From Bacteroidaceae bacterium (lineage in GTDB: Bacteria; Bacteroidota; Bacteroidia; Bacteroidales; Bacteroidaceae): a stretch of 64,000 bases of DNA. The stretch covers positions 1 to 64,000 of the forward strand of contig JAFYPU010000017.1 of the NCBI GenBank assembly GCA_017547385.1, in the 5' to 3' direction. The notes below the pieces were generated by a model. It was not told the DNA's origin. It ran no database searches and saw only the letters and a list, made by a program, of their open reading frames with translations. A program made the position numbers and the translations under genes. Each line of letters opens with the position of its first letter. Position 1 is the first letter of the stretch. This document shows positions 1 through 64,000 of the stretch, piece after piece.

Positions 1-14
1 AGAAATACAAAGAA

Positions 15-47
15 TTTGGAGTGTAAACTCAGATAGTATTATCTTTG
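15..47 (+). promoter_or_regulatory. Predicted Bacteroidota-type promoter at window start
   Basis: TTTG at 15-18 is followed after 21 nt by TATCTTTG at 40-47, an exact match to the TAnnTTTG -7 box. It points rightwards into a repeat region and lies about 350 bp before the next gene, which has its own nearer promoter. Its transcript is therefore unclear: a leader RNA or a non-coding transcript. It overlaps the 31-bp direct repeats listed next. Confidence 0.5.
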
Positions 48-144
48 CCAAGTGTCAACTGCTATAGGCATAAAAAAAAGAAGTGTAAACAGGTATAGTA
101 TTTAAAGTTTAAACTGTCAACTTTTTTCAGTACACCTCACTTTT
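21..144. repeat. Four direct repeats with 31-bp period (GTGTAAAC type)
   Basis: GTGTAAAC (21), GTGTCAAC (52), GTGTAAAC (83) and CTGTCAAC (114) begin exactly 31 bp apart, about three helical turns. Units 1-3 also share a TATAG/GATAG stretch some 4-6 nt later, and units 1 and 3 share TAGTATT. The repeats overlap and follow the promoter at 15-47, so they could be operators for a DNA-binding regulator. The regulator is not identifiable from this window. Confidence 0.6.
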
Positions 145-292
145 GTTTTATTATCATGCGCATGAGAAGAACTTATCATCGTGGTGAGAAGAACTTATCA
201 TGCGCATGAGAAGAACGTCTCATGCGCATGATAACAAATCCGGAAGGCGTTTCGCTGCCCCTTGCAGTGCCTTTGGTAGCATGCTCCGGTGC
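136..292. repeat. Phased 22-bp palindrome element, copy 1
   Basis: Three copies of the perfect palindrome TCATGCGCATGA (154-165, 198-209, 220-231) and one degenerate core, TCATCGTGGTGA (176-187), start at exact 22-bp steps. Linkers read mostly GAAGAACTTA. The phase continues with AAGGCGTT (244-251) and AGTGC (266-270). A degenerate CTCACT (136-141) sits where the other copies have AGCACT. The same architecture recurs near 14.6 kb and 24.8 kb. There are no unique spacers, so this is not CRISPR. Confidence 0.85.
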
Positions 293-333
293 TTGTGGTT
301 TCTTCAGAAATTCGCTTTGTGGTGTGCGGAATG

Positions 334-365
334 CTTGGCGTTTCTTGCCGAAATGCCTATATTTG
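334..365 (+). promoter_or_regulatory. Predicted promoter of the SUMF1-fold gene
   Basis: CTTG at 334-337 is followed after 20 nt by TATATTTG at 358-365, a full match to the -7 consensus. Transcription would begin near 371, leaving a leader of about 25 nt before the ATG at 396. Confidence 0.6.
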
Positions 366-395
366 CGGCATAACCTTGATTAAAAACTTGCAGTT

Positions 396-1274
396 ATGAG
401 ACTTCGCATCTTGCTTCTCACGCTTTCGTTTTTCCTGCTGGGTGCTGCCGCTGCTCCGGTGCTGGCGCAGCAGGACATCCTCGTGCCGATACCCATCAAG
501 CCCAAACCGAAACCCAAACCCAAGCCTAAACCGAAGCCGAAGCCTCGGCCGGTGAAGCCACGTACCACTCCCTCAAATACTTATCGTCAGCTACCCCCTG
601 CAATTCAGCAGCTCGTGGCCAACATGGTCTACGTCGAGGGTGGCACCTTCATCATGGGTGCTACAGCAGAACATGGCAGTCGTGATTGGTATGACGAAAA
701 ACCAGCTCACCAAGTAACGCTGAATGGTTTCTACATTGGCAAGTACGAAGTAACGCAGGCAGAATGGCAGGCAGTGATGGGAACGAACCCTTCCAAGTAT
801 AAGGGTGATAATCTTCCCGTGGAGAGCGTGAATTGGTACGATTGTCAAGAGTTTATCCGAAAGTTGAATGAACTGACTGGTAAAAACTTCCGTTTGCCTA
901 CGGAAGCCGAATGGGAGTATGCAGCTCGCGGCGGTAAGCGCAGCTATGGTGATAAGTATGCCGGCGGCAGCGACATTGATAATGTTGCGTGGTATGGTGG
1001 CAACACTTCTTCTCTACACCCCGTTGGTCAGAAACGCGCAAATGAGTTAGGTCTTTACGATATGTCCGGCAACGTAGCTGAATGGTGTTTCGACTGGTTT
1101 GGGAAGTATTCCTCCTCCGCTCAGACAAATCCCACTGGCCCTAGTTCTGGTACTTATCGTATAATGCGTGGTGGGTATTATTACTCCGACGCGAATGGGT
1201 GTCTATCCTTAGACCGAATGAACATTCCTCCTGACCACAAAAGTCCATTTAATGGTCTGCGCCTAGCTCTATAG
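396..1274 (+). CDS. Secreted SUMF1/formylglycine-generating-enzyme-fold protein with Lys-Pro repeat
   Basis: A 292-residue exported protein. Residues 1-25 form a signal peptide (leucine-rich core, cleavage after VLA-Q). Residues 35-50 are a KPKPKP repeat, probably a rigid spacer or wall-contact segment. Residues about 76-292 form one FGE-sulfatase (SUMF1) domain with the usual GGTFxMG, LPTEAEWEYAARGG and LYDMSGNVAEW motifs. In copper-dependent FGEs a Cys pair sits five residues apart after the RGG motif. Here the first position is Ser264 and only Cys269 remains, so oxidation of sulfatase cysteines is unlikely. Like many Bacteroidota SUMF1 proteins it may be a binding or structural module. The gene stands alone, with its own promoter and a convergent terminator shared with rho. 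Confidence 0.85.
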   Translation: MRLRILLLTLSFFLLGAAAAPVLAQQDILVPIPIKPKPKPKPKPKPKPKPRPVKPRTTPSNTYRQLPPAIQQLVANMVYVEGGTFIMGATAEHGSRDWYDEKPAHQVTLNGFYIGKYEVTQAEWQAVMGTNPSKYKGDNLPVESVNWYDCQEFIRKLNELTGKNFRLPTEAEWEYAARGGKRSYGDKYAGGSDIDNVAWYGGNTSSLHPVGQKRANELGLYDMSGNVAEWCFDWFGKYSSSAQTNPTGPSSGTYRIMRGGYYYSDANGCLSLDRMNIPPDHKSPFNGLRLAL

Positions 1275-1330
1275 TTTGAGAAGATTTTCCAAGTTCTAAT
1301 TTAGTAAGCTTCTTGCCTTTACCTATAAAA

Positions 1331-1368
1331 CGAAAGTGCGAAACGACTCTTGTCGTTTCGCACTTTCG
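1331..1368. terminator. Bidirectional intrinsic terminator between SUMF1 gene and rho
   Basis: A perfect 16-bp stem (1331-1346 with 1353-1368) encloses a 6-nt loop and is flanked by A- and T-rich sequence. It sits between convergent stop codons at 1274 and 1402, so it can stop transcription from both sides. Confidence 0.85.
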
Positions 1369-1401
1369 CTTTATATAAATGTATGTATTCTTGCGGTGGG
1401 G

Positions 1402-3414
1402 TTAAGAATTCATCGAGATGAGGAACTCTTCGTTGTCGCGTGTGTCTTCCATGCGTTTCTTGAGGTTTTGCATGGCTTCGAGGGGTGTCATGTCGGCAAT
1501 GTGATTGCGGAGCACCCACATGCGGTTGCGCGTGTTCTCATCCTGCAAGAGGTCGTCGCGACGCGTTCCCGAAGCGATGATGTTCACAGCCGGGAAGATG
1601 CGCTTGTTGGCCAAGACGCGGTCGAGCTGCAGTTCCATGTTGCCGGTACCCTTGAACTCTTCGAAGATTACTTCGTCCATCTTCGAACCGGTGTCGATGA
1701 GGGCTGTGGCAATGATGGTGAGCGAACCGCCGCCCTCGATGTTGCGGGCTGCACCAAAGAAGCGTTTGGGCTTTTGCAAGGCGTTGGCATCCACACCGCC
1801 GGTGAGCACCTTGCCGGAGGCTGGAGCCACGGTGTTGTAAGCTCGGGCCAAGCGGGTGATGGAGTCGAGGAATATCACCACGTCGTGTCCGCTTTCCACC
1901 ATGCGCTTTGCTTTTTCGAGCACGATGCCGGCAATCTTGACGTGGCGGGCAGCAGGTTCGTCAAAGGTGGAGGCAATCACTTCGGCCTTGACGGTGCGAG
2001 CCATGTCGGTAACTTCTTCAGGACGCTCGTCGATGAGGAGCATCATGAGGTAGGTGTCGGGATGGTGCTCCGCAATGGCGTTGGCAATGTCCTTCATCAG
2101 GAGTGTTTTACCTGTCTTGGGCTGTGCCACGATGAGGGCGCGTTGTCCCTTACCGATGGGGGCAAAGAGGTCCACGATGCGGCGCGACAGTGTGTCTTTG
2201 CTTCCGCCACCGCACAATTGGAACTTCTCATCAGGGAAGAGGGGGGTGAGGTGTTCGAAAGGAGTGCGGTCGCGCACACTCTCGGGAGTACGACCGTTGA
2301 TGCGTTCGGGCTGAATGAGTGAGAAGAACTTGTCGCCTTCGCGCGGCACTTTCACAATGCCTTCCACCACGTCGCCGGTTTTGAGACCGAGGTTGCGGAT
2401 TTGCTGCGGCGATACGTAGATGTCGTCGGGAGAGGTGAGATAATTGAAGTCGGCCGAACGCAGGAAGCCATATCCCTCGTTCACGATTTCGAGCACACCG
2501 CATCCGTTCAGCGTGTCATCAACCGACTCTTCTTGCTCTGCTTGCACGGGCTCAGGCTTGATGCTCTGTGTGGGCGTGGTGAGGCCCATTCGTTCGTCCT
2601 CCTTGAAGCGACGGAACTTCGGCATCGAGGGTACAGGCACTTCGTCGAAGCTGTCGGAATGAATCACGGGGATGTCTTCCAGAATGATGAAGTCGTTGCC
2701 GGGAGTAGGGCATTCGATGTTGGCTTCCTGCGCTTCTGTTTTGTTTTGTGCTTCGTTGAAATGACGTTCCAGGGCACTGAGCTCTGTGGGCTCGGCTTGT
2801 TCTTCTGTGCGAGCTGCTTCGGCTTGTTCGATTTGCTGACTGATGAAATCGGGCAGCTGGTTTTCAGTGCTCTTTGTTGTTTTGTTATCAATGGTTTTGG
2901 CAGCTGCTTCAGTTTGCGCTTCTGCCGGAATGTTTAATTCGGTTTGTGCAGCGGCAAGAGCTGCTTGGCGGGCTGCCAACTCGGCTTTTGAGGGACGGCC
3001 GCGCTTCTTCTTGGGAGGCTCGGCAGGCGTTTCGGGAGCTGCAACCTCGGGGGCTGCGTCCGGAAGCGCGGTTGCTGCAGAAGCCTGTGCCTCGGTGGAT
3101 GTTTCTTCTTTCTTCTCGGAGGACACTTCAGTGGCTTTGGGAGCTACCTCCTCTGTGGCTGCAGGAGCCGGGAAGCGTTGCGTCTGCTCTTTCGAAGCCG
3201 AATAGACGCGATCCACTTCTTTCTTCACAATTCTGGTGCGCTTGCGGTGAGGCTCGGCAATGCTTTCTTCGGCACGTGCAATGGCTTGTGCGTCCAAAAT
3301 GGCGTAGATGAGATCGTCCGCAGGATTGTTATGAGGAATGTTGAGCGTGGAAGCAATGTTGCGCAATTCTTGTTCGCTCATGTTTTCCAGTTGCTCTTTT
3401 CTGTAATACTGCAT
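1402..3414 (-). CDS. rho: Transcription termination factor Rho with long disordered insert
   Basis: Hexameric RNA-dependent ATPase that ends transcription at unstructured RNA. The 670-residue product opens with the Rho N-terminal helical domain, as in family members, which supports the annotated start. An Ala/Glu/Thr-rich, low-complexity insert of about 200-250 residues follows, containing a [14 protein letters not shown]-hook-like patch. Next come the RNA-binding OB domain ([13 protein letters not shown]) and the ATPase core with Walker A AQPKTGKT and the [13 protein letters not shown] motif. E. coli Rho has about 420 residues; the extra length is the insert. Such inserts are usual in Bacteroidota, and the one in B. 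thetaiotaomicron Rho has been reported to drive phase separation. A likely promoter lies about 270 nt upstream, giving a long leader. Confidence 0.97.
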
Positions 3415-3683
3415 GATGTGTTATTTTATTGTTTTTGTGTGTTTGCTTGTTTGAATGCTCGGATTGATTTTCCCTTTTCTTTTTGCGAGTGTGGAGTACC
3501 CGCATTTTCCGATACAATTCATATCCTCGGAATGTGATTCCGCGTAGTTTTGTGTGTATGGTTTGGGGATGAAGGATTGTTTACCGAAAATCGTTACGCA
3601 TGATGCACAACAAATGGATAATGATGTATCAATGGGAGATTGCTATAAGTGAAAAGCAGATGCGGTAACGCTTTTTCACGATG

Positions 3684-3714
3684 CAAAAGTAAACAATTTA
3701 CCTTAACCGCGAAA
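3684..3714 (-). promoter_or_regulatory. Predicted rho promoter with about 265-nt leader
   Basis: Read on the minus strand, TACTTTTG (3684-3691) matches TAnnTTTG, with TTTC 19 nt upstream (3711-3714). The implied 5' leader of rho runs from about 3678 to 3415. It is AT-rich and T-rich on the plus strand and holds no ORF I would call. Rho is autoregulated through its leader in other bacteria, so the length may matter. The rest of 3415-3817 should also hold the divergent promoter of the ABC-F gene; TATACTTTC near 3732 is a weak candidate. Confidence 0.45.
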
Positions 3715-3817
3715 TCTTATGGTGTTTTTTTTATACTTTCGCCGCAAAATATAGGCCTGTTTACGGCAGATTTAATGATTTCTCGGTTCAGTATACAATA
3801 ATTATATATATACTCGG

Positions 3818-5758
3818 ATGACTCCTTATTTGGACGTACAGCATCTTACTAAGCGTATCGGCGATTTATTGCTCTTTGAGGACATTAGTTTTTCGGTGGG
3901 CGAAAGCAGCAAAGTGGGGTTGATTGCGCGCAACGGCACAGGCAAATCCACATTGCTCGATATTCTTGTGGGACGCGATGATTATGAAAGCGGACAGATT
4001 GTGTTTCGCCGCGACCTGAAAGTGGGTTATTTGGAGCAAGCTCCGCATTACGACCCTTCCACCACGGTGCTCGATGCTTGTTTTCGGCAGGCCGGTGAAT
4101 TGTCAGAACTGATTGCTCGCTACGAACGCTGTCTCGAAACTCCCGGAATGCCGGGGTTGGCAGACTTGATGGATGAGATGGAACGGCGTGAGGCATGGAG
4201 TTTTGAGCAACGTGCCAAGCAAATTTTGACAAAGCTGCACATCACTGATTTTCAGAAGCCCGTGGGATTGCTTTCGGGGGGCGAACTTAAGCGTGTGGCA
4301 TTGGCCAACGTGCTGCTCACCGAGCCCGATTTGCTCATCCTTGATGAGCCGACCAACCATTTGGACCTCAATATGATTGAATGGCTGGAGGGATATTTGC
4401 AACGCAATGTGAAGTCGCTCTTGATGGTTACGCACGATCGCTATTTCCTTGATCGGGTTTGTTCGAACATCATAGAACTCGACAACCACACGGTTTATTC
4501 ATATCAAGGCTCTTACGAGTATTATTTGGAGAAGCGCGACGAACGAATCAGCGCTGACAATGCATCGATAGCCCGTGCCGGCAATCGTTACCGCCGTGAG
4601 CTGGAGTGGATGCGCCGCACGCCCAGTGCTCGTTCGGGCAAAGCACGTTATCGCAAGGAGGCTTTCTACGAACTGGAGCAAGAAGCAAAGCGTCGCAGGC
4701 AGGAGCGCACGGCAAGGTTGGAAATTAAAAGCGGATACATCGGTTCTAAGATTTTTGAAGCCGAATATGTCTGCAAGTCCTTTGCTCCGATATCATCCGA
4801 CCCCACAGCGGCCACATCTCAATCTCCCAAAGTGATAATGCGTGATTTCTATTACAACTTTTCGCGCTTCGAGAAAATGGGAATTGTCGGTGGTAATGGA
4901 ACCGGAAAATCCACTTTCATCAAAATGTTGCTCGGGTTGGAGAAGCCCGATAGCGGACGCTTTGTTGTGGGAGAAACGGTGCGTTTTGGCTACTTCTCGC
5001 AGGAAGGCATGGAGTTCGACACGCAGATGCGGGTCATTGATGCGGTACGTCGCATTGCCGAAACCGTTGATTTGGGCGGTGGCCGAAAACTTACAGCACA
5101 ACAGTTGCTCACTCACTTCTTGTTTCCACCGGCTCGGCAGCAGGATTATATATATAAATTGTCGGGTGGCGAACGACGCAGACTTTATTTGTGCACTGTG
5201 CTGATGCAAGCTCCCAATTTTCTCATTCTTGACGAACCTACCAACGACCTTGACATTGCCACGCTGCAAATTTTGGAAGAATATCTTTCCGACTTTGGCG
5301 GATGTGTCATTGTGGTGAGCCACGACCGATACTTTATGGACAAAGTGGTGGACCATTTGTTGGTTTTCAATGGCGAAGGAAACATCGACGACTTTCCCGG
5401 CAATTACATCCAATATCGCGAGTGGCAACAATTGCGCGATGAAGAGGAACAAGGCAAAGTTGTAGAGAAGCGTAAATCCGATGCGGAAAAATCGGTTTCC
5501 GCTGCCGCCAAGGCGAAGCCCATTCACGAAGGTTCTCTGCGCAAACGCAAGCTTTCTTTCAAGGAACGGCGCGAAATGGAAGAGTTGGAGCAAGCCATTG
5601 CTGCCCTCGAGGCTGAGCAGAAACACTTGGAGGAACAACTCTGCAGCGGTACGCTCTCGGTGGAGGCCATCACAGAGGCCGGCAAACGCCTTCCGCAACT
5701 CCGTGATGAGTTGGACGAGAAGTCGATGCGCTGGCTTGAATTGTCAGAAATAGAGTAG
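3818..5758 (+). CDS. ABC-F family ATPase, Uup-like
   Basis: A soluble protein of 646 residues with two ABC ATPase domains and no membrane segments. Domain 1 has Walker A ARNGTGKST and signature LSGGELKRVAL; domain 2 has GGNGTGKST and LSGGERRRLYL, each with an ILDEPTN Walker B. Between them lies the Arg/Lys-rich ABC-F linker (region around RRTPSARSGKARYRKEAF). The C-terminus is a charged coiled coil of the Uup type. ABC-F proteins act at the ribosomal E site, and Uup is also tied to DNA structure and ribosome biogenesis. The gene is divergent from rho and 49 bp ahead of rarA, so co-transcription is plausible. Antibiotic-resistance ABC-Fs usually lack the Uup tail, so a housekeeping role is more likely. 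Confidence 0.93.
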   Translation: MTPYLDVQHLTKRIGDLLLFEDISFSVGESSKVGLIARNGTGKSTLLDILVGRDDYESGQIVFRRDLKVGYLEQAPHYDPSTTVLDACFRQAGELSELIARYERCLETPGMPGLADLMDEMERREAWSFEQRAKQILTKLHITDFQKPVGLLSGGELKRVALANVLLTEPDLLILDEPTNHLDLNMIEWLEGYLQRNVKSLLMVTHDRYFLDRVCSNIIELDNHTVYSYQGSYEYYLEKRDERISADNASIARAGNRYRRELEWMRRTPSARSGKARYRKEAFYELEQEAKRRRQERTARLEIKSGYIGSKIFEAEYVCKSFAPISSDPTAATSQSPKVIMRDFYYNFSRFEKMGIVGGNGTGKSTFIKMLLGLEKPDSGRFVVGETVRFGYFSQEGMEFDTQMRVIDAVRRIAETVDLGGGRKLTAQQLLTHFLFPPARQQDYIYKLSGGERRRLYLCTVLMQAPNFLILDEPTNDLDIATLQILEEYLSDFGGCVIVVSHDRYFMDKVVDHLLVFNGEGNIDDFPGNYIQYREWQQLRDEEEQGKVVEKRKSDAEKSVSAAAKAKPIHEGSLRKRKLSFKERREMEELEQAIAALEAEQKHLEEQLCSGTLSVEAITEAGKRLPQLRDELDEKSMRWLELSEIE

Positions 5759-5807
5759 GGAAGAACTTAATCCTATACTTTAATAACAAAAATCATACAA
5801 GCTGGAA

Positions 5808-7085
5808 ATGAAACCCTTAGCTGAACGATTGCGTCCCACTACGTTGGACGAATACATAGGACAGGAACATCTTGTGGGCGAAGGCGCAGTGTTGCGCACC
5901 ATGATTGAAAGCGACAACCTCACTTCGTTCATTTTGTGGGGACCTCCCGGAGTGGGGAAGACCACTTTGGCCAAAATCATCGCCGGGAAATTGGAACGTC
6001 CTTTCTACACGCTGAGTGCTGTCAGCAGTGGTGTGAAAGATGTGCGTGAGGTGATTGACCGAGCACGCAGCAATCGTTTCTTTAATGCGAAAAGCCCCAT
6101 CCTTTTCATTGATGAAATACACAGATTTTCCAAGTCGCAACAGGATTCTTTGCTGGCTGCGGTGGAAGATGGCACCGTAACGCTGATTGGTGCCACCACT
6201 GAAAATCCTTCTTTCGAAGTGATACGCCCACTCCTGTCGCGATGTCAGGTTTATGTGCTCAAACCGCTCAACAGCGAGAACCTTATGCGACTTTTGCAAC
6301 GAGCCTTGACGGACGATACCTATTTGCGTGAAGCAGAAATTCAATTGGGAGAAACCGAAGCACTGATGCGGTTCAGTGGTGGCGATGCACGCAAGTTGTT
6401 GGGTTTGCTTGATTTGGTGGTAAGTGCGCATCCGGGAGGTAAAATCACGATTACCAATGTGATGGTGGAGCAAGTGTTGCAGCACATGCCGCAGGCTTAT
6501 GACAAAAATGGCGAAATGCACTATGACATCATCTCGGCTTTTATCAAAAGCATTCGTGGGAGCGATCCCGATGCAGCCCTCTACTGGTTGGCACGCATGG
6601 TCGATGCCGGTGAAGACCCCAAGTTCATAGCGCGTCGGCTCATCATATCTGCGGCCGAAGACATTGGTCTGGCCAATCCCAATGCCCTTTTGTTGGCCAA
6701 CGCGGCGTTTGATGCCGTTCAGAAAATTGGTTGGCCCGAAGGACGCATCCCTTTGGCCGAAGCCACAGTCTATTTGGCGGCGAGTCCTAAGAGTAATTCG
6801 GCTTATTTGGGTATCGGCACGGCACTCGAACTGGTGAAGCAACACGCCGGTGCTGCCGTTCCCTTGCATCTGCGTAATGCTCCCACGGAGCTGATGGCCG
6901 AGTTGGGATACAGCGGGGGGTACATCTATCCTCACGACCATCCCGGACATTTCGCCCGACAGCAATACCTGCCCGACGAACTGGTTGGTCAAAAACCTCT
7001 GTGGCAGCCGGCCGACAATGCTGCCGAAGAACGCATGTTGCAGTACATGCGCCGGTGTTGGCCGGAGCGCTATGGTGAACAATAA
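5808..7085 (+). CDS. rarA: Replication-associated recombination ATPase RarA (MgsA)
   Basis: AAA+ clamp-loader-like ATPase that acts at stalled replication forks. Its 425 residues match the family length. Walker A is GPPGVGKT (45-52) and Walker B FIDEIHRF; sensor 1 is GATTENPSFEV, and the C-terminal half carries the tetramerisation region (DPDAALYWLARMVDAGEDPKFIARR). It follows the ABC-F gene by 49 bp and ends at a strong terminator. Nothing is unusual in the sequence. Confidence 0.96.
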   Translation: MKPLAERLRPTTLDEYIGQEHLVGEGAVLRTMIESDNLTSFILWGPPGVGKTTLAKIIAGKLERPFYTLSAVSSGVKDVREVIDRARSNRFFNAKSPILFIDEIHRFSKSQQDSLLAAVEDGTVTLIGATTENPSFEVIRPLLSRCQVYVLKPLNSENLMRLLQRALTDDTYLREAEIQLGETEALMRFSGGDARKLLGLLDLVVSAHPGGKITITNVMVEQVLQHMPQAYDKNGEMHYDIISAFIKSIRGSDPDAALYWLARMVDAGEDPKFIARRLIISAAEDIGLANPNALLLANAAFDAVQKIGWPEGRIPLAEATVYLAASPKSNSAYLGIGTALELVKQHAGAAVPLHLRNAPTELMAELGYSGGYIYPHDHPGHFARQQYLPDELVGQKPLWQPADNAAEERMLQYMRRCWPERYGEQ

Positions 7086-7111
7086 AAAGCGTTTCTTCTC
7101 TTTCGTTACAG

Positions 7112-7147
7112 ACTGTGCTTTCCGCCCTCGGGAAGCACAGTTTTTTT
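7112..7147 (+). terminator. Intrinsic terminator after rarA
   Basis: ACTGTGCTT (7112-7120) pairs with AAGCACAGT (7133-7141) and runs into seven T residues (7141-7147). The T-tract directly abuts the first core of the 21-bp array that follows. Confidence 0.88.
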
Positions 7148-7202
7148 GCAGTGCTTGCAGAAAATTCTGCAGTGCTTGCAGAAATTTTTACAAGCACTGC
7201 AG
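7146..7202. repeat. Three-unit 21-bp phased array, locus 1
   Basis: Three 15-bp cores begin at 7146, 7167 and 7188, exactly 21 bp apart. Core 2 is CTGCAGTGCTTGCAG; core 3 is its inverted form with two changes. Linkers are AAAATT/AAATTT. The same three-unit design recurs at about 35.8, 42.9, 53.9 and 61.3 kb. The array fills the space between the rarA terminator and the valS promoter. Confidence 0.85.
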
Positions 7203-7292
7203 ATTTGTTTAGCTCGCATTTGTGAGACTGAATTGTGATTTTCGGAGTTTTCTTCCTTCTTTTTCAACTTTCACAAAGCCTTTTCGCCGGAT

Positions 7293-7327
7293 TTTGATAG
7301 TGTTTTAATGAATAAAACGTATTTTTG
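7293..7327 (+). promoter_or_regulatory. Predicted valS promoter
   Basis: TATTTTTG at 7320-7327 matches the -7 consensus. TTTG lies at 7293-7296, with a 23-nt spacer that is slightly long. The leader to the ATG at 7386 would be about 50 nt. The remainder of 7086-7385 is accounted for by the terminator and the array. Confidence 0.45.
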
Positions 7328-7385
7328 TAGGTCATTATATACACTTTAGATTTTTAATTCGACACTAAAAAACAATTTAAACGAT

Positions 7386-10022
7386 ATGGAATTAGCCAGT
7401 AAGTACTCTCCCGAAGCTGTGGAGGGAAAGTGGTACCAATATTGGATGGACCACCATCTTTTCAGTTCAAAACCCGATGGACGCGACCCCTATACCGTGG
7501 TGATACCGCCGCCCAACGTAACCGGCGTTTTGCACATGGGACACATGCTCAACAATACCATTCAAGACATCTTGGTGCGTCGCGCACGCATGGAAGGAAA
7601 GAATGCTTGTTGGGTGCCCGGCACCGATCACGCCTCTATTGCGACCGAAGCCAAAGTGGTGAACCGCTTGGCCGAACGTGGTATCAAGAAGAGCGACCTT
7701 ACGCGTGAAGAGTTTTTGAAGCATGCTTGGGACTGGACCGAAGAGCATGGCGGAATAATTCTTAAGCAATTGCGTCGTGTGGGAGCTTCGTGTGACTGGG
7801 ATCGCACCGCTTTCACCATGGACGAAGAACGCTCGCAAAGCGTTATCAAAGTGTTTGTGGACCTCTATAACAAGGGACTGATTTATCGCGGTGTGCGCAT
7901 GGTGAATTGGGACCCCAAGGCACAAACAGCTCTTTCGGATGAGGAGGTAATCTACAAAGAAGAAAATTCCAAGCTCTACTATTTGCGCTATCGTGTGGAA
8001 GGCGACCCCGAAGGTCGTTATGCCGTTGTGGCTACCACACGTCCCGAGACCATCATGGGAGATACGGCTATGTGTATCAACCCCAACGATCCGAAAAACG
8101 AATGGTTGAAGGGCAAGAAAGTGATTGTGCCGTTGGTGAACCGCGTTATCCCCGTGATTGAAGATGAATATGTGGACGTGGAATTCGGTACGGGCTGTCT
8201 CAAGGTTACGCCGGCACACGATGTTAACGACTATATGTTGGGCGAAAAGCACAATTTGCAGAGCATTGATATCTTCAACGACAACGGAACACTCAGTGCC
8301 GAAGCCGGTCTTTATGTCGGCATGGATCGTTTTGATGTGCGCAAGCAAATCGAGAACGACCTCGTGGAAGCCGGACTGATGGAGCGTGTGGAAGCCTATA
8401 CCAACAAGGTGGGATGCTCAGAGCGCACCGGTGTGCCCATCGAACCCAAACTGTCGATGCAGTGGTTCCTCAAGATGAAGCACTTTGCCGACCTGGCTTT
8501 GCCGCCCGTGATGAACGATGACATCAAGTTCTATCCCGCAAAATACAAGAACACTTATCGCCATTGGCTGGAGAACATCAAAGACTGGTGCATCAGTCGT
8601 CAATTGTGGTGGGGACATCGCATCCCGGCTTACTATCTGCCCGAAGGCGGATATGTGGTGGCCGAGACTTTGGAAGAAGCTTTGACCATGGCTCGCGAAA
8701 AGAGTGGAAACAATGCGCTGACGGCTGACGACTTGCGCCAAGACGAGGATGCTCTCGACACTTGGTTCTCGTCATGGCTGTGGCCCATTTCGCTCTTCAA
8801 GGGTATCAATCAGCCGGGCAACGAAGAACTGTCATATTATTATCCCACGGCCGACCTTGTTACCGGTCCCGACATCATCTTCTTCTGGGTGGCACGTATG
8901 ATTATGGCCGGTTACGAATACACCGGCAAAATGCCTTTCCGAAACGTTTATTTCACCGGTATTGTTCGCGACAACCAGGGTAGAAAGATGTCTAAACAAT
9001 TGGGCAACTCGCCTGACCCATTGGTGCTTATCGATAAGTTTGGTGCCGATGGTGTGCGTATGGGCATGATGCTTTCGGCTCCTGCCGGTAATGATATTCT
9101 GTTCGATGAAGCTCTCTGCGAACAAGGTCGTAATTTCTGCAACAAAATCTGGAATGCTTTCCGTCTGGTGCAGGGATGGCAGGTGGCCGATGTCGAACAA
9201 CCCGAAACTGCCCGCATGGCTGTTGAGTGGTTTGGTGCAAAACTGCGTAAGAGTGCTGCCGACATTGACGACCTCTTCAGCAAGTATCGCCTGAGTGAGG
9301 CTTTGATGGAAGTCTATCATCTTTTCTGGGATGAATTCTCAGCATGGTTGCTTGAAATGGTGAAGCCTGCTTATGGTAGTCCCATCGATGCCAAGACTTA
9401 TGCAGCTGTGCTCGACTATTTCAACGATTTGCTGCATTTGCTCCATCCTTTCATGCCCTTCATCACCGAAGAACTTTGGCAGCACCTGTGCGAACGCGCA
9501 GAGGGACAGAGCATCATGGTGAGCCCGCAGAACATTGCAGCACCGCAAGCTGATGATGCACGATTGATGGCCGACATCGAAGCCGTGAAGAATGTGATTG
9601 CCGGAGTGCGTGCCGTGCGCAATCAGAAGAACATCCCGCAAAAGGAAGTGCTTGAACTGCAAGTGGTGGGTGCCAACCCGTTGGTGGCTTACGACTGCAT
9701 CATCACCAAGATGGCCAATGTGGCATCGGTAGATGTGGTTGAAAGCAAGGGACAAGGTGCAGCTGCTTTCATGGTCGGCACCACTGAATTTGCTGTGTTG
9801 CTGGGTAATCTTATCGATGTTGAAGCCGAAATTGCCAAAGCCGAGGCAGAACTGAAACATTTGCAAGGTTTCTTGGCAGGTATCGAGAAGAAACTCTCCA
9901 ACGAGCGTTTCGTGGCCAATGCTCCGGCAGCTGTTGTCGAACTGGAGCGTAAGAAGCAAGCCGATGCACAATCGAAAATTGCAACGCTCAACGAAACACT
10001 TGCTTCATTGAAAAATCAATAA
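7386..10022 (+). CDS. valS: Valyl-tRNA synthetase
   Basis: Class I aminoacyl-tRNA synthetase that charges tRNA-Val and edits mischarged threonine. The 878 residues match the usual length. The HIGH motif is HMGH (50-53) within [13 protein letters not shown]; the CP1 editing domain contains [12 protein letters not shown]; the KMSKS loop reads [14 protein letters not shown]. The C-terminus ends in the coiled-coil tRNA-binding arm ([17 protein letters not shown]). The GH84 gene begins 19 bp after the stop with no terminator between, so read-through transcription is likely. Confidence 0.98.
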
Positions 10023-10041
10023 CCTTATCTATATTTGAAAC

Positions 10042-13000
10042 ATGAAAAAGACATTTCTAACCTCAATGCTTGCGTGCATCGCTTTGGCATGGCCGTGCAA
10101 CATGCTTGCAGACAATGTTTACACCATCTATCCTGTGCCGCAGGAACAGATTAAGGTAAACGAAAATCCTTGGTGGGATGGTGGAAAATATGAAGTGGTT
10201 TGTGAAGAAGGCATTGACCGTGCCACCAAAGTGCGACTGCTGAACATCTTGTTTGCCAGTGGTGCTGCCGCTCCCGGCTGGGATGCTCCGGCGGATTTCG
10301 ATGCTTTGGTCGATGCCATCCCCACCAAGGCCACAGGCACACAATGGCCGGTGATTTATCTCGGTATCAACGGTTCTGGTGGAGCTGCCGATGTGAAAGC
10401 CACAAAGAAAGGTCTCTCACGTGATGTCTTCACGCTGGAAGGAAAGTATGACCGTCATCTTTTGAGCATCTCCAATTCCGGAGACGAATACAACAGTGCA
10501 GATTTCATCATTCTGGGTGAGCACACTGATGCCGTGTTCCATGGTTTGGCTTCGTTGGAGCAAATTTTCGAACAGAGAGAAAGTGCGGATAAAATTCAGG
10601 CCGTTACCATTTATGACTATGCCGACCAGCAAAGCCGCGGATTGGTGGAAGGATATTATGGATACCCTTATACCATCGCTGTGAAGAAGGACTTGATGCG
10701 CTTCATGATGCGTTACAAAATGAATACCTACCTCTATGGTGCCAAGAGCGACCCTTATCATTCACAGTATTGGAAGCAGCCTTATCCCACAACGCTCACT
10801 GACGAACAGGTGAAGAATGGCTGGCTTTCGCAAGACATGGTGCGCGAAATCTCAAGTGTTTCGGCTGAAACGAAAGTGAACTTCATCTGGGCCATTCACC
10901 CGGGTAACGATTTCACCGGCAGCAGCACCGTGATTGGTGATATCATGGGCAAATTCGAAAAGATGTATTCACTCGGTGTGCGTCAGTTTGCCGTGTTTGT
11001 GGACGACGTTTCGGTTCCCGGTGATGCGGAAACACATAAGCTCAATGCCAACCGCCTGACTCAGTTGCAACGCGAAATCGAAGCCAAATGGAATGCAGAA
11101 GGAACAGCTGCCGCCGATACGGTGAAGCCGGTGCACTTCGTTCCGCAGGTATATGCTTCTTCGTTTGTTAATGCCGATGTGCGACGCTCGTTCTTCAATG
11201 CCTTGTCCACCGTGCCGGCCAACGTAACCATCTACACCACAGGTTGGGGTGTTTGGACAGTGCCTAACAGCAACGACCTCAAAGTGGTGAAAGATGACCT
11301 CGGCCGCAACGTGGCTTGGTGGTGGAACTATCCGTGTAACGACAATGCTGACGGACAGATTTATCCCATGGACACTTATTCCAACTTCTATGACCTTCCG
11401 GCTGTTGATGCCAACGCACGTTTGGAAAGCAATCTGCAACACGGCTTGGGCATTGTGAGCAATCCCATGCAGCAGGGCGAAGTGTCGAAAACTGCTCTTT
11501 TCAGTGTGGCAGACTATGCGTGGAACAACAGTGGCTTTGACAACACAGAGAGCTGGAATGCATCGTTTAAGGCCGTTGTGAAGAATGAAGAAGTGGCCAA
11601 GGCTTATCAAACGTTGGCTTATTATCTGAGATATAACGACCCCGAGGAGTTGCAAACAGCCATCAACAGCTATAAGAATACACTCAAGAATGGAAAACCC
11701 CAACCCGATGCTCTGAACGCTAAGATGGACGAAATTCTGCAGGCTTGCAACATCTTGGTTAGGCTCAAAGACTCTGATGTTGAGAGCGACCGTTTGCTTT
11801 ACACCGACTTGGCTCCCTGGTTGCTGAAGTTGCAACAGATGGCCAACGGTGTCAAGGAACTGCTGGCAGTGGCTTCGATGAGCGATGACGACAATGAGAA
11901 GTGGGAAAAATTTGTTCCTGCCCTTAAAGGTATCGAGGCACTTGAGACAGACGAACGCTATACCGCCTTTGCTTTGGAAGGCATGGGCAACGGTATCTCC
12001 GTGTCGCAGCGTCAGTCGCAACCCGGTCAGTTGCATCTCTATCCGTTTGTGAAAGAATTCAAGACTTTGGCACTTGGCAATTTCTTCACTCCGAAAGCAG
12101 GTGATGAGGTTCTCACCAACGTGGAAGGCATCCGTGCCATCAAGGGTACCGGCACAGGCATTGTTTATCTCACGATGCCCAACACCACATTGAACAAAGG
12201 AGAATATATTGGCCTCACTCTCGGCACAGCCATGCAGTGCAAGAGCGTTACATTGGATGCCACCTTGCTCGAAAGCGTTTCGCTCATCTATTCGTCCAAC
12301 GGAAAAGAATGGGTGCGTGTGAAAAGTGCTTCAGAAGTGCCCTCTGTGATTAAGCACATTGCCTTTATCAACGAGAGCGACGAACCGCAGAAGATTTCGT
12401 TGACAAAAACAAAGTTCTGCATCAATCTTCCCACCTTGCCCAAGGTGTCTTCATCTTCAGCTCCTGCGACCAACTTCTGGGAAAACCACAATGCAGGTTT
12501 CTTTGTCGATGGCGACTACACAACCTTCTGCACCCTGAACCGCAATCAGCAGAACGGTGATGCTTATACCGTGGTACTGGCTTCTGCCACCGCTATCACC
12601 GATGTGAGAGTGGCCGTGGGAACTACCAATGGCGACTATATGAACACCGGAAAGGTGCAGGTGAGTTCGGACGGCAAAACATGGAAGGACCTCAAGGTGA
12701 AAGGAACCAACCAAACTACCTTTGGCATTAGCAAAATGCAGACGCTCAGTCCTGACGTGAAATACATCGACATGGACGGTGCCGGCATCGAAGCCAAGTA
12801 TGTTCGTCTGTATGTGCAGAGTGCCAACACCAGCAAGTGGTTGCGCCTTTACGAAATCGAGGTCAACAAGCAAGGACTCCTCGCTGCTGCCGAGCACGTT
12901 TGCGTCGACGGAACTGGAGCTGAAATGCAACAACTGAGCGATGGCAAGGGGCATACGAGCGTGGCAGATGCAGTCAGTGCTCTCACATATCGCTTCCAGC

Positions 13001-13506
13001 AAATTCATCCGCTTACCTCTGTTCGTATCTATCGAGACGCTAGTGTTGAGGCTGCCTCTGCCGAAATCAAGGTTACCCTTGACGGCGAAACATGGACCAC
13101 CGTCGGAACTTTGTCGGGCTACGTAACAGAAATCAACTTCGCCACCATGCCTTGGGCGTTGGCCATGAAGATTGAATGGAACGGTGCCGCACCTGCCATC
13201 TATGAGATTGTGGAAGAGGTGGACAAGACGCAGGTTCCCACCATCACAGACATCAAGAGCGTTGAAGCCGTGTCGGCACAGATGCCGGTTTTTAAGAACG
13301 GCCGTCTGCACCTCTCAGCCTCCCAGGGCTTGAAGCAGGTGAAACTCTATTCGGCAGACGGCAAACTCTTGGTGCAGCAATCATGCGGCGGAAGCCACGA
13401 GGCCATGTTGGCAGTGCCGGCAGCTCAGCCCGGAAGCATCATCTTGGTGCAAGTGCAGGAGCAAAACGGACGCACCTCTGCTTACAAGATTGTGGCAGGT
13501 CGTTAA
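10042..13506 (+). CDS. Secreted GH84 beta-N-acetylglucosaminidase with discoidin-type domains and T9SS-like tail
   Basis: A 1154-residue exported glycoside hydrolase that should release terminal beta-GlcNAc from host-type glycans by substrate-assisted catalysis. Residues 1-23 are a signal peptide. An N-terminal GH20b-like/GH84 domain precedes the catalytic barrel (RGLVEGYYGYPYT). The adjacent catalytic aspartates are Asp321 and Asp322 in FVDDVSVPGD, as in BtGH84 and NagJ. Downstream are F5/8 type C (CBM32-like) regions, for example ATNFWENHNAGFFVDGDYTT. The last 65 or so residues (VKLYSADGKLLVQQ to YKIVAGR) look like a type IX secretion sorting domain, suggesting cell-surface delivery. It lies 19 bp after valS and 60 bp before a small barrel protein, which is probably its operon partner. 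Confidence 0.92.
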   Translation: MKKTFLTSMLACIALAWPCNMLADNVYTIYPVPQEQIKVNENPWWDGGKYEVVCEEGIDRATKVRLLNILFASGAAAPGWDAPADFDALVDAIPTKATGTQWPVIYLGINGSGGAADVKATKKGLSRDVFTLEGKYDRHLLSISNSGDEYNSADFIILGEHTDAVFHGLASLEQIFEQRESADKIQAVTIYDYADQQSRGLVEGYYGYPYTIAVKKDLMRFMMRYKMNTYLYGAKSDPYHSQYWKQPYPTTLTDEQVKNGWLSQDMVREISSVSAETKVNFIWAIHPGNDFTGSSTVIGDIMGKFEKMYSLGVRQFAVFVDDVSVPGDAETHKLNANRLTQLQREIEAKWNAEGTAAADTVKPVHFVPQVYASSFVNADVRRSFFNALSTVPANVTIYTTGWGVWTVPNSNDLKVVKDDLGRNVAWWWNYPCNDNADGQIYPMDTYSNFYDLPAVDANARLESNLQHGLGIVSNPMQQGEVSKTALFSVADYAWNNSGFDNTESWNASFKAVVKNEEVAKAYQTLAYYLRYNDPEELQTAINSYKNTLKNGKPQPDALNAKMDEILQACNILVRLKDSDVESDRLLYTDLAPWLLKLQQMANGVKELLAVASMSDDDNEKWEKFVPALKGIEALETDERYTAFALEGMGNGISVSQRQSQPGQLHLYPFVKEFKTLALGNFFTPKAGDEVLTNVEGIRAIKGTGTGIVYLTMPNTTLNKGEYIGLTLGTAMQCKSVTLDATLLESVSLIYSSNGKEWVRVKSASEVPSVIKHIAFINESDEPQKISLTKTKFCINLPTLPKVSSSSAPATNFWENHNAGFFVDGDYTTFCTLNRNQQNGDAYTVVLASATAITDVRVAVGTTNGDYMNTGKVQVSSDGKTWKDLKVKGTNQTTFGISKMQTLSPDVKYIDMDGAGIEAKYVRLYVQSANTSKWLRLYEIEVNKQGLLAAAEHVCVDGTGAEMQQLSDGKGHTSVADAVSALTYRFQQIHPLTSVRIYRDASVEAASAEIKVTLDGETWTTVGTLSGYVTEINFATMPWALAMKIEWNGAAPAIYEIVEEVDKTQVPTITDIKSVEAVSAQMPVFKNGRLHLSASQGLKQVKLYSADGKLLVQQSCGGSHEAMLAVPAAQPGSIILVQVQEQNGRTSAYKIVAGR

Positions 13507-13566
13507 TCAAGTATTTCACCGGTGTTTTTATTTATAATGTATCACTCAATCAAAAATCGAGAAGTT

Positions 13567-14112
13567 ATGAAAAAAATGCTCTTAACCCTGCTGGTGGCCG
13601 TATCGGCACTCGCAGCCAATGCCCAGATGTATGTGGGCGGTGAAGTGGGCCTTTGGCGTAACAACGATGCCCATAGCACAGATTTTGTTATCCAGCCCGA
13701 AGTGGGCTTCCAACTTTCCGATAGTTGGGCCATCGGTTTGAACGTGGGCTTCGCTCATAGCTCAAGTGATAACCTCAAGGTGAATGGTTTCGTAGCCACG
13801 CCTTATGCACGCTACACTTACCTGAAGCTGGGTTCGGTAAACCTTTTTCTGGATGGTGGTTTTGGTTTCAACACCTACAAGCTGAAAGGCTACGATGAAT
13901 CCTGCAATGCCTGGCAGGTGGGAGTGTCGCCGGGCATATCGGTGAGAATTGCCAAAAACTTCAACTTCATTGCGCATGTTGGTTTCTTGGGCTATCGTGA
14001 TTCCGACGCGCCGTTGGGTCATGACGCCCCCGTCAGTGCCTTTGGCGACGATGGTTTCGGATTTCGTTTGAGCAGCAATGACTTGCGCTTCGGTCTCTAT
14101 TATGATTTCTAA
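13567..14112 (+). CDS. Small outer-membrane beta-barrel protein
   Basis: A 181-residue protein with a signal peptide (MKKMLLTLLVAVSALAANAQ) followed by an OmpA/OmpW-like eight-strand barrel pattern. Alternating aromatic strands include VGGEVGLWRNNDA, WAIGLNVGFAHS, YARYTYLKLG and LFLDGGFGFN, ending in the C-terminal LRFGLYYDF. The start at 13567 gives a clean signal peptide, so the longer reading from 13522 is rejected. It follows the GH84 gene by 60 bp and precedes a terminator. Role unknown; small porin or structural barrel. Confidence 0.8.
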   Translation: MKKMLLTLLVAVSALAANAQMYVGGEVGLWRNNDAHSTDFVIQPEVGFQLSDSWAIGLNVGFAHSSSDNLKVNGFVATPYARYTYLKLGSVNLFLDGGFGFNTYKLKGYDESCNAWQVGVSPGISVRIAKNFNFIAHVGFLGYRDSDAPLGHDAPVSAFGDDGFGFRLSSNDLRFGLYYDF

Positions 14113-14139
14113 GACATAATGCACCAGTCACCCCATCTG

Positions 14140-14173
14140 CAAGAGGATGTGCCCCGCGCACATCCTCTTGTTT
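14140..14173 (+). terminator. Terminator of the valS-GH84-barrel transcript
   Basis: CAAGAGGATGTG (14140-14151) pairs perfectly with CACATCCTCTTG (14159-14170) over 12 bp, with a 7-nt loop and a TTTGTTT tail. It lies 28 bp after the barrel gene's stop. Confidence 0.85.
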
Positions 14174-14241
14174 GTTTATGTGCTTTGCCTTCTTCTCTTG
14201 CAGTTTCTCCGTATGTTGCTGCTCTCGTGATGAAGGAAAGA

Positions 14242-14524
14242 CTCGTATAGCAGTGAGGGGTGTGAGTTTTCGTAGCTTGGAGCGTTGTTAGAAGTTTCTT
14301 TCATACCCCCTCCGCTTCGCTCGTCCCCCTACTTTAGTGGGACAGCTCCATCCGGCTTGTTCGCTCGCTGCGTTTGCTTGTTTATACTCCCATCCGGTCA
14401 GTTCGCTCGCTGCGTTTAGTTACCTGCAAACTAATTCCGTTTCCCTCAGCCTACGGGTCATCCGGACGGTGCTGCTCCCCTGAGGCAGGGGAGCTCCGCG
14501 TAGCGGTGAGGGGTATGAACTTTT
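14242..14524. repeat. Composite intergenic repeats between barrel gene and array
   Basis: No gene is supported in 14113-14970. This part holds a 42-bp tandem duplication (copies starting at 14349 and 14391, sharing CATCCGG and TTCGCTCGCTGCGTTT). It also holds two copies of a sequence around GTGAGGGGTRTGA (14253 and 14503 regions) and an 8-bp-stem hairpin, GCTCCCCT/AGGGGAGC (14474-14494). These look like degraded intergenic repeat units. Small ORFs here are not protein-like. Confidence 0.6.
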
Positions 14525-14556
14525 ATCTTCCACACCCCCTTTCACCCCTTTTTGCA

Positions 14557-14735
14557 AGCACTAAAACAGCTTTCGACGAGCACTTTCGTTTTATTATCAT
14601 GCGCATGAGAAGAACTTATCATCGTGGTGAGAAGAACTTATCATGCGCATGATAAGAACGTTTCATGCGCATGATAATAAATCAGAAAGGCCTTTCGATG
14701 CCTCCTAAAGTGCGTTTAGCTGCTTCTTCGAGTGC
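14557..14735. repeat. Phased 22-bp palindrome element, copy 2 (most complete)
   Basis: AGCACT occurs at 14557 and 14579 (22 bp apart). Four cores then start at 14597, 14619, 14641 and 14663: TCATGCGCATGA three times and TCATCGTGGTGA as the second. AAAGGCCTTT is centred 22 bp later (14686-14695), and AGTGC, the inverse of GCACT, occurs at 14709 and 14731 (22 bp apart). The element is roughly symmetrical, with about nine helically phased units. It lies between convergent genes. Confidence 0.88.
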
Positions 14736-14875
14736 CTTTTTGTTTCGCCTGAAATGCCAAACCTTGCGTGGTAGGTGCGAATGTTTGTCTGCCCAATGCT
14801 TGTCGCAGCTTGATTTATGATGTTTTAATAGAAGCAAAAGCCGAATGCTGAGTGGGGAAGGCTCTTTTACGAGCC

Positions 14876-14914
14876 AAAAAAACCGGAAGCCGATAAGGGA
14901 CTTCCGGTTTTTTT
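14876..14914. terminator. Bidirectional terminator between convergent genes
   Basis: AACCGGAAG (14881-14889) pairs with CTTCCGGTT (14901-14909). A run of A precedes the stem and a run of eight T follows it, so it works on both strands. The main client is the minus-strand operon ending at 14971. Confidence 0.85.
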
Positions 14915-14970
14915 GATGGTTGTTGGGCGTACATCCTTTGGGGAGGGATGCCCATTGTTTTGTTGCGGGA

Positions 14971-17946
14971 TTATGATTCTGATGTCTGCACGATGCGAGC
15001 CAGTCCGCGCTTTCCGTCCATCTTTATGCTGAGCGGAGTGGGGAAGCTGACGTGTCGGATGTGGTTTGTTTCGTGCTCAGCCGGCAATTGGTCAAGCGTT
15101 GTTTCGTCAAAGCAGCCATCGCCTCGATAGGGATTGATGGTGAGATAACCCACACCGAAGGAGGTGAGGTTCTGAAAGAAGTGTGTGCCTTGGCTGGGGT
15201 CGATGCGATAGTTCTCAAGTCCGCATTCCACAATGACGCGTGCACCGCTGATGTGTGCCCACTTCACGGGAATGCCCAACCATGGGTCGCTGCTGCCCCA
15301 GCGCCCGGGGCCCACGAGAATGTAGCTGCGTCCTTCGGCCACCAACTTGCGATTGAGGTTCTCGATTTCGCGAGCCATGATTTGAGTGTTGGCAGCATCA
15401 AAAGCTGCGCTCTTCACATACACCACGTCTCTGACATCTGTGATGATGCCGTTGCCCAAACTGCGTTCGGCAGAAATGAGGGTGCTTTCGGGAGCGATGA
15501 GGCTGAGATCTTCGTTTACCACCTCTTTGTTGTCCACAATGGGGCGTATCTGCAGCAAATAGAAGGCTGCGCGAGGTGGTTCGCCCGGCTGCGTGTCGGG
15601 GTGGATGTTCATGGCAAATTCAATCTCGACGGGGCGTCCCATCTCACGACGACCAATGGTGAGCAAGCGGTCAATGGTTTCGGGCAGTGGGAAAAGCCCG
15701 TGTTGCAGCATTGAGGCATAACTCACGATTTTGCGGCCTCCGGGATAGAGCCCGTCGCGAATCACTCCGTCGTAGGGGTCGTATGTTGAAGCAATGTGGC
15801 GCAACGAGCCGTGCGCCTCGGCATCACGCAGCGAAAGCTTGGTGAGGTTGAAAGCATCGTTGGTTTCGAATTCGAGCTTGGTGCGTGAAAGGTCGAGTGC
15901 AAAGAAGCGTGTCTGCGTTTCGCGCAGAGCCATCTCCGTGTTGCTCAACTGCATGACGTGGTGTGGATGACGAGGAGAGAAACGCAGCGTAACACCTCCG
16001 TCGACAATGTATTTTCCCAGACCCAATGCGATGTTGGCAATGCCGTCTTCGGCTTGTTCGTTGCCGATGGGGTAGAAGTTGAGCGAGCGTGCCACGCCCG
16101 AGAGGCTGGGGTAGAAGTGCTGGCCGTGCGCTGTGCCCACTACTTCTTGCAGGACGATGGCCATCTTCTCCTGGTCGATGAGGTTTTGCGTGGCCGTGAG
16201 ATAATCCTTGCTGTTGCGGTAGAAGACAGAGGCATAAACGGCTTTGATGGCCGAACGCAGCAGTTGGAGTGTGTCTTCGCGTTGGGGGGTGTGGGGCACC
16301 ATGTAGGTGGAGTAGACGCCGGCAAAGGGTTGATAGTGCGAGTCCTCCAACAGACTGGACGAGCGCACGGCAATGGGACCCGGTACAACGTCGTAGAGGG
16401 CTTCGATGTCATCGAGCAAGCGTTGGGGGAGTGCGGCTTCTTCAAAACAACGCAGGATTTCTTCATCGGGAGCATCGCTCAGCGCAATGGGATAAAGGTT
16501 GTTGCTCTCCATGAACTCGTCGAAGAGGTCTGTGCAGATGACAACGGTTTTGGGGATGTCTACGCTGAAATTGTCGTGTTCGAGTTTGGGATATCGCTTG
16601 ATCATTGTGCCGATGAAAGCCAGGCCACGCCCCTTACCTCCGAGCGACCCATTGCCGATACGGGCAAAGTTGCTGTATTCGTCAAATCGCTCTTTCTTGT
16701 AGATGGCTACAACGCCGGAATTCTTCATGCGTCGATAGCCCACGATGCAGTCCATTATCAATTCTCTGGCTTCCTGCATGTTGTTATATTCCTCCACATC
16801 CACTTTTTTCAGAATGACAGCGGGGGGGAACATGGCCCGCGAGAAGAGAAAACGCGAAAAGTGATTGTGCGCCAAGTGATAGCGCAGCGAGACATCGGGA
16901 ATGCGTTTCAGGTTTTGCTGCAAATCCTTCAAATCGCGAATGCGCATGATTTCGGCTTTTGTCTTCGGATTGATGATGACAAAGGGACCGAAGCCGAACT
17001 GCTCCATGATGTGTTGACGCAAATCCTGAGGGTAGCTCTTGGAGTTCTTGCGTATGAAAGGGCAATTCAACTCCTCTGCATAGCTGACATTGGCGGCTTC
17101 GCTGCTTTCGAGGATAAAAGGCACGTGCTTGTCGTGTTGCTTGACGTATTTTGCCAACTCATATCCTGCCAATGGGTTCTTCTCACCGTTTTTTGCGAAA
17201 CTCATGTCGGAAATCACTCCCAGGATATTGTCGCTATATTGGTCGTAGATGGCAATCGCTTCTTCGTAGGTGCGTGCCAACATCACTTTGGGCCGACCTC
17301 GCATGCGCAACGTCTTGAGATGGTCGTTGAGGGCTTCGGATGAAAACTCCCGACTCTGCTCCAGCACAAAGCGGTAGAGGTGAGGCAGCGCTGAGGAATA
17401 AAAGCGCACGGAGTCCTCGACGAGCAGAATGATTTGCACTCCCACAGAAGCAACATCGTTGGGCGCATTCCATTTGTCCTCCACCAATTTGATGATGGCC
17501 AACAAGAGTTCGGCATTTCCCAACCACGAAAACACGTAGTCTATGCTCGACAAGTCTTCACTGGCCACTCGTTTGCTCACCTCGCGAGAGAACGGTGTGA
17601 GCACCACAATGGGGATGGACGGATAGTGCGCTTTGATTTGTTTGGCTGCGGCAAAGATGTCGCGTTGATCCATGTTGGGCATCACTATGATGAGCTCGAA
17701 ATTGCGGTCGGCAAGTTCGGACAATGCTTCATCCTTTGTGGTAACTTGGGTGAAGCGAGGAGGATAACGCAGACTCAGGGAGGTGTATTCGTTGAATATC
17801 TGTTCGTCAACACGGCCATCGTCTTCCAACATGAAAGAGTCGTACTTGGTGGCGATGAGCAGCACATTGAAAATTCGCTTGTTCATCAAGTCGGCAAACG
17901 GAGTGTCGCGGAGAACGATGTCTTTGAGCTTAGGAAGTTGTCCCAT
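14971..17946 (-). CDS. Large receiver-like / PEP-synthase-type ATP-grasp protein
   Basis: A cytoplasmic protein of 991 residues. The N-terminal 340 or so residues contain two response-regulator-like segments: residues about 25-160 (FNVLLIATKYDSFMLED, FELIIVMPNMDQRD, IPIVVLTPF) and about 170-310 (VQIILLVEDSVRFY, GVISDMSF, HVPFILESS). The rest, from about 415 (IGNGSLGGKGRGLAFIG) through VRSSSLLEDS and FYLLQIRPI, matches the PPDK/PEP-synthase nucleotide-binding (ATP-grasp) domain. I see no phosphohistidine swivel motif and no PEP/pyruvate TIM barrel, so it cannot be a complete PEP synthase despite that common annotation. It is last in a minus-strand run after the B3/B4 gene (47-bp gap). Function unknown; a phosphotransfer or sensing role is conjecture. 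Confidence 0.8.
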   Translation of the reverse strand: MGQLPKLKDIVLRDTPFADLMNKRIFNVLLIATKYDSFMLEDDGRVDEQIFNEYTSLSLRYPPRFTQVTTKDEALSELADRNFELIIVMPNMDQRDIFAAAKQIKAHYPSIPIVVLTPFSREVSKRVASEDLSSIDYVFSWLGNAELLLAIIKLVEDKWNAPNDVASVGVQIILLVEDSVRFYSSALPHLYRFVLEQSREFSSEALNDHLKTLRMRGRPKVMLARTYEEAIAIYDQYSDNILGVISDMSFAKNGEKNPLAGYELAKYVKQHDKHVPFILESSEAANVSYAEELNCPFIRKNSKSYPQDLRQHIMEQFGFGPFVIINPKTKAEIMRIRDLKDLQQNLKRIPDVSLRYHLAHNHFSRFLFSRAMFPPAVILKKVDVEEYNNMQEARELIMDCIVGYRRMKNSGVVAIYKKERFDEYSNFARIGNGSLGGKGRGLAFIGTMIKRYPKLEHDNFSVDIPKTVVICTDLFDEFMESNNLYPIALSDAPDEEILRCFEEAALPQRLLDDIEALYDVVPGPIAVRSSSLLEDSHYQPFAGVYSTYMVPHTPQREDTLQLLRSAIKAVYASVFYRNSKDYLTATQNLIDQEKMAIVLQEVVGTAHGQHFYPSLSGVARSLNFYPIGNEQAEDGIANIALGLGKYIVDGGVTLRFSPRHPHHVMQLSNTEMALRETQTRFFALDLSRTKLEFETNDAFNLTKLSLRDAEAHGSLRHIASTYDPYDGVIRDGLYPGGRKIVSYASMLQHGLFPLPETIDRLLTIGRREMGRPVEIEFAMNIHPDTQPGEPPRAAFYLLQIRPIVDNKEVVNEDLSLIAPESTLISAERSLGNGIITDVRDVVYVKSAAFDAANTQIMAREIENLNRKLVAEGRSYILVGPGRWGSSDPWLGIPVKWAHISGARVIVECGLENYRIDPSQGTHFFQNLTSFGVGYLTINPYRGDGCFDETTLDQLPAEHETNHIRHVSFPTPLSIKMDGKRGLARIVQTSES

Positions 17947-17993
17947 GGTGTTGCAGGGTTATATATATTATAAGGAATAATATGAGGTGCGTT

Positions 17994-18656
17994 TCAATAA
18001 AGGAAATAGCTGCTTTCGGCCGCGCAATGTCGTTGCAGCAATTCGATGGTATTTTGTGCGGCGGCTTCCACAGCCTCTTGGTTTCCGTCGTAGCCGTTGA
18101 TGAGCAGCAGCATGCGGCGTGTTTCCAACGAAATGGCAGTGCGGATGTTGTCGCTGGTGGGCGTGGCAATTCCTCCCAGGCTGTCGCGATAAACAGGAAG
18201 GTTCTCAATGTTGAGCACACCGCGCCCGATACCTTCGTATGGCTCTCCGGCCGTTCCTAAAGACAAGGTCAGTTTTTCTCCTTCGATTTTGTCGGCATCA
18301 AGGGCTGCGGTGGCATATCCGCTGCGGAGCGAGACGAGATTTCCCAAGTCGACAAGGGTGTTGACTGCATAGAGTTCTTTTCCTTGCAGGATGCGCCTTG
18401 CCAATTGCTCGCAGGCCGGCCGATAACGGCTGGGGTCTTTTCCCGCAGCTTTATAGGCTTGTCGGGTGGCAGCAATCCCACTGCGGTGCTTTATGCTCTC
18501 TGTGGTGAAATCTGCTCGAAGTTGTTGGCAACACTTCTCAATCTCTTCCCATAGTTGTGAGTTTGTGGCTGAGTTTGTTACTCGCGCTTCAATGGCTGCT
18601 CCGACGAAGTGCGGACAAATGTTCTCAAATTCGGGTGTTTTCAGAATTTTAATCAT
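17994..18656 (-). CDS. Free-standing B3/B4 (PheT editing-type) domain protein
   Basis: A 220-residue protein made almost entirely of the B3/B4 domain found in the beta subunit of phenylalanyl-tRNA synthetase. Key segments are the family-typical YKAAGKDPSRYRPACEQLARRILQGK and NTLVDLGNLVSLRSGY. Within PheT this domain hydrolyses Tyr-tRNA-Phe, so a free-standing copy may clear mischarged tRNA or an amino-acyl ester in trans; that is inference. It lies 27 bp after addB and 47 bp before the ATP-grasp gene on the same strand. The full-length pheT is also in this window (54186-56648). Confidence 0.85.
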   Translation of the reverse strand: MIKILKTPEFENICPHFVGAAIEARVTNSATNSQLWEEIEKCCQQLRADFTTESIKHRSGIAATRQAYKAAGKDPSRYRPACEQLARRILQGKELYAVNTLVDLGNLVSLRSGYATAALDADKIEGEKLTLSLGTAGEPYEGIGRGVLNIENLPVYRDSLGGIATPTSDNIRTAISLETRRMLLLINGYDGNQEAVEAAAQNTIELLQRHCAAESSYFLY

Positions 18657-18683
18657 GATGTCTTCTCTTCAGTGCTTGTTTTC

Positions 18684-21365
18684 TCAAAGTTTGTGGCAAA
18701 GAACTTTGAAAGGACAATGCTTGCAGTGATCCTCGAAAGGAGTGGCTGTGAATGGTATGTCCGGATTTAGGATTTGCGCGATGAGTTGTATGAGTTGCGC
18801 ACGGAAATCTGTGGCAATGTCGGCGAAATTCATCACTTTCTTTGCCGTATTTCTAACACCGAGGCTGATATAAGGGCTGTAATCTTCGCCGGCAGCTCGG
18901 TGCACGAAGAAAAGTGCCGGAGCGATGGGCCATTCGGCTGTGTCCAACAATGTCAGCGAGTATAGGAAGGTCTGCAGCGCATAGTGCGGATGGTTTTTTG
19001 CAGGAGTGAAGAGTTGCTCAATGTTTTGCGGTTTTTCTTCTTTTCCTCCGGTCTTATAATCGACCACTCGCAATGTTGTAATTCCATCGATGTTGACAAG
19101 ATCCAGACGGTCGATGTTACCTTTCAGTGTGATGCTGACAGACTTTTCGCCATAGGGTATGGAAAGTGCTACCTCCGTGTTAAGTTCCGTCCCTTTGATT
19201 TCGAAAGGAGCGAGCTTCAAGTCGTGGCGAATGAGTTGCAGCAAATAGCGTTTCACCACTTGTTCAACAATATCGTTCGGTACAATTTCGCAATCTACGA
19301 ATGCTTGCTTGACATATCTTTCCACGACAACATTCTTTTCTTCTTGCAGAAAATGTTGCAGTGTTTCCTTTGTGATGATGTTGTTGCGGTGTATGAGTTT
19401 GTCTGTGTACATCAATTCTGCTGCCCGGTGGAAGATGGTGCCAAAAGTGTTGGCTTTTATCTCTGTGGCCGGTGGGTCGGGCTCTCTCAGTCTGGCTATT
19501 CGTTCAAAATAGAACCTAAGTTGACATTTGATGTAATTGTTGATGGCAGACGGCGAGAGCGTTTGCAGCAGTTCGGGCAGGTTGTGTGGCTTCTCAATGA
19601 CGGGTAACATTTTTGCCGAAGCATTGGTTTTGTCTGTGATGGCCATTTGCCGAATGTGCAATGGGCTTTCAATGAGCAATTGTGTCATGAAGCGCGAACG
19701 TTCGCCCTTTCCACGCGGTCCGTCAGCGCAGTTAAACAACATGGTGATGTGTTTGGCTCGTTGGATGAGGCGGTAGAAATAATAAGCATATACTGCTGTT
19801 TTGTGCTGCGATGTGGTAAGGCCATACTCCTTGCGCAGCAGATAGGGGATAAAGGAGTTGTCGTTCGAACTCTGCGGCAACACACCTTCGTTTACTGATA
19901 GCATGAGAATGTTCTCGAAGTCGAGACATCTAGTTTCAAGCACGCCCATGATTTGCAATCCCACAGCCGGCTCGCCATGAAAGGGTATGGAGGTTTGGCG
20001 CATCACTTGTCGGAACAGGCGATGGGTGGTTGTGAGTGTGAGGGGCAGTTTGTTCTTTGTGATGAGTTGCTTAAATCTGTTGATAAGCGTGTGTATCTTG
20101 AAATAGGCTTCAACATAAAGTTCTCTTTCGATGGTAATGCCTCTTTCTTCCGGTTTCTGATGCTTTTCATTGATGATAAGGGCTTTTGCCTTTTCTTCCA
20201 AAACGATGGAGAGCTGTTCGAAAATTTGCAGCAGCACTTCCGGTTGGTTGGCTTCGGCATTGTCGGCGTTGATGTGCCTATCAAAGAATTCTTCCACAAG
20301 GTTGAAAGCCGGTGTGTGGTGCAGCGGAAATCCTTTCGTGATGTTCACTTCCTTCACATGTGGAGGCAGCGAGTGCACCACAGGTTGCAGCAATGCTTCG
20401 TTGCACAGAACGATGGCTGTGCGTTTTTCTTCTTTTGTGAGATGCTTTTCTAACCAAGGGGCAACGCTTCTGGCCTGTATGTTCTCGGACGGAGCGGCCA
20501 CAAAGTTGATTTGCTTGTCGTGGCAGAGGTTGTCGTAAATGTGGTCCGGCAGTTCGTTGCCGAATTTCTCCAAGTTTCTGCGGACAAACACACCGGCCTC
20601 AAAGTTCTTGTCCCTGCCGGCATAAAACACATCGTAATCCCAATAGAACATGGCCTTGCCTTGTTGCTGCAGGAAAGCGAAGAGGCGTTCTTCCACCTTG
20701 TCGAGCACGTTAAATCCAACGAAGACGTAGCGGTCGATGTCGGGGGAAAGTTGTGTGGCTCCCTTTTCGAGATTTTCCACTACCTGCCGATAAAGTTGTC
20801 CTTCGTATGCCCATCCGTCGGCAGCCAGTGTGGCGTTCAGGTCATGGTAGATGGGAAGCAGTTGGTTCCAAAGTTTGAGATAGCGTTCGCGCAGCACACT
20901 GTTGTTGTGCAGGGAGAAGTCTCGGAAAAATTCGCGCAGCACTTTCTCTTGCTCCTCGTCAAGAAAGTCGCTGTCGAGTTCCTTGATTTCTTTCAGGTTT
21001 CTGAACAATCTAGCAGGGTCTGCCATGTTCTTGTCGACGTCATCAAAATCGGCCAAAAGCCTTTCGCCCCATCCATAGAAGAAGTCCGGACTCTCGGTAT
21101 TGCCGGTGTGGTGTTTGTAAATGCCGTAGAGCGTGCAGACGGCTTCGATGCTGTCCACCGTTTGCAAGGGGGAGAGGCTTCGGAACAGTTGGCTGATGCT
21201 TTCATATCGGGGCGACCATATCGGAGCCTTGTCATCGACATTCAGCAAGTGCTCGTTCAGAAACAAGGAGGCACGTTTGTTGGGAAACACCACCACTGTG
21301 CGACTCAGGTCATTGCCTATCTTTTTGCGTAAGTCGGTGGCTACATATTTGAGAAAAGGTGTCAT
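18684..21365 (-). CDS. AddB-like nuclease/helicase subunit
   Basis: Partner of the AddA-like protein in double-strand-break resection. It has 893 residues with a degenerate N-terminal helicase segment (VVVFPNKRASLFLNEHL) that lacks Walker A. The C-terminal PD-(D/E)XK nuclease domain contains LRVVDYKTG. Cysteines are placed as in the AddB iron-sulfur staple: one in INNYIKCQLRFYFE, then C-x2-C-x5-C at the very end (DHCKHCPFKVLCHKL). The gene starts 58 bp after addA ends on the same strand. The family is divergent in Bacteroidota, so I give no symbol, but subunit identity is clear from the domain order. Confidence 0.9.
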   Translation of the reverse strand: MTPFLKYVATDLRKKIGNDLSRTVVVFPNKRASLFLNEHLLNVDDKAPIWSPRYESISQLFRSLSPLQTVDSIEAVCTLYGIYKHHTGNTESPDFFYGWGERLLADFDDVDKNMADPARLFRNLKEIKELDSDFLDEEQEKVLREFFRDFSLHNNSVLRERYLKLWNQLLPIYHDLNATLAADGWAYEGQLYRQVVENLEKGATQLSPDIDRYVFVGFNVLDKVEERLFAFLQQQGKAMFYWDYDVFYAGRDKNFEAGVFVRRNLEKFGNELPDHIYDNLCHDKQINFVAAPSENIQARSVAPWLEKHLTKEEKRTAIVLCNEALLQPVVHSLPPHVKEVNITKGFPLHHTPAFNLVEEFFDRHINADNAEANQPEVLLQIFEQLSIVLEEKAKALIINEKHQKPEERGITIERELYVEAYFKIHTLINRFKQLITKNKLPLTLTTTHRLFRQVMRQTSIPFHGEPAVGLQIMGVLETRCLDFENILMLSVNEGVLPQSSNDNSFIPYLLRKEYGLTTSQHKTAVYAYYFYRLIQRAKHITMLFNCADGPRGKGERSRFMTQLLIESPLHIRQMAITDKTNASAKMLPVIEKPHNLPELLQTLSPSAINNYIKCQLRFYFERIARLREPDPPATEIKANTFGTIFHRAAELMYTDKLIHRNNIITKETLQHFLQEEKNVVVERYVKQAFVDCEIVPNDIVEQVVKRYLLQLIRHDLKLAPFEIKGTELNTEVALSIPYGEKSVSITLKGNIDRLDLVNIDGITTLRVVDYKTGGKEEKPQNIEQLFTPAKNHPHYALQTFLYSLTLLDTAEWPIAPALFFVHRAAGEDYSPYISLGVRNTAKKVMNFADIATDFRAQLIQLIAQILNPDIPFTATPFEDHCKHCPFKVLCHKL

Positions 21366-21423
21366 AGATAACTTGCGATTGTGGAAGAAAAATGTGGAGT
21401 GTTTTTGCGATGTTCAAGATGGG

Positions 21424-24400
21424 TTATACCGGAACAATCTGCCCATCGTAAACATACCACAAGTAACCGGAAACTTGCGTGTGTCCCATCTTTTCGAGCA
21501 ATTGCATGTATGTTTTCACTTGGTCGTGGTAGATCGGATAGGGGTTTCCGAACTTGAAATCCACCACGATGGTCGTTCCGTTTTTGGTCATCACACGGTC
21601 GGGGCGGTAAGTCTTGAGTGTGCCGCGTTCGTCGCGGGTCAGGATGCTGCACTCATTGAAGACTCTCCACGTACCGTCAAACCAATCGGCTGCTTGCGGA
21701 TTGGACATTCGTTTGTGCAACAGTTTGTGTGTTTGATGTGCTTCGGCAGATGTGAGCAGGCCTTCGCTCACCATTTTTGCCAAGGCAGATGGCAAATCAT
21801 TATGAGTGTGGATGCTTGAAAGCAGCTTGTGCAGAAGTTTTCCTTGGTCGATGTAGTGCCGTTGTTCGGTTTGGGCTTCATCAAGGTCGCTCACAAAGTC
21901 GCGGCTCTCGTTGCTCTGACGGAAGCAGGCACGGCTTTCATAACTCTGCATGGGGATGTGGATGCTCTGCAGGTTTTGTTCCAATGGGTTGCTGCCTGCT
22001 TCGCTTTCTTGCTCTGCTTTGGGAGTGGTTGTGGGTACGACGGGAGCTCCTGTTTCGTAGACTATGAATGTTTCATCCTCCATGCTGAAAGGGCGGGGCA
22101 GTGCTGCGTGAAGGAGTTCGCCCATGTATGCTTTTGCTGAAAGCTCACTCTTTCCGCTGCTCCATATATATAAATTGTATTGAGCACGGGTGAAAGCCAC
22201 GTAGAGCAAGTTCAGATTTTCGATGCGTCTCCATCGGTGTTCCTCGGCGTAGCTGTCGGCATAGATAGAGTCGGCAGCAGCCTTTTCGGCGTTGATTGGC
22301 AAGAGGGGGATGTCATCGTAGGGTTTGCCTTTGGGTGCGAACCATTGCAGGTCCGAGGGCGTGCGGTCGGCTTCGAGTTCCCAATTGCACATGGGCAGGA
22401 ACACGGTGTGAAAGGCCAATCCCTTTGATTTGTGAATGGTCAGTACGCGCACACCATCGGTTTCGCCGGCCGGCACTGCCTGTGTTGATAATCTTTCGTC
22501 CCAGAGTGTGAGCAGGGCGTTGATGTCGGCGGCTCCGTCGTCGATGAAATTCATCACGTTGTCCAGGAAGCAGCAAACGTAAGGTGTTTCTTCGGGGGCT
22601 ATTTCGGGCGATAGGTCTGTGAGCAGGCGTTCGCAGAGTTCGTAGAGCGGCAGTGTCAGCAGTCCCTCTTCGGTGGAGGTGGTTTGAACATTCCTCAAGA
22701 CTTCGGGCAACAGGCTTTCGGCTTGTGCGATAATCTCTTGAAGGGATTGCTCTTTGCTCTCTGTGTTGTGGCGGCTCATGTATGTGGCAACGTGCAGACG
22801 TGCCACAACATTTTGTGGGCACACCAGGTATCGCAGGGCATGGATGAGGGCTTGCAACAAGGGAGAGGCGGAGAGCAGAAAGGCTTCGTCGGAAACCAAA
22901 CGTATGTCGGGGTGATGCGTGGAGAAGTGTTCGATGAGCTTTTCGGCCATCGATCTTTTCCGAACCAGAATGCCCATTTTCTGAAAGGGCAATCCTTGTT
23001 GGTGCAGTTCTCTGATTTGCAAGGCCAGTTCGTTGGTGGCTTCCGGCAGGTCGGTTTCTTCGGGGTCGGGGGTGCTTCCTTTTTTCTGCGGAATGTCCAC
23101 GCGCACTCTCACATATCCTCCTTGCTTGCGGCTGCACTTTTGTGCCACGTCCGTATAGATGGGGCTGACCTTTGTGTCGGGAGCATAGAGGTCGAGCACC
23201 TTGGCTGCTTTTTCGAAGAAGGTGTTGTTGAAATTGATAATCACGTCACCACTGCGGAAGTTGGTGTCAAGTTGGTGGGTGTCCACTCGGTCCTGTCCCA
23301 TGCTGCTTTCGATGTTTTGCAGAATGCGCCAGTCGCCATTGCGAAAGCGATAGATGCTTTGCTTGACGTCGCCCACAAGCAGACAACTGCCGAGGCCGGA
23401 AATGCTCTCGATGAGCAGGCGGCGGAAGATGTCCCACTGCATGACGGAGGTGTCTTGAAACTCATCGATCATCACATGCCGGAAGCGTGTTCCCACACGT
23501 TCGAAGACGAAACTTGCATCGTTGTCGCCCACCACGTTGTTGAGCAGTTGCGGCGTTTTGGCCAGCAGCACGCGGTTGTTTTCGCGGTTCAGCCGGTTCA
23601 TTTCCATACGAATCTCGTTCATCAGGCCGAGCGGTGAGAGTTGGGCTGTGCTCAGCTTGTAGGTGTTGGCCACTGTCAGCACTTGTTGCCGCATCTTGTC
23701 GAGCACTTGCAGCTCTGTGCGCAGGCTTTCTGCCGTGGCCATGACCGCTTGTTTGCCCCTGTGCTTGGTGCCCACCCATTCGTCGGCACTGTCTATCATC
23801 TTCTGAATGGTCTTGCCCGGTTCTTCCAGTGCCTTGGTCTTATCGGCGGCAGCGTGTGCGGTGCGCAGACGATGCCCGTATTTCAACACTTCTTTCACTC
23901 CAATGTAAGCCGAATCGTTGCAAGTGGCATTGTTGTAGCATTTCAGGAAGTCGTCGGCTGCTTGCGTGATGTGTGTCAGTGCTTCGGTGAGAATGGCTTT
24001 CAACTTCTGTGCATACTTGCTAGTGGCCTGTGGGGCGGAGAGTGCTTCCTCGAGTTGCTCATCGTGTAACAGCACCTTTTCCCTGAGCAGGTGATTTCCC
24101 AACTCTTTCATCTCGGAAGTGGGGTTCCAATTCTTGTTGTCTTCGATACGCTTTGTGATGTATGTGATGAGGGCTGCCATGAGCTTGGGGCGTGTGGGCA
24201 GAGCTTCCATCAGTCGGTCCACGGCACGGCTCACCACCTCGCCATCGTTGATGTCAACGCGAAAACCGCTCGATAGTCCCAGCTCGTGGGCAAGGTGGGT
24301 GAGCAATGTTTGGAAAAAGGAGTCGATGGTCGTAACCGCAAAGTGATCGTAATCGTGCAGGATGGCACGCAGCGCGGCGGCGGCTCTGTGCTGCATCTGT

Positions 24401-24672
24401 TCGTCTGAAAGATGCGGCAGACGTTTTTTCATTTCCCGGCGAAAGCCTTCTGCCTCCGGGGTGTGCAGCGCGTGGGCCAAGTCGTAGAGGCGGGCCATGA
24501 TGCGCTCCTTCATTTCTGCCGTAGCCTTGTTGGTGAAAGTTACGGCCAGCGTGTGGCGAAAGGCAGAGGCATCATCGCTGTTCAGCAACAGCTCTATGTA
24601 AGAGGCAGCCAGCGTGAACGTTTTTCCCGAACCCGCCGAGGCTTTATAAACTGTGATTTTGTTCTGTTTCAT
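21424..24672 (-). CDS. AddA-like UvrD-family helicase/nuclease
   Basis: Helicase and nuclease subunit of an AddAB/RecBCD-type recombination complex, 1082 residues. Walker A is ASAGSGKT (11-18); Walker B MIDEFQDTS; motif IV/V VLTIHKSKGLAFHTVFLP; motif VI AFTRAQYNLYI. The C-terminal nuclease domain shows the catalytic motif as YRPDRVMTKNGTTIVVDFKFG. It heads the minus-strand operon addA-addB-B3/B4-ATP-grasp. A possible -7 box ends only 5 nt from the ATG, which would make the transcript leaderless. Confidence 0.93.
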   Translation of the reverse strand: MKQNKITVYKASAGSGKTFTLAASYIELLLNSDDASAFRHTLAVTFTNKATAEMKERIMARLYDLAHALHTPEAEGFRREMKKRLPHLSDEQMQHRAAAALRAILHDYDHFAVTTIDSFFQTLLTHLAHELGLSSGFRVDINDGEVVSRAVDRLMEALPTRPKLMAALITYITKRIEDNKNWNPTSEMKELGNHLLREKVLLHDEQLEEALSAPQATSKYAQKLKAILTEALTHITQAADDFLKCYNNATCNDSAYIGVKEVLKYGHRLRTAHAAADKTKALEEPGKTIQKMIDSADEWVGTKHRGKQAVMATAESLRTELQVLDKMRQQVLTVANTYKLSTAQLSPLGLMNEIRMEMNRLNRENNRVLLAKTPQLLNNVVGDNDASFVFERVGTRFRHVMIDEFQDTSVMQWDIFRRLLIESISGLGSCLLVGDVKQSIYRFRNGDWRILQNIESSMGQDRVDTHQLDTNFRSGDVIINFNNTFFEKAAKVLDLYAPDTKVSPIYTDVAQKCSRKQGGYVRVRVDIPQKKGSTPDPEETDLPEATNELALQIRELHQQGLPFQKMGILVRKRSMAEKLIEHFSTHHPDIRLVSDEAFLLSASPLLQALIHALRYLVCPQNVVARLHVATYMSRHNTESKEQSLQEIIAQAESLLPEVLRNVQTTSTEEGLLTLPLYELCERLLTDLSPEIAPEETPYVCCFLDNVMNFIDDGAADINALLTLWDERLSTQAVPAGETDGVRVLTIHKSKGLAFHTVFLPMCNWELEADRTPSDLQWFAPKGKPYDDIPLLPINAEKAAADSIYADSYAEEHRWRRIENLNLLYVAFTRAQYNLYIWSSGKSELSAKAYMGELLHAALPRPFSMEDETFIVYETGAPVVPTTTPKAEQESEAGSNPLEQNLQSIHIPMQSYESRACFRQSNESRDFVSDLDEAQTEQRHYIDQGKLLHKLLSSIHTHNDLPSALAKMVSEGLLTSAEAHQTHKLLHKRMSNPQAADWFDGTWRVFNECSILTRDERGTLKTYRPDRVMTKNGTTIVVDFKFGNPYPIYHDQVKTYMQLLEKMGHTQVSGYLWYVYDGQIVPV

Positions 24673-24677
24673 GAGGG

Positions 24678-24709
24678 CGAATTTACATTTTTCTCGTCAT
24701 CCCGACAAA
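24678..24709 (-). promoter_or_regulatory. Possible addA promoter (leaderless)
   Basis: On the minus strand TAAATTCG (24678-24685) differs from TAnnTTTG at one base and has TTTG 20 nt upstream (24706-24709). Only 5 nt separate it from the ATG at 24672, so transcription would begin at or next to the start codon. Confidence 0.35.
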
Positions 24710-24737
24710 CAAAAATACCGTTTGGGTGCATTGCTAA

Positions 24738-24894
24738 AGCACTTTGACATCCATCGACAAGCACTTTGGGTGAATTATCATGCGCATGATACGTTCTTCT
24801 CATGCGCATGAAACGTTCTTATCATGCGCATGATAATTTCTTCTCATGCGCATGATAATTCATCGGCAAGGCATTTCGGCAGGTATTGGAGTGC
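24738..24894. repeat. Phased 22-bp palindrome element, copy 3
   Basis: AGCACT occurs at 24738 and 24760 (22 bp apart). Four perfect TCATGCGCATGA cores start at 24778, 24800, 24822 and 24844. AAGGCATT (24868-24875) and AGTGC (24890-24894) then sit at the same offsets as in copies 1 and 2. All four cores are perfect palindromes here. It lies between addA and the terminator of the next gene, so it does not overlap coding sequence. Confidence 0.88.
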
Positions 24895-24924
24895 TTTCCG
24901 GCACGACCCACACACCAAGTCAAA

Positions 24925-24962
24925 TAAAAAACTCGGCGAATAGATTTCTCTAAACGCCGAGT
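24925..24962 (-). terminator. Terminator of the small acidic protein gene
   Basis: ACTCGGCG (24931-24938) pairs with CGCCGAGT (24955-24962). Read on the minus strand the stem is followed by TTTTTATTTG. It is about 130 bp downstream of the stop at 25090. Confidence 0.75.
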
Positions 24963-25089
24963 ATATATCAGTGCATCCAGCACGTATATTCTGCGATGGT
25001 GTGTTCTATCACATCCCTTGGGCTGCTCGCGTGCCGCCGAGAACTTTTTCGGTGGTGTCTGCCCGTTGTGGGAATGGGAGAAGCGCTTC

Positions 25090-25425
25090 TTAATTCTCTT
25101 CCTGCTCAAGTCCGTAATCGAGTTCGGCTTGCACTACGAAGAGAAGGTCTTCGGGAGAAAATTTGCCCACACCTTCCTTGGCTGCCTTGGCAGACAGGTG
25201 GTTGGCAATGGCTTCGGTGTCGATTTCCACGAAGCCGTCTTTGTCGGGAGTGGCATCCAGAACACCGCTCTCGGCATAGTAGTCTACGATGAGGTCAAGG
25301 AAATAGTAGAGCTCTTCTTCTGTGATTTTCTCCTGAAGCTCTGAGGGAAGGTGGGTTTTGATGTATTCAACGATGCGTGCGTCTTCGGCTGCGTCTTGCA
25401 GGAGTTCTTCTTCGAATGATGCCAT
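25090..25425 (-). CDS. Small acidic protein, unknown function
   Basis: A 111-residue, strongly acidic, helical protein (MASFEEELLQDAAEDARIVE to LDYGLEQEEN) without signal peptide or membrane segment. I chose the ATG at 25425 because the upstream extension from 25494 is low-complexity and overlaps the trxA terminator. I do not recognise a named family. The order dnaE, trxA and this gene on one strand, with a terminator hairpin between trxA and it, suggests separate transcription. Confidence 0.7.
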   Translation of the reverse strand: MASFEEELLQDAAEDARIVEYIKTHLPSELQEKITEEELYYFLDLIVDYYAESGVLDATPDKDGFVEIDTEAIANHLSAKAAKEGVGKFSPEDLLFVVQAELDYGLEQEEN

Positions 25426-25480
25426 GGGGTAAGATGATTTTGGGGTGTGATGATGGTTGTTGTACTTCTCTGAATACGAA

Positions 25481-25527
25481 AATGCCGCAACCATTTCCCA
25501 GCTGTTAGGAATGAGGTTTGCGGCATT
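25481..25527 (-). terminator. Hairpin terminator after trxA
   Basis: AATGCCGCAA (25481-25490) pairs with TTGCGGCATT (25518-25527), 18 bp beyond the trxA stop. The downstream T-run on the minus strand is weak (TTCGTATTC), so termination may be partial. Confidence 0.6.
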
Positions 25528-25544
25528 GTTCGTGTGGGATTGTG

Positions 25545-25862
25545 TTATGCGAGCAGTGCTTCGATTTTCTCAACAAAGACACTCTTGGTAGCCGCTCCGA
25601 CGTGCTTGTCAACCACTTCGCCGTTTTTGATAAAGAGAACGGTGGGCACGTTGCGGATGCCGTATTTGCTGGTGAGGTCGTCGTTTTCGTCAACGTCGCA
25701 TTTACCGATGTTTACTTTGCCTGCATATTCGCCGGCAAGCTCTTCAATGATGGGCGCAATCTTTTTGCAGGGGCCGCACCATGTAGCAGAGAAGTCGAGC
25801 ACGAGGGGAAGTCCTTCGGCTGCCCATGCTTCAAAATTTTGGTCTGTTACGATTTTTTCCAT
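25545..25862 (-). CDS. trxA: Thioredoxin
   Basis: Cytoplasmic disulfide reductase of 105 residues, the normal thioredoxin length. The active site is WCGPC with Cys29 and Cys32; the cis-proline loop is NVPTVLFIKNG. It has no signal peptide, so it is the cytosolic form. Its promoter matches the Bacteroidota consensus (25919-25949), leaving a leader of about 50 nt. It lies directly downstream of dnaE but is separated from it by that promoter. Confidence 0.96.
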   Translation of the reverse strand: MEKIVTDQNFEAWAAEGLPLVLDFSATWCGPCKKIAPIIEELAGEYAGKVNIGKCDVDENDDLTSKYGIRNVPTVLFIKNGEVVDKHVGAATKSVFVEKIEALLA

Positions 25863-25918
25863 GTTTCGTTGTGTGTTTTGTTAGTGTGTATGGTTTCTTA
25901 TGAAAGTTGTTTCCGAAG

Positions 25919-25949
25919 CAAAGATAGTGCAAGGCGAGCGGAATACAAA
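25919..25949 (-). promoter_or_regulatory. trxA promoter inside a dispersed promoter-bearing element
   Basis: On the minus strand TATCTTTG (25919-25926) has TTTG (25946-25949) exactly 19 nt upstream, a full consensus match. The surrounding sequence (AAGATAGTGCAAGGCGAG, then a CCGAGCCGC stretch near 25979) resembles the 84-bp element upstream of the porin gene, so both genes may carry the same mobile or duplicated promoter module. Confidence 0.75.
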
Positions 25950-26060
25950 ACAAATTGCGAAGCTTTTGTTTTAATTCCCGAGCCGCTTACTTTAGGAATA
26001 GGCAAGATACGGGTGGTCTTTCGGTTCTACAAACAGGGATACTCTTTTATGAAAAGTTGT

Positions 26061-29000
26061 TTATGCGTTTTCGTTCTCGCTCAATTTTTCCGTATCCTCC
26101 TCATTCATGTTTTCCGTAGCTGCTTCGCTGATTTTTTTCTCGTTGATGTAAACACTCATCATGGGATGGTTCATCACCAAACTCATGAATTCTTTATTCA
26201 CATTGACTTTGGGTCCGTGTGCATCAAGGTTGATGGTGCTACCACTCTCGGTGTCGAGAATTTGAAAACTGAGGCATGTGTTTCCGGGGTGGTGTTCTAT
26301 GATCTCGCAGAGGTCGGAGCAAAATGATTCTTCAAGGTTTTCGATGGGGCATTCGAGACTGACTTTTTCAATTTTCTTGTCTTTGATGTCAGCTAAGAAT
26401 TCTACATTCTGAATGGACAGTCGCAAATCGTCGGCATTCCATCTTCCGGGTTGCACAACTCCTGTAAAGAAAAGGAAATTGCCTTCATGCATGTAGCCGC
26501 TCCATTTGGCCCAATCTTCTCCAAAGAATGCGATTTCTCCCGGCCCGTCGTAATCTTCAACCTTAACGATACCGTATGCTTTGCCGTTTTTTGACTGTCC
26601 TACACGAATTCCGGTTACAATTCCACCAAAATTGAGAGTACGTCCCAATAGAGGCTGAAGATTGTCTCGGTCGCCTACAGCGGGCATACCGGCATTGCAA
26701 ACATATTTAATGATAACTTCGTACTCGTCCAGGGGATGGCCGGATATATAGATGCCGATGAGTTCACGCTCCTTGTTGAGGCGTTCAAGTTCCGTCCATG
26801 GTACGTATTCTGTGGGTGGTTGCGGTTTTACTATTTCCACACAATCCAAATCTCCGAACAGGGTGTTGACGGATGATTGTTTGTCCAACTGAAAACGCGT
26901 GCCGTATTTCATGATAACGTCAAGGAATGTTTCTCCTTTTTCATTGATGGCGGCATATTGGTCGCGCTTCACTTCGGTGAAACAATCGAGTGCACCTGCC
27001 ATGGCAAGGCTTTCTATGCTTTTTTTGTTACAAGCATTCAGATTGATACGTTCCATGAAGTTATAGATGCTCGTAAACGGGCCGTGTGCGTTGCGTTCTT
27101 CCAAAATTGCAGCTACGGCGGCGTCGGATACGTTCTTCACGGCACTCAATCCGAAACGGATGTTGCCCACATGGTTAACACCAAATTTTCTGAAACTCTC
27201 GTTGACGCAAGGTCCCAAAGTCAGAATGTCCATCGCACGACATTCGTCCATGAGTTTTGAAATTTCGGTGATATTGTTCTTGTTGCGGCTCATGTCTGCC
27301 GCCATGTATTGTGCAGGGAAGTTGGCTTTGAGATAAGCGGTTTGGTAGGCCACCCAGGAATAGCAGGTGGCATGGCTCTTGTTGAAAGCGTATGAGGCAA
27401 AAGCACGCCAGTCGTTCCAAACTTTTTCCAGCACTTTCGGATCATGCCCGTTGGCTGTACCTCCATTGATAAATTTGGGGTACATTTGGTTAAGTTTGTC
27501 GATGAGTTTCTTACCCATGGCTTTTCGCAAGGCATCACTCTCTCCGCGTGTGAAATTGGCAATGACGCGCGAAAGCAGCATGACTTGCTCTTGATACACA
27601 GTGATGCCGTAGGTATCCTTGAGGTATTTCTCCATGCAAGGAAGGTCGTATGTGATTTCCTCGTGTCCGTGTTTGCGTGCAATGAATTGAGGTATGTATT
27701 GCATCGGTCCCGGGCGATAGAGCGCATTCATGGCGATGAGATCCTCGAATGTGGAGGGCTGAAGTTCGCGTAGGTAACGCTGCATTCCCGGCGACTCGAA
27801 TTGGAATGTGCCAATGGTCTTACCATCGCAATAAAGCTGATAGGTGGCTTCGTCCTCAATGCTGATTTCATCGATATCGAGTTCGATACCCAAGGAAAGC
27901 CTGATGTTTTCCACGGCCTCACGGATGATGGACAAAGTCTTCAGTCCCAGAAAGTCCATCTTGATGAGCCCCGTTTCTTCAATCACGCTTCCTTCGTATT
28001 GGGTGCACCGTAGTTTTTCTCCCGTTGCTTTGTCGTCTGCAGTCGAGATGGGCACCCAATCGGAGATGTCATCACGACAGATGATAGTGCCGCAAGCATG
28101 AACACCGGTGTTGCGCACATTTCCTTCCAGCATTTTTGCATAGCGGATGGTGTCGTGAAGCAATGGATCTGAACTCGATTCGGCTGCTTGCAGTTCGGGG
28201 ATGGCTGCTATGGCATTGGTAAGGTTCATTTTGGGTACCTTTCCGTCTTTTCCCTCAGGCAGTTTGTCGGGAATGAGCTTGCAGAGTCTGTTGCTGATGT
28301 CCAAGGGGAGTTTTTGCACACGTGCCACATCCTTGAGTGCCATCTTGGTGGCCATTGTTCCGTATGTGATGATGTGTGCCACTTTCTCTGCTCCGTACTT
28401 TTGAGTGACCCAGTTGAGCACTCGGCCGCGGCCGTCATCGTCGAAGTCAACATCGATATCGGGCAGTGAGATACGGTCGGGATTTAAGAAACGCTCGAAC
28501 AGCAAGTCGTATTTGATGGGGTCGATTTGTGTAATTCCCAAACAGTAGGCCACGGCACTACCGGCTGCAGAACCACGGCCGGGACCTACGGATACGTCAA
28601 GTTCCTTTCTGGCAATGTTAATGTAGTCTTGCACAATGAGGAAGTATCCGGGGAAACCCATGGTCTTCATGATGTGCAATTCAAAGTTGATACGCTCTTT
28701 CACTTCTTCGCTCAACGGATTTCCGTATCTGCGTTCTGCACCTTCGTAAGCGAGTTTAGACAAATAGTCGGCCTCGAGCTTTATGCGGTAGAGCTTATCA
28801 TAACCTCCTAGCTTCTTTATCTTGTCATGCGCATCCTCTTCTGATAGCACCACATTGCCATTTTCGTCACGTGTAAACTCATTAAAAAGATCTTCCTCGC
28901 TCAAGCGTTGTCGGTAAGACTCTTCTGTACCAAATTCTTCGGGAATATCGAAATTGGGCATGATGGGACCGTGATCAATGCTGTAGGTCTCCACTTTGTC

Positions 29001-29996
29001 TGCGATTTCGCAGGTGTTGGAAAGGGCTTCCGGTACGTCGGCAAAGATTTCATTCATCTCTGCTTGTGTCTTGAACCATTCCTGCTTGGTGTAAAGCATG
29101 CGGTTGGGATCGTTCAGATCTTTTCCCGTCGAAAGGCAGATAAGTCGATCGTGTGCTTCGGCATTTTCTTCATCAACGAAGTGAACGTCGTTGGTGCAGA
29201 TAAGTTTTACGTTGTGCTTTTTCGCCAATTCAATAATCACCTTGTTGCAATGCTCTTGCAGCGCAAAGGTTTCGTGGTTGGCACGTTGAGAAGGATCTTT
29301 CACGGCGTGGCGTTGCAGCTCAAGGTAATAGTCATCGCCAAACAGGTTCTTAAACCATTGAATAGTCTGTTCTGCTGCTTCGATGTCGTCTGCCAAAATT
29401 TTCTTCGGCACTTCGCCACCCAAGCAAGCTGAGCTCACGATAAGTCCTTCATGATATTTTTCCAAATCAGCATGGTCTGTGCGTGGGCGCATATAGTATC
29501 CGTCCACCCAAGCTCTTGATACGAGTTTAATCAGGTTGTGATAACCTTCTTCGTTCTTGGCAAGTACCACAAGGTGCCAGCCTGATTGGTCTTGTCGGCC
29601 CTCTTTCATGTGTTTTCCACGACGTGCCACATACATTTCGCAGCCGAAGATGGGCTTAAAATCTACGATGCGTTGCTGTTCGGCCATCTCTTTGCGAGTG
29701 GTGGCTGCAATATCTTCAATACTTTTGTTCGCTTCCTTCTCTTTGTCCGGCTCATAGCTGCCTTCATTGATGGCTTGCAGTTTTTCATTCAGTTTTTTTA
29801 CAGCTTTCTTGGCACTGCCTTTAATCTTATTGGTATAGTTGAAAAACTCCTTGATACCCATCATGTTTCCGTGGTCAGTCAGCGCCATGCCGCGCATTCC
29901 GTCTCGCAAGGCTTTGTCTACGAGTTTGGGGATGGAGGCCTGCCCGTCAAGGATGGAGTATTGGGAGTGAACGTGTATGTGTATGAAGTTTTGCAT
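26061..29996 (-). CDS. dnaE: DNA polymerase III alpha subunit
   Basis: Replicative polymerase catalytic subunit, 1311 residues, somewhat longer than the 1160 of E. coli. The N-terminal PHP domain begins FIHIHVHSQYSILDG and continues ALTDHGNMMG. The palm carries the catalytic aspartates in PDIDVDFDDDGRGRV and GPGRGSAAGSAVAYC. The fingers/HhH region and an OB-fold (LGRTLNFGGIVTGIR) follow, and the C-terminus is an acidic tail. The start is fixed by the PHP domain at residue 1. No good promoter is visible in the 81 bp before it, so it may be read from the porin promoter. Confidence 0.97.
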   Translation of the reverse strand: MQNFIHIHVHSQYSILDGQASIPKLVDKALRDGMRGMALTDHGNMMGIKEFFNYTNKIKGSAKKAVKKLNEKLQAINEGSYEPDKEKEANKSIEDIAATTRKEMAEQQRIVDFKPIFGCEMYVARRGKHMKEGRQDQSGWHLVVLAKNEEGYHNLIKLVSRAWVDGYYMRPRTDHADLEKYHEGLIVSSACLGGEVPKKILADDIEAAEQTIQWFKNLFGDDYYLELQRHAVKDPSQRANHETFALQEHCNKVIIELAKKHNVKLICTNDVHFVDEENAEAHDRLICLSTGKDLNDPNRMLYTKQEWFKTQAEMNEIFADVPEALSNTCEIADKVETYSIDHGPIMPNFDIPEEFGTEESYRQRLSEEDLFNEFTRDENGNVVLSEEDAHDKIKKLGGYDKLYRIKLEADYLSKLAYEGAERRYGNPLSEEVKERINFELHIMKTMGFPGYFLIVQDYINIARKELDVSVGPGRGSAAGSAVAYCLGITQIDPIKYDLLFERFLNPDRISLPDIDVDFDDDGRGRVLNWVTQKYGAEKVAHIITYGTMATKMALKDVARVQKLPLDISNRLCKLIPDKLPEGKDGKVPKMNLTNAIAAIPELQAAESSSDPLLHDTIRYAKMLEGNVRNTGVHACGTIICRDDISDWVPISTADDKATGEKLRCTQYEGSVIEETGLIKMDFLGLKTLSIIREAVENIRLSLGIELDIDEISIEDEATYQLYCDGKTIGTFQFESPGMQRYLRELQPSTFEDLIAMNALYRPGPMQYIPQFIARKHGHEEITYDLPCMEKYLKDTYGITVYQEQVMLLSRVIANFTRGESDALRKAMGKKLIDKLNQMYPKFINGGTANGHDPKVLEKVWNDWRAFASYAFNKSHATCYSWVAYQTAYLKANFPAQYMAADMSRNKNNITEISKLMDECRAMDILTLGPCVNESFRKFGVNHVGNIRFGLSAVKNVSDAAVAAILEERNAHGPFTSIYNFMERINLNACNKKSIESLAMAGALDCFTEVKRDQYAAINEKGETFLDVIMKYGTRFQLDKQSSVNTLFGDLDCVEIVKPQPPTEYVPWTELERLNKERELIGIYISGHPLDEYEVIIKYVCNAGMPAVGDRDNLQPLLGRTLNFGGIVTGIRVGQSKNGKAYGIVKVEDYDGPGEIAFFGEDWAKWSGYMHEGNFLFFTGVVQPGRWNADDLRLSIQNVEFLADIKDKKIEKVSLECPIENLEESFCSDLCEIIEHHPGNTCLSFQILDTESGSTINLDAHGPKVNVNKEFMSLVMNHPMMSVYINEKKISEAATENMNEEDTEKLSENENA

Positions 29997-30077
29997 TGTC
30001 TTTTGGTTTTTTGTGAGTTGCCGATTGAGACAACAAATTGCTCAACGTTTAGTCATTGTGATATGGTGGAGTGGAAC

Positions 30078-32201
30078 TTAATTATAGAAATTCCATGAAA
30101 GTCCGAGACGTATCACCAATCCATTGGCAGGGTAGTGGGGGGTGATGAAATAGTTGCCTCCTTTGCTGCTGCGGTTAATATGTGAGCCCATTACGTAGAA
30201 GCGGAAGTTGCGCAGGTGCAGGTTGGCGTATACGTTAATAAATGGATAATTGCCAATCTTTACGCGTTGTTCGGGATCTTGTACGCAGAATTGTCCGATG
30301 ATGGGTGAATAAGCCGGAGCGTAGTAGCGAGTGAAATAGCGCATGTCTGCACCAATTTCTGTGGTGAGCACTTTGGCTACCTTGAAGCTTAAATAGATGT
30401 TGGTGTAGGCATTGAAAGCCGGTAAGGGAAGCACATCTTTGTCGGAGGTGGCTTGATAGGTCAACTCGTTCTCCCAATTAAAAATACCCCAATGGAAATC
30501 CTGTCGCAATGTGGCCCCGAGGAGTTGAATGTTCTTGTTGTGTTGACGGGGTGTTACTCCGAAATGTGCTAACGGTGTTCCGGCAGAAGAGGTGTAGGGC
30601 GACTGTTGTTCTTGGAAGTAGAGATAGTTTTGCAGTGTCTCCATGAACACACACAGACGGGTGTCGCGATAGCGCAGTGTGCCTCCGATGCGTGAGCGCA
30701 TCACTTTTTTGAAATCATTGTCCCACCAGGCATTGCGTCCGTGATAATGGTTGTAATAGAAGAGGGGAGACTCGTTGCGAATATATCCTTCTGCTTTTAT
30801 TTGCAATGAGTCGCGACGCAACGGAATGTTGAAACTGATATTTCCTTCCACATTAAACTCTCCCCAGTCGGCACCTGTGGTACGTAGTTCGCCCAGCACA
30901 TTGTAGTGGAATATCTTTCCTTGTTCTTTCATCAGTTGGGCACCCACGGTGAAGTAATTGTAATTGTATGTTGTAGCCTTTTTGCTTTCGTCGGGTAGGG
31001 TAAAGCGATTGAACTCATGCCGTGCGAAAAGTCTCATGCCGGATTTAACCCAACGGTTGAAGCCTTCGCGCAGTTCAAAGGCCAAAGTGTTGGTTACGTA
31101 AATGTTTTTGGTGAAATCATTGGCCGAGTCTCCGGGCAGATAATAGTCCGCGTAATAATTGTCAAGCAAGGCATTACTTACCAGTCGGCGGTTGTTGTGG
31201 TCCACACGCAATGTGTGCAGAAATCCGGCCACCGGCACAAATGTGGATTTCAGTTCGAGTGTGTCAGTGGCGATGCTATCCGTTTGGGCCGTGATGCTGT
31301 CTGCATTCATCTCCACTCCTGGCAGATTCAACTTGTTTTTGCTTTCTCGTTTCACCACATTTCCTTCACTGTCAGTGTAGCGAAGGAAGCCAACGTCGTA
31401 TCGGTGAGTGAGATAGAGGTAGTTCACATTCAGCCTGTTCCAAGTTTTGCTTAATCGCGTCGGCATGTCGGCTGTGCCATATTTTTCAGGAAAACTTTGG
31501 GGGTCGGTGATGTAGAGGTCGCTCTCCAATCCACCGTTTTCGGCTGTCTTTAAGTGATTGGCCGAATAGGCGATATGCATTTTGTAGCGCTCACCAAGAT
31601 ATGATCCGAACACAGTTCCACCAAATTGTGATGTGCTTTGGCTGGGGTAATAGCCACGTCCATAAAGATAATCCAAACGGAAACCCATGCCGAGTTTCTT
31701 TCCTGCATTTACGGCAAAGAGTGCATTGATGCGGTCCTCGCCATTGGTTTTGTTTCCGCACTTTTGATAAGTGATGTTGGTGATGGGCGATTTCGTGTTT
31801 GTGAACACAAGTCCGCCGGGTTGTTTGATAAAGAAATCGTAGGGACGTTCAAAAATGAATTGGTTGCCTCCACCTTGTTCCCATCGATCGTAAAAGATGC
31901 GGCTCTGACGTGGTGAGCCCAGATTGCCAAGGGTGTTATATCTGAAAGTGCCTCCTTCGGTGAAATTGCTGTTTGGGAAACCATGGAGCAGCGTGTCGGG
32001 GGTGGTGGGACGGATGTCTCCAAAACGCTCGTCGATGTTCCACATGTAAAATCCCGTGGGCACATCTTCTTTCTCCGTAGAGTCAGTGTCTGCCCAAGAG
32101 ATTTGTCTCTCATTCTGAGGAGTTAATATATTTTGAGCCGAAGTGTTAATCGAACACAATAATACGGCGATAATTCCAAGGGTTATTCTGTTTCTTTTCA
32201 T
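30078..32201 (-). CDS. Putative outer-membrane porin (Porin_10 type)
   Basis: A 707-residue outer-membrane barrel protein. The start at 32201 gives a good signal peptide (MKRNRITLGIIAVLLCSINTSAQ); the longer reading to 32381 runs through a duplicated repeat and contains the same segment twice. Features typical of this Bacteroidota family include FYDRWEQGGGNQFIFERPYDFF, KSPITNITYQKCG and many aromatic beta strands, ending in GLVIRLGLSWNFYN. Function is inferred as a diffusion channel. A consensus promoter ends 8 nt before the ATG, giving an almost leaderless mRNA. dnaE follows 81 bp downstream on the same strand. Confidence 0.82.
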   Translation of the reverse strand: MKRNRITLGIIAVLLCSINTSAQNILTPQNERQISWADTDSTEKEDVPTGFYMWNIDERFGDIRPTTPDTLLHGFPNSNFTEGGTFRYNTLGNLGSPRQSRIFYDRWEQGGGNQFIFERPYDFFIKQPGGLVFTNTKSPITNITYQKCGNKTNGEDRINALFAVNAGKKLGMGFRLDYLYGRGYYPSQSTSQFGGTVFGSYLGERYKMHIAYSANHLKTAENGGLESDLYITDPQSFPEKYGTADMPTRLSKTWNRLNVNYLYLTHRYDVGFLRYTDSEGNVVKRESKNKLNLPGVEMNADSITAQTDSIATDTLELKSTFVPVAGFLHTLRVDHNNRRLVSNALLDNYYADYYLPGDSANDFTKNIYVTNTLAFELREGFNRWVKSGMRLFARHEFNRFTLPDESKKATTYNYNYFTVGAQLMKEQGKIFHYNVLGELRTTGADWGEFNVEGNISFNIPLRRDSLQIKAEGYIRNESPLFYYNHYHGRNAWWDNDFKKVMRSRIGGTLRYRDTRLCVFMETLQNYLYFQEQQSPYTSSAGTPLAHFGVTPRQHNKNIQLLGATLRQDFHWGIFNWENELTYQATSDKDVLPLPAFNAYTNIYLSFKVAKVLTTEIGADMRYFTRYYAPAYSPIIGQFCVQDPEQRVKIGNYPFINVYANLHLRNFRFYVMGSHINRSSKGGNYFITPHYPANGLVIRLGLSWNFYN

Positions 32202-32209
32202 TGCGAGGA

Positions 32210-32240
32210 CAAAGATAGTGCAAGGCGAGAGCAAGACAAA
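32210..32240 (-). promoter_or_regulatory. Porin promoter, consensus match, nearly leaderless
   Basis: On the minus strand TATCTTTG (32210-32217) has TTTG (32237-32240) exactly 19 nt upstream. Only 8 nt separate the -7 box from the ATG at 32201, so the mRNA would have a leader of about 0-3 nt. Confidence 0.7.
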
Positions 32241-32373
32241 AGGAAAACTTGTTTTTCTTTTTCTTGCCGAGCCGCCGCCTATCTTGGGCTTCTGCCAAAG
32301 TGTGCAAGGCGAGAGCAAGACAAAAGGAAAACTTGTTTTTCTTTTTCTTGCCGAGCCGCCGCCTATCTTGGGC
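32212..32373. repeat. Tandem 84-bp duplication carrying the porin promoter
   Basis: A 72-bp sequence starting GTGCAAGGCGAGAGC is present twice without mismatch (32218-32289 and 32302-32373), with a period of 84 bp. Copy 1 is bounded by AAGATAG (32212-32218) and CTATCTT (32279-32285), which are inverse complements. Copy 2 lacks the left boundary box, so only copy 1 has an intact -7 sequence. The rest of 32202-32465 holds no gene. Confidence 0.85.
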
Positions 32374-32465
32374 GAAGCCAAAGATGAGCAAGGTGGGGAG
32401 AAAATCGGAAGACGGCTTTATATCTTTGGTCTGATTATCCCGTCATCTCTTTTCGCTATTCCGTT

Positions 32466-35399
32466 TTATTCACAAAGGAATCGTAGGATGGCTTCCATGG
32501 CTTCGTTGCGCATCGCAACGTTGCGGATACATTCAAAGGGGAAGCCCATGGCCAACACCCTGTATTGCTCTCCTCGATAAGCGGTGCCGGCACTCATGCC
32601 GTTTGCATATGCAAAGGCAGAGAAGGCAGTTTCGTCTGCAGGAACGATGATGTCAGGGTGTTGGGCGGCATAATGCTCTTCGCAAGGGGTGCGATAAATG
32701 CAGAATGTTCGGTTAAGTCCTTGCAGGGTGTCGCTTTCGGTAGCCACAGTCCCAGCAAATCGATATTTCAACACATTGGTTGTGAAAGCCGAGTCGGTGG
32801 GCGATGTCATGTCTGAGCCTATGTAAGCACCGCTGACCATGAGGCGTCCTCCGCCTTGCAGATATTGTGTGAGAAGTTGCTGTATGTGTGGGCTGAAACT
32901 CTTGTAGGGCAAAAGGTTGTGCGGCGCGTCGCGCTCCAATCCCGCCACATAATCCACGGCACTGTATCCTGTCATGCTGATATCGCCTTTTGTCAAGGCC
33001 TGCTTGGTGCATGATGAATAAGAATAGCCTTTGGCAGAAGTGATGGCTTCGCCGTGAACAACGGCTCCATCGAATGTGTTTCCTGCTATGGTCTTTCCGG
33101 TCAGTTCGTTACCGCAATACCCCAGACTGCCCACGCCTTCGCGTCCTGCTTGTTGCGGAGAAAAACCGATTTGTCGGCCTGCCCAACAACGGGTGCTCAT
33201 GTAGGCTACACCGATGTCGCTATCTAAGTCGAAACCTAAGCTGTCGGCAGTTTCAATACGCGCCGGACCGCTGAGGCGCTCGAAGCCATCAACCACCAAC
33301 ACTTCGCCCTTGGGTTCTCCGGGAGCACAATAAACGCTTAGGATGGGCGAAGGAAAACTTTCGCCGCCTTGATTGATGGCCGTAATCTTGAAATCGTGGC
33401 GTATGCCCGGGGTGATGGCCAGTGTGATGTCGGTTTTGTTCTCAACAACAGTGCCGTTGTCGAAACCGCCATCCCCTTGTCGATGATAGACAACGTATCC
33501 GGTGGGGGTGGCACTGCTTTCGAGACTGTCGAGGGTGGGTTTCCATGTCAGCCGGACAGCCTGACCGTTTCGTGTCAGCAGGGCAGCAAAAGCGTGAACG
33601 GGCAGCGGTTGCACAGCATAGTGCTTGATGCCGTGTTCGTGATTGACGAAGCGCAACAATGATTTGTAGATGGAACGTGCCATGACGAACTTGAAGTTCG
33701 GATCGTGCCCGTATTTCATATCGGTGTAGTGCTGATGCGAGAGCATTTCCAGTATGGCAGCCGGCACGCCCGGCATGCGCGTTTCTCCGTAGTTTCGATC
33801 CCAAACTTCGCGGCGTGTCCAACTTACATCAAAACTTGATGTAAGGTCGTTCGTAACGTTGGTTAACAGAATGTTAGCTAAGTCGGAAGAAGCTTTTCTT
33901 GAGAGGCCGGAAACATAGTGTCGGTTGCCGGAACCATCGGTGGTGGTGCAGATGCCCAAAGTGCCATAAACGCTTCCGTCCTTGCGGATGCCGGCATCAC
34001 TGTGGATGGCCAGACAGGCCTCGATGGGAACACCTAATCCGGTTTGTCCGGGCAGAAAAACGCTGCCACCTGCCAAATAATTCAGCATATGCGAACGGCA
34101 ACGAATGTCATCACCATAGTCGTTTTTTCCGTCAGATGTGGAAAACAGAGTGTCGGGCAGACCGGCCCATTGTGTGTGATAACGGGCCGCTTCGAAGGTG
34201 CGAGGCAAACCGCTTGTGCCGGCTGTTCCGCGTGGATTTTGTGCCATACCGCCGCCGAATCGAACGGCGTCGGCTGTTACCACGCCTCGATAATCGCTTC
34301 GGTTGGTCAATACCACACGTCCGTTTTTTCGACTTCCGGCATCAAATTCGTAAGTGCCGAGATACACCCACGTGCCACCGCCCATCTGTTGGTTCACGCT
34401 CAATTGCGTTCGGCCGCCTTTGTGATACACTGTGTAGTGAGCATCATTCACGCTGTTGGGACGGGAGACGTAGCTCACGTAAACGGCATAGCGTCCGCTT
34501 TTGGGAATGTCCGGAGTCCAAGTGGCTGTGGCCAAGCGGTTGCGTCGGTGCGTGGTGCTGATCATTCGGGCAGAGCCGAGCCGGAAGGGTTGAATGGTGT
34601 CGTTCAATGTTTTACCGGGATAGGCAAATGCAGGTTCGAGGGCTGTTTGCCAGCTGAAGTCTTCGGGGGTATATTCTTCGTAAGTTCCCATTTCTCCGGA
34701 CGCATTGTCATTGTCGGTGATGGCTTCGTGTGGTTGTGCATCGCGCTCTCGTGGCGAGCAGACAATGGCTCCTGCATTTTCGAGCATGGGATAGAGAAAC
34801 GGATAAACAAACGACTGAGTGAACAGGTCCTCTGTGGTGCAAAAAAGGTTGGGCCGTTGCCACTCCCAGCGGTTTCGGTCATTTTTGTAGAAGCGTCCAT
34901 GGCTGGCCCACACCATGAGATGCCGACCGTCAAGGCCGTGCCGGATGTCAAAAGGACGCGACAATGAGCGCACCCAGGGATGTCCTTTGTGTTCGGTGTT
35001 TCCCCAAAGCCGCGAGCGGTCTTCATTCTCTTGACGATAGATGTTGGGAATGTGGTCGGCAAGGGTCAGACTGTCTTTACCCATCAGCAGCAGATGCCAG
35101 GTGTTGTAGGGCTGCGGAAGTGCGCGACCGAGGTCTTGACGGATGCGCTCCACGCTTTCGGGTGTGAATGGTTGCGAATAGAAGGCTTCGTTCGTGTGAA
35201 TGCGAAGGGTGCGTGCGTTCTCGTCGATACGAAAACTATCGACCTTCATGGGTTTGGCAGGTGTATAACCCGGGAGCGTGTATCGACTGAAGTATTTCCC
35301 GATGGCTTCGGAGAGCATGCGTTTGTTCTGTCCGGCTGTTTGTGCCAAACTTGTCAGGCTTATGAGTAGCGACAGAAGTAGGAGAGAGGATTTTCTCAT
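32466..35399 (-). CDS. Secreted amidase-fold protein with fibronectin III and golvesin-like domains
   Basis: A 977-residue exported protein often annotated 'xanthan lyase' in related genomes; the sequence does not support a polysaccharide lyase. Signal peptide: MRKSSLLLLSLLISLTSLAQ, which sets the start at 35399. The N-terminal half resembles zinc N-acetylmuramoyl-L-alanine amidases (Amidase_3): His167 in WASHGRF, Glu190 in CTTEDL, a second His in LAIHSDAG and a second Glu in ILEMLSHQ. Inserted between these is a golvesin-C-like beta domain (SGRYAVYVSYVSRPNSVNDAHYTVYHKGG). A fibronectin III domain follows (VRLTWKPTLDSLE), then a C-terminal flavodoxin/GATase-like region. A peptidoglycan-related role at the cell surface is the best guess. 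Confidence 0.75.
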   Translation of the reverse strand: MRKSSLLLLSLLISLTSLAQTAGQNKRMLSEAIGKYFSRYTLPGYTPAKPMKVDSFRIDENARTLRIHTNEAFYSQPFTPESVERIRQDLGRALPQPYNTWHLLLMGKDSLTLADHIPNIYRQENEDRSRLWGNTEHKGHPWVRSLSRPFDIRHGLDGRHLMVWASHGRFYKNDRNRWEWQRPNLFCTTEDLFTQSFVYPFLYPMLENAGAIVCSPRERDAQPHEAITDNDNASGEMGTYEEYTPEDFSWQTALEPAFAYPGKTLNDTIQPFRLGSARMISTTHRRNRLATATWTPDIPKSGRYAVYVSYVSRPNSVNDAHYTVYHKGGRTQLSVNQQMGGGTWVYLGTYEFDAGSRKNGRVVLTNRSDYRGVVTADAVRFGGGMAQNPRGTAGTSGLPRTFEAARYHTQWAGLPDTLFSTSDGKNDYGDDIRCRSHMLNYLAGGSVFLPGQTGLGVPIEACLAIHSDAGIRKDGSVYGTLGICTTTDGSGNRHYVSGLSRKASSDLANILLTNVTNDLTSSFDVSWTRREVWDRNYGETRMPGVPAAILEMLSHQHYTDMKYGHDPNFKFVMARSIYKSLLRFVNHEHGIKHYAVQPLPVHAFAALLTRNGQAVRLTWKPTLDSLESSATPTGYVVYHRQGDGGFDNGTVVENKTDITLAITPGIRHDFKITAINQGGESFPSPILSVYCAPGEPKGEVLVVDGFERLSGPARIETADSLGFDLDSDIGVAYMSTRCWAGRQIGFSPQQAGREGVGSLGYCGNELTGKTIAGNTFDGAVVHGEAITSAKGYSYSSCTKQALTKGDISMTGYSAVDYVAGLERDAPHNLLPYKSFSPHIQQLLTQYLQGGGRLMVSGAYIGSDMTSPTDSAFTTNVLKYRFAGTVATESDTLQGLNRTFCIYRTPCEEHYAAQHPDIIVPADETAFSAFAYANGMSAGTAYRGEQYRVLAMGFPFECIRNVAMRNEAMEAILRFLCE

Positions 35400-35485
35400 T
35401 CGTTGGTGTCTGTAAGGAAAGGTAACGCGAAGTGATTCGTTCCGGTGCATCGGTAACAGAAAGGTTGCCGGATGCCCGTAGGCTT

Positions 35486-35493
35486 CAAAGATA
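35486..35493 (-). promoter_or_regulatory. Possible -7 box for the amidase-fold gene
   Basis: On the minus strand TATCTTTG (35486-35493) matches the -7 consensus perfectly, 86 nt before the ATG at 35399. No matching -33 box is seen at 17-23 nt. Confidence 0.4.
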
Positions 35494-35630
35494 CAACTAT
35501 TATTCCTTCCGTGAGGTCTCTCGCAGGCTTTTTGTGTGATATCTGTCAAGAAATAACATGATGCGAAGGAATGCGAATTTCAGTACAATCATCTTTGTTT
35601 TTCGATTGATGTTTTTGCAAAAACATACTT

Positions 35631-35798
35631 GCCTTGTAGAATTTTGCTATGCCAAATTCTACAAGGCACGGCATAACATAGAAATCCTTTCGTGCTTTTC
35701 ATGGTTCTGCGCTCGCCTTGTAGAATTTTGCTATGCCAAATTTTCTGCGGCTCGGCATAACATGAAAATCTCTTCGTGCTTTTCATGGTTCTGCGCTC
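35631..35798. repeat. 84-bp tandem repeat, two copies
   Basis: GCCTTGTAGAATTTTGCTAT begins at 35631 and 35715; the two 84-bp copies are closely similar and share the segment TCGTGCTTTTCATGGTTCTG. Each contains ATGCC and GGCAT arms able to pair. The tandem runs straight into the 21-bp array at 35793; 84 equals four times 21, so the long unit may be an expanded form of the short one. No gene is supported in 35400-36062. Confidence 0.8.
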
Positions 35799-35849
35799 GC
35801 CTTGTAGAATTTTCTAAACGCCTTGCAGAAATTTCTACACGCCTTGTAA
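35793..35849. repeat. Three-unit 21-bp phased array, locus 2
   Basis: Degenerate 15-bp cores begin at 35793, 35814 and 35835, exactly 21 bp apart. CTAAACGCCTTGCAG (35814) is the exact reverse complement of the middle core at 61348, which ties this locus to the family. The linkers are AATTTT and AAATTT. Confidence 0.75.
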
Positions 35850-35984
35850 ATTTTTGCACAACAAGTAGCGATTTTTAATGCAAAGTGTAAACTGAAAAGT
35901 GCCTCCGTTCCTTGCTTTTCGGCTTTTGTGTTGGTCAAATGTAACGTGTCAGTCCGTCGTTGTGCCTCTCATGAAGCACTGGCC

Positions 35985-36040
35985 AAAGAAACTGCCGTGC
36001 TTTTGGGTTCTGACAAAGGGCGAACTCAAAGGCACGGCAG
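35985..36040 (-). terminator. Long hairpin after the acyltransferase gene
   Basis: 35992-36010 pairs with 36022-36040 (CTGCCGTGC... with ...GCACGGCAG) over about 17 of 19 positions. It lies 22 bp past the stop at 36063. On the minus strand it is followed by TTTCTTTGG, a modest T-run. Confidence 0.65.
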
Positions 36041-36062
36041 AATGACGTGTGGTGGAAAATGG

Positions 36063-36617
36063 TCAGATTTCTTCCACGGCAAATTTGTCGGGATACTTAC
36101 CTTGATAGGGGCGATAATAGTCCATGATGATGCGCATGTCGGCTTCAACATCGCCCGAGGGAATCAGTTCACGCGAGCAAACAATGCGTTTTCCCGGGAA
36201 ATCAATGGCGTAGAGCAGGATGGGCAGGTTGGCTTTTTGAGCAATGAAGTAGAAACCACGTTTCCAAGTGGTGGTGAGTGAGCGTGTGCCTTCCGGAGTT
36301 ACGGCCAGCTCAAAACGTTCGGCTTTGATGGCTTTTTCAGCCAATTGGTCGGTAAGGCTGCATTTGCGACTGCGCTCCACCGGAATGCCACCCATGCGGC
36401 GGAATATCGGACCAAGCGGCCAGAAAAACCAATCTTTCTTCATCAAAAAACCGGCAGTGCGACCGATGGCATGGTAGTAGAGTTCGGCAATGATGAAGTC
36501 CCAATTGCTGGTGTGCGGAGCCACGCAGATGATGCACTTGTCGCGGTGCGGAACGCTGACTTCCACTTTCCATCCCATGAAGTCAAAGAAAATTTTTCGG
36601 CAGAGGCGTTGTAACAT
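36063..36617 (-). CDS. 1-acyl-sn-glycerol-3-phosphate acyltransferase family protein (PlsC-like)
   Basis: Membrane-associated acyltransferase of 184 residues, short for the family but complete. The catalytic HX4D motif is HTSNWD (residues 35-40) and the substrate-binding motif is EGTRS. It has an N-terminal amphipathic segment (LCRKIFFDFMGWKVE) rather than a clear transmembrane helix. It probably acylates lysophosphatidate or a related lipid. The next gene upstream ends at a terminator, so it is transcribed on its own, and a hairpin follows its stop. Confidence 0.88.
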   Translation of the reverse strand: MLQRLCRKIFFDFMGWKVEVSVPHRDKCIICVAPHTSNWDFIIAELYYHAIGRTAGFLMKKDWFFWPLGPIFRRMGGIPVERSRKCSLTDQLAEKAIKAERFELAVTPEGTRSLTTTWKRGFYFIAQKANLPILLYAIDFPGKRIVCSRELIPSGDVEADMRIIMDYYRPYQGKYPDKFAVEEI

Positions 36618-36649
36618 GAAAACGATGTTTCGGTAGGTTTGTAAAAACA

Positions 36650-36699
36650 GTAAAAAAAAGAAAAGGGCCGGAAGCGAAATTCATTCCACGCCCTTTTCT
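36650..36699 (-). terminator. Terminator of the VOR/KOR operon and its 86-residue tail gene
   Basis: AGAAAAGGGC (36659-36668) pairs with GCCCTTTTCT (36690-36699). On the minus strand the stem is followed by TTTTTTTTA, a strong U-tract. It lies 13 bp past the stop at 36712. Confidence 0.85.
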
Positions 36700-36711
36700 C
36701 GAACAAAAATC

Positions 36712-36972
36712 TTATTTGTTGATTTCTTCAGCCAAGGCTTCCACCTCTTTGGCGAAGTCTTGACGCAATTTCTTGTAGAAGAGTTTTTCGTTACCCTTTT
36801 GTGTATGACTGAGACGGCTGACGTATTCATTGTGAATGTTCAGAACCTTTCCGAGCAGTGCGTTTGTTTTTTCGATGTCGTGCACGCCACACATGTTCAG
36901 GATGGTGCAATTGCTGATAAGTTCGCCGCTGATGGTGCGGAGGCTCTTTTTGAGTTTTCTTCTGCTTGCCAT
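36712..36972 (-). CDS. Small helical protein, unknown function
   Basis: An 86-residue basic-then-mixed helical protein (MASRRKLKKSLRTISGELIS to VEALAEEINK), without signal peptide or membrane segment. I do not recognise a named family, though it looks like a conserved small Bacteroidales protein. It lies 46 bp after the gamma subunit gene of the oxidoreductase operon and just before the terminator, so it is probably the last gene of that transcript. Confidence 0.7.
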   Translation of the reverse strand: MASRRKLKKSLRTISGELISNCTILNMCGVHDIEKTNALLGKVLNIHNEYVSRLSHTQKGNEKLFYKKLRQDFAKEVEALAEEINK

Positions 36973-37018
36973 GATTGTTTGGATTTATGATTGTGATTTC
37001 TTAATACTGGATTGATTT

Positions 37019-37573
37019 TCAGATAAGTTTGTTGTCGCATTGAATGATGTCCATTCCTTTGATAATAGCCTGTTCGTTCATGGGCAACAAGTGATGATGG
37101 CGTTCAGGAAGCGTTTTGCGCAGCGCCATCATGACGCTTTCGAGTTGTGCAATGGGATGCAACTTCAGAACCCCTCCGAGAATAAACATGTTGAAGCACT
37201 TCATCATTTTCATGTCTGCTGCCGTTTCCATGGCAGTTGTGTGCCAAATGTTGATGTCGGTGCGTGTGGGTTTGTCAAGGATGCCGAAACTGTCGTAGAT
37301 GAGAGTTCCACCCGGCTTTACCTTATCCTCAAACTTGTTGAGTGAGGGCTGGTTAAGCAAAATGGCAGTGTCGTATTTGCTCAGGATGGGGCTGGAAATC
37401 GGATTGTCGCTGACAATCACCGTAACATTGGCTGTGCCTCCGCGCTGTTCCGGGCCGTAAGCCGGCATCCATGTTACTTCTTTTCCCTCCATAAGGGCAG
37501 CATAGGCCAATATCTTTCCCATTGAGAGAACGCCTTGACCGCCAAATCCCGATATGATGATTTCTTGCTTCAT
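37019..37573 (-). CDS. 2-oxoacid:ferredoxin oxidoreductase, gamma subunit
   Basis: Gamma subunit of an oxygen-sensitive oxoacid:ferredoxin oxidoreductase, 184 residues. It starts IIISGFGGQGVLSMGKILAYAA, the typical gamma-subunit glycine-rich motif, and contains the substrate-loop segment MPAYGPEQRGGTANVTVIVS. It lies 99 bp after the TPP-binding subunit on the same strand. Whether the complex uses branched-chain oxoacids (VOR) or 2-oxoglutarate (KOR) cannot be settled from sequence alone. Confidence 0.92.
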   Translation of the reverse strand: MKQEIIISGFGGQGVLSMGKILAYAALMEGKEVTWMPAYGPEQRGGTANVTVIVSDNPISSPILSKYDTAILLNQPSLNKFEDKVKPGGTLIYDSFGILDKPTRTDINIWHTTAMETAADMKMMKCFNMFILGGVLKLHPIAQLESVMMALRKTLPERHHHLLPMNEQAIIKGMDIIQCDNKLI

Positions 37574-37672
37574 GATGTAGGTGAAATTCTGAGGTGTGGG
37601 TTGCGATATGTGAATGATGGGAGCATCTTATTTTCTTTGCATGAATGAAAAACGAAAGTGCGCCGATGATTT

Positions 37673-38437
37673 TCAGCCGTTGTCTTTCAAATCTCCCACA
37701 TGGTAATAGTCAAACATGTGCTCCTCCATCCATTTGTTGGCTTGGACGGGCGGAAGTTTCCATCCCGACGAACAAGTGCCGACAATCTCAATGAGGTTGC
37801 TTCCTTTGGCTTGGAGCGAATTTTCAAAAGCTTTCCGTATAGCTTTCTTGGCCTTGCGGATGGCTGCTACGCTGTGAACGCTTTGTCTTGTAACGTAGCA
37901 AGTTCCTTCCAATTGGGCTGCCAATTCTGTAAACTTCAACGGAAAACCATGGATAGCGGCTTCGCGACCTTGTGGACAGGTGGCTGTTTTCATTCCCATC
38001 AAAGTGGTGGGGGCCATCTGGCCGCCTGTCATTCCGTAAATGGCATTGTTGACAAAGATGATGGTAATGTTATCTCCACGGTTGAGGGCGTGAAGCGACT
38101 CCGCCGTACCTATGCAAGCCAGGTCGCCATCACCTTGGTATGTAAACACCAAGCGGTCGGGCCACAATCGCTTGCAGGCAGATGCCAAAGCCGGAGCGCG
38201 ACCGTGAGCGGCTTCTTGCCAATCTATATCAATGTAGTTGTAAGCAAAAACCGCACAGCCGACGGGGCTGATACCAATGGTCTTTTCTGTCATTCCCATT
38301 TCGGCAATTACCTCTGCAATGAGTTTATGCACAACACCGTGTGAACAACCCGGGCAATAGTGCATGCTATTGTTGTTAAGCAGTTCCGGTTTTTTGTAAA
38401 CCAGATTTTCAGGCCGTATGATTTCTTCTCGTGTCAT
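37673..38437 (-). CDS. 2-oxoacid:ferredoxin oxidoreductase, TPP-binding beta subunit
   Basis: Binds thiamine diphosphate and passes electrons to ferredoxin; 254 residues. The TPP motif is GDGDLACIGTAESLHALNRGDNITIIFVNN, and cysteines occur in HYCPGCSHG. Its start lies inside the preceding 97-residue membrane-protein gene (29-bp overlap on the same strand), suggesting translational coupling. With the alpha and gamma subunits and the ferredoxin it makes a complete four-subunit-type enzyme that converts a 2-oxoacid to its acyl-CoA plus CO2 under anaerobic conditions. Confidence 0.94.
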   Translation of the reverse strand: MTREEIIRPENLVYKKPELLNNNSMHYCPGCSHGVVHKLIAEVIAEMGMTEKTIGISPVGCAVFAYNYIDIDWQEAAHGRAPALASACKRLWPDRLVFTYQGDGDLACIGTAESLHALNRGDNITIIFVNNAIYGMTGGQMAPTTLMGMKTATCPQGREAAIHGFPLKFTELAAQLEGTCYVTRQSVHSVAAIRKAKKAIRKAFENSLQAKGSNLIEIVGTCSSGWKLPPVQANKWMEEHMFDYYHVGDLKDNG

Positions 38438-38702
38438 AACTGTTGCGTTTAAATCCTGACATTCGTATCATCACTTCCACCATCTTGACGACAACGGCTA
38501 AAAGTGCTAAGCAGTAGCATGCCATTGTGCCTATTTCAGAATCTGAAAACACCACAACACCTATCATGGCCAATGCGGAAATGACGATAAAGATGCTGTT
38601 GAGCCAATTGCGCACATACAAACTGCGCTGTTGGTGTTTTCGTTCTTCGTATTCTTTTTGAGAAAAACGGTCAGAGAGTAATGATTGTTCGGGAGTTGTC
38701 AT
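38409..38702 (-). CDS. Small two-helix membrane protein inside the oxidoreductase operon
   Basis: A 97-residue protein with a charged N-terminus (SQKEYEERKHQQRSLYVRNW) and two membrane helices (SIFIVISALAMIGVVVF and MACYCLALLAVVVKMVEVMI). It sits between the alpha and beta subunit genes, 18 bp after vorB ends, and overlaps the beta-subunit start by 29 bp. No family recognised. Its position suggests it may tether or support the enzyme at the membrane, which is inference only. Confidence 0.75.
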   Translation of the reverse strand: MTTPEQSLLSDRFSQKEYEERKHQQRSLYVRNWLNSIFIVISALAMIGVVVFSDSEIGTMACYCLALLAVVVKMVEVMIRMSGFKRNSYDTRRNHTA

Positions 38703-38720
38703 ATAGATTTTGGAGGTTGT

Positions 38721-39818
38721 TTATGATTCACTGACAATGCTTTTGCGCATGGCTTGAATGATTTCATCGGGATCGGGAACAATTCCGCCCAAACGTCCAA
38801 AGTGTTCAACGGGAATGTCATTGCCCACAGCCGCTCGCACATCAAATACCATTTGTCCGGCATTGATTTCTACGGTGAGCACACCCTTGCAATGACGACT
38901 GATTTCCTTGATTTCGTTGTATGGGAACGGCCATAGAGAAATGGGGCGGAACAATCCGACTTTCAGCCCTTGTTTGCGAGCTATCTCCATCGCTTTCATC
39001 GATATGCGGGCTGCCGATCCGAAAGCCACAATTAGGTATTCGGCATCTTCGCAAAGATGCGTTTCGTATCTCACTTCGTTCTTTTCCATTTCTTTGAACT
39101 TGGCCTGCAAATGCAGGTTCTTGATTTCCATTTCATGTGGCTCAAGTTCCAGAGATGTGATCACGTTGCGTTTTCTGTTGCGAAGCCCGATACCGTTGGC
39201 AGCCCAAGGGCATTGTTGCGCAATCTCTTCGTCGGTGCGTCTGGGCTTGTAGGGCGGAAGAACAACCTTCTCCATCATTTGTCCGATAACACCGTCGGAG
39301 AGAATCATTACGGGTGTGCGATATTTGAAAGCGAGTTCGAAGGATAAATCCACGAAGTCAGCCATTTCCTGTACGGAAGCCGGTGCTAAAACAATGATGT
39401 TGTAATCGCCGTTACCGCCTCCACGTGTGGCTTGGTTGTAGTCGCTTTGTGATGGCTGTATGGTTCCGAGTCCGGGGCCGCCTCGTTGCACATTCACGAT
39501 GAGTCCGGGCACTTCGGCTCCGGCCATGTAGCTGATTCCCTCCTGCATGAGTGCAATTCCGACGCTGGCAGAAGAAGTCATGGCACGCTTTCCGGTTCCG
39601 CCGGCTCCATAGAGCATGTTGATGGAAGCAGTTTCGCTCTCAGCCTGAAGCACCACCATTCCGGTGGTTTCCCATGGTCTGAGTTCTGCGAGCGTTTCCA
39701 AAATCTCGCTTTGCGGTGTGATGGGGTAGCCGAAGTATCCGTCGCAACCGCAACGGATGGCAGCATGTGCTATGGCCTCGTTTCCTTTGAGAAGCAGTGT
39801 TTCTTGTCCGTTTTCCAT
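38721..39818 (-). CDS. vorB: 2-oxoacid:ferredoxin oxidoreductase alpha subunit (VorB)
   Basis: Pyrimidine-binding alpha subunit, 365 residues from the ATG at 39818 (MENGQETLLLKGNEAIAHAA). The longer reading to 40037 overlaps the ferredoxin gene and is rejected. Motifs include GYPITPQSEILETLAE, GMVVLQAESETASINMLYGAGG and YRTPVMILSDGVIGQMMEKV. Homologues in Bacteroidales are annotated 3-methyl-2-oxobutanoate dehydrogenase subunit VorB. It begins 4 bp after the ferredoxin stop, so translation is probably coupled. Confidence 0.92.
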   Translation of the reverse strand: MENGQETLLLKGNEAIAHAAIRCGCDGYFGYPITPQSEILETLAELRPWETTGMVVLQAESETASINMLYGAGGTGKRAMTSSASVGIALMQEGISYMAGAEVPGLIVNVQRGGPGLGTIQPSQSDYNQATRGGGNGDYNIIVLAPASVQEMADFVDLSFELAFKYRTPVMILSDGVIGQMMEKVVLPPYKPRRTDEEIAQQCPWAANGIGLRNRKRNVITSLELEPHEMEIKNLHLQAKFKEMEKNEVRYETHLCEDAEYLIVAFGSAARISMKAMEIARKQGLKVGLFRPISLWPFPYNEIKEISRHCKGVLTVEINAGQMVFDVRAAVGNDIPVEHFGRLGGIVPDPDEIIQAMRKSIVSES

Positions 39819-39822
39819 AGTG

Positions 39823-40053
39823 TTAGTCGGCTTTTTTACGGTATACGGTGATGCATGCGTCGGGACATACAATGGCGCACGATGCGCATCCGATGCAGGC
39901 ATCGGGGTTTGTGTCTCGACAGAATGCATAGCCTTTGTGATTAACCTCGTTGGTGCTAAGTGCAAGCACATTGGATGGACATGCCACAACGCACAGATTG
40001 CATCCTTTGCACCTTTCAGTGTCGATGATAACGGCACCTTTCATTTTACCCAT
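39823..40053 (-). CDS. 2[4Fe-4S] ferredoxin subunit of the oxidoreductase
   Basis: A 76-residue protein with two CxxCxxCxxxC clusters: CKGCNLCVVACP and CIGCASCAIVCP. It should accept electrons from the TPP subunit. I chose MGKMKGAVIIDTERC (40053); MKGAV at 40044 is an equally possible start. The longer reading from 40194 overlaps the TPR gene and is rejected. The gene lies 10 bp after the TPR gene and 4 bp before vorB. Confidence 0.92.
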   Translation of the reverse strand: MGKMKGAVIIDTERCKGCNLCVVACPSNVLALSTNEVNHKGYAFCRDTNPDACIGCASCAIVCPDACITVYRKKAD

Positions 40054-40063
40054 AGCGGTGAGC

Positions 40064-40339
40064 TTATTGGTTAAACATATCTTTGTTATAGAAGGCCATA
40101 ATGTCGGAGAGCATTTCTCGCGCTTGTGCAGCCGGCCCATGCGGATCGTTTCCTTCAGAGCGCAAGAAACAATTGATGGCTTGTTGCCAATCACCTTTTT
40201 TCATGTATGCGCGTCCTTTGAGGTAGTGAAGCGTCGCGTCATCGGAGCATTGGGGCAAAATGGCATCAGCCAGGCGTATTGCTTCGTCTGCGCATCCGTT
40301 TTCGATGTGCTGCTGTATGATTTTGTGATCTGCAAGCAT
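40064..40339 (-). CDS. Small tetratricopeptide-repeat protein, first gene of the VOR/KOR operon
   Basis: A 91-residue helical protein with about two TPR-like repeats (DDATLHYLKGRAYMKKGDWQQAINCF). No signal peptide. It begins 20 nt after a -7 promoter box and is followed at 10 bp by the ferredoxin gene. As the leading gene it may be an assembly or docking factor for the oxidoreductase; that role is inferred from position. Confidence 0.8.
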   Translation of the reverse strand: MLADHKIIQQHIENGCADEAIRLADAILPQCSDDATLHYLKGRAYMKKGDWQQAINCFLRSEGNDPHGPAAQAREMLSDIMAFYNKDMFNQ

Positions 40340-40359
40340 GTTCTCCGTCTATGTATTAG

Positions 40360-40392
40360 CAAAGTTAAAGTAAACTTTTCAAATATCACAAC
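40360..40392 (-). promoter_or_regulatory. Promoter of the TPR-ferredoxin-vorB operon
   Basis: On the minus strand TAACTTTG (40360-40367) matches the -7 consensus. A partial -33 (GTTG, 40389-40392) lies 21 nt upstream. The leader before the ATG at 40339 would be about 15 nt. Confidence 0.55.
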
Positions 40393-40495
40393 CTGCCGGA
40401 TGATTTATTCCCGGTCTTTTCTGAATTTTTTAGTTTTGATGGAGTGTAAATATCAAACAAGCTTTTGAAAAACAGAAACTTGTGTGTAAAATAAT

Positions 40496-40519
40496 GAAAA
40501 GTTTCATTTGAAACTTTTC
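40496..40519 (-). terminator. Hairpin in the 40.34-40.64 kb intergenic region
   Basis: GAAAAGTTTC (40496-40505) pairs with GAAACTTTTC (40510-40519), loop 4 nt. On the minus strand it is followed by ATTATTTTA. It lies 120 nt after the stop at 40639 and may end that transcript. The same gap also holds an alternating purine-pyrimidine run (40562-40581). Confidence 0.5.
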
Positions 40520-40561
40520 TTGCTGTTTATGAATATCCGGAAAGGAGTCTTGAAATCTTTT

Positions 40562-40581
40562 CGCGCGCGCGTATATATATA
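40562..40581. other. Alternating CG then TA tract
   Basis: Twenty bases alternate strictly between pyrimidine and purine, as five CG steps followed by five TA steps. Such tracts can form Z-DNA or melt easily. It is 57 bp downstream of the stop at 40639 on the minus strand. Confidence 0.7.
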
Positions 40582-40638
40582 ATATGTATGGGGGGAGAGG
40601 GAATGGGCTTCGCTGACTATGTAGATGGGATGGGAAGC

Positions 40639-41064
40639 TCAGAAAGCGGTGCGTTTGAATTGCAGTGTGCCGGGTATTTTCACCAACTTGCGGCCTTGCA
40701 CCTTTTTTACCTCATTGCCGTCAATCGCCTCGTATTGAAAAATGCTGTCGTTCAGTTGCGTGAAGCGGATGGTTTGGGCATCCGAACCTTGGTCGTTGCT
40801 GAAGCGGAGTGTGGCGGTGTTGTTTTCAATTGTGTGTGAGGTGAGAAGCCACATGCCATAGATGCGTCCGTGCATGTAACCATGCAGTTTGCCAAGAAAA
40901 CTCATTCCGGGAGCTTCTAATTGGGGTGTGTAAAGGTTCAGTTGGATTGTAACTCCGTGTTCGTTGTTTTTGAAAACTCCCATGAAAGGTTTGTCATTGG
41001 TTTGTGCCACGCTTTGGGCGCAGAGAAGCAAAAGAAAAAGAAAGATGGTGGCACTGCGTTTCAT
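40639..41064 (-). CDS. Small secreted protein, DUF2147-like
   Basis: A 141-residue exported protein with signal peptide MKRSATIFLFLLLLCAQSVAQ. The remainder is all-beta in appearance (GVFKNNEHGVTIQLNLY, GRIYGMWLLTSHTIENNTATLRFS, SIFQYEAIDGNEVKKVQGRKLVKI), somewhat like lipocalin-type DUF2147 proteins, but I cannot confirm the family. It is 86 bp after the FHA gene on the same strand. Confidence 0.7.
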   Translation of the reverse strand: MKRSATIFLFLLLLCAQSVAQTNDKPFMGVFKNNEHGVTIQLNLYTPQLEAPGMSFLGKLHGYMHGRIYGMWLLTSHTIENNTATLRFSNDQGSDAQTIRFTQLNDSIFQYEAIDGNEVKKVQGRKLVKIPGTLQFKRTAF

Positions 41065-41150
41065 GGCAAAGAGGGTGTTGGTTTCTTTTTAAGAAAGGAG
41101 TATTTCGGAATGCACTTTGAAAAATCCTGAGTACGTGTTGTGTTGGTTTC

Positions 41151-41675
41151 TCACACTTCTGTGTCTTCGGGGGGTGTGGTGTGTAAAATCATGGTAGTTG
41201 CTCCGATGGTGATGATGGCACCTTCGTCCACCAAGGCTTGTTCCTTCACGCCCAGAAGGGTGTTCATCAAGAAAGTTCCGGTGTTTGATGGTGCATCGCT
41301 CAGAAGAAATTTAAGTCCGGAGGCATTCTTATTATGGCAGATGTTGATGATGCAGTGTGTGGTGTCAATGCTCGGGTCCACGGTTTTGATGGCAGCATTG
41401 GCTGTTGTGCCTCGCACGTGTCTGCCCACCACATTGCGTCCCATGCAAAGGGGGATCACTTGTTTCAGGTGGAATGCGTTTTCAATCACGGTGAGATATC
41501 CCACCGGTGGTTGCGCTTCCGGTGTTTCAGCTGGCTTGTCGGTCGGTGACGGTATGCGAATCTTGAATTGCTTGTTGCAAGCCGGACATTGAAAAACGAG
41601 CGATCTTCCCGGCTCATAAAGTTTGTCGTCGAAGAGGATCGGCTCGTCACATTTGGGGCATCGTATGCGTTTCAT
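41151..41675 (-). CDS. Zinc-ribbon/FHA domain protein
   Basis: A 174-residue cytoplasmic protein. The N-terminus holds a zinc ribbon with Cys6-x2-Cys9 and Cys30-x2-Cys33 (CPKC and CPAC). Residues about 70-170 form an FHA domain (NVVGRHVRG, STxH-like DTTHCIINI, SDAPSNTGTFLMN), which binds phosphothreonine peptides. No kinase gene is nearby. It follows the SPOR gene by 25 bp, so the two are probably co-transcribed and may link signalling to the envelope. Confidence 0.88.
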   Translation of the reverse strand: MKRIRCPKCDEPILFDDKLYEPGRSLVFQCPACNKQFKIRIPSPTDKPAETPEAQPPVGYLTVIENAFHLKQVIPLCMGRNVVGRHVRGTTANAAIKTVDPSIDTTHCIINICHNKNASGLKFLLSDAPSNTGTFLMNTLLGVKEQALVDEGAIITIGATTMILHTTPPEDTEV

Positions 41676-41700
41676 GCAAGATGTGTGAGTGAATTTTTGC

Positions 41701-42696
41701 TTATGGTTGCGGCATTTTCATGACCCACGCTCCTTTAATGCCGTAGTCGGTGCGCAGTTGGCGAGCTGCTGCATAGGCATCTGTGTCTGTGGCATATTTG
41801 CCATAAATGACTTTCAGCATGGTGGAACTTGTGTGGATGGAGGCACCGTTGATTCCTTTGGTTTGAAGAGCTGCGATATATTCTTCAGCATTTACTAATG
41901 GAACTTTGCAAAGCAATACGAGTGTGTAGCTTTCTGAAGTTGCCTCTGCTGCCTGCACGGGTGAAGTGGCTGTCGGTTGCTCCGTTGCTTTTTCCACCGG
42001 AGCAATGGTTGCAGGTTGCGCCTTGGTGGGAGCGGGTGTGGTTGCCGTGTGTTTGGGAGCGGTCGGCATGACTGTGGCAGCTTGAGGGCGATTGCCGTTC
42101 TGCTCACCGGTGATGGGTGTGGCCCAAAGGAAATAGAAGAAGACGGCAATAACAGCCGCTGCGGCATAGTTTACGATTTCTTTGTTGATGCGCAGGGTGT
42201 AATTATTTCTCTTCTTACGTTCCTTTTCGGCTTTTACCGGTTTTTGTTTCTTTTCTTCCGGATTTTCGGAGGGAACGTCCAAACGGTTGATGCGGAAAGA
42301 ATCAAGTGCATAAAGCTCGGGCGAGAGCACTCCTGCGGGAAGTGGTTCGAAGTCATACTGACCACCGATTCCGAGGGTCAGTTTGCCGATGCCGTGAAAG
42401 GCAAATTCGCCATTGTGTCGCAACTCGCTTTTCACCTGTCCCACAGCTCGGCTGATCAGCTTCAAAGTCTCGGGATAATTGGTGTCGTAGGCTTGCATGT
42501 ACGACTGAACAAGCAAACCATCGTTCAAGGTGAGTTGCGGATTAAACCCAACGCTGCGATAGGGGGGCAGGAAGAGGGCTTCTTCCGAAACAAAACGTGC
42601 GGGGATGTATTGGGTTACAAATCCACCCAAGTCCGGCACGATGACACAATTGTTGCTGAGCAACAAGCTTTCTATGTGTTTGGAGAGTTCAATCAT
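41701..42696 (-). CDS. HU-CCDC81 and SPOR domain protein
   Basis: A 331-residue bitopic membrane protein. Residues 1-130 form the Bacteroidota HU-CCDC81 domain pair (MIELSKHIESLLLSNNCVIV, VPDLGGFVTQYIPARFV). A transmembrane helix lies near 175-197 (AAAAVIAVFFYFLWA), then a Pro/Ala/Thr-rich periplasmic linker, then a C-terminal SPOR domain (SYTLVLLCKVPLVNAEEY to GAWVMKM) that binds denuded peptidoglycan. Such proteins are thought to connect nucleoid or cytoplasmic partners to the division site. A consensus promoter ends 4 nt before the ATG, so the mRNA should be leaderless. Confidence 0.9.
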   Translation of the reverse strand: MIELSKHIESLLLSNNCVIVPDLGGFVTQYIPARFVSEEALFLPPYRSVGFNPQLTLNDGLLVQSYMQAYDTNYPETLKLISRAVGQVKSELRHNGEFAFHGIGKLTLGIGGQYDFEPLPAGVLSPELYALDSFRINRLDVPSENPEEKKQKPVKAEKERKKRNNYTLRINKEIVNYAAAAVIAVFFYFLWATPITGEQNGNRPQAATVMPTAPKHTATTPAPTKAQPATIAPVEKATEQPTATSPVQAAEATSESYTLVLLCKVPLVNAEEYIAALQTKGINGASIHTSSTMLKVIYGKYATDTDAYAAARQLRTDYGIKGAWVMKMPQP

Positions 42697-42700
42697 GTTG

Positions 42701-42731
42701 CAAAGTTAATGGAACATGGGCAAGTTTCAAA
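42701..42731 (-). promoter_or_regulatory. SPOR-gene promoter, leaderless
   Basis: On the minus strand TAACTTTG (42701-42708) has TTTG (42728-42731) exactly 19 nt upstream. Only CAAC separates the -7 box from the ATG at 42696, so the transcript must begin at or inside the start codon. Confidence 0.75.
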
Positions 42732-42858
42732 GTGAAAACGGCACTTTATTTTTCAGGAAATCGTAACGTGTGTTCTATTAAGTATTTAGCTTTTCTTGGA
42801 AAGGTTGCTAGGGTCTGTGTCGTGCTTTGAATGATATACTATGGTATGGGTAGAAAAT

Positions 42859-42915
42859 CTGCAGTGCTTGCAGAATTTTCCGCAAGCACTGCAGAAATTT
42901 CTACAAGCACTGCGC
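42859..42915. repeat. Three-unit 21-bp phased array, locus 3
   Basis: Cores begin at 42859 (CTGCAGTGCTTGCAG), 42880 (CCGCAAGCACTGCAG) and 42901 (CTACAAGCACTGCGC), exactly 21 bp apart. The first core is inverted relative to the other two. The array lies between the SPOR promoter and the structured RNA region. Confidence 0.85.
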
Positions 42916-43008
42916 GTTGTGTGGGGAATGGGGGCGTTTAGCCTGGGGTGGGAAAGGGGCCCATCGAAGCTGCTTTTTTGTGATTTTCAAAAAAAACGGG
43001 GGATAACT

Positions 43009-43038
43009 ATTGACACTTTTTAAGTTTTTGTAAATTTG
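43009..43038 (+). promoter_or_regulatory. Promoter ahead of the structured RNA region
   Basis: TAAATTTG (43031-43038) matches the -7 consensus; ATTG (43009-43012) lies 18 nt upstream. Transcription would start near 43044, about 360 nt before the next ATG (43408), and read through the hairpins that follow. Confidence 0.6.
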
Positions 43039-43110
43039 CACCCAAACATGTAGGATACTTTTTAAGAATACAAACAAAAAAATACATAACAAGAAACAGA
43101 TAGTACGAAT

Positions 43111-43371
43111 GACGGGATTGGGAGAAACTGAAAGATGTTGCGAGGCAACATGCTCCCCAGGGGAATACTAAAAACATTTCTAACAGAAAGCGTTCCCGTT
43201 CTGCATACTAATGATTATAGAGCTTTAGCTCTTGTTCTCTTGTCTTGAACACCGCCAATTTTCAACACGTACGAGAACAAGCAGTGAGGAGGTTCACGAC
43301 CTATATAGGCGTGAACCATCCTATGCTTGTTGTACGTGAGGCGACTTGGCGGTGGCCTAAGACAAAACAAG
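43111..43371 (+). ncRNA. Structured RNA region with a 141-nt hairpin (unknown family)
   Basis: 5' domain: 43111-43117 pairs with 43194-43200 and encloses a 7-bp hairpin (ATGTTGC/GCAACAT, 43135-43151) and a TCCC/GGGA hairpin (43154-43164). A small AGAGC/GCTCT hairpin follows (43219-43232). The main hairpin (43231-43371) pairs 241-246/359-364, 250-258/346-354 (9 bp), 266-272/332-338 (7 bp), 276-283/324-331 (8 bp), 287-290/319-322 and 291-298/310-317 (8 bp), counting from 43000. A 7-nt by 7-nt bubble lies in the middle. No U-run follows, so it is not a terminator. It is either a free RNA (a 6S-like shape is possible) or the leader of the lipoprotein gene. Not matched to a family I know. Confidence 0.55.
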
Positions 43372-43407
43372 TAAGGATGGTGCACGCTTATTTATTATCT
43401 AAAAACG

Positions 43408-43761
43408 ATGAAACACATTTCTAAAATTTTTACCCTTTTGGCAATCTTGACTCTGAGTCTCGGGTTTGCATCATGTTCGGAAGATGAAGAATCTTATCCC
43501 GAACTGACAATAACAAACAACAGTACGTATACCTTGAATCGTTTTCGTGTAATTTTCGTAAATGATGACCTAGAGACAATGTCGGATGTTGATTATGGAA
43601 CGCTTTATCCCAACGAAACGATTTCAGACATCGTAATACCTACAGGCGCAACAAAGTATTATATGGCTACCTATCAAGATCAATGGTTCTTCTCACCGTA
43701 TTACTCGGTGTCAATAAGAAAATTGAAACTTGATAATTCAACGGTGGGACAGTGGAAATAA
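43408..43761 (+). CDS. Small surface lipoprotein, unknown function
   Basis: A 117-residue lipoprotein. The signal peptide ends in the lipobox GFASC with Cys23, followed by SEDEE, which resembles the acidic export signal that directs Bacteroidota lipoproteins to the cell surface. The mature part is one beta-rich domain (LTITNNSTYTLNRFRVIFVN, YYMATYQDQWFFSPYYSVSIRKL). No family recognised. Its 5' leader would contain the large hairpin described just upstream, so expression may be controlled there. A weak terminator follows. Confidence 0.8.
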   Translation: MKHISKIFTLLAILTLSLGFASCSEDEESYPELTITNNSTYTLNRFRVIFVNDDLETMSDVDYGTLYPNETISDIVIPTGATKYYMATYQDQWFFSPYYSVSIRKLKLDNSTVGQWK

Positions 43762-43872
43762 TTAAATATTGGTTATGAAATAATTTGTCTGCCAATGAGC
43801 GGACTGTGCACACTGTTTTCGATTTTTAGTTTATGAAACTCTTTAAGTAGAAAACCCGTGTGTAACCCACTT

Positions 43873-43915
43873 CAAAGAAGAGGAGAGAGGCGGAATGCTT
43901 TTCTCCTCTTTGTGT
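43873..43915 (+). terminator. Hairpin after the small lipoprotein gene
   Basis: AAGAGGAGA (43878-43886) pairs with TCTCCTCTT (43902-43910), with a short T-run. It lies 117 bp past the stop. The rest of 43762-44120 holds only the tig promoter. Confidence 0.55.
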
Positions 43916-44014
43916 TATGAAAGTTGGGATATTTTCTGTTCGGGTGGTATTTTGATGGATGAAGATTACGTGATAGAGAGCAGTTGCTCCATCGTCTAAA
44001 AAAAAGTGTGCGCA

Positions 44015-44047
44015 TTTCCATTAAACCAAAAGAAAGTGTTATTTTTG
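44015..44047 (+). promoter_or_regulatory. tig promoter
   Basis: TATTTTTG (44040-44047) matches the -7 consensus; TTTC (44015-44018) lies 21 nt upstream. The leader to the ATG at 44121 is about 68 nt. Confidence 0.6.
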
Positions 44048-44120
44048 CACGCTGTATGTCCGGAATGACCGGATAAAATCACAACAACGTAATATATAAC
44101 ACAACAAATACCGAAAAAAG

Positions 44121-45473
44121 ATGAACATTTCTTTCGAGAAAACCTCTGCCGTGAGCGCATTGCTTACTGTTAAGATGGAGAAGGCTGATTATGCAGATGC
44201 CGTCAAGAAATCAATCAAGAACTATTGTCAGAAAGCACAGATGCCCGGTTTCCGTCCCGGCAAGGTTCCTGCTTCATTGGTTCAGAAAATGTATGGAGCA
44301 CAAGTGAAAGCCGAGGAAGTGAACAAACTTCTGGGCGAAAAGCTCTACGATTATATCAAGCAAGAGAATGTGAACATGTTGGGCGAGCCGCTTCCCAGCG
44401 ATAAGCAGCAGACACAGGACATCGAGGCGCAAGACGACTTCGAGTTTGTGTTTGACATCGCATTGGCTCCCGAATTTGAAGCTACCCTCGACAGCAAGGA
44501 CGCTGTTGACTATTATGACATCGAGGTAACCGATGCACAAGTGGAAGAGCAGGTGAAAGCTTTTGCCGGTCGTGCCGGTCATCCCGAAGGAGTGGATAGC
44601 TATCAGGATCGCGACATCGTGCGCGGACTCTTGGCCGAACTCGACGAAAACGGACAACCCAAGGAAGGTGGTCTGCAAATCGAGAGTGCCAGCGTGATGC
44701 CCGCTTATTTCAAGAACGAAGACCAGAAGAAAATCTTCGAAGGCGTAAAGAAAAATGATGTTATCACATTCAATGTTTCAAAGGCATACGAAGGAAGTGA
44801 TGCTGAGGTGGCTGCTCTCTTGAAAGTCAAGAAGGAAGAAGCTGCACAGCATACTGGAGATTTCACTTTCCAGATTGAGGAAATCAGCCGCTTTGTTCCT
44901 GCTGAAGTAAACCAGGCTCTTTTTGACCAAATCTATGGCAAGGATGCCGTGAAGAGCGAGGATGAATTCCGTCAGAAGATTAAGGAAGGAATGACCCAAC
45001 AATATGTGGCTGATTCCGACTACAAATTCTTGCTCGACGTTCGCAAGTATATGGAAGAAAAGGTGGGAACTCTCGAATTCCCCGAAGAATTACTCAAGCG
45101 CATCATGAAAGCCAATAACCCCGACAAGGACGAGGCTTTCGTGAACGACAACTTCGATAAGAGCATTGAGGAACTGAAATGGCACCTCATCAAGGAACAA
45201 CTCGTCAAGGCTAACGAAATTAAGGTAACCGACGATGATGTTAAGGCTGCAGCTATCGAAGCTACACGCTTCCAGTTTGCTCAATACGGAATGAACAACA
45301 TTCCCGACGAATACCTTGAGCAATATGCTGCCGAGATGATGAAAAAGAAGGAGCAGGTGCAGGGATTGGTTGAACGCAGCATCGACAAGAAGCTTACCGG
45401 TGCGCTGAAAAACGTGGTGAAGCTTAATCACAAATCGGTTACGGCCGAGGATTTCGGTAAGCTCTTTGAATAA
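44121..45473 (+). CDS. tig: Trigger factor
   Basis: Ribosome-bound chaperone, 450 residues, close to the usual length. The N-terminal ribosome-binding domain contains the signature region KAQMPGFRPGKVPASLVQKMYG (E. coli GFRxGK). The middle part is shorter and lower in similarity to the FKBP-type PPIase domain, as in other Bacteroidota. The C-terminal helical chaperone arms end FGKLFE. It precedes clpP and clpX, a conserved order, but a strong terminator separates it from clpP. Confidence 0.95.
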   Translation: MNISFEKTSAVSALLTVKMEKADYADAVKKSIKNYCQKAQMPGFRPGKVPASLVQKMYGAQVKAEEVNKLLGEKLYDYIKQENVNMLGEPLPSDKQQTQDIEAQDDFEFVFDIALAPEFEATLDSKDAVDYYDIEVTDAQVEEQVKAFAGRAGHPEGVDSYQDRDIVRGLLAELDENGQPKEGGLQIESASVMPAYFKNEDQKKIFEGVKKNDVITFNVSKAYEGSDAEVAALLKVKKEEAAQHTGDFTFQIEEISRFVPAEVNQALFDQIYGKDAVKSEDEFRQKIKEGMTQQYVADSDYKFLLDVRKYMEEKVGTLEFPEELLKRIMKANNPDKDEAFVNDNFDKSIEELKWHLIKEQLVKANEIKVTDDDVKAAAIEATRFQFAQYGMNNIPDEYLEQYAAEMMKKKEQVQGLVERSIDKKLTGALKNVVKLNHKSVTAEDFGKLFE

Positions 45474-45500
45474 ACTGAAAATACAACGATAATTATAAAT

Positions 45501-45541
45501 AAGGCTGTGCTCGCGGACCATCATCCAAGCACGGCCTTTTT
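45501..45541 (+). terminator. Terminator between tig and clpP
   Basis: AAGGCTGTGCT (45501-45511) pairs with AGCACGGCCTT (45528-45538) with one G-U pair, then a run of five T. clpP begins only 23 bp later, so either read-through is partial or clpP has its own promoter hidden in this segment. Confidence 0.85.
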
Positions 45542-45563
45542 AAAACCAAAAGAAGAGAATAAA

Positions 45564-46229
45564 ATGGATTTCAAGAAATATGCCACAGGCCATCTTGGTC
45601 TTAGCTCAATGGTGTTGGATGATGTCATAAAGAGTCAGAATCAATACCTGAACCCTTACATTCTTGAAGAACGGCAACTCAACGTTACGCAAATGGATGT
45701 ATTCAGTCGTTTGATGATGGACCGAATAATTTTTCTCGGCACTCCCATTGACGATTATACCGCCAACACACTTCAGGCGCAATTGCTCTATCTTGATTCT
45801 TGCGATCCGGGAAAAGATATTTCCATCTATATCAACTCTCCCGGTGGAAGTGTGTATGCCGGCCTTGGTATCTACGATACTATGCAGTTTATATCCAGCG
45901 ATGTGGCTACCATCTGCACAGGTATGGCAGCCTCGATGGCTGCTGTGCTCCTCGTGGCGGGAAAAGAAGGCAAACGCAGTGCACTTCCGCATAGCCGCGT
46001 GATGATTCATCAACCTATGGGCGGAGCGCAAGGACAAGCCAGCGATATTGAAATTACTGCTCGTGAGATACAGAAATTGAAGAAAGAACTTTACACCATC
46101 ATTGCTGACCATTCGCATACCGATTTCGACAAAGTGTGGGCTGATTCCGATCGGGACTATTGGATGACAGCACAAGAGGCTTGCGAATATGGAATGATTG
46201 ACAGAGTTTTGGCACGTAACAATGGCTAA
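45564..46229 (+). CDS. clpP: ATP-dependent Clp protease proteolytic subunit
   Basis: Serine protease that forms the tetradecameric degradation chamber. It has 221 residues from the ATG at 45564, which gives MDFKKYATGHLGLSS as in Bacteroidales relatives; the upstream extension to 45507 runs into the terminator. Catalytic Ser124 is in GMAASMA, His149 in RVMIHQP, and Asp is near the C-terminus. The stop overlaps the start of clpX by 8 bp, so the two are translated together. Confidence 0.96.
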   Translation: MDFKKYATGHLGLSSMVLDDVIKSQNQYLNPYILEERQLNVTQMDVFSRLMMDRIIFLGTPIDDYTANTLQAQLLYLDSCDPGKDISIYINSPGGSVYAGLGIYDTMQFISSDVATICTGMAASMAAVLLVAGKEGKRSALPHSRVMIHQPMGGAQGQASDIEITAREIQKLKKELYTIIADHSHTDFDKVWADSDRDYWMTAQEACEYGMIDRVLARNNG

Positions 46230-47469
46230 GAAAAAAGAACGTTGTTCCTTCTGCGGAAGGGAAAGAGACGAGGTGGCAATTCTTCTCAACGGAATTGATG
46301 GCTGCATCTGCGAGATGTGTGCAACAGAAGCACATCGGGTTATTGAGGAAGCCATGTCTGTGGGAGCAAAAGCCAATAAACCGGCTGAAAGTATTGACTA
46401 TAGAACGCTGCCCAAACCCAAGGAAATTAAAGCCTATCTTGACCAATATGTGATTGGGCAGGACGATGCCAAAAAGTTCTTGGCTGTATCGGTGTATAAC
46501 CATTACAAACGTCTCTCCCAAGAGAATAAGAACACCAAGGATGATGTTGAAATCGAGAAGAGCAACATCATTATGGTGGGTTCGACAGGTACCGGCAAAA
46601 CATTGTTGGCACGTACCATAGCCAAGTTGCTCAAAGTTCCGTTTACCATTGTCGATGCCACAGTGTTTACTGAAGCCGGCTATGTGGGCGAAGACGTGGA
46701 GAGCATATTGAGCCGTCTGTTGCAGGCTGCCGATTTCGATTTGGAAAGTACACAACGAGGCATTGTATTCATTGACGAAATAGATAAAATTGCGCGTAAG
46801 AGTGACAATCCTTCCATTACGCGCGATGTCAGTGGCGAAGGTGTGCAACAAGGATTGCTCAAATTGCTGGAAGGAAGCGTGGTGAATGTTCCGCCCAAGG
46901 GAGGTCGCAAGCATCCCGATCAGGATTATATTCATGTGGATACGCGCAACATACTTTTCATCTGCGGTGGAGCTTTTGATGGTATTGAGAAAAAAATTGC
47001 TCAACGTCTCAACACGCATACCGTGGGCTACGACTCGGTTCAGAATGCCCTGAAGATTGATGCTAACAACCTGATGCAGTATGTGCAGCCCACAGATTTG
47101 AAATCTTTCGGGCTTATTCCGGAAATCATTGGGCGTTTGCCGGTGTTGACGTATTTGCAGCCATTGGACAGAGAGGCATTGCGAAACATCCTTACCGAAC
47201 CCAAGAACTCCATCGTGAAGCAATATGTCAAACTCTTTGAGATGGACGGCGTGTTGTTGGAGTTCTCGCCAGAGGCACTTGATTATATAGTCGATAAGGC
47301 CGTTGAGTTCAAACTCGGAGCGCGCGGTTTGCGTTCGATTGTGGAGAGTATCATGATGGATGCCATGTTTGAAAAACCTTCAGAGCAGGCTTCGGAGTTC
47401 CTCGTAACAAGAGAATATGCCGTAGCCCAATTGGAGAAAAACAAACTGCAATCGGCAGGTTTGAAATAA
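46222..47469 (+). CDS. clpX: Clp protease ATP-binding subunit ClpX
   Basis: AAA+ unfoldase that feeds ClpP, 415 residues. The N-terminal zinc-binding domain reads CSFCGRERD then CICEMC. Walker A is GSTGTGKT, Walker B FIDEIDKI, and the pore/RKH region and sensor 2 ([11 protein letters not shown]) are intact. The start at 46222 overlaps clpP by 8 bp. recQ follows about 156 bp downstream. Confidence 0.97.
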
Positions 47470-47625
47470 AAAATCAATCTTTTTTTTGAAAATATCGCAA
47501 TAATTCAAAAGTTGTACGTAATTTTGGCTAAGAAAGCCCCATGATGTAACTCGCCCTTATAAATATAATAATGTGTGATATTACATTCTGAAGGCTTCGC
47601 AAACCTTTCTCTAAATACAATAGTT

Positions 47626-49806
47626 ATGGTCGCCAAAAAAGACTTGCACAACCAGCTTAAGAAGTATTTCGGCTTTGATGGTTTCAAGATGAACCAAGAA
47701 GCCATTATCGAAAACTTGCTAAAGGGTAAGGATATTTTTGTCTTGATGCCCACTGGTGGAGGTAAGTCATTGTGCTACCAATTGCCCTCCTTGTTAATGG
47801 AGGGAACAGCTATCGTTATTTCTCCCCTCATCGCCTTGATGAAAAATCAGGTGGATGCGATGCGCAATATGAGTGAGGAAGATGGAGTGGCACACTTCAT
47901 CAACTCATCATTGAATAAGGCGGCCATAGAAACTGTGAAAGCAGACATACTGTCCGGGAAGACAAAGTTGCTCTATGTGGCACCGGAGTCGCTTACCAAG
48001 GAAGAGAATGTGGAGTTCTTGAAAAAAATCAAGATTTCTTTCTATGCCATTGACGAAGCACACTGTATTTCCGAATGGGGACACGACTTCCGTCCGGAAT
48101 ATAGAAAGATACGCCCCATTATCAATGAGATTGGTAATGCTCCCGTGATAGCTCTTACGGCTACAGCCACTGATAAAGTACGCCTCGACATCAAGAAGAG
48201 CCTCGGCATTCAAGATGCGCTGGAGTTTAAGAGCTCTTTTAATCGTCAGAATCTCTATTACGAGGTGCGCCCGAAGACGAAGGATATCGACAAGGACATT
48301 ATCAAATTCATCAAGCAACATCCCCACCGAAGCGGTATCATTTATTGCTTAAGCCGGAAGAAAGTTGAGGAATTGGCTGAGGTGCTCAAAGCTAACGAGA
48401 TAAAAGCTGAAGCCTATCATGCCGGTATGGATTCTGCCACACGCTCGAAAACGCAAGATGACTTCTTGATGGAGGAAATCGATGTGATGGTGGCCACCAT
48501 CGCTTTCGGAATGGGTATAGACAAACCCGATGTGCGTTTTGTCATACATTATGATATTCCCAAAAGCCTGGAGGGATATTATCAAGAGACCGGACGAGCC
48601 GGTCGTGATAGCGGAGAAGGTATTTGTTTGGCATTCTATTCTTACAAAGACCTTCAGAAGTTGGAGAAATTCATGGAGGGAAAGCCCATAGCCGAACAAG
48701 ATATCGGCCGACAGCTTTTGAAAGAAACAGCGGCCTATGCAGAATCTTCTGTGTGCCGTAGAAAATTATTACTGCATTATTTCGGAGAATCTTACAAGCC
48801 CGACAATTGTGGTAATTGCGACAACTGTATAAATCCCAAGAAACAAGTGGAAGCGAAAGACCAATTATGCAAAGTGCTTGAAGTGGTTTTGGCAACCAAA
48901 GAGAACTTCAAGGACGATTATATAAAGGATGTGCTGAAAGGAAAAGAAAGCGATGAAATTTTGGCACACAAACATGATGAACTGGAATGCTTCGGATGTG
49001 CATCCGAAGAAGAGGATAAACTCTGGAATGCAGTAATCCGACAGGCTCTTATTGCAGGTTATATCGAAAAGGAAGTAGATAATTATGGTGTGCTGCGCGT
49101 TACCGAAAGCGGCCGCAAGTTCCTGAAGAAGCCAACTTCTTTTATGATTGTTGAAGATAACGATTTTGAAGAGGTGGATGTGGATGTACCTGTTCAGAGT
49201 GGCGCGTCGTGCGCTGTCGATCCGGCTCTTTATCAAATGCTCAACGATTTGCGAAAGCGTATGTCTAAGGAGTTGGATGTTCCGCCCTATGTGATATTCC
49301 AAGATGCTTCGCTTGAAGCAATGGCTACCATCTATCCGCAAAACACCGATGAGTTGTTGAATATACCCGGAGTGGGAACAGGAAAGGCCAAGCGCTATGG
49401 CGAAAAATTTTGTCAGCTCATCAAGAGACATTGCGAGGAAAACGAAATTGAGCGTCCGGAAGATTTGCGCATCCGAACCGTTCCCAATAAATCTGTGGAC
49501 AAGTTGAGTATTATCGGCTCTATTGACCGAAAGGTGGCGTTGGATGATATTGCCATGGCAAAGGGAATAGAATTTGATGAGTTGCTTGACAAAATAGAGT
49601 CCATTGTTTATAGTGGAACCAAAATCAATATAGATTATTTCATAGACGAGATACTGGATGACGACCAGATTAATGATATTTACCTCTACTTCAAAGAAAG
49701 TGAAACCGACGATTTGGATGATGCATTCGATGAGTTAGGAAACGATTATACCGAAGAGGAAATCAGATTGGTTCGTATCAAGTTTATTTCTGAAATGGCT
49801 AATTAA
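47626..49806 (+). CDS. recQ: ATP-dependent DNA helicase RecQ
   Basis: 3'-5' helicase of recombination and fork repair, 726 residues from MVAKKDLHNQLKKYFG. The helicase core has MPTGGGKSLCYQLP (Walker A), IDEAHCISEWGHDF and QETGRAGRDG-like QETGRAGRDS. The zinc-binding domain carries Cys in CRRKLLLHYF and DNCGNCDNC. A winged helix and an HRDC domain (residues about 540-620) follow. The C-terminal 100 residues or so are acidic. A possible -7 box, TAATTTTG (47520-47527), lacks a clear -33. glnS starts 31 bp after the stop. Confidence 0.95.
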   Translation: MVAKKDLHNQLKKYFGFDGFKMNQEAIIENLLKGKDIFVLMPTGGGKSLCYQLPSLLMEGTAIVISPLIALMKNQVDAMRNMSEEDGVAHFINSSLNKAAIETVKADILSGKTKLLYVAPESLTKEENVEFLKKIKISFYAIDEAHCISEWGHDFRPEYRKIRPIINEIGNAPVIALTATATDKVRLDIKKSLGIQDALEFKSSFNRQNLYYEVRPKTKDIDKDIIKFIKQHPHRSGIIYCLSRKKVEELAEVLKANEIKAEAYHAGMDSATRSKTQDDFLMEEIDVMVATIAFGMGIDKPDVRFVIHYDIPKSLEGYYQETGRAGRDSGEGICLAFYSYKDLQKLEKFMEGKPIAEQDIGRQLLKETAAYAESSVCRRKLLLHYFGESYKPDNCGNCDNCINPKKQVEAKDQLCKVLEVVLATKENFKDDYIKDVLKGKESDEILAHKHDELECFGCASEEEDKLWNAVIRQALIAGYIEKEVDNYGVLRVTESGRKFLKKPTSFMIVEDNDFEEVDVDVPVQSGASCAVDPALYQMLNDLRKRMSKELDVPPYVIFQDASLEAMATIYPQNTDELLNIPGVGTGKAKRYGEKFCQLIKRHCEENEIERPEDLRIRTVPNKSVDKLSIIGSIDRKVALDDIAMAKGIEFDELLDKIESIVYSGTKINIDYFIDEILDDDQINDIYLYFKESETDDLDDAFDELGNDYTEEEIRLVRIKFISEMAN

Positions 49807-49837
49807 AGCTGTTTCGCATATTCAATATTTATTAAGC

Positions 49838-51529
49838 ATGGAAGAAAAATCAACAACGGAGAAGAAGAGTTTGAACTTTATTGAACAAATAGTAGAGAAG
49901 GACTTGCAAGATGGTAAGAACGCAGGTCGACTTCAAACACGCTTTCCGCCCGAACCTAACGGATATTTGCACATCGGACATGCCAAAGCTATTTGCATGG
50001 ACTTTGGTGTGGCTGAAAAGTTTGGAGGAGTTTGTAATCTTCGTTTCGATGATACAAATCCTCAAAAGGAGGACACAGAATACGTGGAAGCCATTAAGCA
50101 CGATATCGAGTGGCTGGGCTTTCGTTGGGGCAATATCTATCATGCTTCCGATTATTTCCAGCAACTTTGGGACTTCGCAGTGAAACTTATCAAGGAGGGT
50201 AAGGCTTATGTAGACGAACAAACGAGTGAGCAGATTGCTGCTCAGAAAGGTACGCCCACACAGCCGGGAACTGATAGTCCTTTCCGCAATCGTCCGGTTG
50301 AGGAGAGTTTGTCCTTGTTTGAGAAGATGAATAGCGGAGAACTTCCTGAAGGCTCCATGGTGTTGCGTGCCAAAATTGACATGGCCAATCCTAATATGCA
50401 CTTCCGCGATCCGGTGATTTACAGAATTATCAACAAAGAACATCATCGCACCGGAAGTAAATGGAAAGCTTATCCGATGTATGACTTTGCGCATGGACAA
50501 AGCGACTACTTCGAGGGTGTAACTCACTCCATTTGTACTTTGGAATTCGTGCCTCACCGTCCGCTTTACGATTACTTCGTAGATGAATTGAAAGAAGGCA
50601 AGGAATTGGATGACAATCGTCCTCGTCAGTATGAATTCAACCGCTTGAACCTAACTTACACCGTGATGAGTAAGCGTAAACTCTTAGCGCTTGTTCAAGA
50701 GGGCTTGGTGGACGGATGGGATGACCCCCGTATGCCGACCGTGTGCGGTCTGCGTCGCCGCGGATATTCGCCGCAAGCAGTTCGCAAGTTTATCGATATG
50801 ATTGGTTACACCAAGTTCGATGCGCTTAACGACTATGCCATGCTCGAAGCTGCTGCCCGTGAAGATTTGAATGCGCGTTCGTTGCGTGTTTCAGCAGTGG
50901 TCAATCCTGTGAAGTTGGTCGTAACCAATTATCCTGAAGGTCAGTCGGAAGAGATGTTGGCCGTAAATAATCCGGAATGCGAGGCAGATGGTACACATAC
51001 CATTACATTCAGTCGCAACTTGTGGATTGAACGCGAAGACTTCATGGAAGATGCTCCCAAGAAGTTCTTCCGAATGGTTCCCGGCAAAGAAGTGCGTCTC
51101 AAAAATGCTTACATTGTGAAATGCACGGGATGCAAAAAATCAGCAGACGGAACCATTGAGGAAATCTATTGTGAATACGATCCCGACAGCAAGAGTGGAA
51201 TGGAGGGCGCCAATCGTAAGGTGAAGGGAACGCTTCATTGGGTAAGTGCCGATCATTGCTTACAAGCCGAAGTGCGTTTGTACGATCGTCTCTTTACCGT
51301 TGAAAATCCCTCGGCAGACGAACGCGATTTCCGCGAATTGCTGAATCCGGATTCATTGAAGGTGCTTAAGAATTGCTACATTGAGAAATATGCAGCAGAG
51401 CAAAGCGACAATATCTATCTGCAGTTCCAGCGCATCGGCTACTTTACTTACGACAAAACTTCCACTCCCGACCATTTAGTGTTCAACCGCACTGTGGGTC
51501 TGAAGGATGGCTGGGTGAAGAAATCGTAA
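49838..51529 (+). CDS. glnS: Glutaminyl-tRNA synthetase
   Basis: Class I synthetase that charges tRNA-Gln directly, 563 residues. The HIGH motif is HIGH (45-48) within PPEPNGYLHIGHAKA; the KMSKS loop is VMSKRKL. The C-terminal anticodon-binding beta barrels include GKEVRLKNAYIVKC. Direct charging means the transamidation route for Gln-tRNA is not needed. It lies 31 bp after recQ and is probably in the same transcript. Confidence 0.98.
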   Translation: MEEKSTTEKKSLNFIEQIVEKDLQDGKNAGRLQTRFPPEPNGYLHIGHAKAICMDFGVAEKFGGVCNLRFDDTNPQKEDTEYVEAIKHDIEWLGFRWGNIYHASDYFQQLWDFAVKLIKEGKAYVDEQTSEQIAAQKGTPTQPGTDSPFRNRPVEESLSLFEKMNSGELPEGSMVLRAKIDMANPNMHFRDPVIYRIINKEHHRTGSKWKAYPMYDFAHGQSDYFEGVTHSICTLEFVPHRPLYDYFVDELKEGKELDDNRPRQYEFNRLNLTYTVMSKRKLLALVQEGLVDGWDDPRMPTVCGLRRRGYSPQAVRKFIDMIGYTKFDALNDYAMLEAAAREDLNARSLRVSAVVNPVKLVVTNYPEGQSEEMLAVNNPECEADGTHTITFSRNLWIEREDFMEDAPKKFFRMVPGKEVRLKNAYIVKCTGCKKSADGTIEEIYCEYDPDSKSGMEGANRKVKGTLHWVSADHCLQAEVRLYDRLFTVENPSADERDFRELLNPDSLKVLKNCYIEKYAAEQSDNIYLQFQRIGYFTYDKTSTPDHLVFNRTVGLKDGWVKKS

Positions 51530-51647
51530 CGTTTTGCGGAAATTTCTTCAAGGACTTTTTGGAAGTCAATGATGAAGAATGAGATATTTGCGACCTACTT
51601 GATTATTCTATCTTGCATGGTTGACAAAACCGGATAGTTCATTGACG

Positions 51648-53054
51648 ATGGAACATAAGAACAACAGATTGGCACGTCTTGTGAGGAGCTACGAAGAGAA
51701 GCTCGAGCAAGGCGTGCCTTTTTATATGAAAGCTGCCGACATGGCTGACATAGTTGAATATTACACCGGCCAAGGGCGCGACTACGATGCCGAAACTTGT
51801 CTGCGCATTGCGCAAAACTTGCATCCTGATGATGTTGATTTGAGCTTGCAGAGAGCATATATTTTGAAGAATGCCGGTAAGTGGGAAGAAGCTCTAGAAA
51901 TTGTTGTGAACGTGAACGACCCTTCGCGCCGCAGCTACGGCATGTTTATGGCCGAATATAATTTGGCTTCATTGAACTTTAAAAATGCTGTGAAATGCAT
52001 TGAGGAACTTTTGCAACAAATGCAGGAAGGTTTTGATTTGTACGACACAATGGAGGAAGCGGCAGAGATTTTCTTCGACTATGGTTTCTTTGACCAATCA
52101 TTGTTCTATCTCAACAAAATTCCCGCACATTACGAACAGTATTTGCGTTGCCAAAGTCTGAAAGCCGATTGCCTGTTTCATAAAAGGCAACCTCAAGAAG
52201 CTGCTGCCATTCTCAACGAAACCATAGATGCTTCACCTTATGATGATCAGCTATGGACGATCATGGCAGACGGGCAAATGAAAAACAAACTCTTTGATGC
52301 AGCCATCGAAAGTTGCGAATATGCTTTGGCCATCAATCCCGACAATGTGCAAGCAGAGCGCATCCGCATGCTCTCAATGTTTCAAGTACGTCCCATTACC
52401 GATTGGTTTACTTTTTATCGTGAGTATATAATGAAATACTCCAATGATTATTCTGTTGCAATGCTTGCTGCAGAATCTGCCTACAATGAGGGACAATACG
52501 CCCTCTCTTTGGAGGAAGCACAGCGAGCTTATGCTTCTGTGCCACTGGACAGCTCCGAGCGTGCTCGCATTTTGCGTGTTGTTTTGTTGTCGTTAATTCG
52601 AAATTCACGGGTCAGTGAAGCTGCTGCTTTGATGCAAGGGGCTTCCACCATGGGTGTGCAATTCAATGACACGTTGTGCGAAGTGTCAGAATACTTGGTG
52701 AGTGTCGGTGAAACAGCCTCTGCGGTGCAAATGCTGCAACAGTTGAGTTCTGTTGACGAGCTCACGGAGATGCAGTTGTGCCGTGTGGTGAATTTGTCCC
52801 TTGTTTTGACCAAAGACTCTCAGGCTCGCAAATTGTGGGAGGAAATTTACGAAAAACACGCTCAACCTTTTGTGATAGCTCAAACAGCTTTGGCATTTCG
52901 CAAATTGCGGCATCCGCTGTATGCACAAGTGATCTTAGATGCTCTCCATATGGCTCCGCTCTATGTGGAAGCCTATTTTGAAGACATTTACCCCGAAACG
53001 GATTTGTTTCAGATGTATCTTGTTGCACAGGCTGAGTCTGCCCAATGGGAGTAA
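51648..53054 (+). CDS. Tetratricopeptide-repeat protein
   Basis: A 468-residue soluble helical protein built of TPR-like repeats over most of its length (for example YDAETCLRIAQNLHPDDVDLSLQRAYIL, DAAIESCEYALAINPDNVQAERIRM). No signal peptide or membrane segment. I chose the ATG at 51648 (MEHKNNRLARL); 51621 is a possible alternative. It follows glnS by 118 bp and precedes a lipoprotein gene by 42 bp. Likely a protein-interaction scaffold; partner unknown. Confidence 0.8.
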   Translation: MEHKNNRLARLVRSYEEKLEQGVPFYMKAADMADIVEYYTGQGRDYDAETCLRIAQNLHPDDVDLSLQRAYILKNAGKWEEALEIVVNVNDPSRRSYGMFMAEYNLASLNFKNAVKCIEELLQQMQEGFDLYDTMEEAAEIFFDYGFFDQSLFYLNKIPAHYEQYLRCQSLKADCLFHKRQPQEAAAILNETIDASPYDDQLWTIMADGQMKNKLFDAAIESCEYALAINPDNVQAERIRMLSMFQVRPITDWFTFYREYIMKYSNDYSVAMLAAESAYNEGQYALSLEEAQRAYASVPLDSSERARILRVVLLSLIRNSRVSEAAALMQGASTMGVQFNDTLCEVSEYLVSVGETASAVQMLQQLSSVDELTEMQLCRVVNLSLVLTKDSQARKLWEEIYEKHAQPFVIAQTALAFRKLRHPLYAQVILDALHMAPLYVEAYFEDIYPETDLFQMYLVAQAESAQWE

Positions 53055-53096
53055 TGGCAACAAGCGTTTTTTTCAACGACCAATGATTTCCTGCTG

Positions 53097-53690
53097 ATGT
53101 TTCCCAAGTCTCTGTTAACATGTTTCCTTTTGCTTTTAATGCTTGTGTCAGCTTGCGAAAAGATTGAACTTCCGCAAGCCGACAATGACGGAAATGTTGA
53201 CGATGAAATGCCGATGCCGCCTGACAACGATGAGGGAATCCTGACCGTGTTACAAGCTTTGGCAGCAGACGAGGGAGATTATGTGGCAGTGCGCGGATAC
53301 ATCATTGGCTTTATCAATGGTACATCACTTTCGGAGAAGAACGTTGTGCTCGGTTTGCCCACGGAGAAACCCAATACCAACATGTTGATAGCCGACAATC
53401 CCGAGGAAACAGATTTGGCGAAAATGATGCCCGTGGGCTTACCCGAAAACTATAGCGGCATGCAGGTGCGTGAGGATCTGAACCTCTACGACAACCCTTC
53501 GTTTTTCCATCGACAGATCCTCATCGAGGGTTTCATCACTGCCTATTTTCGTCGTATGGGCTTCAAGTGCCCCAGTGCCTATTGGTTGCTTGAAGAAGAG
53601 GATGCTCCGGATGAGAATACGCACCCCGATGATAGCCTCCCGACTCCAGGTTTCAGCCACGATGAAGCACTGATTGAAGGTGGCAGATAA
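53097..53690 (+). CDS. Lipoprotein with DUF6359-like domain
   Basis: A 197-residue lipoprotein. Signal peptide and lipobox LVSAC with Cys20; a short acidic linker (QADNDGNVDDEMP) follows. The domain at about 50-160 (DYVAVRGYIIGFINGTSLSEKNVVLG, TNMLIADNPEETD, FHRQILIEGFITAYFRRMG) resembles the DUF6359 OB-fold-like domain of Bacteroidota surface proteins. Function unknown. It lies 42 bp after the TPR gene and is probably co-transcribed with it. Confidence 0.75.
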   Translation: MFPKSLLTCFLLLLMLVSACEKIELPQADNDGNVDDEMPMPPDNDEGILTVLQALAADEGDYVAVRGYIIGFINGTSLSEKNVVLGLPTEKPNTNMLIADNPEETDLAKMMPVGLPENYSGMQVREDLNLYDNPSFFHRQILIEGFITAYFRRMGFKCPSAYWLLEEEDAPDENTHPDDSLPTPGFSHDEALIEGGR

Positions 53691-53850
53691 TGCTAAGTTT
53701 CATTGGATTTGTTGAAGAACTCTCTGGTTCCTATTTCTTTTGTTCTCATATCCTTTTTTGAAACAAGAGAAGGGAAAGTATTAGGTGTTAACGAGGTGAT
53801 AAACCATTTCAGACAACTTTCCCGATAACCTTGTCCTGATGCGCGTTTTT

Positions 53851-53907
53851 CCGCAAGCACTGCAGAAATTTCTGCGAGCACTGCGGAAAAATCTGCAAGC
53901 ACTGCAG
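53851..53907. repeat. Three-unit 21-bp phased array, locus 4
   Basis: Cores begin at 53851 (CCGCAAGCACTGCAG), 53872 (CTGCGAGCACTGCGG) and 53893 (CTGCAAGCACTGCAG), exactly 21 bp apart and all in the same orientation. Core 2 shows paired compensatory changes (CTGCG and CTGCGG ends). The array lies in the 495-bp gap before pheT; nothing gene-like is seen in that gap. Confidence 0.85.
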
Positions 53908-54117
53908 ATTTCCTTGCAAATGCCACCTCTTTTTACAAGAGGGTGGGGCGGCACGAAAAAGAACGTTTTTGCAGATGTTAAGAAGCATTGCAAAAGATTT
54001 TTATTCGTGCGATGATTTTTCAAAATGCGATGTGTGTTAACACGCTTTGTGGATACCTTTGTCCATCTCGGCACTCACGATTATTTAGACAAATTCCGGT
54101 GCGCTTCGCAGGGTGTT

Positions 54118-54152
54118 TATCTTTGCCGTTTCAGCGAAAAGGATTACCTTTG
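54118..54152 (+). promoter_or_regulatory. pheT promoter, overlapping pair
   Basis: TACCTTTG (54145-54152) has TTTG (54122-54125) exactly 19 nt upstream, a full consensus match. That TTTG is itself the end of another perfect -7 box, TATCTTTG (54118-54125), so two start sites about 27 nt apart may be used. The leader from the downstream promoter is about 27 nt. Confidence 0.75.
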
Positions 54153-54185
54153 CGCAGTTAAAAAAACATTATACGCACAACAGCG

Positions 54186-56648
54186 ATGAATATATCCTAT
54201 AATTGGCTGAAAGAGTACGTCGAGTTCGACCTCACAGCGCAGGAAGTAGCGGCCGCCCTGACCTCCATTGGTCTGGAAGTGGGTTCCGTGGAAGAAGTAC
54301 AGAGCATTAAAGGCGGTTTGCAAGGACTGGTAGTGGGCCATGTGCTCACATGTGAGCCGCACCCCAATTCCGACCACATGCACGTTTGTTCCGTGAACAT
54401 TGGCACAGCCGAACCGCAACAGATTGTGTGCGGTGCTGCCAATGTGGCTGCCGGACAAAAAGTGATTGTGGCTACGCTTGGCACCAAGCTCTATGATGGC
54501 GACGAATGTTTCACCATCAAGCGCAGCAAGTTGCGCGGTGTGGAAAGTCTTGGCATGATTTGCGCCGAAGATGAAATCGGTGTCGGAACCAGCCACGACG
54601 GCATCATCGTTCTGCCCGAGGATACCCCGGTGGGCATGACGGCTGCCGAGTATTTCAACATCAAGAGCGATTATCTCATCGAAGTGGATATCACTCCCAA
54701 CCGTGCCGATGCTTGTTCGCACTATGGTGTGGCACGTGATCTTTATGCCTATTTGGTGCGCAACGGAAAGGCTACAAAATTAAGTCGCCCCTCGGTGGAC
54801 GATTTCAAAGTGGAGACCAACGACCTCAACATCGATGTGGAAGTGATCAACACCGAAGCCTGTCCCCGCTATTGTGCCGTTACGCTCACAGGCTGTGAGG
54901 TGAAGGAAAGTCCCGAATGGTTGCAGCAAAAACTCACTACCATCGGATTGCGTCCCATCAACAATATCGTCGATATTACAAACTATGTGATGTTTGCTTT
55001 CGGCCAACCGCTGCACTGCTTCGATGCCGATATGATTGTTGGCAACAAGGTGGTGGTGAAGAGCCTGCCTGAAGGAACGCCTTTCATCACACTCGATGGA
55101 GAAGAACACAAACTCTCCGAACGCGACCTTGCCATCTGCAACACCGAAGCCCCCATGTGCATTGCCGGTGTATTCGGTGGAAAAGGTTCGGGCACTTACG
55201 AAACAACGAAGAATGTGTTGCTCGAAAGCGCTTACTTCCACCCCACATGGATTAGAAAGAGTGCGCGTCGCCACGGACTCAATACCGATGCTTCTTTCCG
55301 CTTTGAACGTGGCATCGACCCCGATGGACAAATTTATGCTCTCAAGCTCGCAGCTCTCATGGTGAAGGAATTAGCCGGCGGAACCATTGCCATGGAAATC
55401 AAAGACGTGGAGACACAACTCACCAAATCGTTCCCCGTAGCGTTGGAATATAGCTACGCTTACGACCTTATCGGTAAGAACATCGGCGAAGACGTGGTGA
55501 AAGAAATCGTTACGTCGCTCGAAATGCGCATTGTGGAGGAAACCGCCACCGGCCTCAAGCTCGAAGTGCCGGCTTATCGCGTGGATGTGCAGCGTCCCTG
55601 TGATGTGGTTGAGGATGTGCTTCGCATCTATGGATATAACAATGTGGAAATTCCCACAGCCGTGAAGTCGAGTCTCACCATCAAGGGCGACGTTGACCGC
55701 AGCAACAAATTGGAAAACCTCATCGGCGAACAATTGGTCGGTGCAGGCTTCAACGAAATTCTCAACAACTCGTTGACCAAAGAAGCCTACTATGCCGAAC
55801 TCAAGACATACGCACCCGAAAACTTGGTGCGCCTCATGAATCCGCTCAGTTCTGATCTGAACGTAATGAGACAGACATTGCTGTTTGGCGGTCTCGAAAG
55901 CATTGCCCACAATGCCAACCGCAAAAACGCCAACCTGCGCCTCTTTGAATATGGAAACTGCTATTACTATCGTGCCGAAGCCAAGAACCCCGAACGCACA
56001 TTGGCGGCTTACAGTGAGGATTACCACCTCGGACTCTGGCTCTGCGGTAAGCGCGTTCAAGGCTCGTGGGCGCATCCCGACGAAGCAGCATCTGTTTATG
56101 AACTCAAGGCTTATGTGATGAACATACTCACACGCCTGGGAGTGAAACTCGCTGCTTTTGTGGTTCAGCCCGGTGAGAACGATATCTTCAGCAAGTCGTT
56201 GGCTATTGCCGACCGCAACGGAAAAGTTTGCGTAGAGTTGGGTCTTGTGAAGAAAGCACTCACGGCAGCTTTCGGTATCGATATGGAAGTTTTCTATGCC
56301 GATGTCAATTGGACGCAACTCATGAAGAAAACGAAGAAAAACACCGTTTCGTTCTCCGAAATCAGCAAGTTCCCCGCCGTGAGTCGCGACCTCGCTCTTC
56401 TGGTAGACCAATCGGTGGAATTTGCTGCCATTGAGAAAATTGCTTATGCCACCGAAAAGAAACTCCTCAAGAAAGTGGAACTTTTCGATGTCTACGAAGG
56501 CAAGAACCTCGAAGCCGGCAAAAAGAGCTATGCCGTGAATTTCGTTTTGCAAGACGAGACTAAAACCATGAGCGACAAGCAAACAGATGCCATCATGGGC
56601 AAGCTCATTGCCAACCTTGAGAAGCAACTTGGCGCAAAGCTTCGCTAA
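54186..56648 (+). CDS. pheT: Phenylalanyl-tRNA synthetase beta subunit
   Basis: Beta subunit of the class II alpha2-beta2 enzyme, 820 residues. An EMAP-II-type tRNA-binding domain lies near residues 40-155 (VVGHVLTCEPHPNSDHMHVCSVNIG). B3/B4 editing domain (GLRPINNIVDITNYVMFAFGQPLHCFD), B5 domain, catalytic-like core and a C-terminal anticodon-binding FDX-ACB domain (FPAVSRDLALLVD) follow in order. pheS is not in this window. yebC begins 46 bp after the stop and is probably co-transcribed. A second, free-standing B3/B4 protein occurs at 17994-18656. Confidence 0.97.
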   Translation: MNISYNWLKEYVEFDLTAQEVAAALTSIGLEVGSVEEVQSIKGGLQGLVVGHVLTCEPHPNSDHMHVCSVNIGTAEPQQIVCGAANVAAGQKVIVATLGTKLYDGDECFTIKRSKLRGVESLGMICAEDEIGVGTSHDGIIVLPEDTPVGMTAAEYFNIKSDYLIEVDITPNRADACSHYGVARDLYAYLVRNGKATKLSRPSVDDFKVETNDLNIDVEVINTEACPRYCAVTLTGCEVKESPEWLQQKLTTIGLRPINNIVDITNYVMFAFGQPLHCFDADMIVGNKVVVKSLPEGTPFITLDGEEHKLSERDLAICNTEAPMCIAGVFGGKGSGTYETTKNVLLESAYFHPTWIRKSARRHGLNTDASFRFERGIDPDGQIYALKLAALMVKELAGGTIAMEIKDVETQLTKSFPVALEYSYAYDLIGKNIGEDVVKEIVTSLEMRIVEETATGLKLEVPAYRVDVQRPCDVVEDVLRIYGYNNVEIPTAVKSSLTIKGDVDRSNKLENLIGEQLVGAGFNEILNNSLTKEAYYAELKTYAPENLVRLMNPLSSDLNVMRQTLLFGGLESIAHNANRKNANLRLFEYGNCYYYRAEAKNPERTLAAYSEDYHLGLWLCGKRVQGSWAHPDEAASVYELKAYVMNILTRLGVKLAAFVVQPGENDIFSKSLAIADRNGKVCVELGLVKKALTAAFGIDMEVFYADVNWTQLMKKTKKNTVSFSEISKFPAVSRDLALLVDQSVEFAAIEKIAYATEKKLLKKVELFDVYEGKNLEAGKKSYAVNFVLQDETKTMSDKQTDAIMGKLIANLEKQLGAKLR

Positions 56649-56694
56649 AAAATCAAAACTGAAACTTTAAACAATCAAAAACAAATAATATCCC

Positions 56695-57432
56695 ATGGGA
56701 AGAGCTTTTGAATATCGCAAAGCAGCGAAAATGAAACGCTGGGGGCACATGGCTCGCACGTTCACCAAAATCGGAAAACAAATCGCAGTGGCTGTAAAAG
56801 CCGGCGGACCGGAACCCGATATGAATCCCGCACTCCGCGCCATCATAGCCACGGCCAAGCGCGAGAATATGCCGAAGGACAATATCGACCGTGCCATCAA
56901 GAATGCGATGGGTAAGGATCAGAGCGATTACAAAACCATGACATATGAAGGCTACGGCCCTCATGGCGTTGCCATCTTCGTAGATACACTGACAGACAAT
57001 CCCACTCGCACAGTGGGCGATGTGCGTTCGGTTTTCAATAAGTTCAACGGAAATCTTGGTACAATGGGTTCGCTCGCTTTTCTGTTCGACCACAAATGTG
57101 TGTTCTCCTTTAAGAAAAAGGACGGACTTGATATGGACGAACTTATCCTCGAACTGATTGATTACGGAGTGGAAGACGAGTACGACGAAGACGAAGAAGA
57201 AGGCAGCATCACCATCTACGGTGATCCCAAGAGCTTCGGCCAAATTCAGAAACACCTGGAAGAAAATGCATTCGAGGTAGTGGGAGCTGAATTCACCTAT
57301 ATCCCGAATGACACCAAGGAGGTTACAGACGAGCAGCGTGAGGCTATCGACAAGATGGTTGAGAAGCTCGAAGATTTCGACGACGTTCAGACAGTTTATA
57401 CCAACATGAAGCCGGCTGAGAGTGCCGAGTAA
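56695..57432 (+). CDS. yebC: YebC/PmpR family protein
   Basis: A 245-residue cytoplasmic protein of the YebC family, known as a DNA-binding regulator and, in recent work on other bacteria, as a factor that helps ribosomes through proline stretches. The N-terminus GRAFEYRKAAKMKRWGHMAR is a slight variant of the usual GHSKWANIKHRK. GYGPHGVAIFVDTLTDNPTRT is the signature. The acidic patch EDEYDEDEEE is typical. It follows pheT by 46 bp and is ended by a strong terminator. Confidence 0.95.
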   Translation: MGRAFEYRKAAKMKRWGHMARTFTKIGKQIAVAVKAGGPEPDMNPALRAIIATAKRENMPKDNIDRAIKNAMGKDQSDYKTMTYEGYGPHGVAIFVDTLTDNPTRTVGDVRSVFNKFNGNLGTMGSLAFLFDHKCVFSFKKKDGLDMDELILELIDYGVEDEYDEDEEEGSITIYGDPKSFGQIQKHLEENAFEVVGAEFTYIPNDTKEVTDEQREAIDKMVEKLEDFDDVQTVYTNMKPAESAE

Positions 57433-57460
57433 GTTTGGCGAAAACCTTTATATAAAGATG

Positions 57461-57492
57461 AAAGCCCGCCATCAAGGCGGGCTTTCGCTTTT
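57461..57492 (+). terminator. Terminator after yebC
   Basis: AAAGCCCGCC (57461-57470) pairs perfectly with GGCGGGCTTT (57476-57485), loop 5 nt, followed by CGCTTTTTT. It ends the pheT-yebC transcript, yet the TSCPD gene starts only 22 bp later. Confidence 0.9.
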
Positions 57493-57514
57493 TTCAAAAT
57501 CAAGAAATGCGCTA

Positions 57515-57778
57515 ATGGAAACTAAGGTGATATTCATGCCGCAAGGCGTTTGCAGTCGTTGCATTGAAGTGTGCGGTGAGAATGGTGTACTGACACGTGT
57601 CAATTTCATGGGAGGCTGCCACGGAAATTTGCAAGGCATTGCCAAGTTGGTGCAAGGCATGCGTTATGAAGATGTGGTGCAGCGGCTGCAAGGCATAGAG
57701 TGTGGCAATAAACCTACGTCGTGTCCAGACCAATTGGCACGCGCCGTGCAAGAACTCATGCGCAAGGAAGGAAAGTGA
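57515..57778 (+). CDS. TSCPD domain protein (four-cysteine TIGR03905 type)
   Basis: An 87-residue protein whose cysteines at 13, 16, 20 and 35 (GVCSRCIEVC, GGCHGN) and the terminal PTSCPDQLARAV match the TSCPD domain, otherwise found at the end of some class II ribonucleotide reductases. The stand-alone form has no established function; metal binding is likely. The ATG at 57515 was chosen because the longer reading crosses the yebC terminator. Convergent with the next gene, 10 bp apart. Confidence 0.88.
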   Translation: METKVIFMPQGVCSRCIEVCGENGVLTRVNFMGGCHGNLQGIAKLVQGMRYEDVVQRLQGIECGNKPTSCPDQLARAVQELMRKEGK

Positions 57779-57788
57779 GCCTGCGCAA

Positions 57789-58190
57789 TCAACGTTTGTA
57801 ATCGTCTTTCGTGAATTTTTCCTGCAACACCAGTTTTTTGGAAAGAGAGGAATGATAAGTGTAAACAAAGTTGATTCCTTCTTCTTTGCACTTTTTCAGT
57901 TTCACGGAGTTGATGAGCGAACGCAGGAGTTCGGTGCGGAATTGTCCGCGCACTTCTTTCATGGTCATGTGTGCCTCGGGGGTATCTAATTGATCGTGCA
58001 GTGAATACCAATAATTGAACGTGCGAGTGCCCATGTCGTATGTGGTGCTGTCGAGAATCACTCCGGCTTCCACTTGTTGCGGACAAAACTTTTCGGTATG
58101 CTCTTTGGCTTCGCGCAGGCAGCGTTCGTCAAAACTCTCATAGCAGCCGGTTATCGTCAGGCAGATTGCAAGAAGAAATAAATGCTTCAT
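57789..58190 (-). CDS. Small lipoprotein, unknown function
   Basis: A 133-residue lipoprotein with lipobox ITGC (Cys16) followed by YESFDERC. The mature part is charged and contains three further Cys. The sequence GTRTFNYWYSLHDQLDTPEAHMTMKEVRGQF and the closing FTKDDYKR show no family I recognise. It stands alone, with the start codon 87 bp from the divergent C_GCAxxG gene. Confidence 0.7.
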   Translation of the reverse strand: MKHLFLLAICLTITGCYESFDERCLREAKEHTEKFCPQQVEAGVILDSTTYDMGTRTFNYWYSLHDQLDTPEAHMTMKEVRGQFRTELLRSLINSVKLKKCKEEGINFVYTYHSSLSKKLVLQEKFTKDDYKR

Positions 58191-58277
58191 GGGTTAATCT
58201 CTTTGCGGTTTATGAAATTTGAAATGCCGTGCGAAGATACGTAGAAATGTTGAAGAAAAATCTTATACAATTATATT

Positions 58278-58751
58278 ATGTACGAAGACAGAGTGAAAAA
58301 AGCCGTCGAGCTGTTTAAGAGTGGCTATAATTGTTCGCAATCGGTGGTGGCAGCTTTCGCCGATTTGTATGACCTTGATGAAAAAACGGCTTTACGCCTT
58401 TCGGCATCCTTTGGCGGAGGCATCGGCCGTATGCGTCAAACGTGTGGTGCAGCCTGTGGCATGTTTCTTCTGGCCGGTCTCGAAAGCGGTTCGCCCGATG
58501 CCGACGACCGTGAAGGCAAGGCGCACAACTATGCCGTTGTGCAGCAGTTGGCTGCTCGCTTCAAGGAGGAAAACGGTTCGCTCATTTGTTCCGAACTTCT
58601 CGGATTGTCCGGCAGTACACCAGTGGTGAGCACCCCCGAGGCCCGCACGGCCGAGTATTACAAAAAGCGTCCTTGTGCGATGATGGTGGAAACGGCTGCG
58701 CGCATTTTTGCAGACTATTTGGAAAAAGCAGCAAAGCCATCGCAGGAGTAA
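58278..58751 (+). CDS. C_GCAxxG_C_C family protein
   Basis: A 157-residue protein of the redox-associated C_GCAxxG_C_C family. Visible motifs are GYNCSQSVVAAFADLY near residue 16, FGGGIGRMRQTCGAACGMFLLAGLESG and a C-terminal CAMMVETAARI. Most members are thought to bind a metal or an Fe-S cluster through the conserved cysteines; function is not settled. The gene is followed by a strong terminator. Confidence 0.9.
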   Translation: MYEDRVKKAVELFKSGYNCSQSVVAAFADLYDLDEKTALRLSASFGGGIGRMRQTCGAACGMFLLAGLESGSPDADDREGKAHNYAVVQQLAARFKEENGSLICSELLGLSGSTPVVSTPEARTAEYYKKRPCAMMVETAARIFADYLEKAAKPSQE

Positions 58752-58773
58752 AAAGTGTAATATCGCATTTACG

Positions 58774-58817
58774 AAATCCACCCGAAGAAATTGGAAGTTC
58801 TTCGGGTGGATTTTTTT
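58774..58817 (+). terminator. Terminator after the C_GCAxxG gene
   Basis: AAATCCACCCGAAGAA pairs with TTCTTCGGGTGGATTT (58774-58789 with 58798-58813) over 16 bp, ending in a T7 tract. It also lies at the end of the convergent maturase gene and may serve both directions. Confidence 0.92.
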
Positions 58818-58853
58818 GATGATTGCAGTCAATCTTGAAAGTCGTTAGTGTTT

Positions 58854-60089
58854 TTACCTATAGCGTGGCATTCCATTTTTTACCCATTGCATCACTTCGG
58901 CAGGTGCTTTGTGATTTTGCAATTGGTGTTTCATGAAATCCATATAGGGTGCCACGTGCTCAAAAAACATTTTGTAGCCCTCGCACAGGTAATTGTGTCC
59001 GCGCTCGCCATAAACGGATTCGGCAAAACGCAATCGAGGGCACTCGCCGTGGCATGCCGAAAGATATTCGCACTCTTTGCATTGACGTGTGAGCAAGGCA
59101 CGTTTGTTCTCGCCGAATTGCAGCATTGTCGGGGCATACATCATTTCCATCAACGACTTTTCTTTGATGTTTCCCAACTTGAATTCGGGGAAAACAAAGT
59201 GGTCGCATGCATACACATCTCCGTTGAATTCGATGACGCCGGCGTGTCCGCATGTTTCGCCCGTGCTGCAAACGCCCGGTGCCACGCCCATCCATCCTGC
59301 CAGGGTGCTATCGAAAATTTGTATGAAGTATTCGCCCACATCATCTTGCACCCAAAGATCGAAGAGACGGCACAGAAAGTTGCCCCACTGCTGAGGGGTA
59401 ACGCTGAAATCAGCCACTTCGGCCACACCCCCCTCGATGGGAGAGGCGAGTGTGCGTCCATCCGGGTGGCGGTAGAGGCGTTCCACCACCGGGGTGAATT
59501 GTATGAAACGGCAGTTCAAGTCTTTGAAAAAGCGGTAGAACTCTTCAGGATGTTCGGCATTGAGAGCGTTGACCACCGCCAGCGCGTTCCATTCCACACC
59601 GTGCTTCTCCAGCGTGCGTATTCCCTGAATCACGCCATACCATGAAGGTCGGCCGGTGCGTGTGCGCCGATAGGCATCGTGGTACTCCTTAGGGCCGTCG
59701 ATGGATACGCCCACCAGAAAATTGTTCTCTTTGAAAAAACGCGCCCATTCGTCAGTAATGAGTGTACCATTGGTCTGGATGGCATTGTCGATGCGTCGGC
59801 CGTTGGCATAACAGCGTTGCAGTTCGAGTGCACGTTTGTAGAAAGCCACCGGTCTCATCAGCGTTTCACCGCCATGCCAGGTGAAAAGCACTTCGGGCGT
59901 GGTTTGCATTTCGATGTACTGCCGTGTGAATTCCTCCAGCAATTCGTCGCTCATCACGTGGCGAGGATTGTTGGGGTAGAGGCGTGCTTTCTCTGTGTAA
60001 TAGCAATAACGGCAAGCCAGGTTACAGAGTGAGCCGGCAGGTTTTGCCATTACGTAAGTGGGGCGTGCAAAGGGATGAGCGTTGTTCAT
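58854..60089 (-). CDS. Anaerobic sulfatase-maturating radical SAM enzyme
   Basis: Converts a sulfatase active-site Cys or Ser to formylglycine without oxygen; 411 residues, the usual anSME length. The radical-SAM cluster is Cys22-x3-Cys26-x2-Cys29 (CNLACRYC). WHGGETLMRP is the conserved glycine-rich motif. The SPASM domain shows CSTGETCGHAGVIEFNGDVYACD and CKECEYLSACHGECP, the two auxiliary clusters. No sulfatase gene lies in the window, so its substrates are elsewhere. It fits a lifestyle on sulfated host glycans such as mucin. The nearby SUMF1-fold gene (396) lacks the catalytic cysteines, leaving this as the visible maturation route. Confidence 0.95.
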   Translation of the reverse strand: MNNAHPFARPTYVMAKPAGSLCNLACRYCYYTEKARLYPNNPRHVMSDELLEEFTRQYIEMQTTPEVLFTWHGGETLMRPVAFYKRALELQRCYANGRRIDNAIQTNGTLITDEWARFFKENNFLVGVSIDGPKEYHDAYRRTRTGRPSWYGVIQGIRTLEKHGVEWNALAVVNALNAEHPEEFYRFFKDLNCRFIQFTPVVERLYRHPDGRTLASPIEGGVAEVADFSVTPQQWGNFLCRLFDLWVQDDVGEYFIQIFDSTLAGWMGVAPGVCSTGETCGHAGVIEFNGDVYACDHFVFPEFKLGNIKEKSLMEMMYAPTMLQFGENKRALLTRQCKECEYLSACHGECPRLRFAESVYGERGHNYLCEGYKMFFEHVAPYMDFMKHQLQNHKAPAEVMQWVKNGMPRYR

Positions 60090-60150
60090 GAAACGGGTTT
60101 TTCTTACAGCGAGGGTGGGGTATCTATGTTGAGATGGCGTTGTTTGTTCT

Positions 60151-60206
60151 CAGGAAAACAAAAACCGGAAACAGATTGCGTAGTATGTGCAAGGCTGTTT
60201 CCGGTT
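60151..60206 (-). terminator. Terminator after nagB
   Basis: AACCGGAAACAG (60163-60174) pairs perfectly over 12 bp with CTGTTTCCGGTT (60195-60206). On the minus strand it is followed by TTTTGTTTTCC. It lies 66 bp past the nagB stop. Confidence 0.88.
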
Positions 60207-60271
60207 GTGTTCAGGCTTTCACGAATGTGCGTCTTTCAAGGTTGAAATTCGCAGCGTGAAACCGTGTTTTC

Positions 60272-61063
60272 TTAGATTTGGTCCTTCTCGATGTCCTTGA
60301 AGTAGTTGTAAGTTGACACCTTGAGTTCTTCGCATGCAGCTTCGTCGCACACGATGATGCCGTGCTGGTGCATTTGCAACACAGAGATGGTCCACATCTG
60401 AGTAACGGGGCCTTCGACAGCAGCTTGCAAAGCGCGAGCCTTGTTGTGGCCGTTGCAGAGAATGAGCACTTCCTTGGCAGACATCACAGTGCCTACACCA
60501 ACAGTCAGCGCTGTGGCAGGAACATTTTCGGGCTTACCGCCGAAGAAGCGAGAGTTGGCCACGCGTGTGTCGGTGGTGAGTGTCTTCTGGCGAGTGCGGC
60601 TGGTGAGTGAGCTGCCGGGCTCGTTGAAAGCGATGTGGCCGTCGGGACCGATACCGCCGAGGAAGAGGTCGATGCCACCGGCTTCTTCAATCATCTTTTC
60701 GTAGTTGGCACATTCGGCTTCCAGGTCTTCGGCATTGCCGTTGAGGATGTGAATGTTCTCCTTGGGGCAGTCGATGTGATTGAACAGGTTTTCAGCCATG
60801 AAAGAGTGGTAGCTCTCGGGGTGAGACTCGGGCAGACCCACGTATTCGTCCATGTTGAAAGTGAGAACGTGCTTGAACGAAACGCGACCTTCTTTGTGCG
60901 CTTTCACCAAAGCCTTATACATTCCCATGGGCGAAGAGCCTGTGGGCAATCCCAGAACGAAAGGTTTTTCTGCAGTGGGGTTGGCTGCATTGATTTTGTT
61001 CACCACGTAGTCGGCTGCCCATTGCGACAACTTTTCATAGTCGGGCTGGATGATAACTCTCAT
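60272..61063 (-). CDS. nagB: Glucosamine-6-phosphate deaminase
   Basis: Converts glucosamine-6-phosphate to fructose-6-phosphate and ammonia, 263 residues. Signature motifs are [58 protein letters not shown] and [15 protein letters not shown]. It links GlcNAc use to glycolysis and so matches the GH84 enzyme at 10 kb. Residues match the hexameric NagB form. It is transcribed alone, with a -7 box 37 nt before the ATG and a strong terminator. Confidence 0.98.
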
Positions 61064-61100
61064 TGTTTGTGTGATTTTATGGTTAGTAGAAAATTATTGG

Positions 61101-61130
61101 CAAAGTTAATGATTTTTTGTGTTCTTCCAA
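61101..61130 (-). promoter_or_regulatory. nagB promoter
   Basis: On the minus strand TAACTTTG (61101-61108) matches the -7 consensus, with TTGG (61127-61130) 18 nt upstream as a partial -33. The leader before the ATG at 61063 is about 30 nt. Confidence 0.5.
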
Positions 61131-61326
61131 TCCAAATGACACAATATATTTATAAAGTGTGCATCGAGAGTGTGATTTTGGAAGAATGTTCTTCGTTTGT
61201 CGGCTCGCGCCATGTGTCCATTTGAAGGCTTTTCGTGGTGGCAGACTGCCTTTTCGGTTCATCGGGCGGGGCGGTCTGATAAATCTGAACATAAGGGGTG
61301 ATTTCAGCATGCCTTTCGGGAAAAAT

Positions 61327-61383
61327 CTGCAGTGCTTGCAGAATTTTCTGCAAGGCGTTTAGAAATTTCTGCAAGCACTGCAG
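61327..61383. repeat. Three-unit 21-bp phased array, locus 5
   Basis: Cores begin at 61327 (CTGCAGTGCTTGCAG), 61348 (CTGCAAGGCGTTTAG) and 61369 (CTGCAAGCACTGCAG), exactly 21 bp apart. The middle core is diverged. It lies in the 736-bp gap between nagB and the LRR gene, which otherwise holds only promoter elements. Confidence 0.85.
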
Positions 61384-61571
61384 ATTTTTGTCGATATAAT
61401 CGCCGTTTTTCCGACAAAATGTAAGTGATGCGAAGAGGCCTTTGTGATGGCTTCTGCCTGCCGGTAAATGGCATCACTGGCCGGCCTCATTTTTGTTGTT
61501 TTGTTTGGAATTTTTAATGAAACATTTCTTAAATGTTAAAAATGCAAATCGGTTGTAAAATAATGGACTTC

Positions 61572-61606
61572 GGGGGGGGGGGCTTGGGGTTTTATACCTA
61601 CCTTTG
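61572..61606 (+). promoter_or_regulatory. LRR-gene promoter with 11-G tract
   Basis: TACCTTTG (61599-61606) matches the -7 consensus. The position where a -33 box belongs is occupied by a run of 11 G (61572-61582), beginning 17 nt upstream. A homopolymer there could vary in length and alter expression. The leader from here to the ATG at 61800 is about 190 nt. Confidence 0.55.
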
Positions 61607-61799
61607 CAAGGTTCATTATTGTGCCTTCTTGTGAGGTCGTTATCGTGGTGTTGTTGCACCACCGGGTGCGCAATGCAGTCTTTACGAAGTGCATCGCTGT
61701 GTCTTCCGGCAGTTTATGTGTCGTTGGGAAATTGCGGCAGAAACAAAGGCGTTTGATGAACAAAATGAGAAACATAATAAATCATTTAATAATCTAACT

Positions 61800-63308
61800 A
61801 TGAAGAAAAACAAATCTTTTGTTGCAGCATTGCTGGCAGGATGTGCTTTTGCCTTCTCTGCACCTGCATTTGCCCAGACACAAACGGTTACGATGCAAAC
61901 TTCGAAGGAAGTAGGCTCGACGGTCTATTTTTTGATGAATAAGACCACCGGCATTTCTGTTGACTGGGGAGATGGAACGTTTGTTCCCGTGAATACGGGT
62001 AATGAAGACATTATCCAAGTGTTTGGAGAGGTGAAAGGAAGCACCTTGAAAGTGCAAGGCGACCGCTACTTCACAATGCTCGATTGCAGCTCCAATGGCT
62101 TGACGTCGCTCGATGCCAGCGAAGCTCCTTTCATGCAGTCCATCTATTGTCAGAACAACGAACTGACAACGCTGAACATCACCGGTCTGACCGATTTGAC
62201 CGACTTGAACTGCGCCAACAACCAACTCACAACGCTTGCGCTGAGTGAGAAAACGTATCCCAACCTTGAAGTGCTCGACGTGAGCGGTAACGAACTCTCA
62301 GGAAACTTCTCTCTGAAGTCGCCCAACTTGCTCTATCTCAACCTGAATGGCAACGATTATTCAAAATTGTATGTTAATAACTGCAGCAACCTTTCTGTCT
62401 TGCAGTTTGCCAACAATAAGGTTACCGGAACTTTCAGTGTGTTGAGCTACATCCCGAAGGTGGAAGTCTTGGTTTGCAACGACAATCAGTTGAGCAAGAT
62501 TCAGACAAACTCCACCACCGGTATGCCGGCACTGAACACACTCATCTGCGACAACAACAGCCTCACCACGCTCGATCTCTCGTTGAGCGAAGATGTTGAA
62601 GCCATTTCATGTGCCAATAATGCCTTGACCCAAGTAACTTTGCACGCTTCAGCCACTCCCACATCGTATGTGTGCGGTGGCAACGCGCTTTCATTTGCTT
62701 CGTTACCCACTAAGAAGCCCGAGCACTTCGTCGGACTTCCTCAGGAGAACATCAACATCACTTCTCTTCTGACCAAAGCTGATGCAGGATACTATTATTT
62801 TGCCATCAGCCCCGACTACGCATCACGCAACGATTATGCTTTGAACCTCGCCGACTATCGCATGGACGGCAGCGGCAAGGCTTTCGTTACGCTCACTCCC
62901 GTGAAAGTAGAGGAAGACGGCACTGCAACCAATTTGACAAAGGGTTCGGCTTCGTCCACAAAGGATTACACCGTAACCAATGGCGTGTTCTCTTTCTATG
63001 CTCCCTATGAGCGCGTTTATGTGAAGCTGACACACCCCAAATATCCTGATTTCAGTCTCGAAACAACCCACTTCTCTTTGCGCGACATGAGTGCGACAAG
63101 CATCGAAGGTGTTTCAAGCAATGCCGGTCTATCAGTGGCCGTTGTGGGTGGTGCGCTTGTGATTAGCAGCGAAGCCAGCCAAACAGTCAACGTATATGCC
63201 GCAGATGGTAAGAATGTGTGGTCAGCTGCCCTGAATGCCGGTCAGTCTGCCACAGTGAGCCTTCCCAAAGGTGTATATATCGTGAACGGAAAGAAAGTGA
63301 TAATCTAA
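61800..63308 (+). CDS. Secreted leucine-rich-repeat protein with T9SS-like tail
   Basis: A 502-residue exported protein, probably at the cell surface. Signal peptide MKKNKSFVAALLAGCAFAFSAPAFAQ sets the start at 61800. From about residue 85 come internalin-like LRRs of the LDCSSNGLTSLDASE / NCANNQLTTLALSE type, at least eight units to about residue 300. A beta domain follows, then a C-terminal sorting-type tail (VNVYAADGKNVWSAALNAGQSA to GVYIVNGKKVII). The BACON/discoidin gene starts 78 bp later, so an operon is likely. The 11-G tract upstream may make it phase-variable. Confidence 0.88.
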   Translation: MKKNKSFVAALLAGCAFAFSAPAFAQTQTVTMQTSKEVGSTVYFLMNKTTGISVDWGDGTFVPVNTGNEDIIQVFGEVKGSTLKVQGDRYFTMLDCSSNGLTSLDASEAPFMQSIYCQNNELTTLNITGLTDLTDLNCANNQLTTLALSEKTYPNLEVLDVSGNELSGNFSLKSPNLLYLNLNGNDYSKLYVNNCSNLSVLQFANNKVTGTFSVLSYIPKVEVLVCNDNQLSKIQTNSTTGMPALNTLICDNNSLTTLDLSLSEDVEAISCANNALTQVTLHASATPTSYVCGGNALSFASLPTKKPEHFVGLPQENINITSLLTKADAGYYYFAISPDYASRNDYALNLADYRMDGSGKAFVTLTPVKVEEDGTATNLTKGSASSTKDYTVTNGVFSFYAPYERVYVKLTHPKYPDFSLETTHFSLRDMSATSIEGVSSNAGLSVAVVGGALVISSEASQTVNVYAADGKNVWSAALNAGQSATVSLPKGVYIVNGKKVII

Positions 63309-63386
63309 AAAACATTTGGAAAGGAGCGGCAACGAAATAGTTAAGTTGCAGCTTCCTGCCCCATGTTCAATAAAAAAGAAATAACA

Positions 63387-64000
63387 ATGAAGAAATTACA
63401 TAGTTTCTTGTGGAGTGTTGGTGTTGCGGCAACCATGTTGACCACAGCCCCTGCCACAGCTCAAAACATTCTTCCCGCAGAATCAGCTCCCATGATTCTC
63501 ACTCCCACAGAGCAAACAATCAGTTACAGAGAGCGTACGCTTTGCTATAACATCACTGCCAATGTGGAGTTTAAGGTTGAAACCACTTGCGAATGGATTT
63601 TGCTTCGTCGCGGAACAGCCGGTGAAGTTTACATCCACCTTTCACAAAACATGTCGCCTGCAAGCCGTACCGGTGAACTGGTGTTTACATCGAATGACGG
63701 CACTATTACAAAAAAGATGCTCATCACGCAGACACGCGACGAATCGGTGGAAACACTTCCTACTGACATCAAGGTGAAAGCTAAATCGGTTACTGCTAAC
63801 ACCAACCAGAGTGGTAATGACATCTCTAAGACTATCGACGGTGATTACAGCACATTCTGGCACTCACAATGGCAGGGCAATGCATTCAAAGTGTCTGAAA
63901 GCAATCCTGCCGTGATAACCTACACTTTCGAAGACGTTGATTACATTGACTACATCAATTATGTACCTCGTCAAGATGGAACAGCCAACGGCTATTTTGG
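63387..64000 (+). CDS. BACON and discoidin-type surface protein, 3' end outside the window
   Basis: The reading frame is open from ATG 63387 to the window edge (204 codons). Signal peptide: MKKLHSFLWSVGVAATMLTTAPATAQ. A BACON domain follows (VEFKVETTCEWILLRR, YIHLSQNMSPASRTGELVFTS, KKMLITQTRD), then an F5/8 type C (CBM32-like) domain (VTANTNQSGNDISKTIDGDYSTFWHS, YIDYINYVPRQDGTANGYFG). This order is known from M60-like mucin-degrading peptidases of Bacteroides, but the catalytic part is outside the window, so enzyme class is not shown. Confidence 0.85.
   Translation, partial: MKKLHSFLWSVGVAATMLTTAPATAQNILPAESAPMILTPTEQTISYRERTLCYNITANVEFKVETTCEWILLRRGTAGEVYIHLSQNMSPASRTGELVFTSNDGTITKKMLITQTRDESVETLPTDIKVKAKSVTANTNQSGNDISKTIDGDYSTFWHSQWQGNAFKVSESNPAVITYTFEDVDYIDYINYVPRQDGTANGYF

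What the first reader, a model, noticed from the sequence alone, without database searches (positions are those of the whole stretch)
14557..14735. Helically phased palindrome element: about nine units at 22-bp pitch, three copies in the window
At 14597, 14619, 14641 and 14663 the cores TCATGCGCATGA (one degenerate, TCATCGTGGTGA) start at exact 22-bp steps. The same order recurs at 136-292 and 24738-24894: an AGCACT-like box, four cores, an AAGGC-TT box 22 bp on, then AGTGC at a constant offset of 42.5 bp from the last core centre. The constant pitch (two helical turns), the central palindromes and the inverted flanks look like a multi-dimer protein-binding platform or a cruciform-forming element. 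All copies are intergenic and in the same orientation. I know of no named element with this layout.
Basis: seen in the sequence. Interest (0 to 1): 0.85.

Follow-up and report, generated by a model that had tools for sequence, protein, structure and literature searches.

The report
Phased DNA arrays matching HU-type proteins
Small clusters of mirror-symmetric DNA sites, spaced about two turns of the helix apart, are scattered between this gut bacterium's genes, and one copy sits beside the gene for a histone-like (HU-family) protein that probably binds all of them; similar gene-plus-array pairs, each with its own site sequence, occur in many Bacteroidota.

Summary
Three arrays in the window each have four palindromic cores (TCATGCGCATGA type) at exact 22-bp steps, with weaker boxes phased at 22 bp on both sides; the genome has 17 arrays with exact cores. 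They are not a lone oddity. One copy lies about 80 bp upstream of a HU-HIG gene (HU domain plus winged helix). Scanning 115 HU-HIG genes with pitch free (12-40 bp), all 45 strong arrays (z>=6) had pitch 21-23, although the palindromes differ widely. Eight further Bacteroides-group genes gave 22 bp in 8 of 8, six at z>=4. Pitch follows the protein tree. Of 29 hand-picked dispersed arrays, 22 best match an array beside a HU-HIG gene of their own genome. In a sister species core centres changed at four of six shared sites, including the HU-HIG gene's own array, while arms stayed. I infer that each HU-HIG paralogue binds its own phased palindrome, as operator at its gene and as platforms elsewhere. 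Binding is not shown. No prior description turned up in openly licensed papers (listings).

The parts
14580..14691 (+). family-A array of the finding: cores at 14597, 14619 (degenerate), 14641, 14663, pitch 22, with the innermost boxes GCACT (14580-14584) and AAGGC (14687-14691)
14558..14713 (+). extended platform including the second boxes GCACT (14558-14562) and AGTGC (14709-14713), at 22-bp steps
148..270 (+). family-A array: cores at 154, 176 (degenerate), 198, 220; boxes AAGGC 244-248 and AGTGC 266-270; its left flank runs into another dispersed repeat and the contig start
   Evidence: G008 array L307 matches it on the right flank
24739..24894 (-). family-A array: cores at 24778, 24800, 24822, 24844; boxes GCACT 24739-24743 and 24761-24765, AAGGC 24868-24872, AGTGC 24890-24894; spacers read in reverse relative to the other two
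   Evidence: G008 array L306 matches it on the right flank only
7142..7206 (.). family-B array, 21-bp pitch (CTGCAGTGCTTGCAG type)
   Evidence: best match is the array upstream of HU-HIG gene C11 of the same genome
35800..35864 (.). family-B array, 21-bp pitch
53847..53911 (.). family-B array, 21-bp pitch
61323..61387 (.). family-B array, 21-bp pitch

Best explanation
The element is a cis-acting DNA array bound by a HU-HIG protein, a DNA-binding protein with a HU domain and, in the long form, a C-terminal winged helix. Shown here: arrays of 3-5 (mostly 4) palindromes at a fixed pitch of 21, 22 or 23 bp; a copy just upstream of many HU-HIG genes; further copies with the same or a similar core between other genes. 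Inferred: dimers dock on each palindrome, all on one face of the helix because the pitch is about two turns, and bind cooperatively. At its own gene the array is an autoregulatory operator. At the dispersed sites the same protein builds a sequence-addressed nucleoprotein patch, for family A more likely structural or insulating than promoter-specific. Paralogues mostly carry different palindromes and so should not cross-talk (G010c and G010d are alike). In G000 the C27 protein is the predicted binder of the three arrays in the window.
Against: No binding, expression or occupancy data. 14 of 50 long and 37 of 53 short HU-HIG genes have no array at z>=4. Five of 15 G010 dispersed arrays match no collected HU-HIG array of that genome, and two of seven G008 arrays keep the old core. 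The 29 arrays were picked by hand and belong to a few families, so they are not independent. One search left out one shared array that is identical in both species (L310) and one with missing units (L305). Promoter evidence is weak: a TAnnTTTG box lies 0-40 bp upstream of the array in 10 of 37. Dispersed sites are only mildly skewed to convergent gaps: 11 of 24 family-A and G010 arrays placed (p=0.008), 11 of 28 with the window's placed family-B arrays, none of which is convergent (p=0.03). The array beside C11 is 433 bp from its gene.
Confidence: 0.8

Rival explanations
1. A MITE-type or other mobile repeat family, like BrickBuilt of P. gingivalis, spread by a transposase in trans; proximity to a HU gene is incidental.
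For: Dispersed, intergenic, many copies, inverted ends; some G000 copies share longer duplicated flanks (L016, L022, L025 and two window copies). Two of the six G008 arrays (L306, L307) match G000 on one flank only, and two more (L304, L308) have no counterpart among the G000 loci held.
Against: Three G008 arrays match G000 on both flanks (L309, L310, L311); core sequences differ widely between loci while the pitch stays; gene-adjacent arrays recur at unrelated HU-HIG loci; pitch tracks protein clade.
Confidence: 0.1
2. An RNA-level element: tandem hairpins in leaders or 3' ends of HU-HIG mRNAs (and of other transcripts) bound by the protein or acting in termination.
For: Each unit can be drawn as a stem with a 4-nt loop; arrays lie upstream or just downstream of HU-HIG genes; some have a promoter-like box before them.
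Against: Mismatches on the gene-sense strand show no G.U excess (G.T 76, A.C 63, p=0.31); constant two-turn pitch; family-A arrays in both orientations and some in convergent gaps; no Rfam match in the window.
Confidence: 0.1
3. Concerted change of the cores between G000 and G008 reflects gene conversion or restriction avoidance (loss of TGCGCA), not protein-site co-evolution.
For: The old core contains TGCGCA and mixed arrays exist; 2 of 6 shared arrays keep the old core.
Against: Arms are unchanged and spacers change little while centres change in separate units, so conversion tracts would have to be very short; many new centres share a form (TAnnGTGA), which mere avoidance does not predict.
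Confidence: 0.25
4. The arrays bind a different protein, and HU-HIG is a bystander recruited by the repeated DNA.
For: HU domains are generally weakly sequence-specific (recalled; the outline of PMC3969353 speaks of non-discriminatory binding by HU PG0121); the short HU-HIG form lacks the winged helix.
Against: Array pitch and side follow the HU-HIG clade and form; own-genome matching.
Confidence: 0.12

Closest known systems
BrickBuilt minisatellite/MITE of Porphyromonas gingivalis (PMC4596501; abstract, find passages and section 5 seen)
   Same: Tandem units of about two helical turns (23 nt), intergenic, 19 dispersed copies; BrickBuilt_14 abuts a PF00216 DNA-binding protein gene
   Different: 1 to 22.8 direct repeats, mostly with leader and/or tail, and IS5-like terminal repeats; here 3-5 palindromic units and linkage to HU-HIG
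HU-HIG (PF18291) / HU_rel (TIGR01201) proteins
   Same: The protein half of the module is a member
   Different: No cognate phased arrays found described for this family in the listings
Sequence-specific chromosome organisers (MatP/matS, Noc, SlmA, ParB/parS; recalled)
   Same: One DNA-binding protein with dispersed palindromic sites
   Different: Other protein folds (recalled); here sites are arrays of 3-5 at fixed pitch, with many paralogue-site pairs
P. gingivalis HU PG0121 and the 77-bp inverted repeat of the capsule locus (PMC3969353, abstract and outline seen)
   Same: HU-type gene beside an inverted repeat in a Bacteroidota species
   Different: One long inverted repeat; non-discriminatory DNA binding by its section title; described as similar to E. 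coli HU
REP/BIME elements and RAYTs (recalled; PMC3733652 listing only)
   Same: Dispersed intergenic palindromes
   Different: Here a fixed two-turn pitch and a HU-HIG gene; tags and RAYT genes were not searched for

Membership tests
HU-HIG protein family (gene beside the array) | PF18291 match above the curated cut-off | tested here: met
   C27 protein 95.1 bits, cut-off 26.2; residues 1-123
HU-HIG protein family (gene beside the array) | C-terminal winged helix-turn-helix in the long form | tested here: met
BrickBuilt MITE | 23-nt direct repeat with leader and tail | tested here: not met
   22-bp palindromic units, 3-5 copies, no leader or tail common to the non-redundant flanks beyond the phased boxes
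BrickBuilt MITE | Terminal inverted repeats such as GAGACCTTTGCA | tested here: not met
   Four published forms, up to 2 mismatches, within 150 bp of 17 arrays: 1 hit, beside L021 only
MITE in general | Target-site duplication or empty sites | tested here: inconclusive
   Six G008 arrays match G000 sites, three on both flanks; no empty site was sought across strains
CRISPR array | Identical repeats separated by unique spacers | tested here: not met
   The 10-bp spacers are themselves repeated between units and copies
REP/BIME with RAYT | Tetranucleotide foot and RAYT gene | not tested
   No RAYT or tag search was run
Known structured RNA | Rfam match above gathering score | tested here: not met
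   0 matches in the window
Sequence-specific nucleoid-associated protein with dispersed sites | Direct binding in vitro and occupancy in vivo | not testable with these tools
   Only co-occurrence, co-variation and own-genome matching tested

The most novel reading that the evidence does not exclude
Bacteroidota carry a widespread, fast-diversifying set of self-addressed chromatin modules: each HU-HIG protein has its own DNA address, a 3-5 unit palindrome array at a clade-linked pitch of 21, 22 or 23 bp beside its gene and dispersed through the genome, and protein and addresses shift specificity together. One genome can run several such layers, with mixed platforms (family-A cores flanked by boxes that resemble family B).
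Probability: 0.5. Interest if true: 0.93.

Novelty: new variant of a known kind. Interest (0 to 1): 0.86.

Why it matters
HU-family proteins are usually seen as weakly specific DNA benders (recalled). A HU-domain family whose members come with their own helically phased palindrome arrays would be a new class of sequence-addressed chromatin factor in major gut bacteria. Array sequence and pitch can be read straight from genomes, so protein-DNA specificity, its evolution and the role of helical phasing become directly testable, including in Bacteroides and Parabacteroides species that carry the module.

Tried and rejected
Considered and dropped: a lone window curiosity; chance palindromes; the exact core as a phylum-wide element: CATGCGCATG pairs with gaps of 4-30 bp occur in only 1 of 395 phylum genomes, the own one, and with up to 2 mismatches in 5 of 58 genus genomes, two of which (G070, G074) look spurious; other loci use other cores. 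Plasmid blastn with the element: none. Viral contigs: no core pair, no protein relative. RNA hairpin reading weakened by the mismatch count, for which I had dropped 5 of 56 arrays as near-copies, two of them (L170, L171) without good reason. The intergenic lag analysis gave a modest lag-21/22 signal; lag 21 is also the top lag of coding DNA. One search was my error: it used a 22-bp pitch for family B, which has 21. The 63-aa frame downstream of C27 (also in G008) was not pursued; one search printed the neighbours of other long HU-HIG genes, but its output was cut. Other pitches: L184 (19) and L179 (14) at z>=4; 13, 14, 15, 16 and 39 among G010 control genes; in the G010 scan 18 of 43 hits at score >=26 have other pitches, none of the 14 at >=30. 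One of those 14 (L277:2084) may be a coding repeat and one (L268:4081) is the array beside HU-HIG gene G010b. In one search I chose 29 dispersed arrays by hand, some G010 ones scored below 30. G000's HU-HIG gene C29 has no array (z 0.5, locus cut by a contig end); its three weaker HU matches were not scanned. One gene (L183) was misparsed to 6 aa and still counted among the 115. In one search the gene ends of two unannotated records were my estimates. The structure model is poor in its HU part, so only its C-terminal domain is used; no fold search covered the HU part.

Full report
Observation. The window holds three arrays of four 12-bp cores at exact 22-bp steps. A scan with free pitch (12-40 bp) found them as its top three hits, together with four arrays of another family (B) at 21 bp, and nothing in the shuffled sequence. 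The genome (G000, 2.35 Mb, 34 contigs, 86.5% complete) holds 50 exact cores at 18 places, 17 of them arrays; searches also list more degenerate arrays (for example C5:29496, C11:19549, C20:41619, C30:40588). The second unit is often degenerate at its centre (TCATCGTGGTGA, TCATCCGCATGA, TCATCAGCATGA), while TCAT/RTGA arms stay. The platform is thus about four cores plus up to three boxes each side. The copies are not all in one orientation: the 24.7-kb copy is reversed by its spacers.

Test without ascertainment on pitch. HU-HIG genes came from the own genome, samples of the phylum (90 genomes), one family on the Flavobacteriia side (92, 8 with a match at E<=1e-15), the window's genus (58, 48 with a match at E<=1e-15) and the class (325, 13 with a match at E<=1e-18), plus regions. 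I took those fetched as loci and, for the genus, mainly genes in frames of 200 aa or more, so the set is not a random sample. I scanned 500 bp upstream and 400 bp downstream of 115 of them for three phased palindromes with pitch free from 12 to 40 bp, each against 30 block shuffles. At z>=6 there are 45: pitch 22 in 31, 21 in 12, 23 in 2. At z>=4 there are 58: 39, 15 and 2, plus one at 19 and one at 14. The palindromes differ widely (e.g. CCACATATGTGG, GAACGATCGTTC, ACAACCTAGGTTGT, TTCGTCCGCGGACGAA). With proteins at least 70% identical removed (103 left), 36 of 50 genes of >=190 aa have an array at z>=4, all upstream; of 53 shorter genes 16 do, 12 downstream and 4 upstream. For 37 upstream arrays of long genes the median distance is 113 bp from the centre of the third scored unit to the start codon; unit numbers are 4 in 17, 3 in 14 and 5 in 6. 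Controls at z>=4 and 21-23 bp: generic HU genes 0 of 19, random G010 genes 8 of 60, HU-HIG neighbours 8 of 60 (they share intergenic DNA with the gene), random genes in the G000 loci 20 of 60, biased because those loci were fetched for their arrays. A check made afterwards on eight HU-HIG genes of Bacteroides, Phocaeicola and Parabacteroides records gave 22 bp as the best upstream pitch in 8 of 8, z>=4 in 6.

Protein and array go together. On a tree of 56 array-bearing HU-HIG proteins the pitch is clustered: 7 changes for the three pitches, as low in 0 of 200 shuffles. One 100/99-supported clade of 10 proteins, from eight genomes of the genus, has 21 bp throughout; five other 21-bp arrays lie elsewhere on the tree. 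In 335 kb of G010, another species of the genus, 14 arrays score >=30, with pitches 22 (8), 21 (3) and 23 (3), none in shuffles; at >=26, 25 of 43 have 21-23 bp. Three repeat the 23-bp array found upstream of HU-HIG gene G010a, core and spacer alike. Of 29 hand-picked dispersed arrays from G010 (15), G000 (7) and G008 (7), 22 find their best match among 56 gene-adjacent arrays of 34 genomes in their own genome (10, 7 and 5); about 1.6 are expected if genomes did not matter and arrays were independent, which they are not. The misses are five G010 arrays and two G008 arrays. A further MAG, found only through the DNA pattern, has 16 arrays with GACCCATGCGCATGGGTC-like units, of which exactly one is followed by a HU-HIG gene.

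Concerted change. G008 is a close relative in the genus. I compared eight G008 stretches with the G000 loci held. Six arrays match: L309, L310 and L311 on both flanks, L305 around the array and farther off, and L306 and L307 (the window's 24.7-kb and first copies) on the right flank only; L304 and L308 have no counterpart among the loci held. At four sites (L305, L306, L307, L311), among them the HU-HIG gene's own array, most centres changed from GCGC to forms such as TAGG, TATA and TATG; L309 and L310 keep the old cores, and L306 and L307 each retain an old unit. In four of the six aligned unit by unit (L306, L307, L309, L311; L310 is identical in both species and L305 lacks a matching unit number) the central 6 bp differ at 41 of 90 positions, the arms at 0 of 90, the spacers at 20 of 138, the flanks at 38 of 182. 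Dispersed G008 arrays carry the same new centres as its HU-HIG array. The two HU-HIG proteins are 90% identical and differ beside the presumed recognition helix. The simplest reading is that protein and sites shift together; gene conversion or restriction avoidance remain possible.

Mechanism, with its status. Shown: architecture, linkage, pitch restriction, own-genome matching, concerted centre change. Supported: DNA rather than RNA, since mismatches on the sense strand are balanced (G.T 76, A.C 63 in 51 arrays, p=0.31). Inferred: dimers on each palindrome, same helix face, cooperative binding, autoregulation. A TAnnTTTG box (the Bacteroidota -7 consensus, recalled) lies 0-40 bp before the array in 10 of 37 upstream arrays (10 boxes in 1,517 positions, against 4 in the next 2,664; p=0.01), and within the array-to-start gap in 8 of 37. 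Of 32 family-A and G010 arrays, 25 could be placed in a gap with a simple frame finder; 11 are convergent against about 22% of intergenic length. Without the one that is gene-adjacent it is 11 of 24 (p=0.008); adding the four placed family-B arrays of the window, none convergent, it is 11 of 28 (p=0.03). Promoter control is therefore unlikely to be the main role of family A, while family B may differ.

Comparison. BrickBuilt of P. gingivalis (abstract, find passages and section 5 seen) is the nearest named repeat but differs in unit, ends and copy number per array; that BrickBuilt_14 abuts a PF00216 gene is worth checking. HU PG0121 (abstract and outline) is described as similar to E. coli HU. 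The HU-HIG family was defined in work that I recall (Burroughs et al. 2017) but did not find in the library. No paper describing cognate arrays turned up in the listings, which cover only openly licensed papers.

Verdict. The array is most likely one address of a HU-HIG module. I rate it a new variant of a known kind (a DNA-binding protein with dispersed palindromic sites), far from any named member, pending a binding test.

Noticed in passing
window 7142-7206, 35800-35864, 53847-53911, 61323-61387 and by eye about 42857-42915: A second dispersed array family (B) with 21-bp pitch (CTGCAGTGCTTGCAG / CTGCAAGCACTGCAG), best matching the array 433 bp upstream of HU-HIG gene C11; by eye it shares CTTGCA/TGCAAG arms with the array of HU-HIG gene C17.
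   Followed up: partly
window 1-145; also L019, L023, L029 and L123: A separate dispersed repeat (AGTGTAAAC...AAAGTTTAAACTGTCAACTTTTTTCAGTACACCTCACT) abuts several arrays at contig ends and runs into their phased flank boxes.
   Followed up: no
L120, 3' of the C27 HU-HIG gene; L185 likewise: A conserved 63-aa open frame (MSDGNFNRNLLPYRNYQSG...) follows the HU-HIG gene in G000 and G008; possible partner protein.
   Followed up: no
G080: One genome of the genus carries 23 HU-HIG matches, many in frames of 140 aa with similar scores, suggesting expansion of the short form.
   Followed up: no
G010: L268, L269, L275, L277, L279, L280, L287: A 21-bp array family with a GGACTAGTTC...AATTAAA unit has no close match among the HU-HIG-adjacent arrays collected.
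   Followed up: no
L312, L313, L314, L316, L318: In these Bacteroides records the gene before the HU-HIG gene, on the opposite strand, is annotated VapE, DUF3874 or BT4734/BF3469 family; in Parabacteroides (L314) the HU-HIG gene lies between mutL and rpsL.
   Followed up: no
G008 L306 v window 24.7 kb: The sequence left of the array differs between the two species while the right side is colinear, so a rearrangement breakpoint may lie at or near the array.
   Followed up: no
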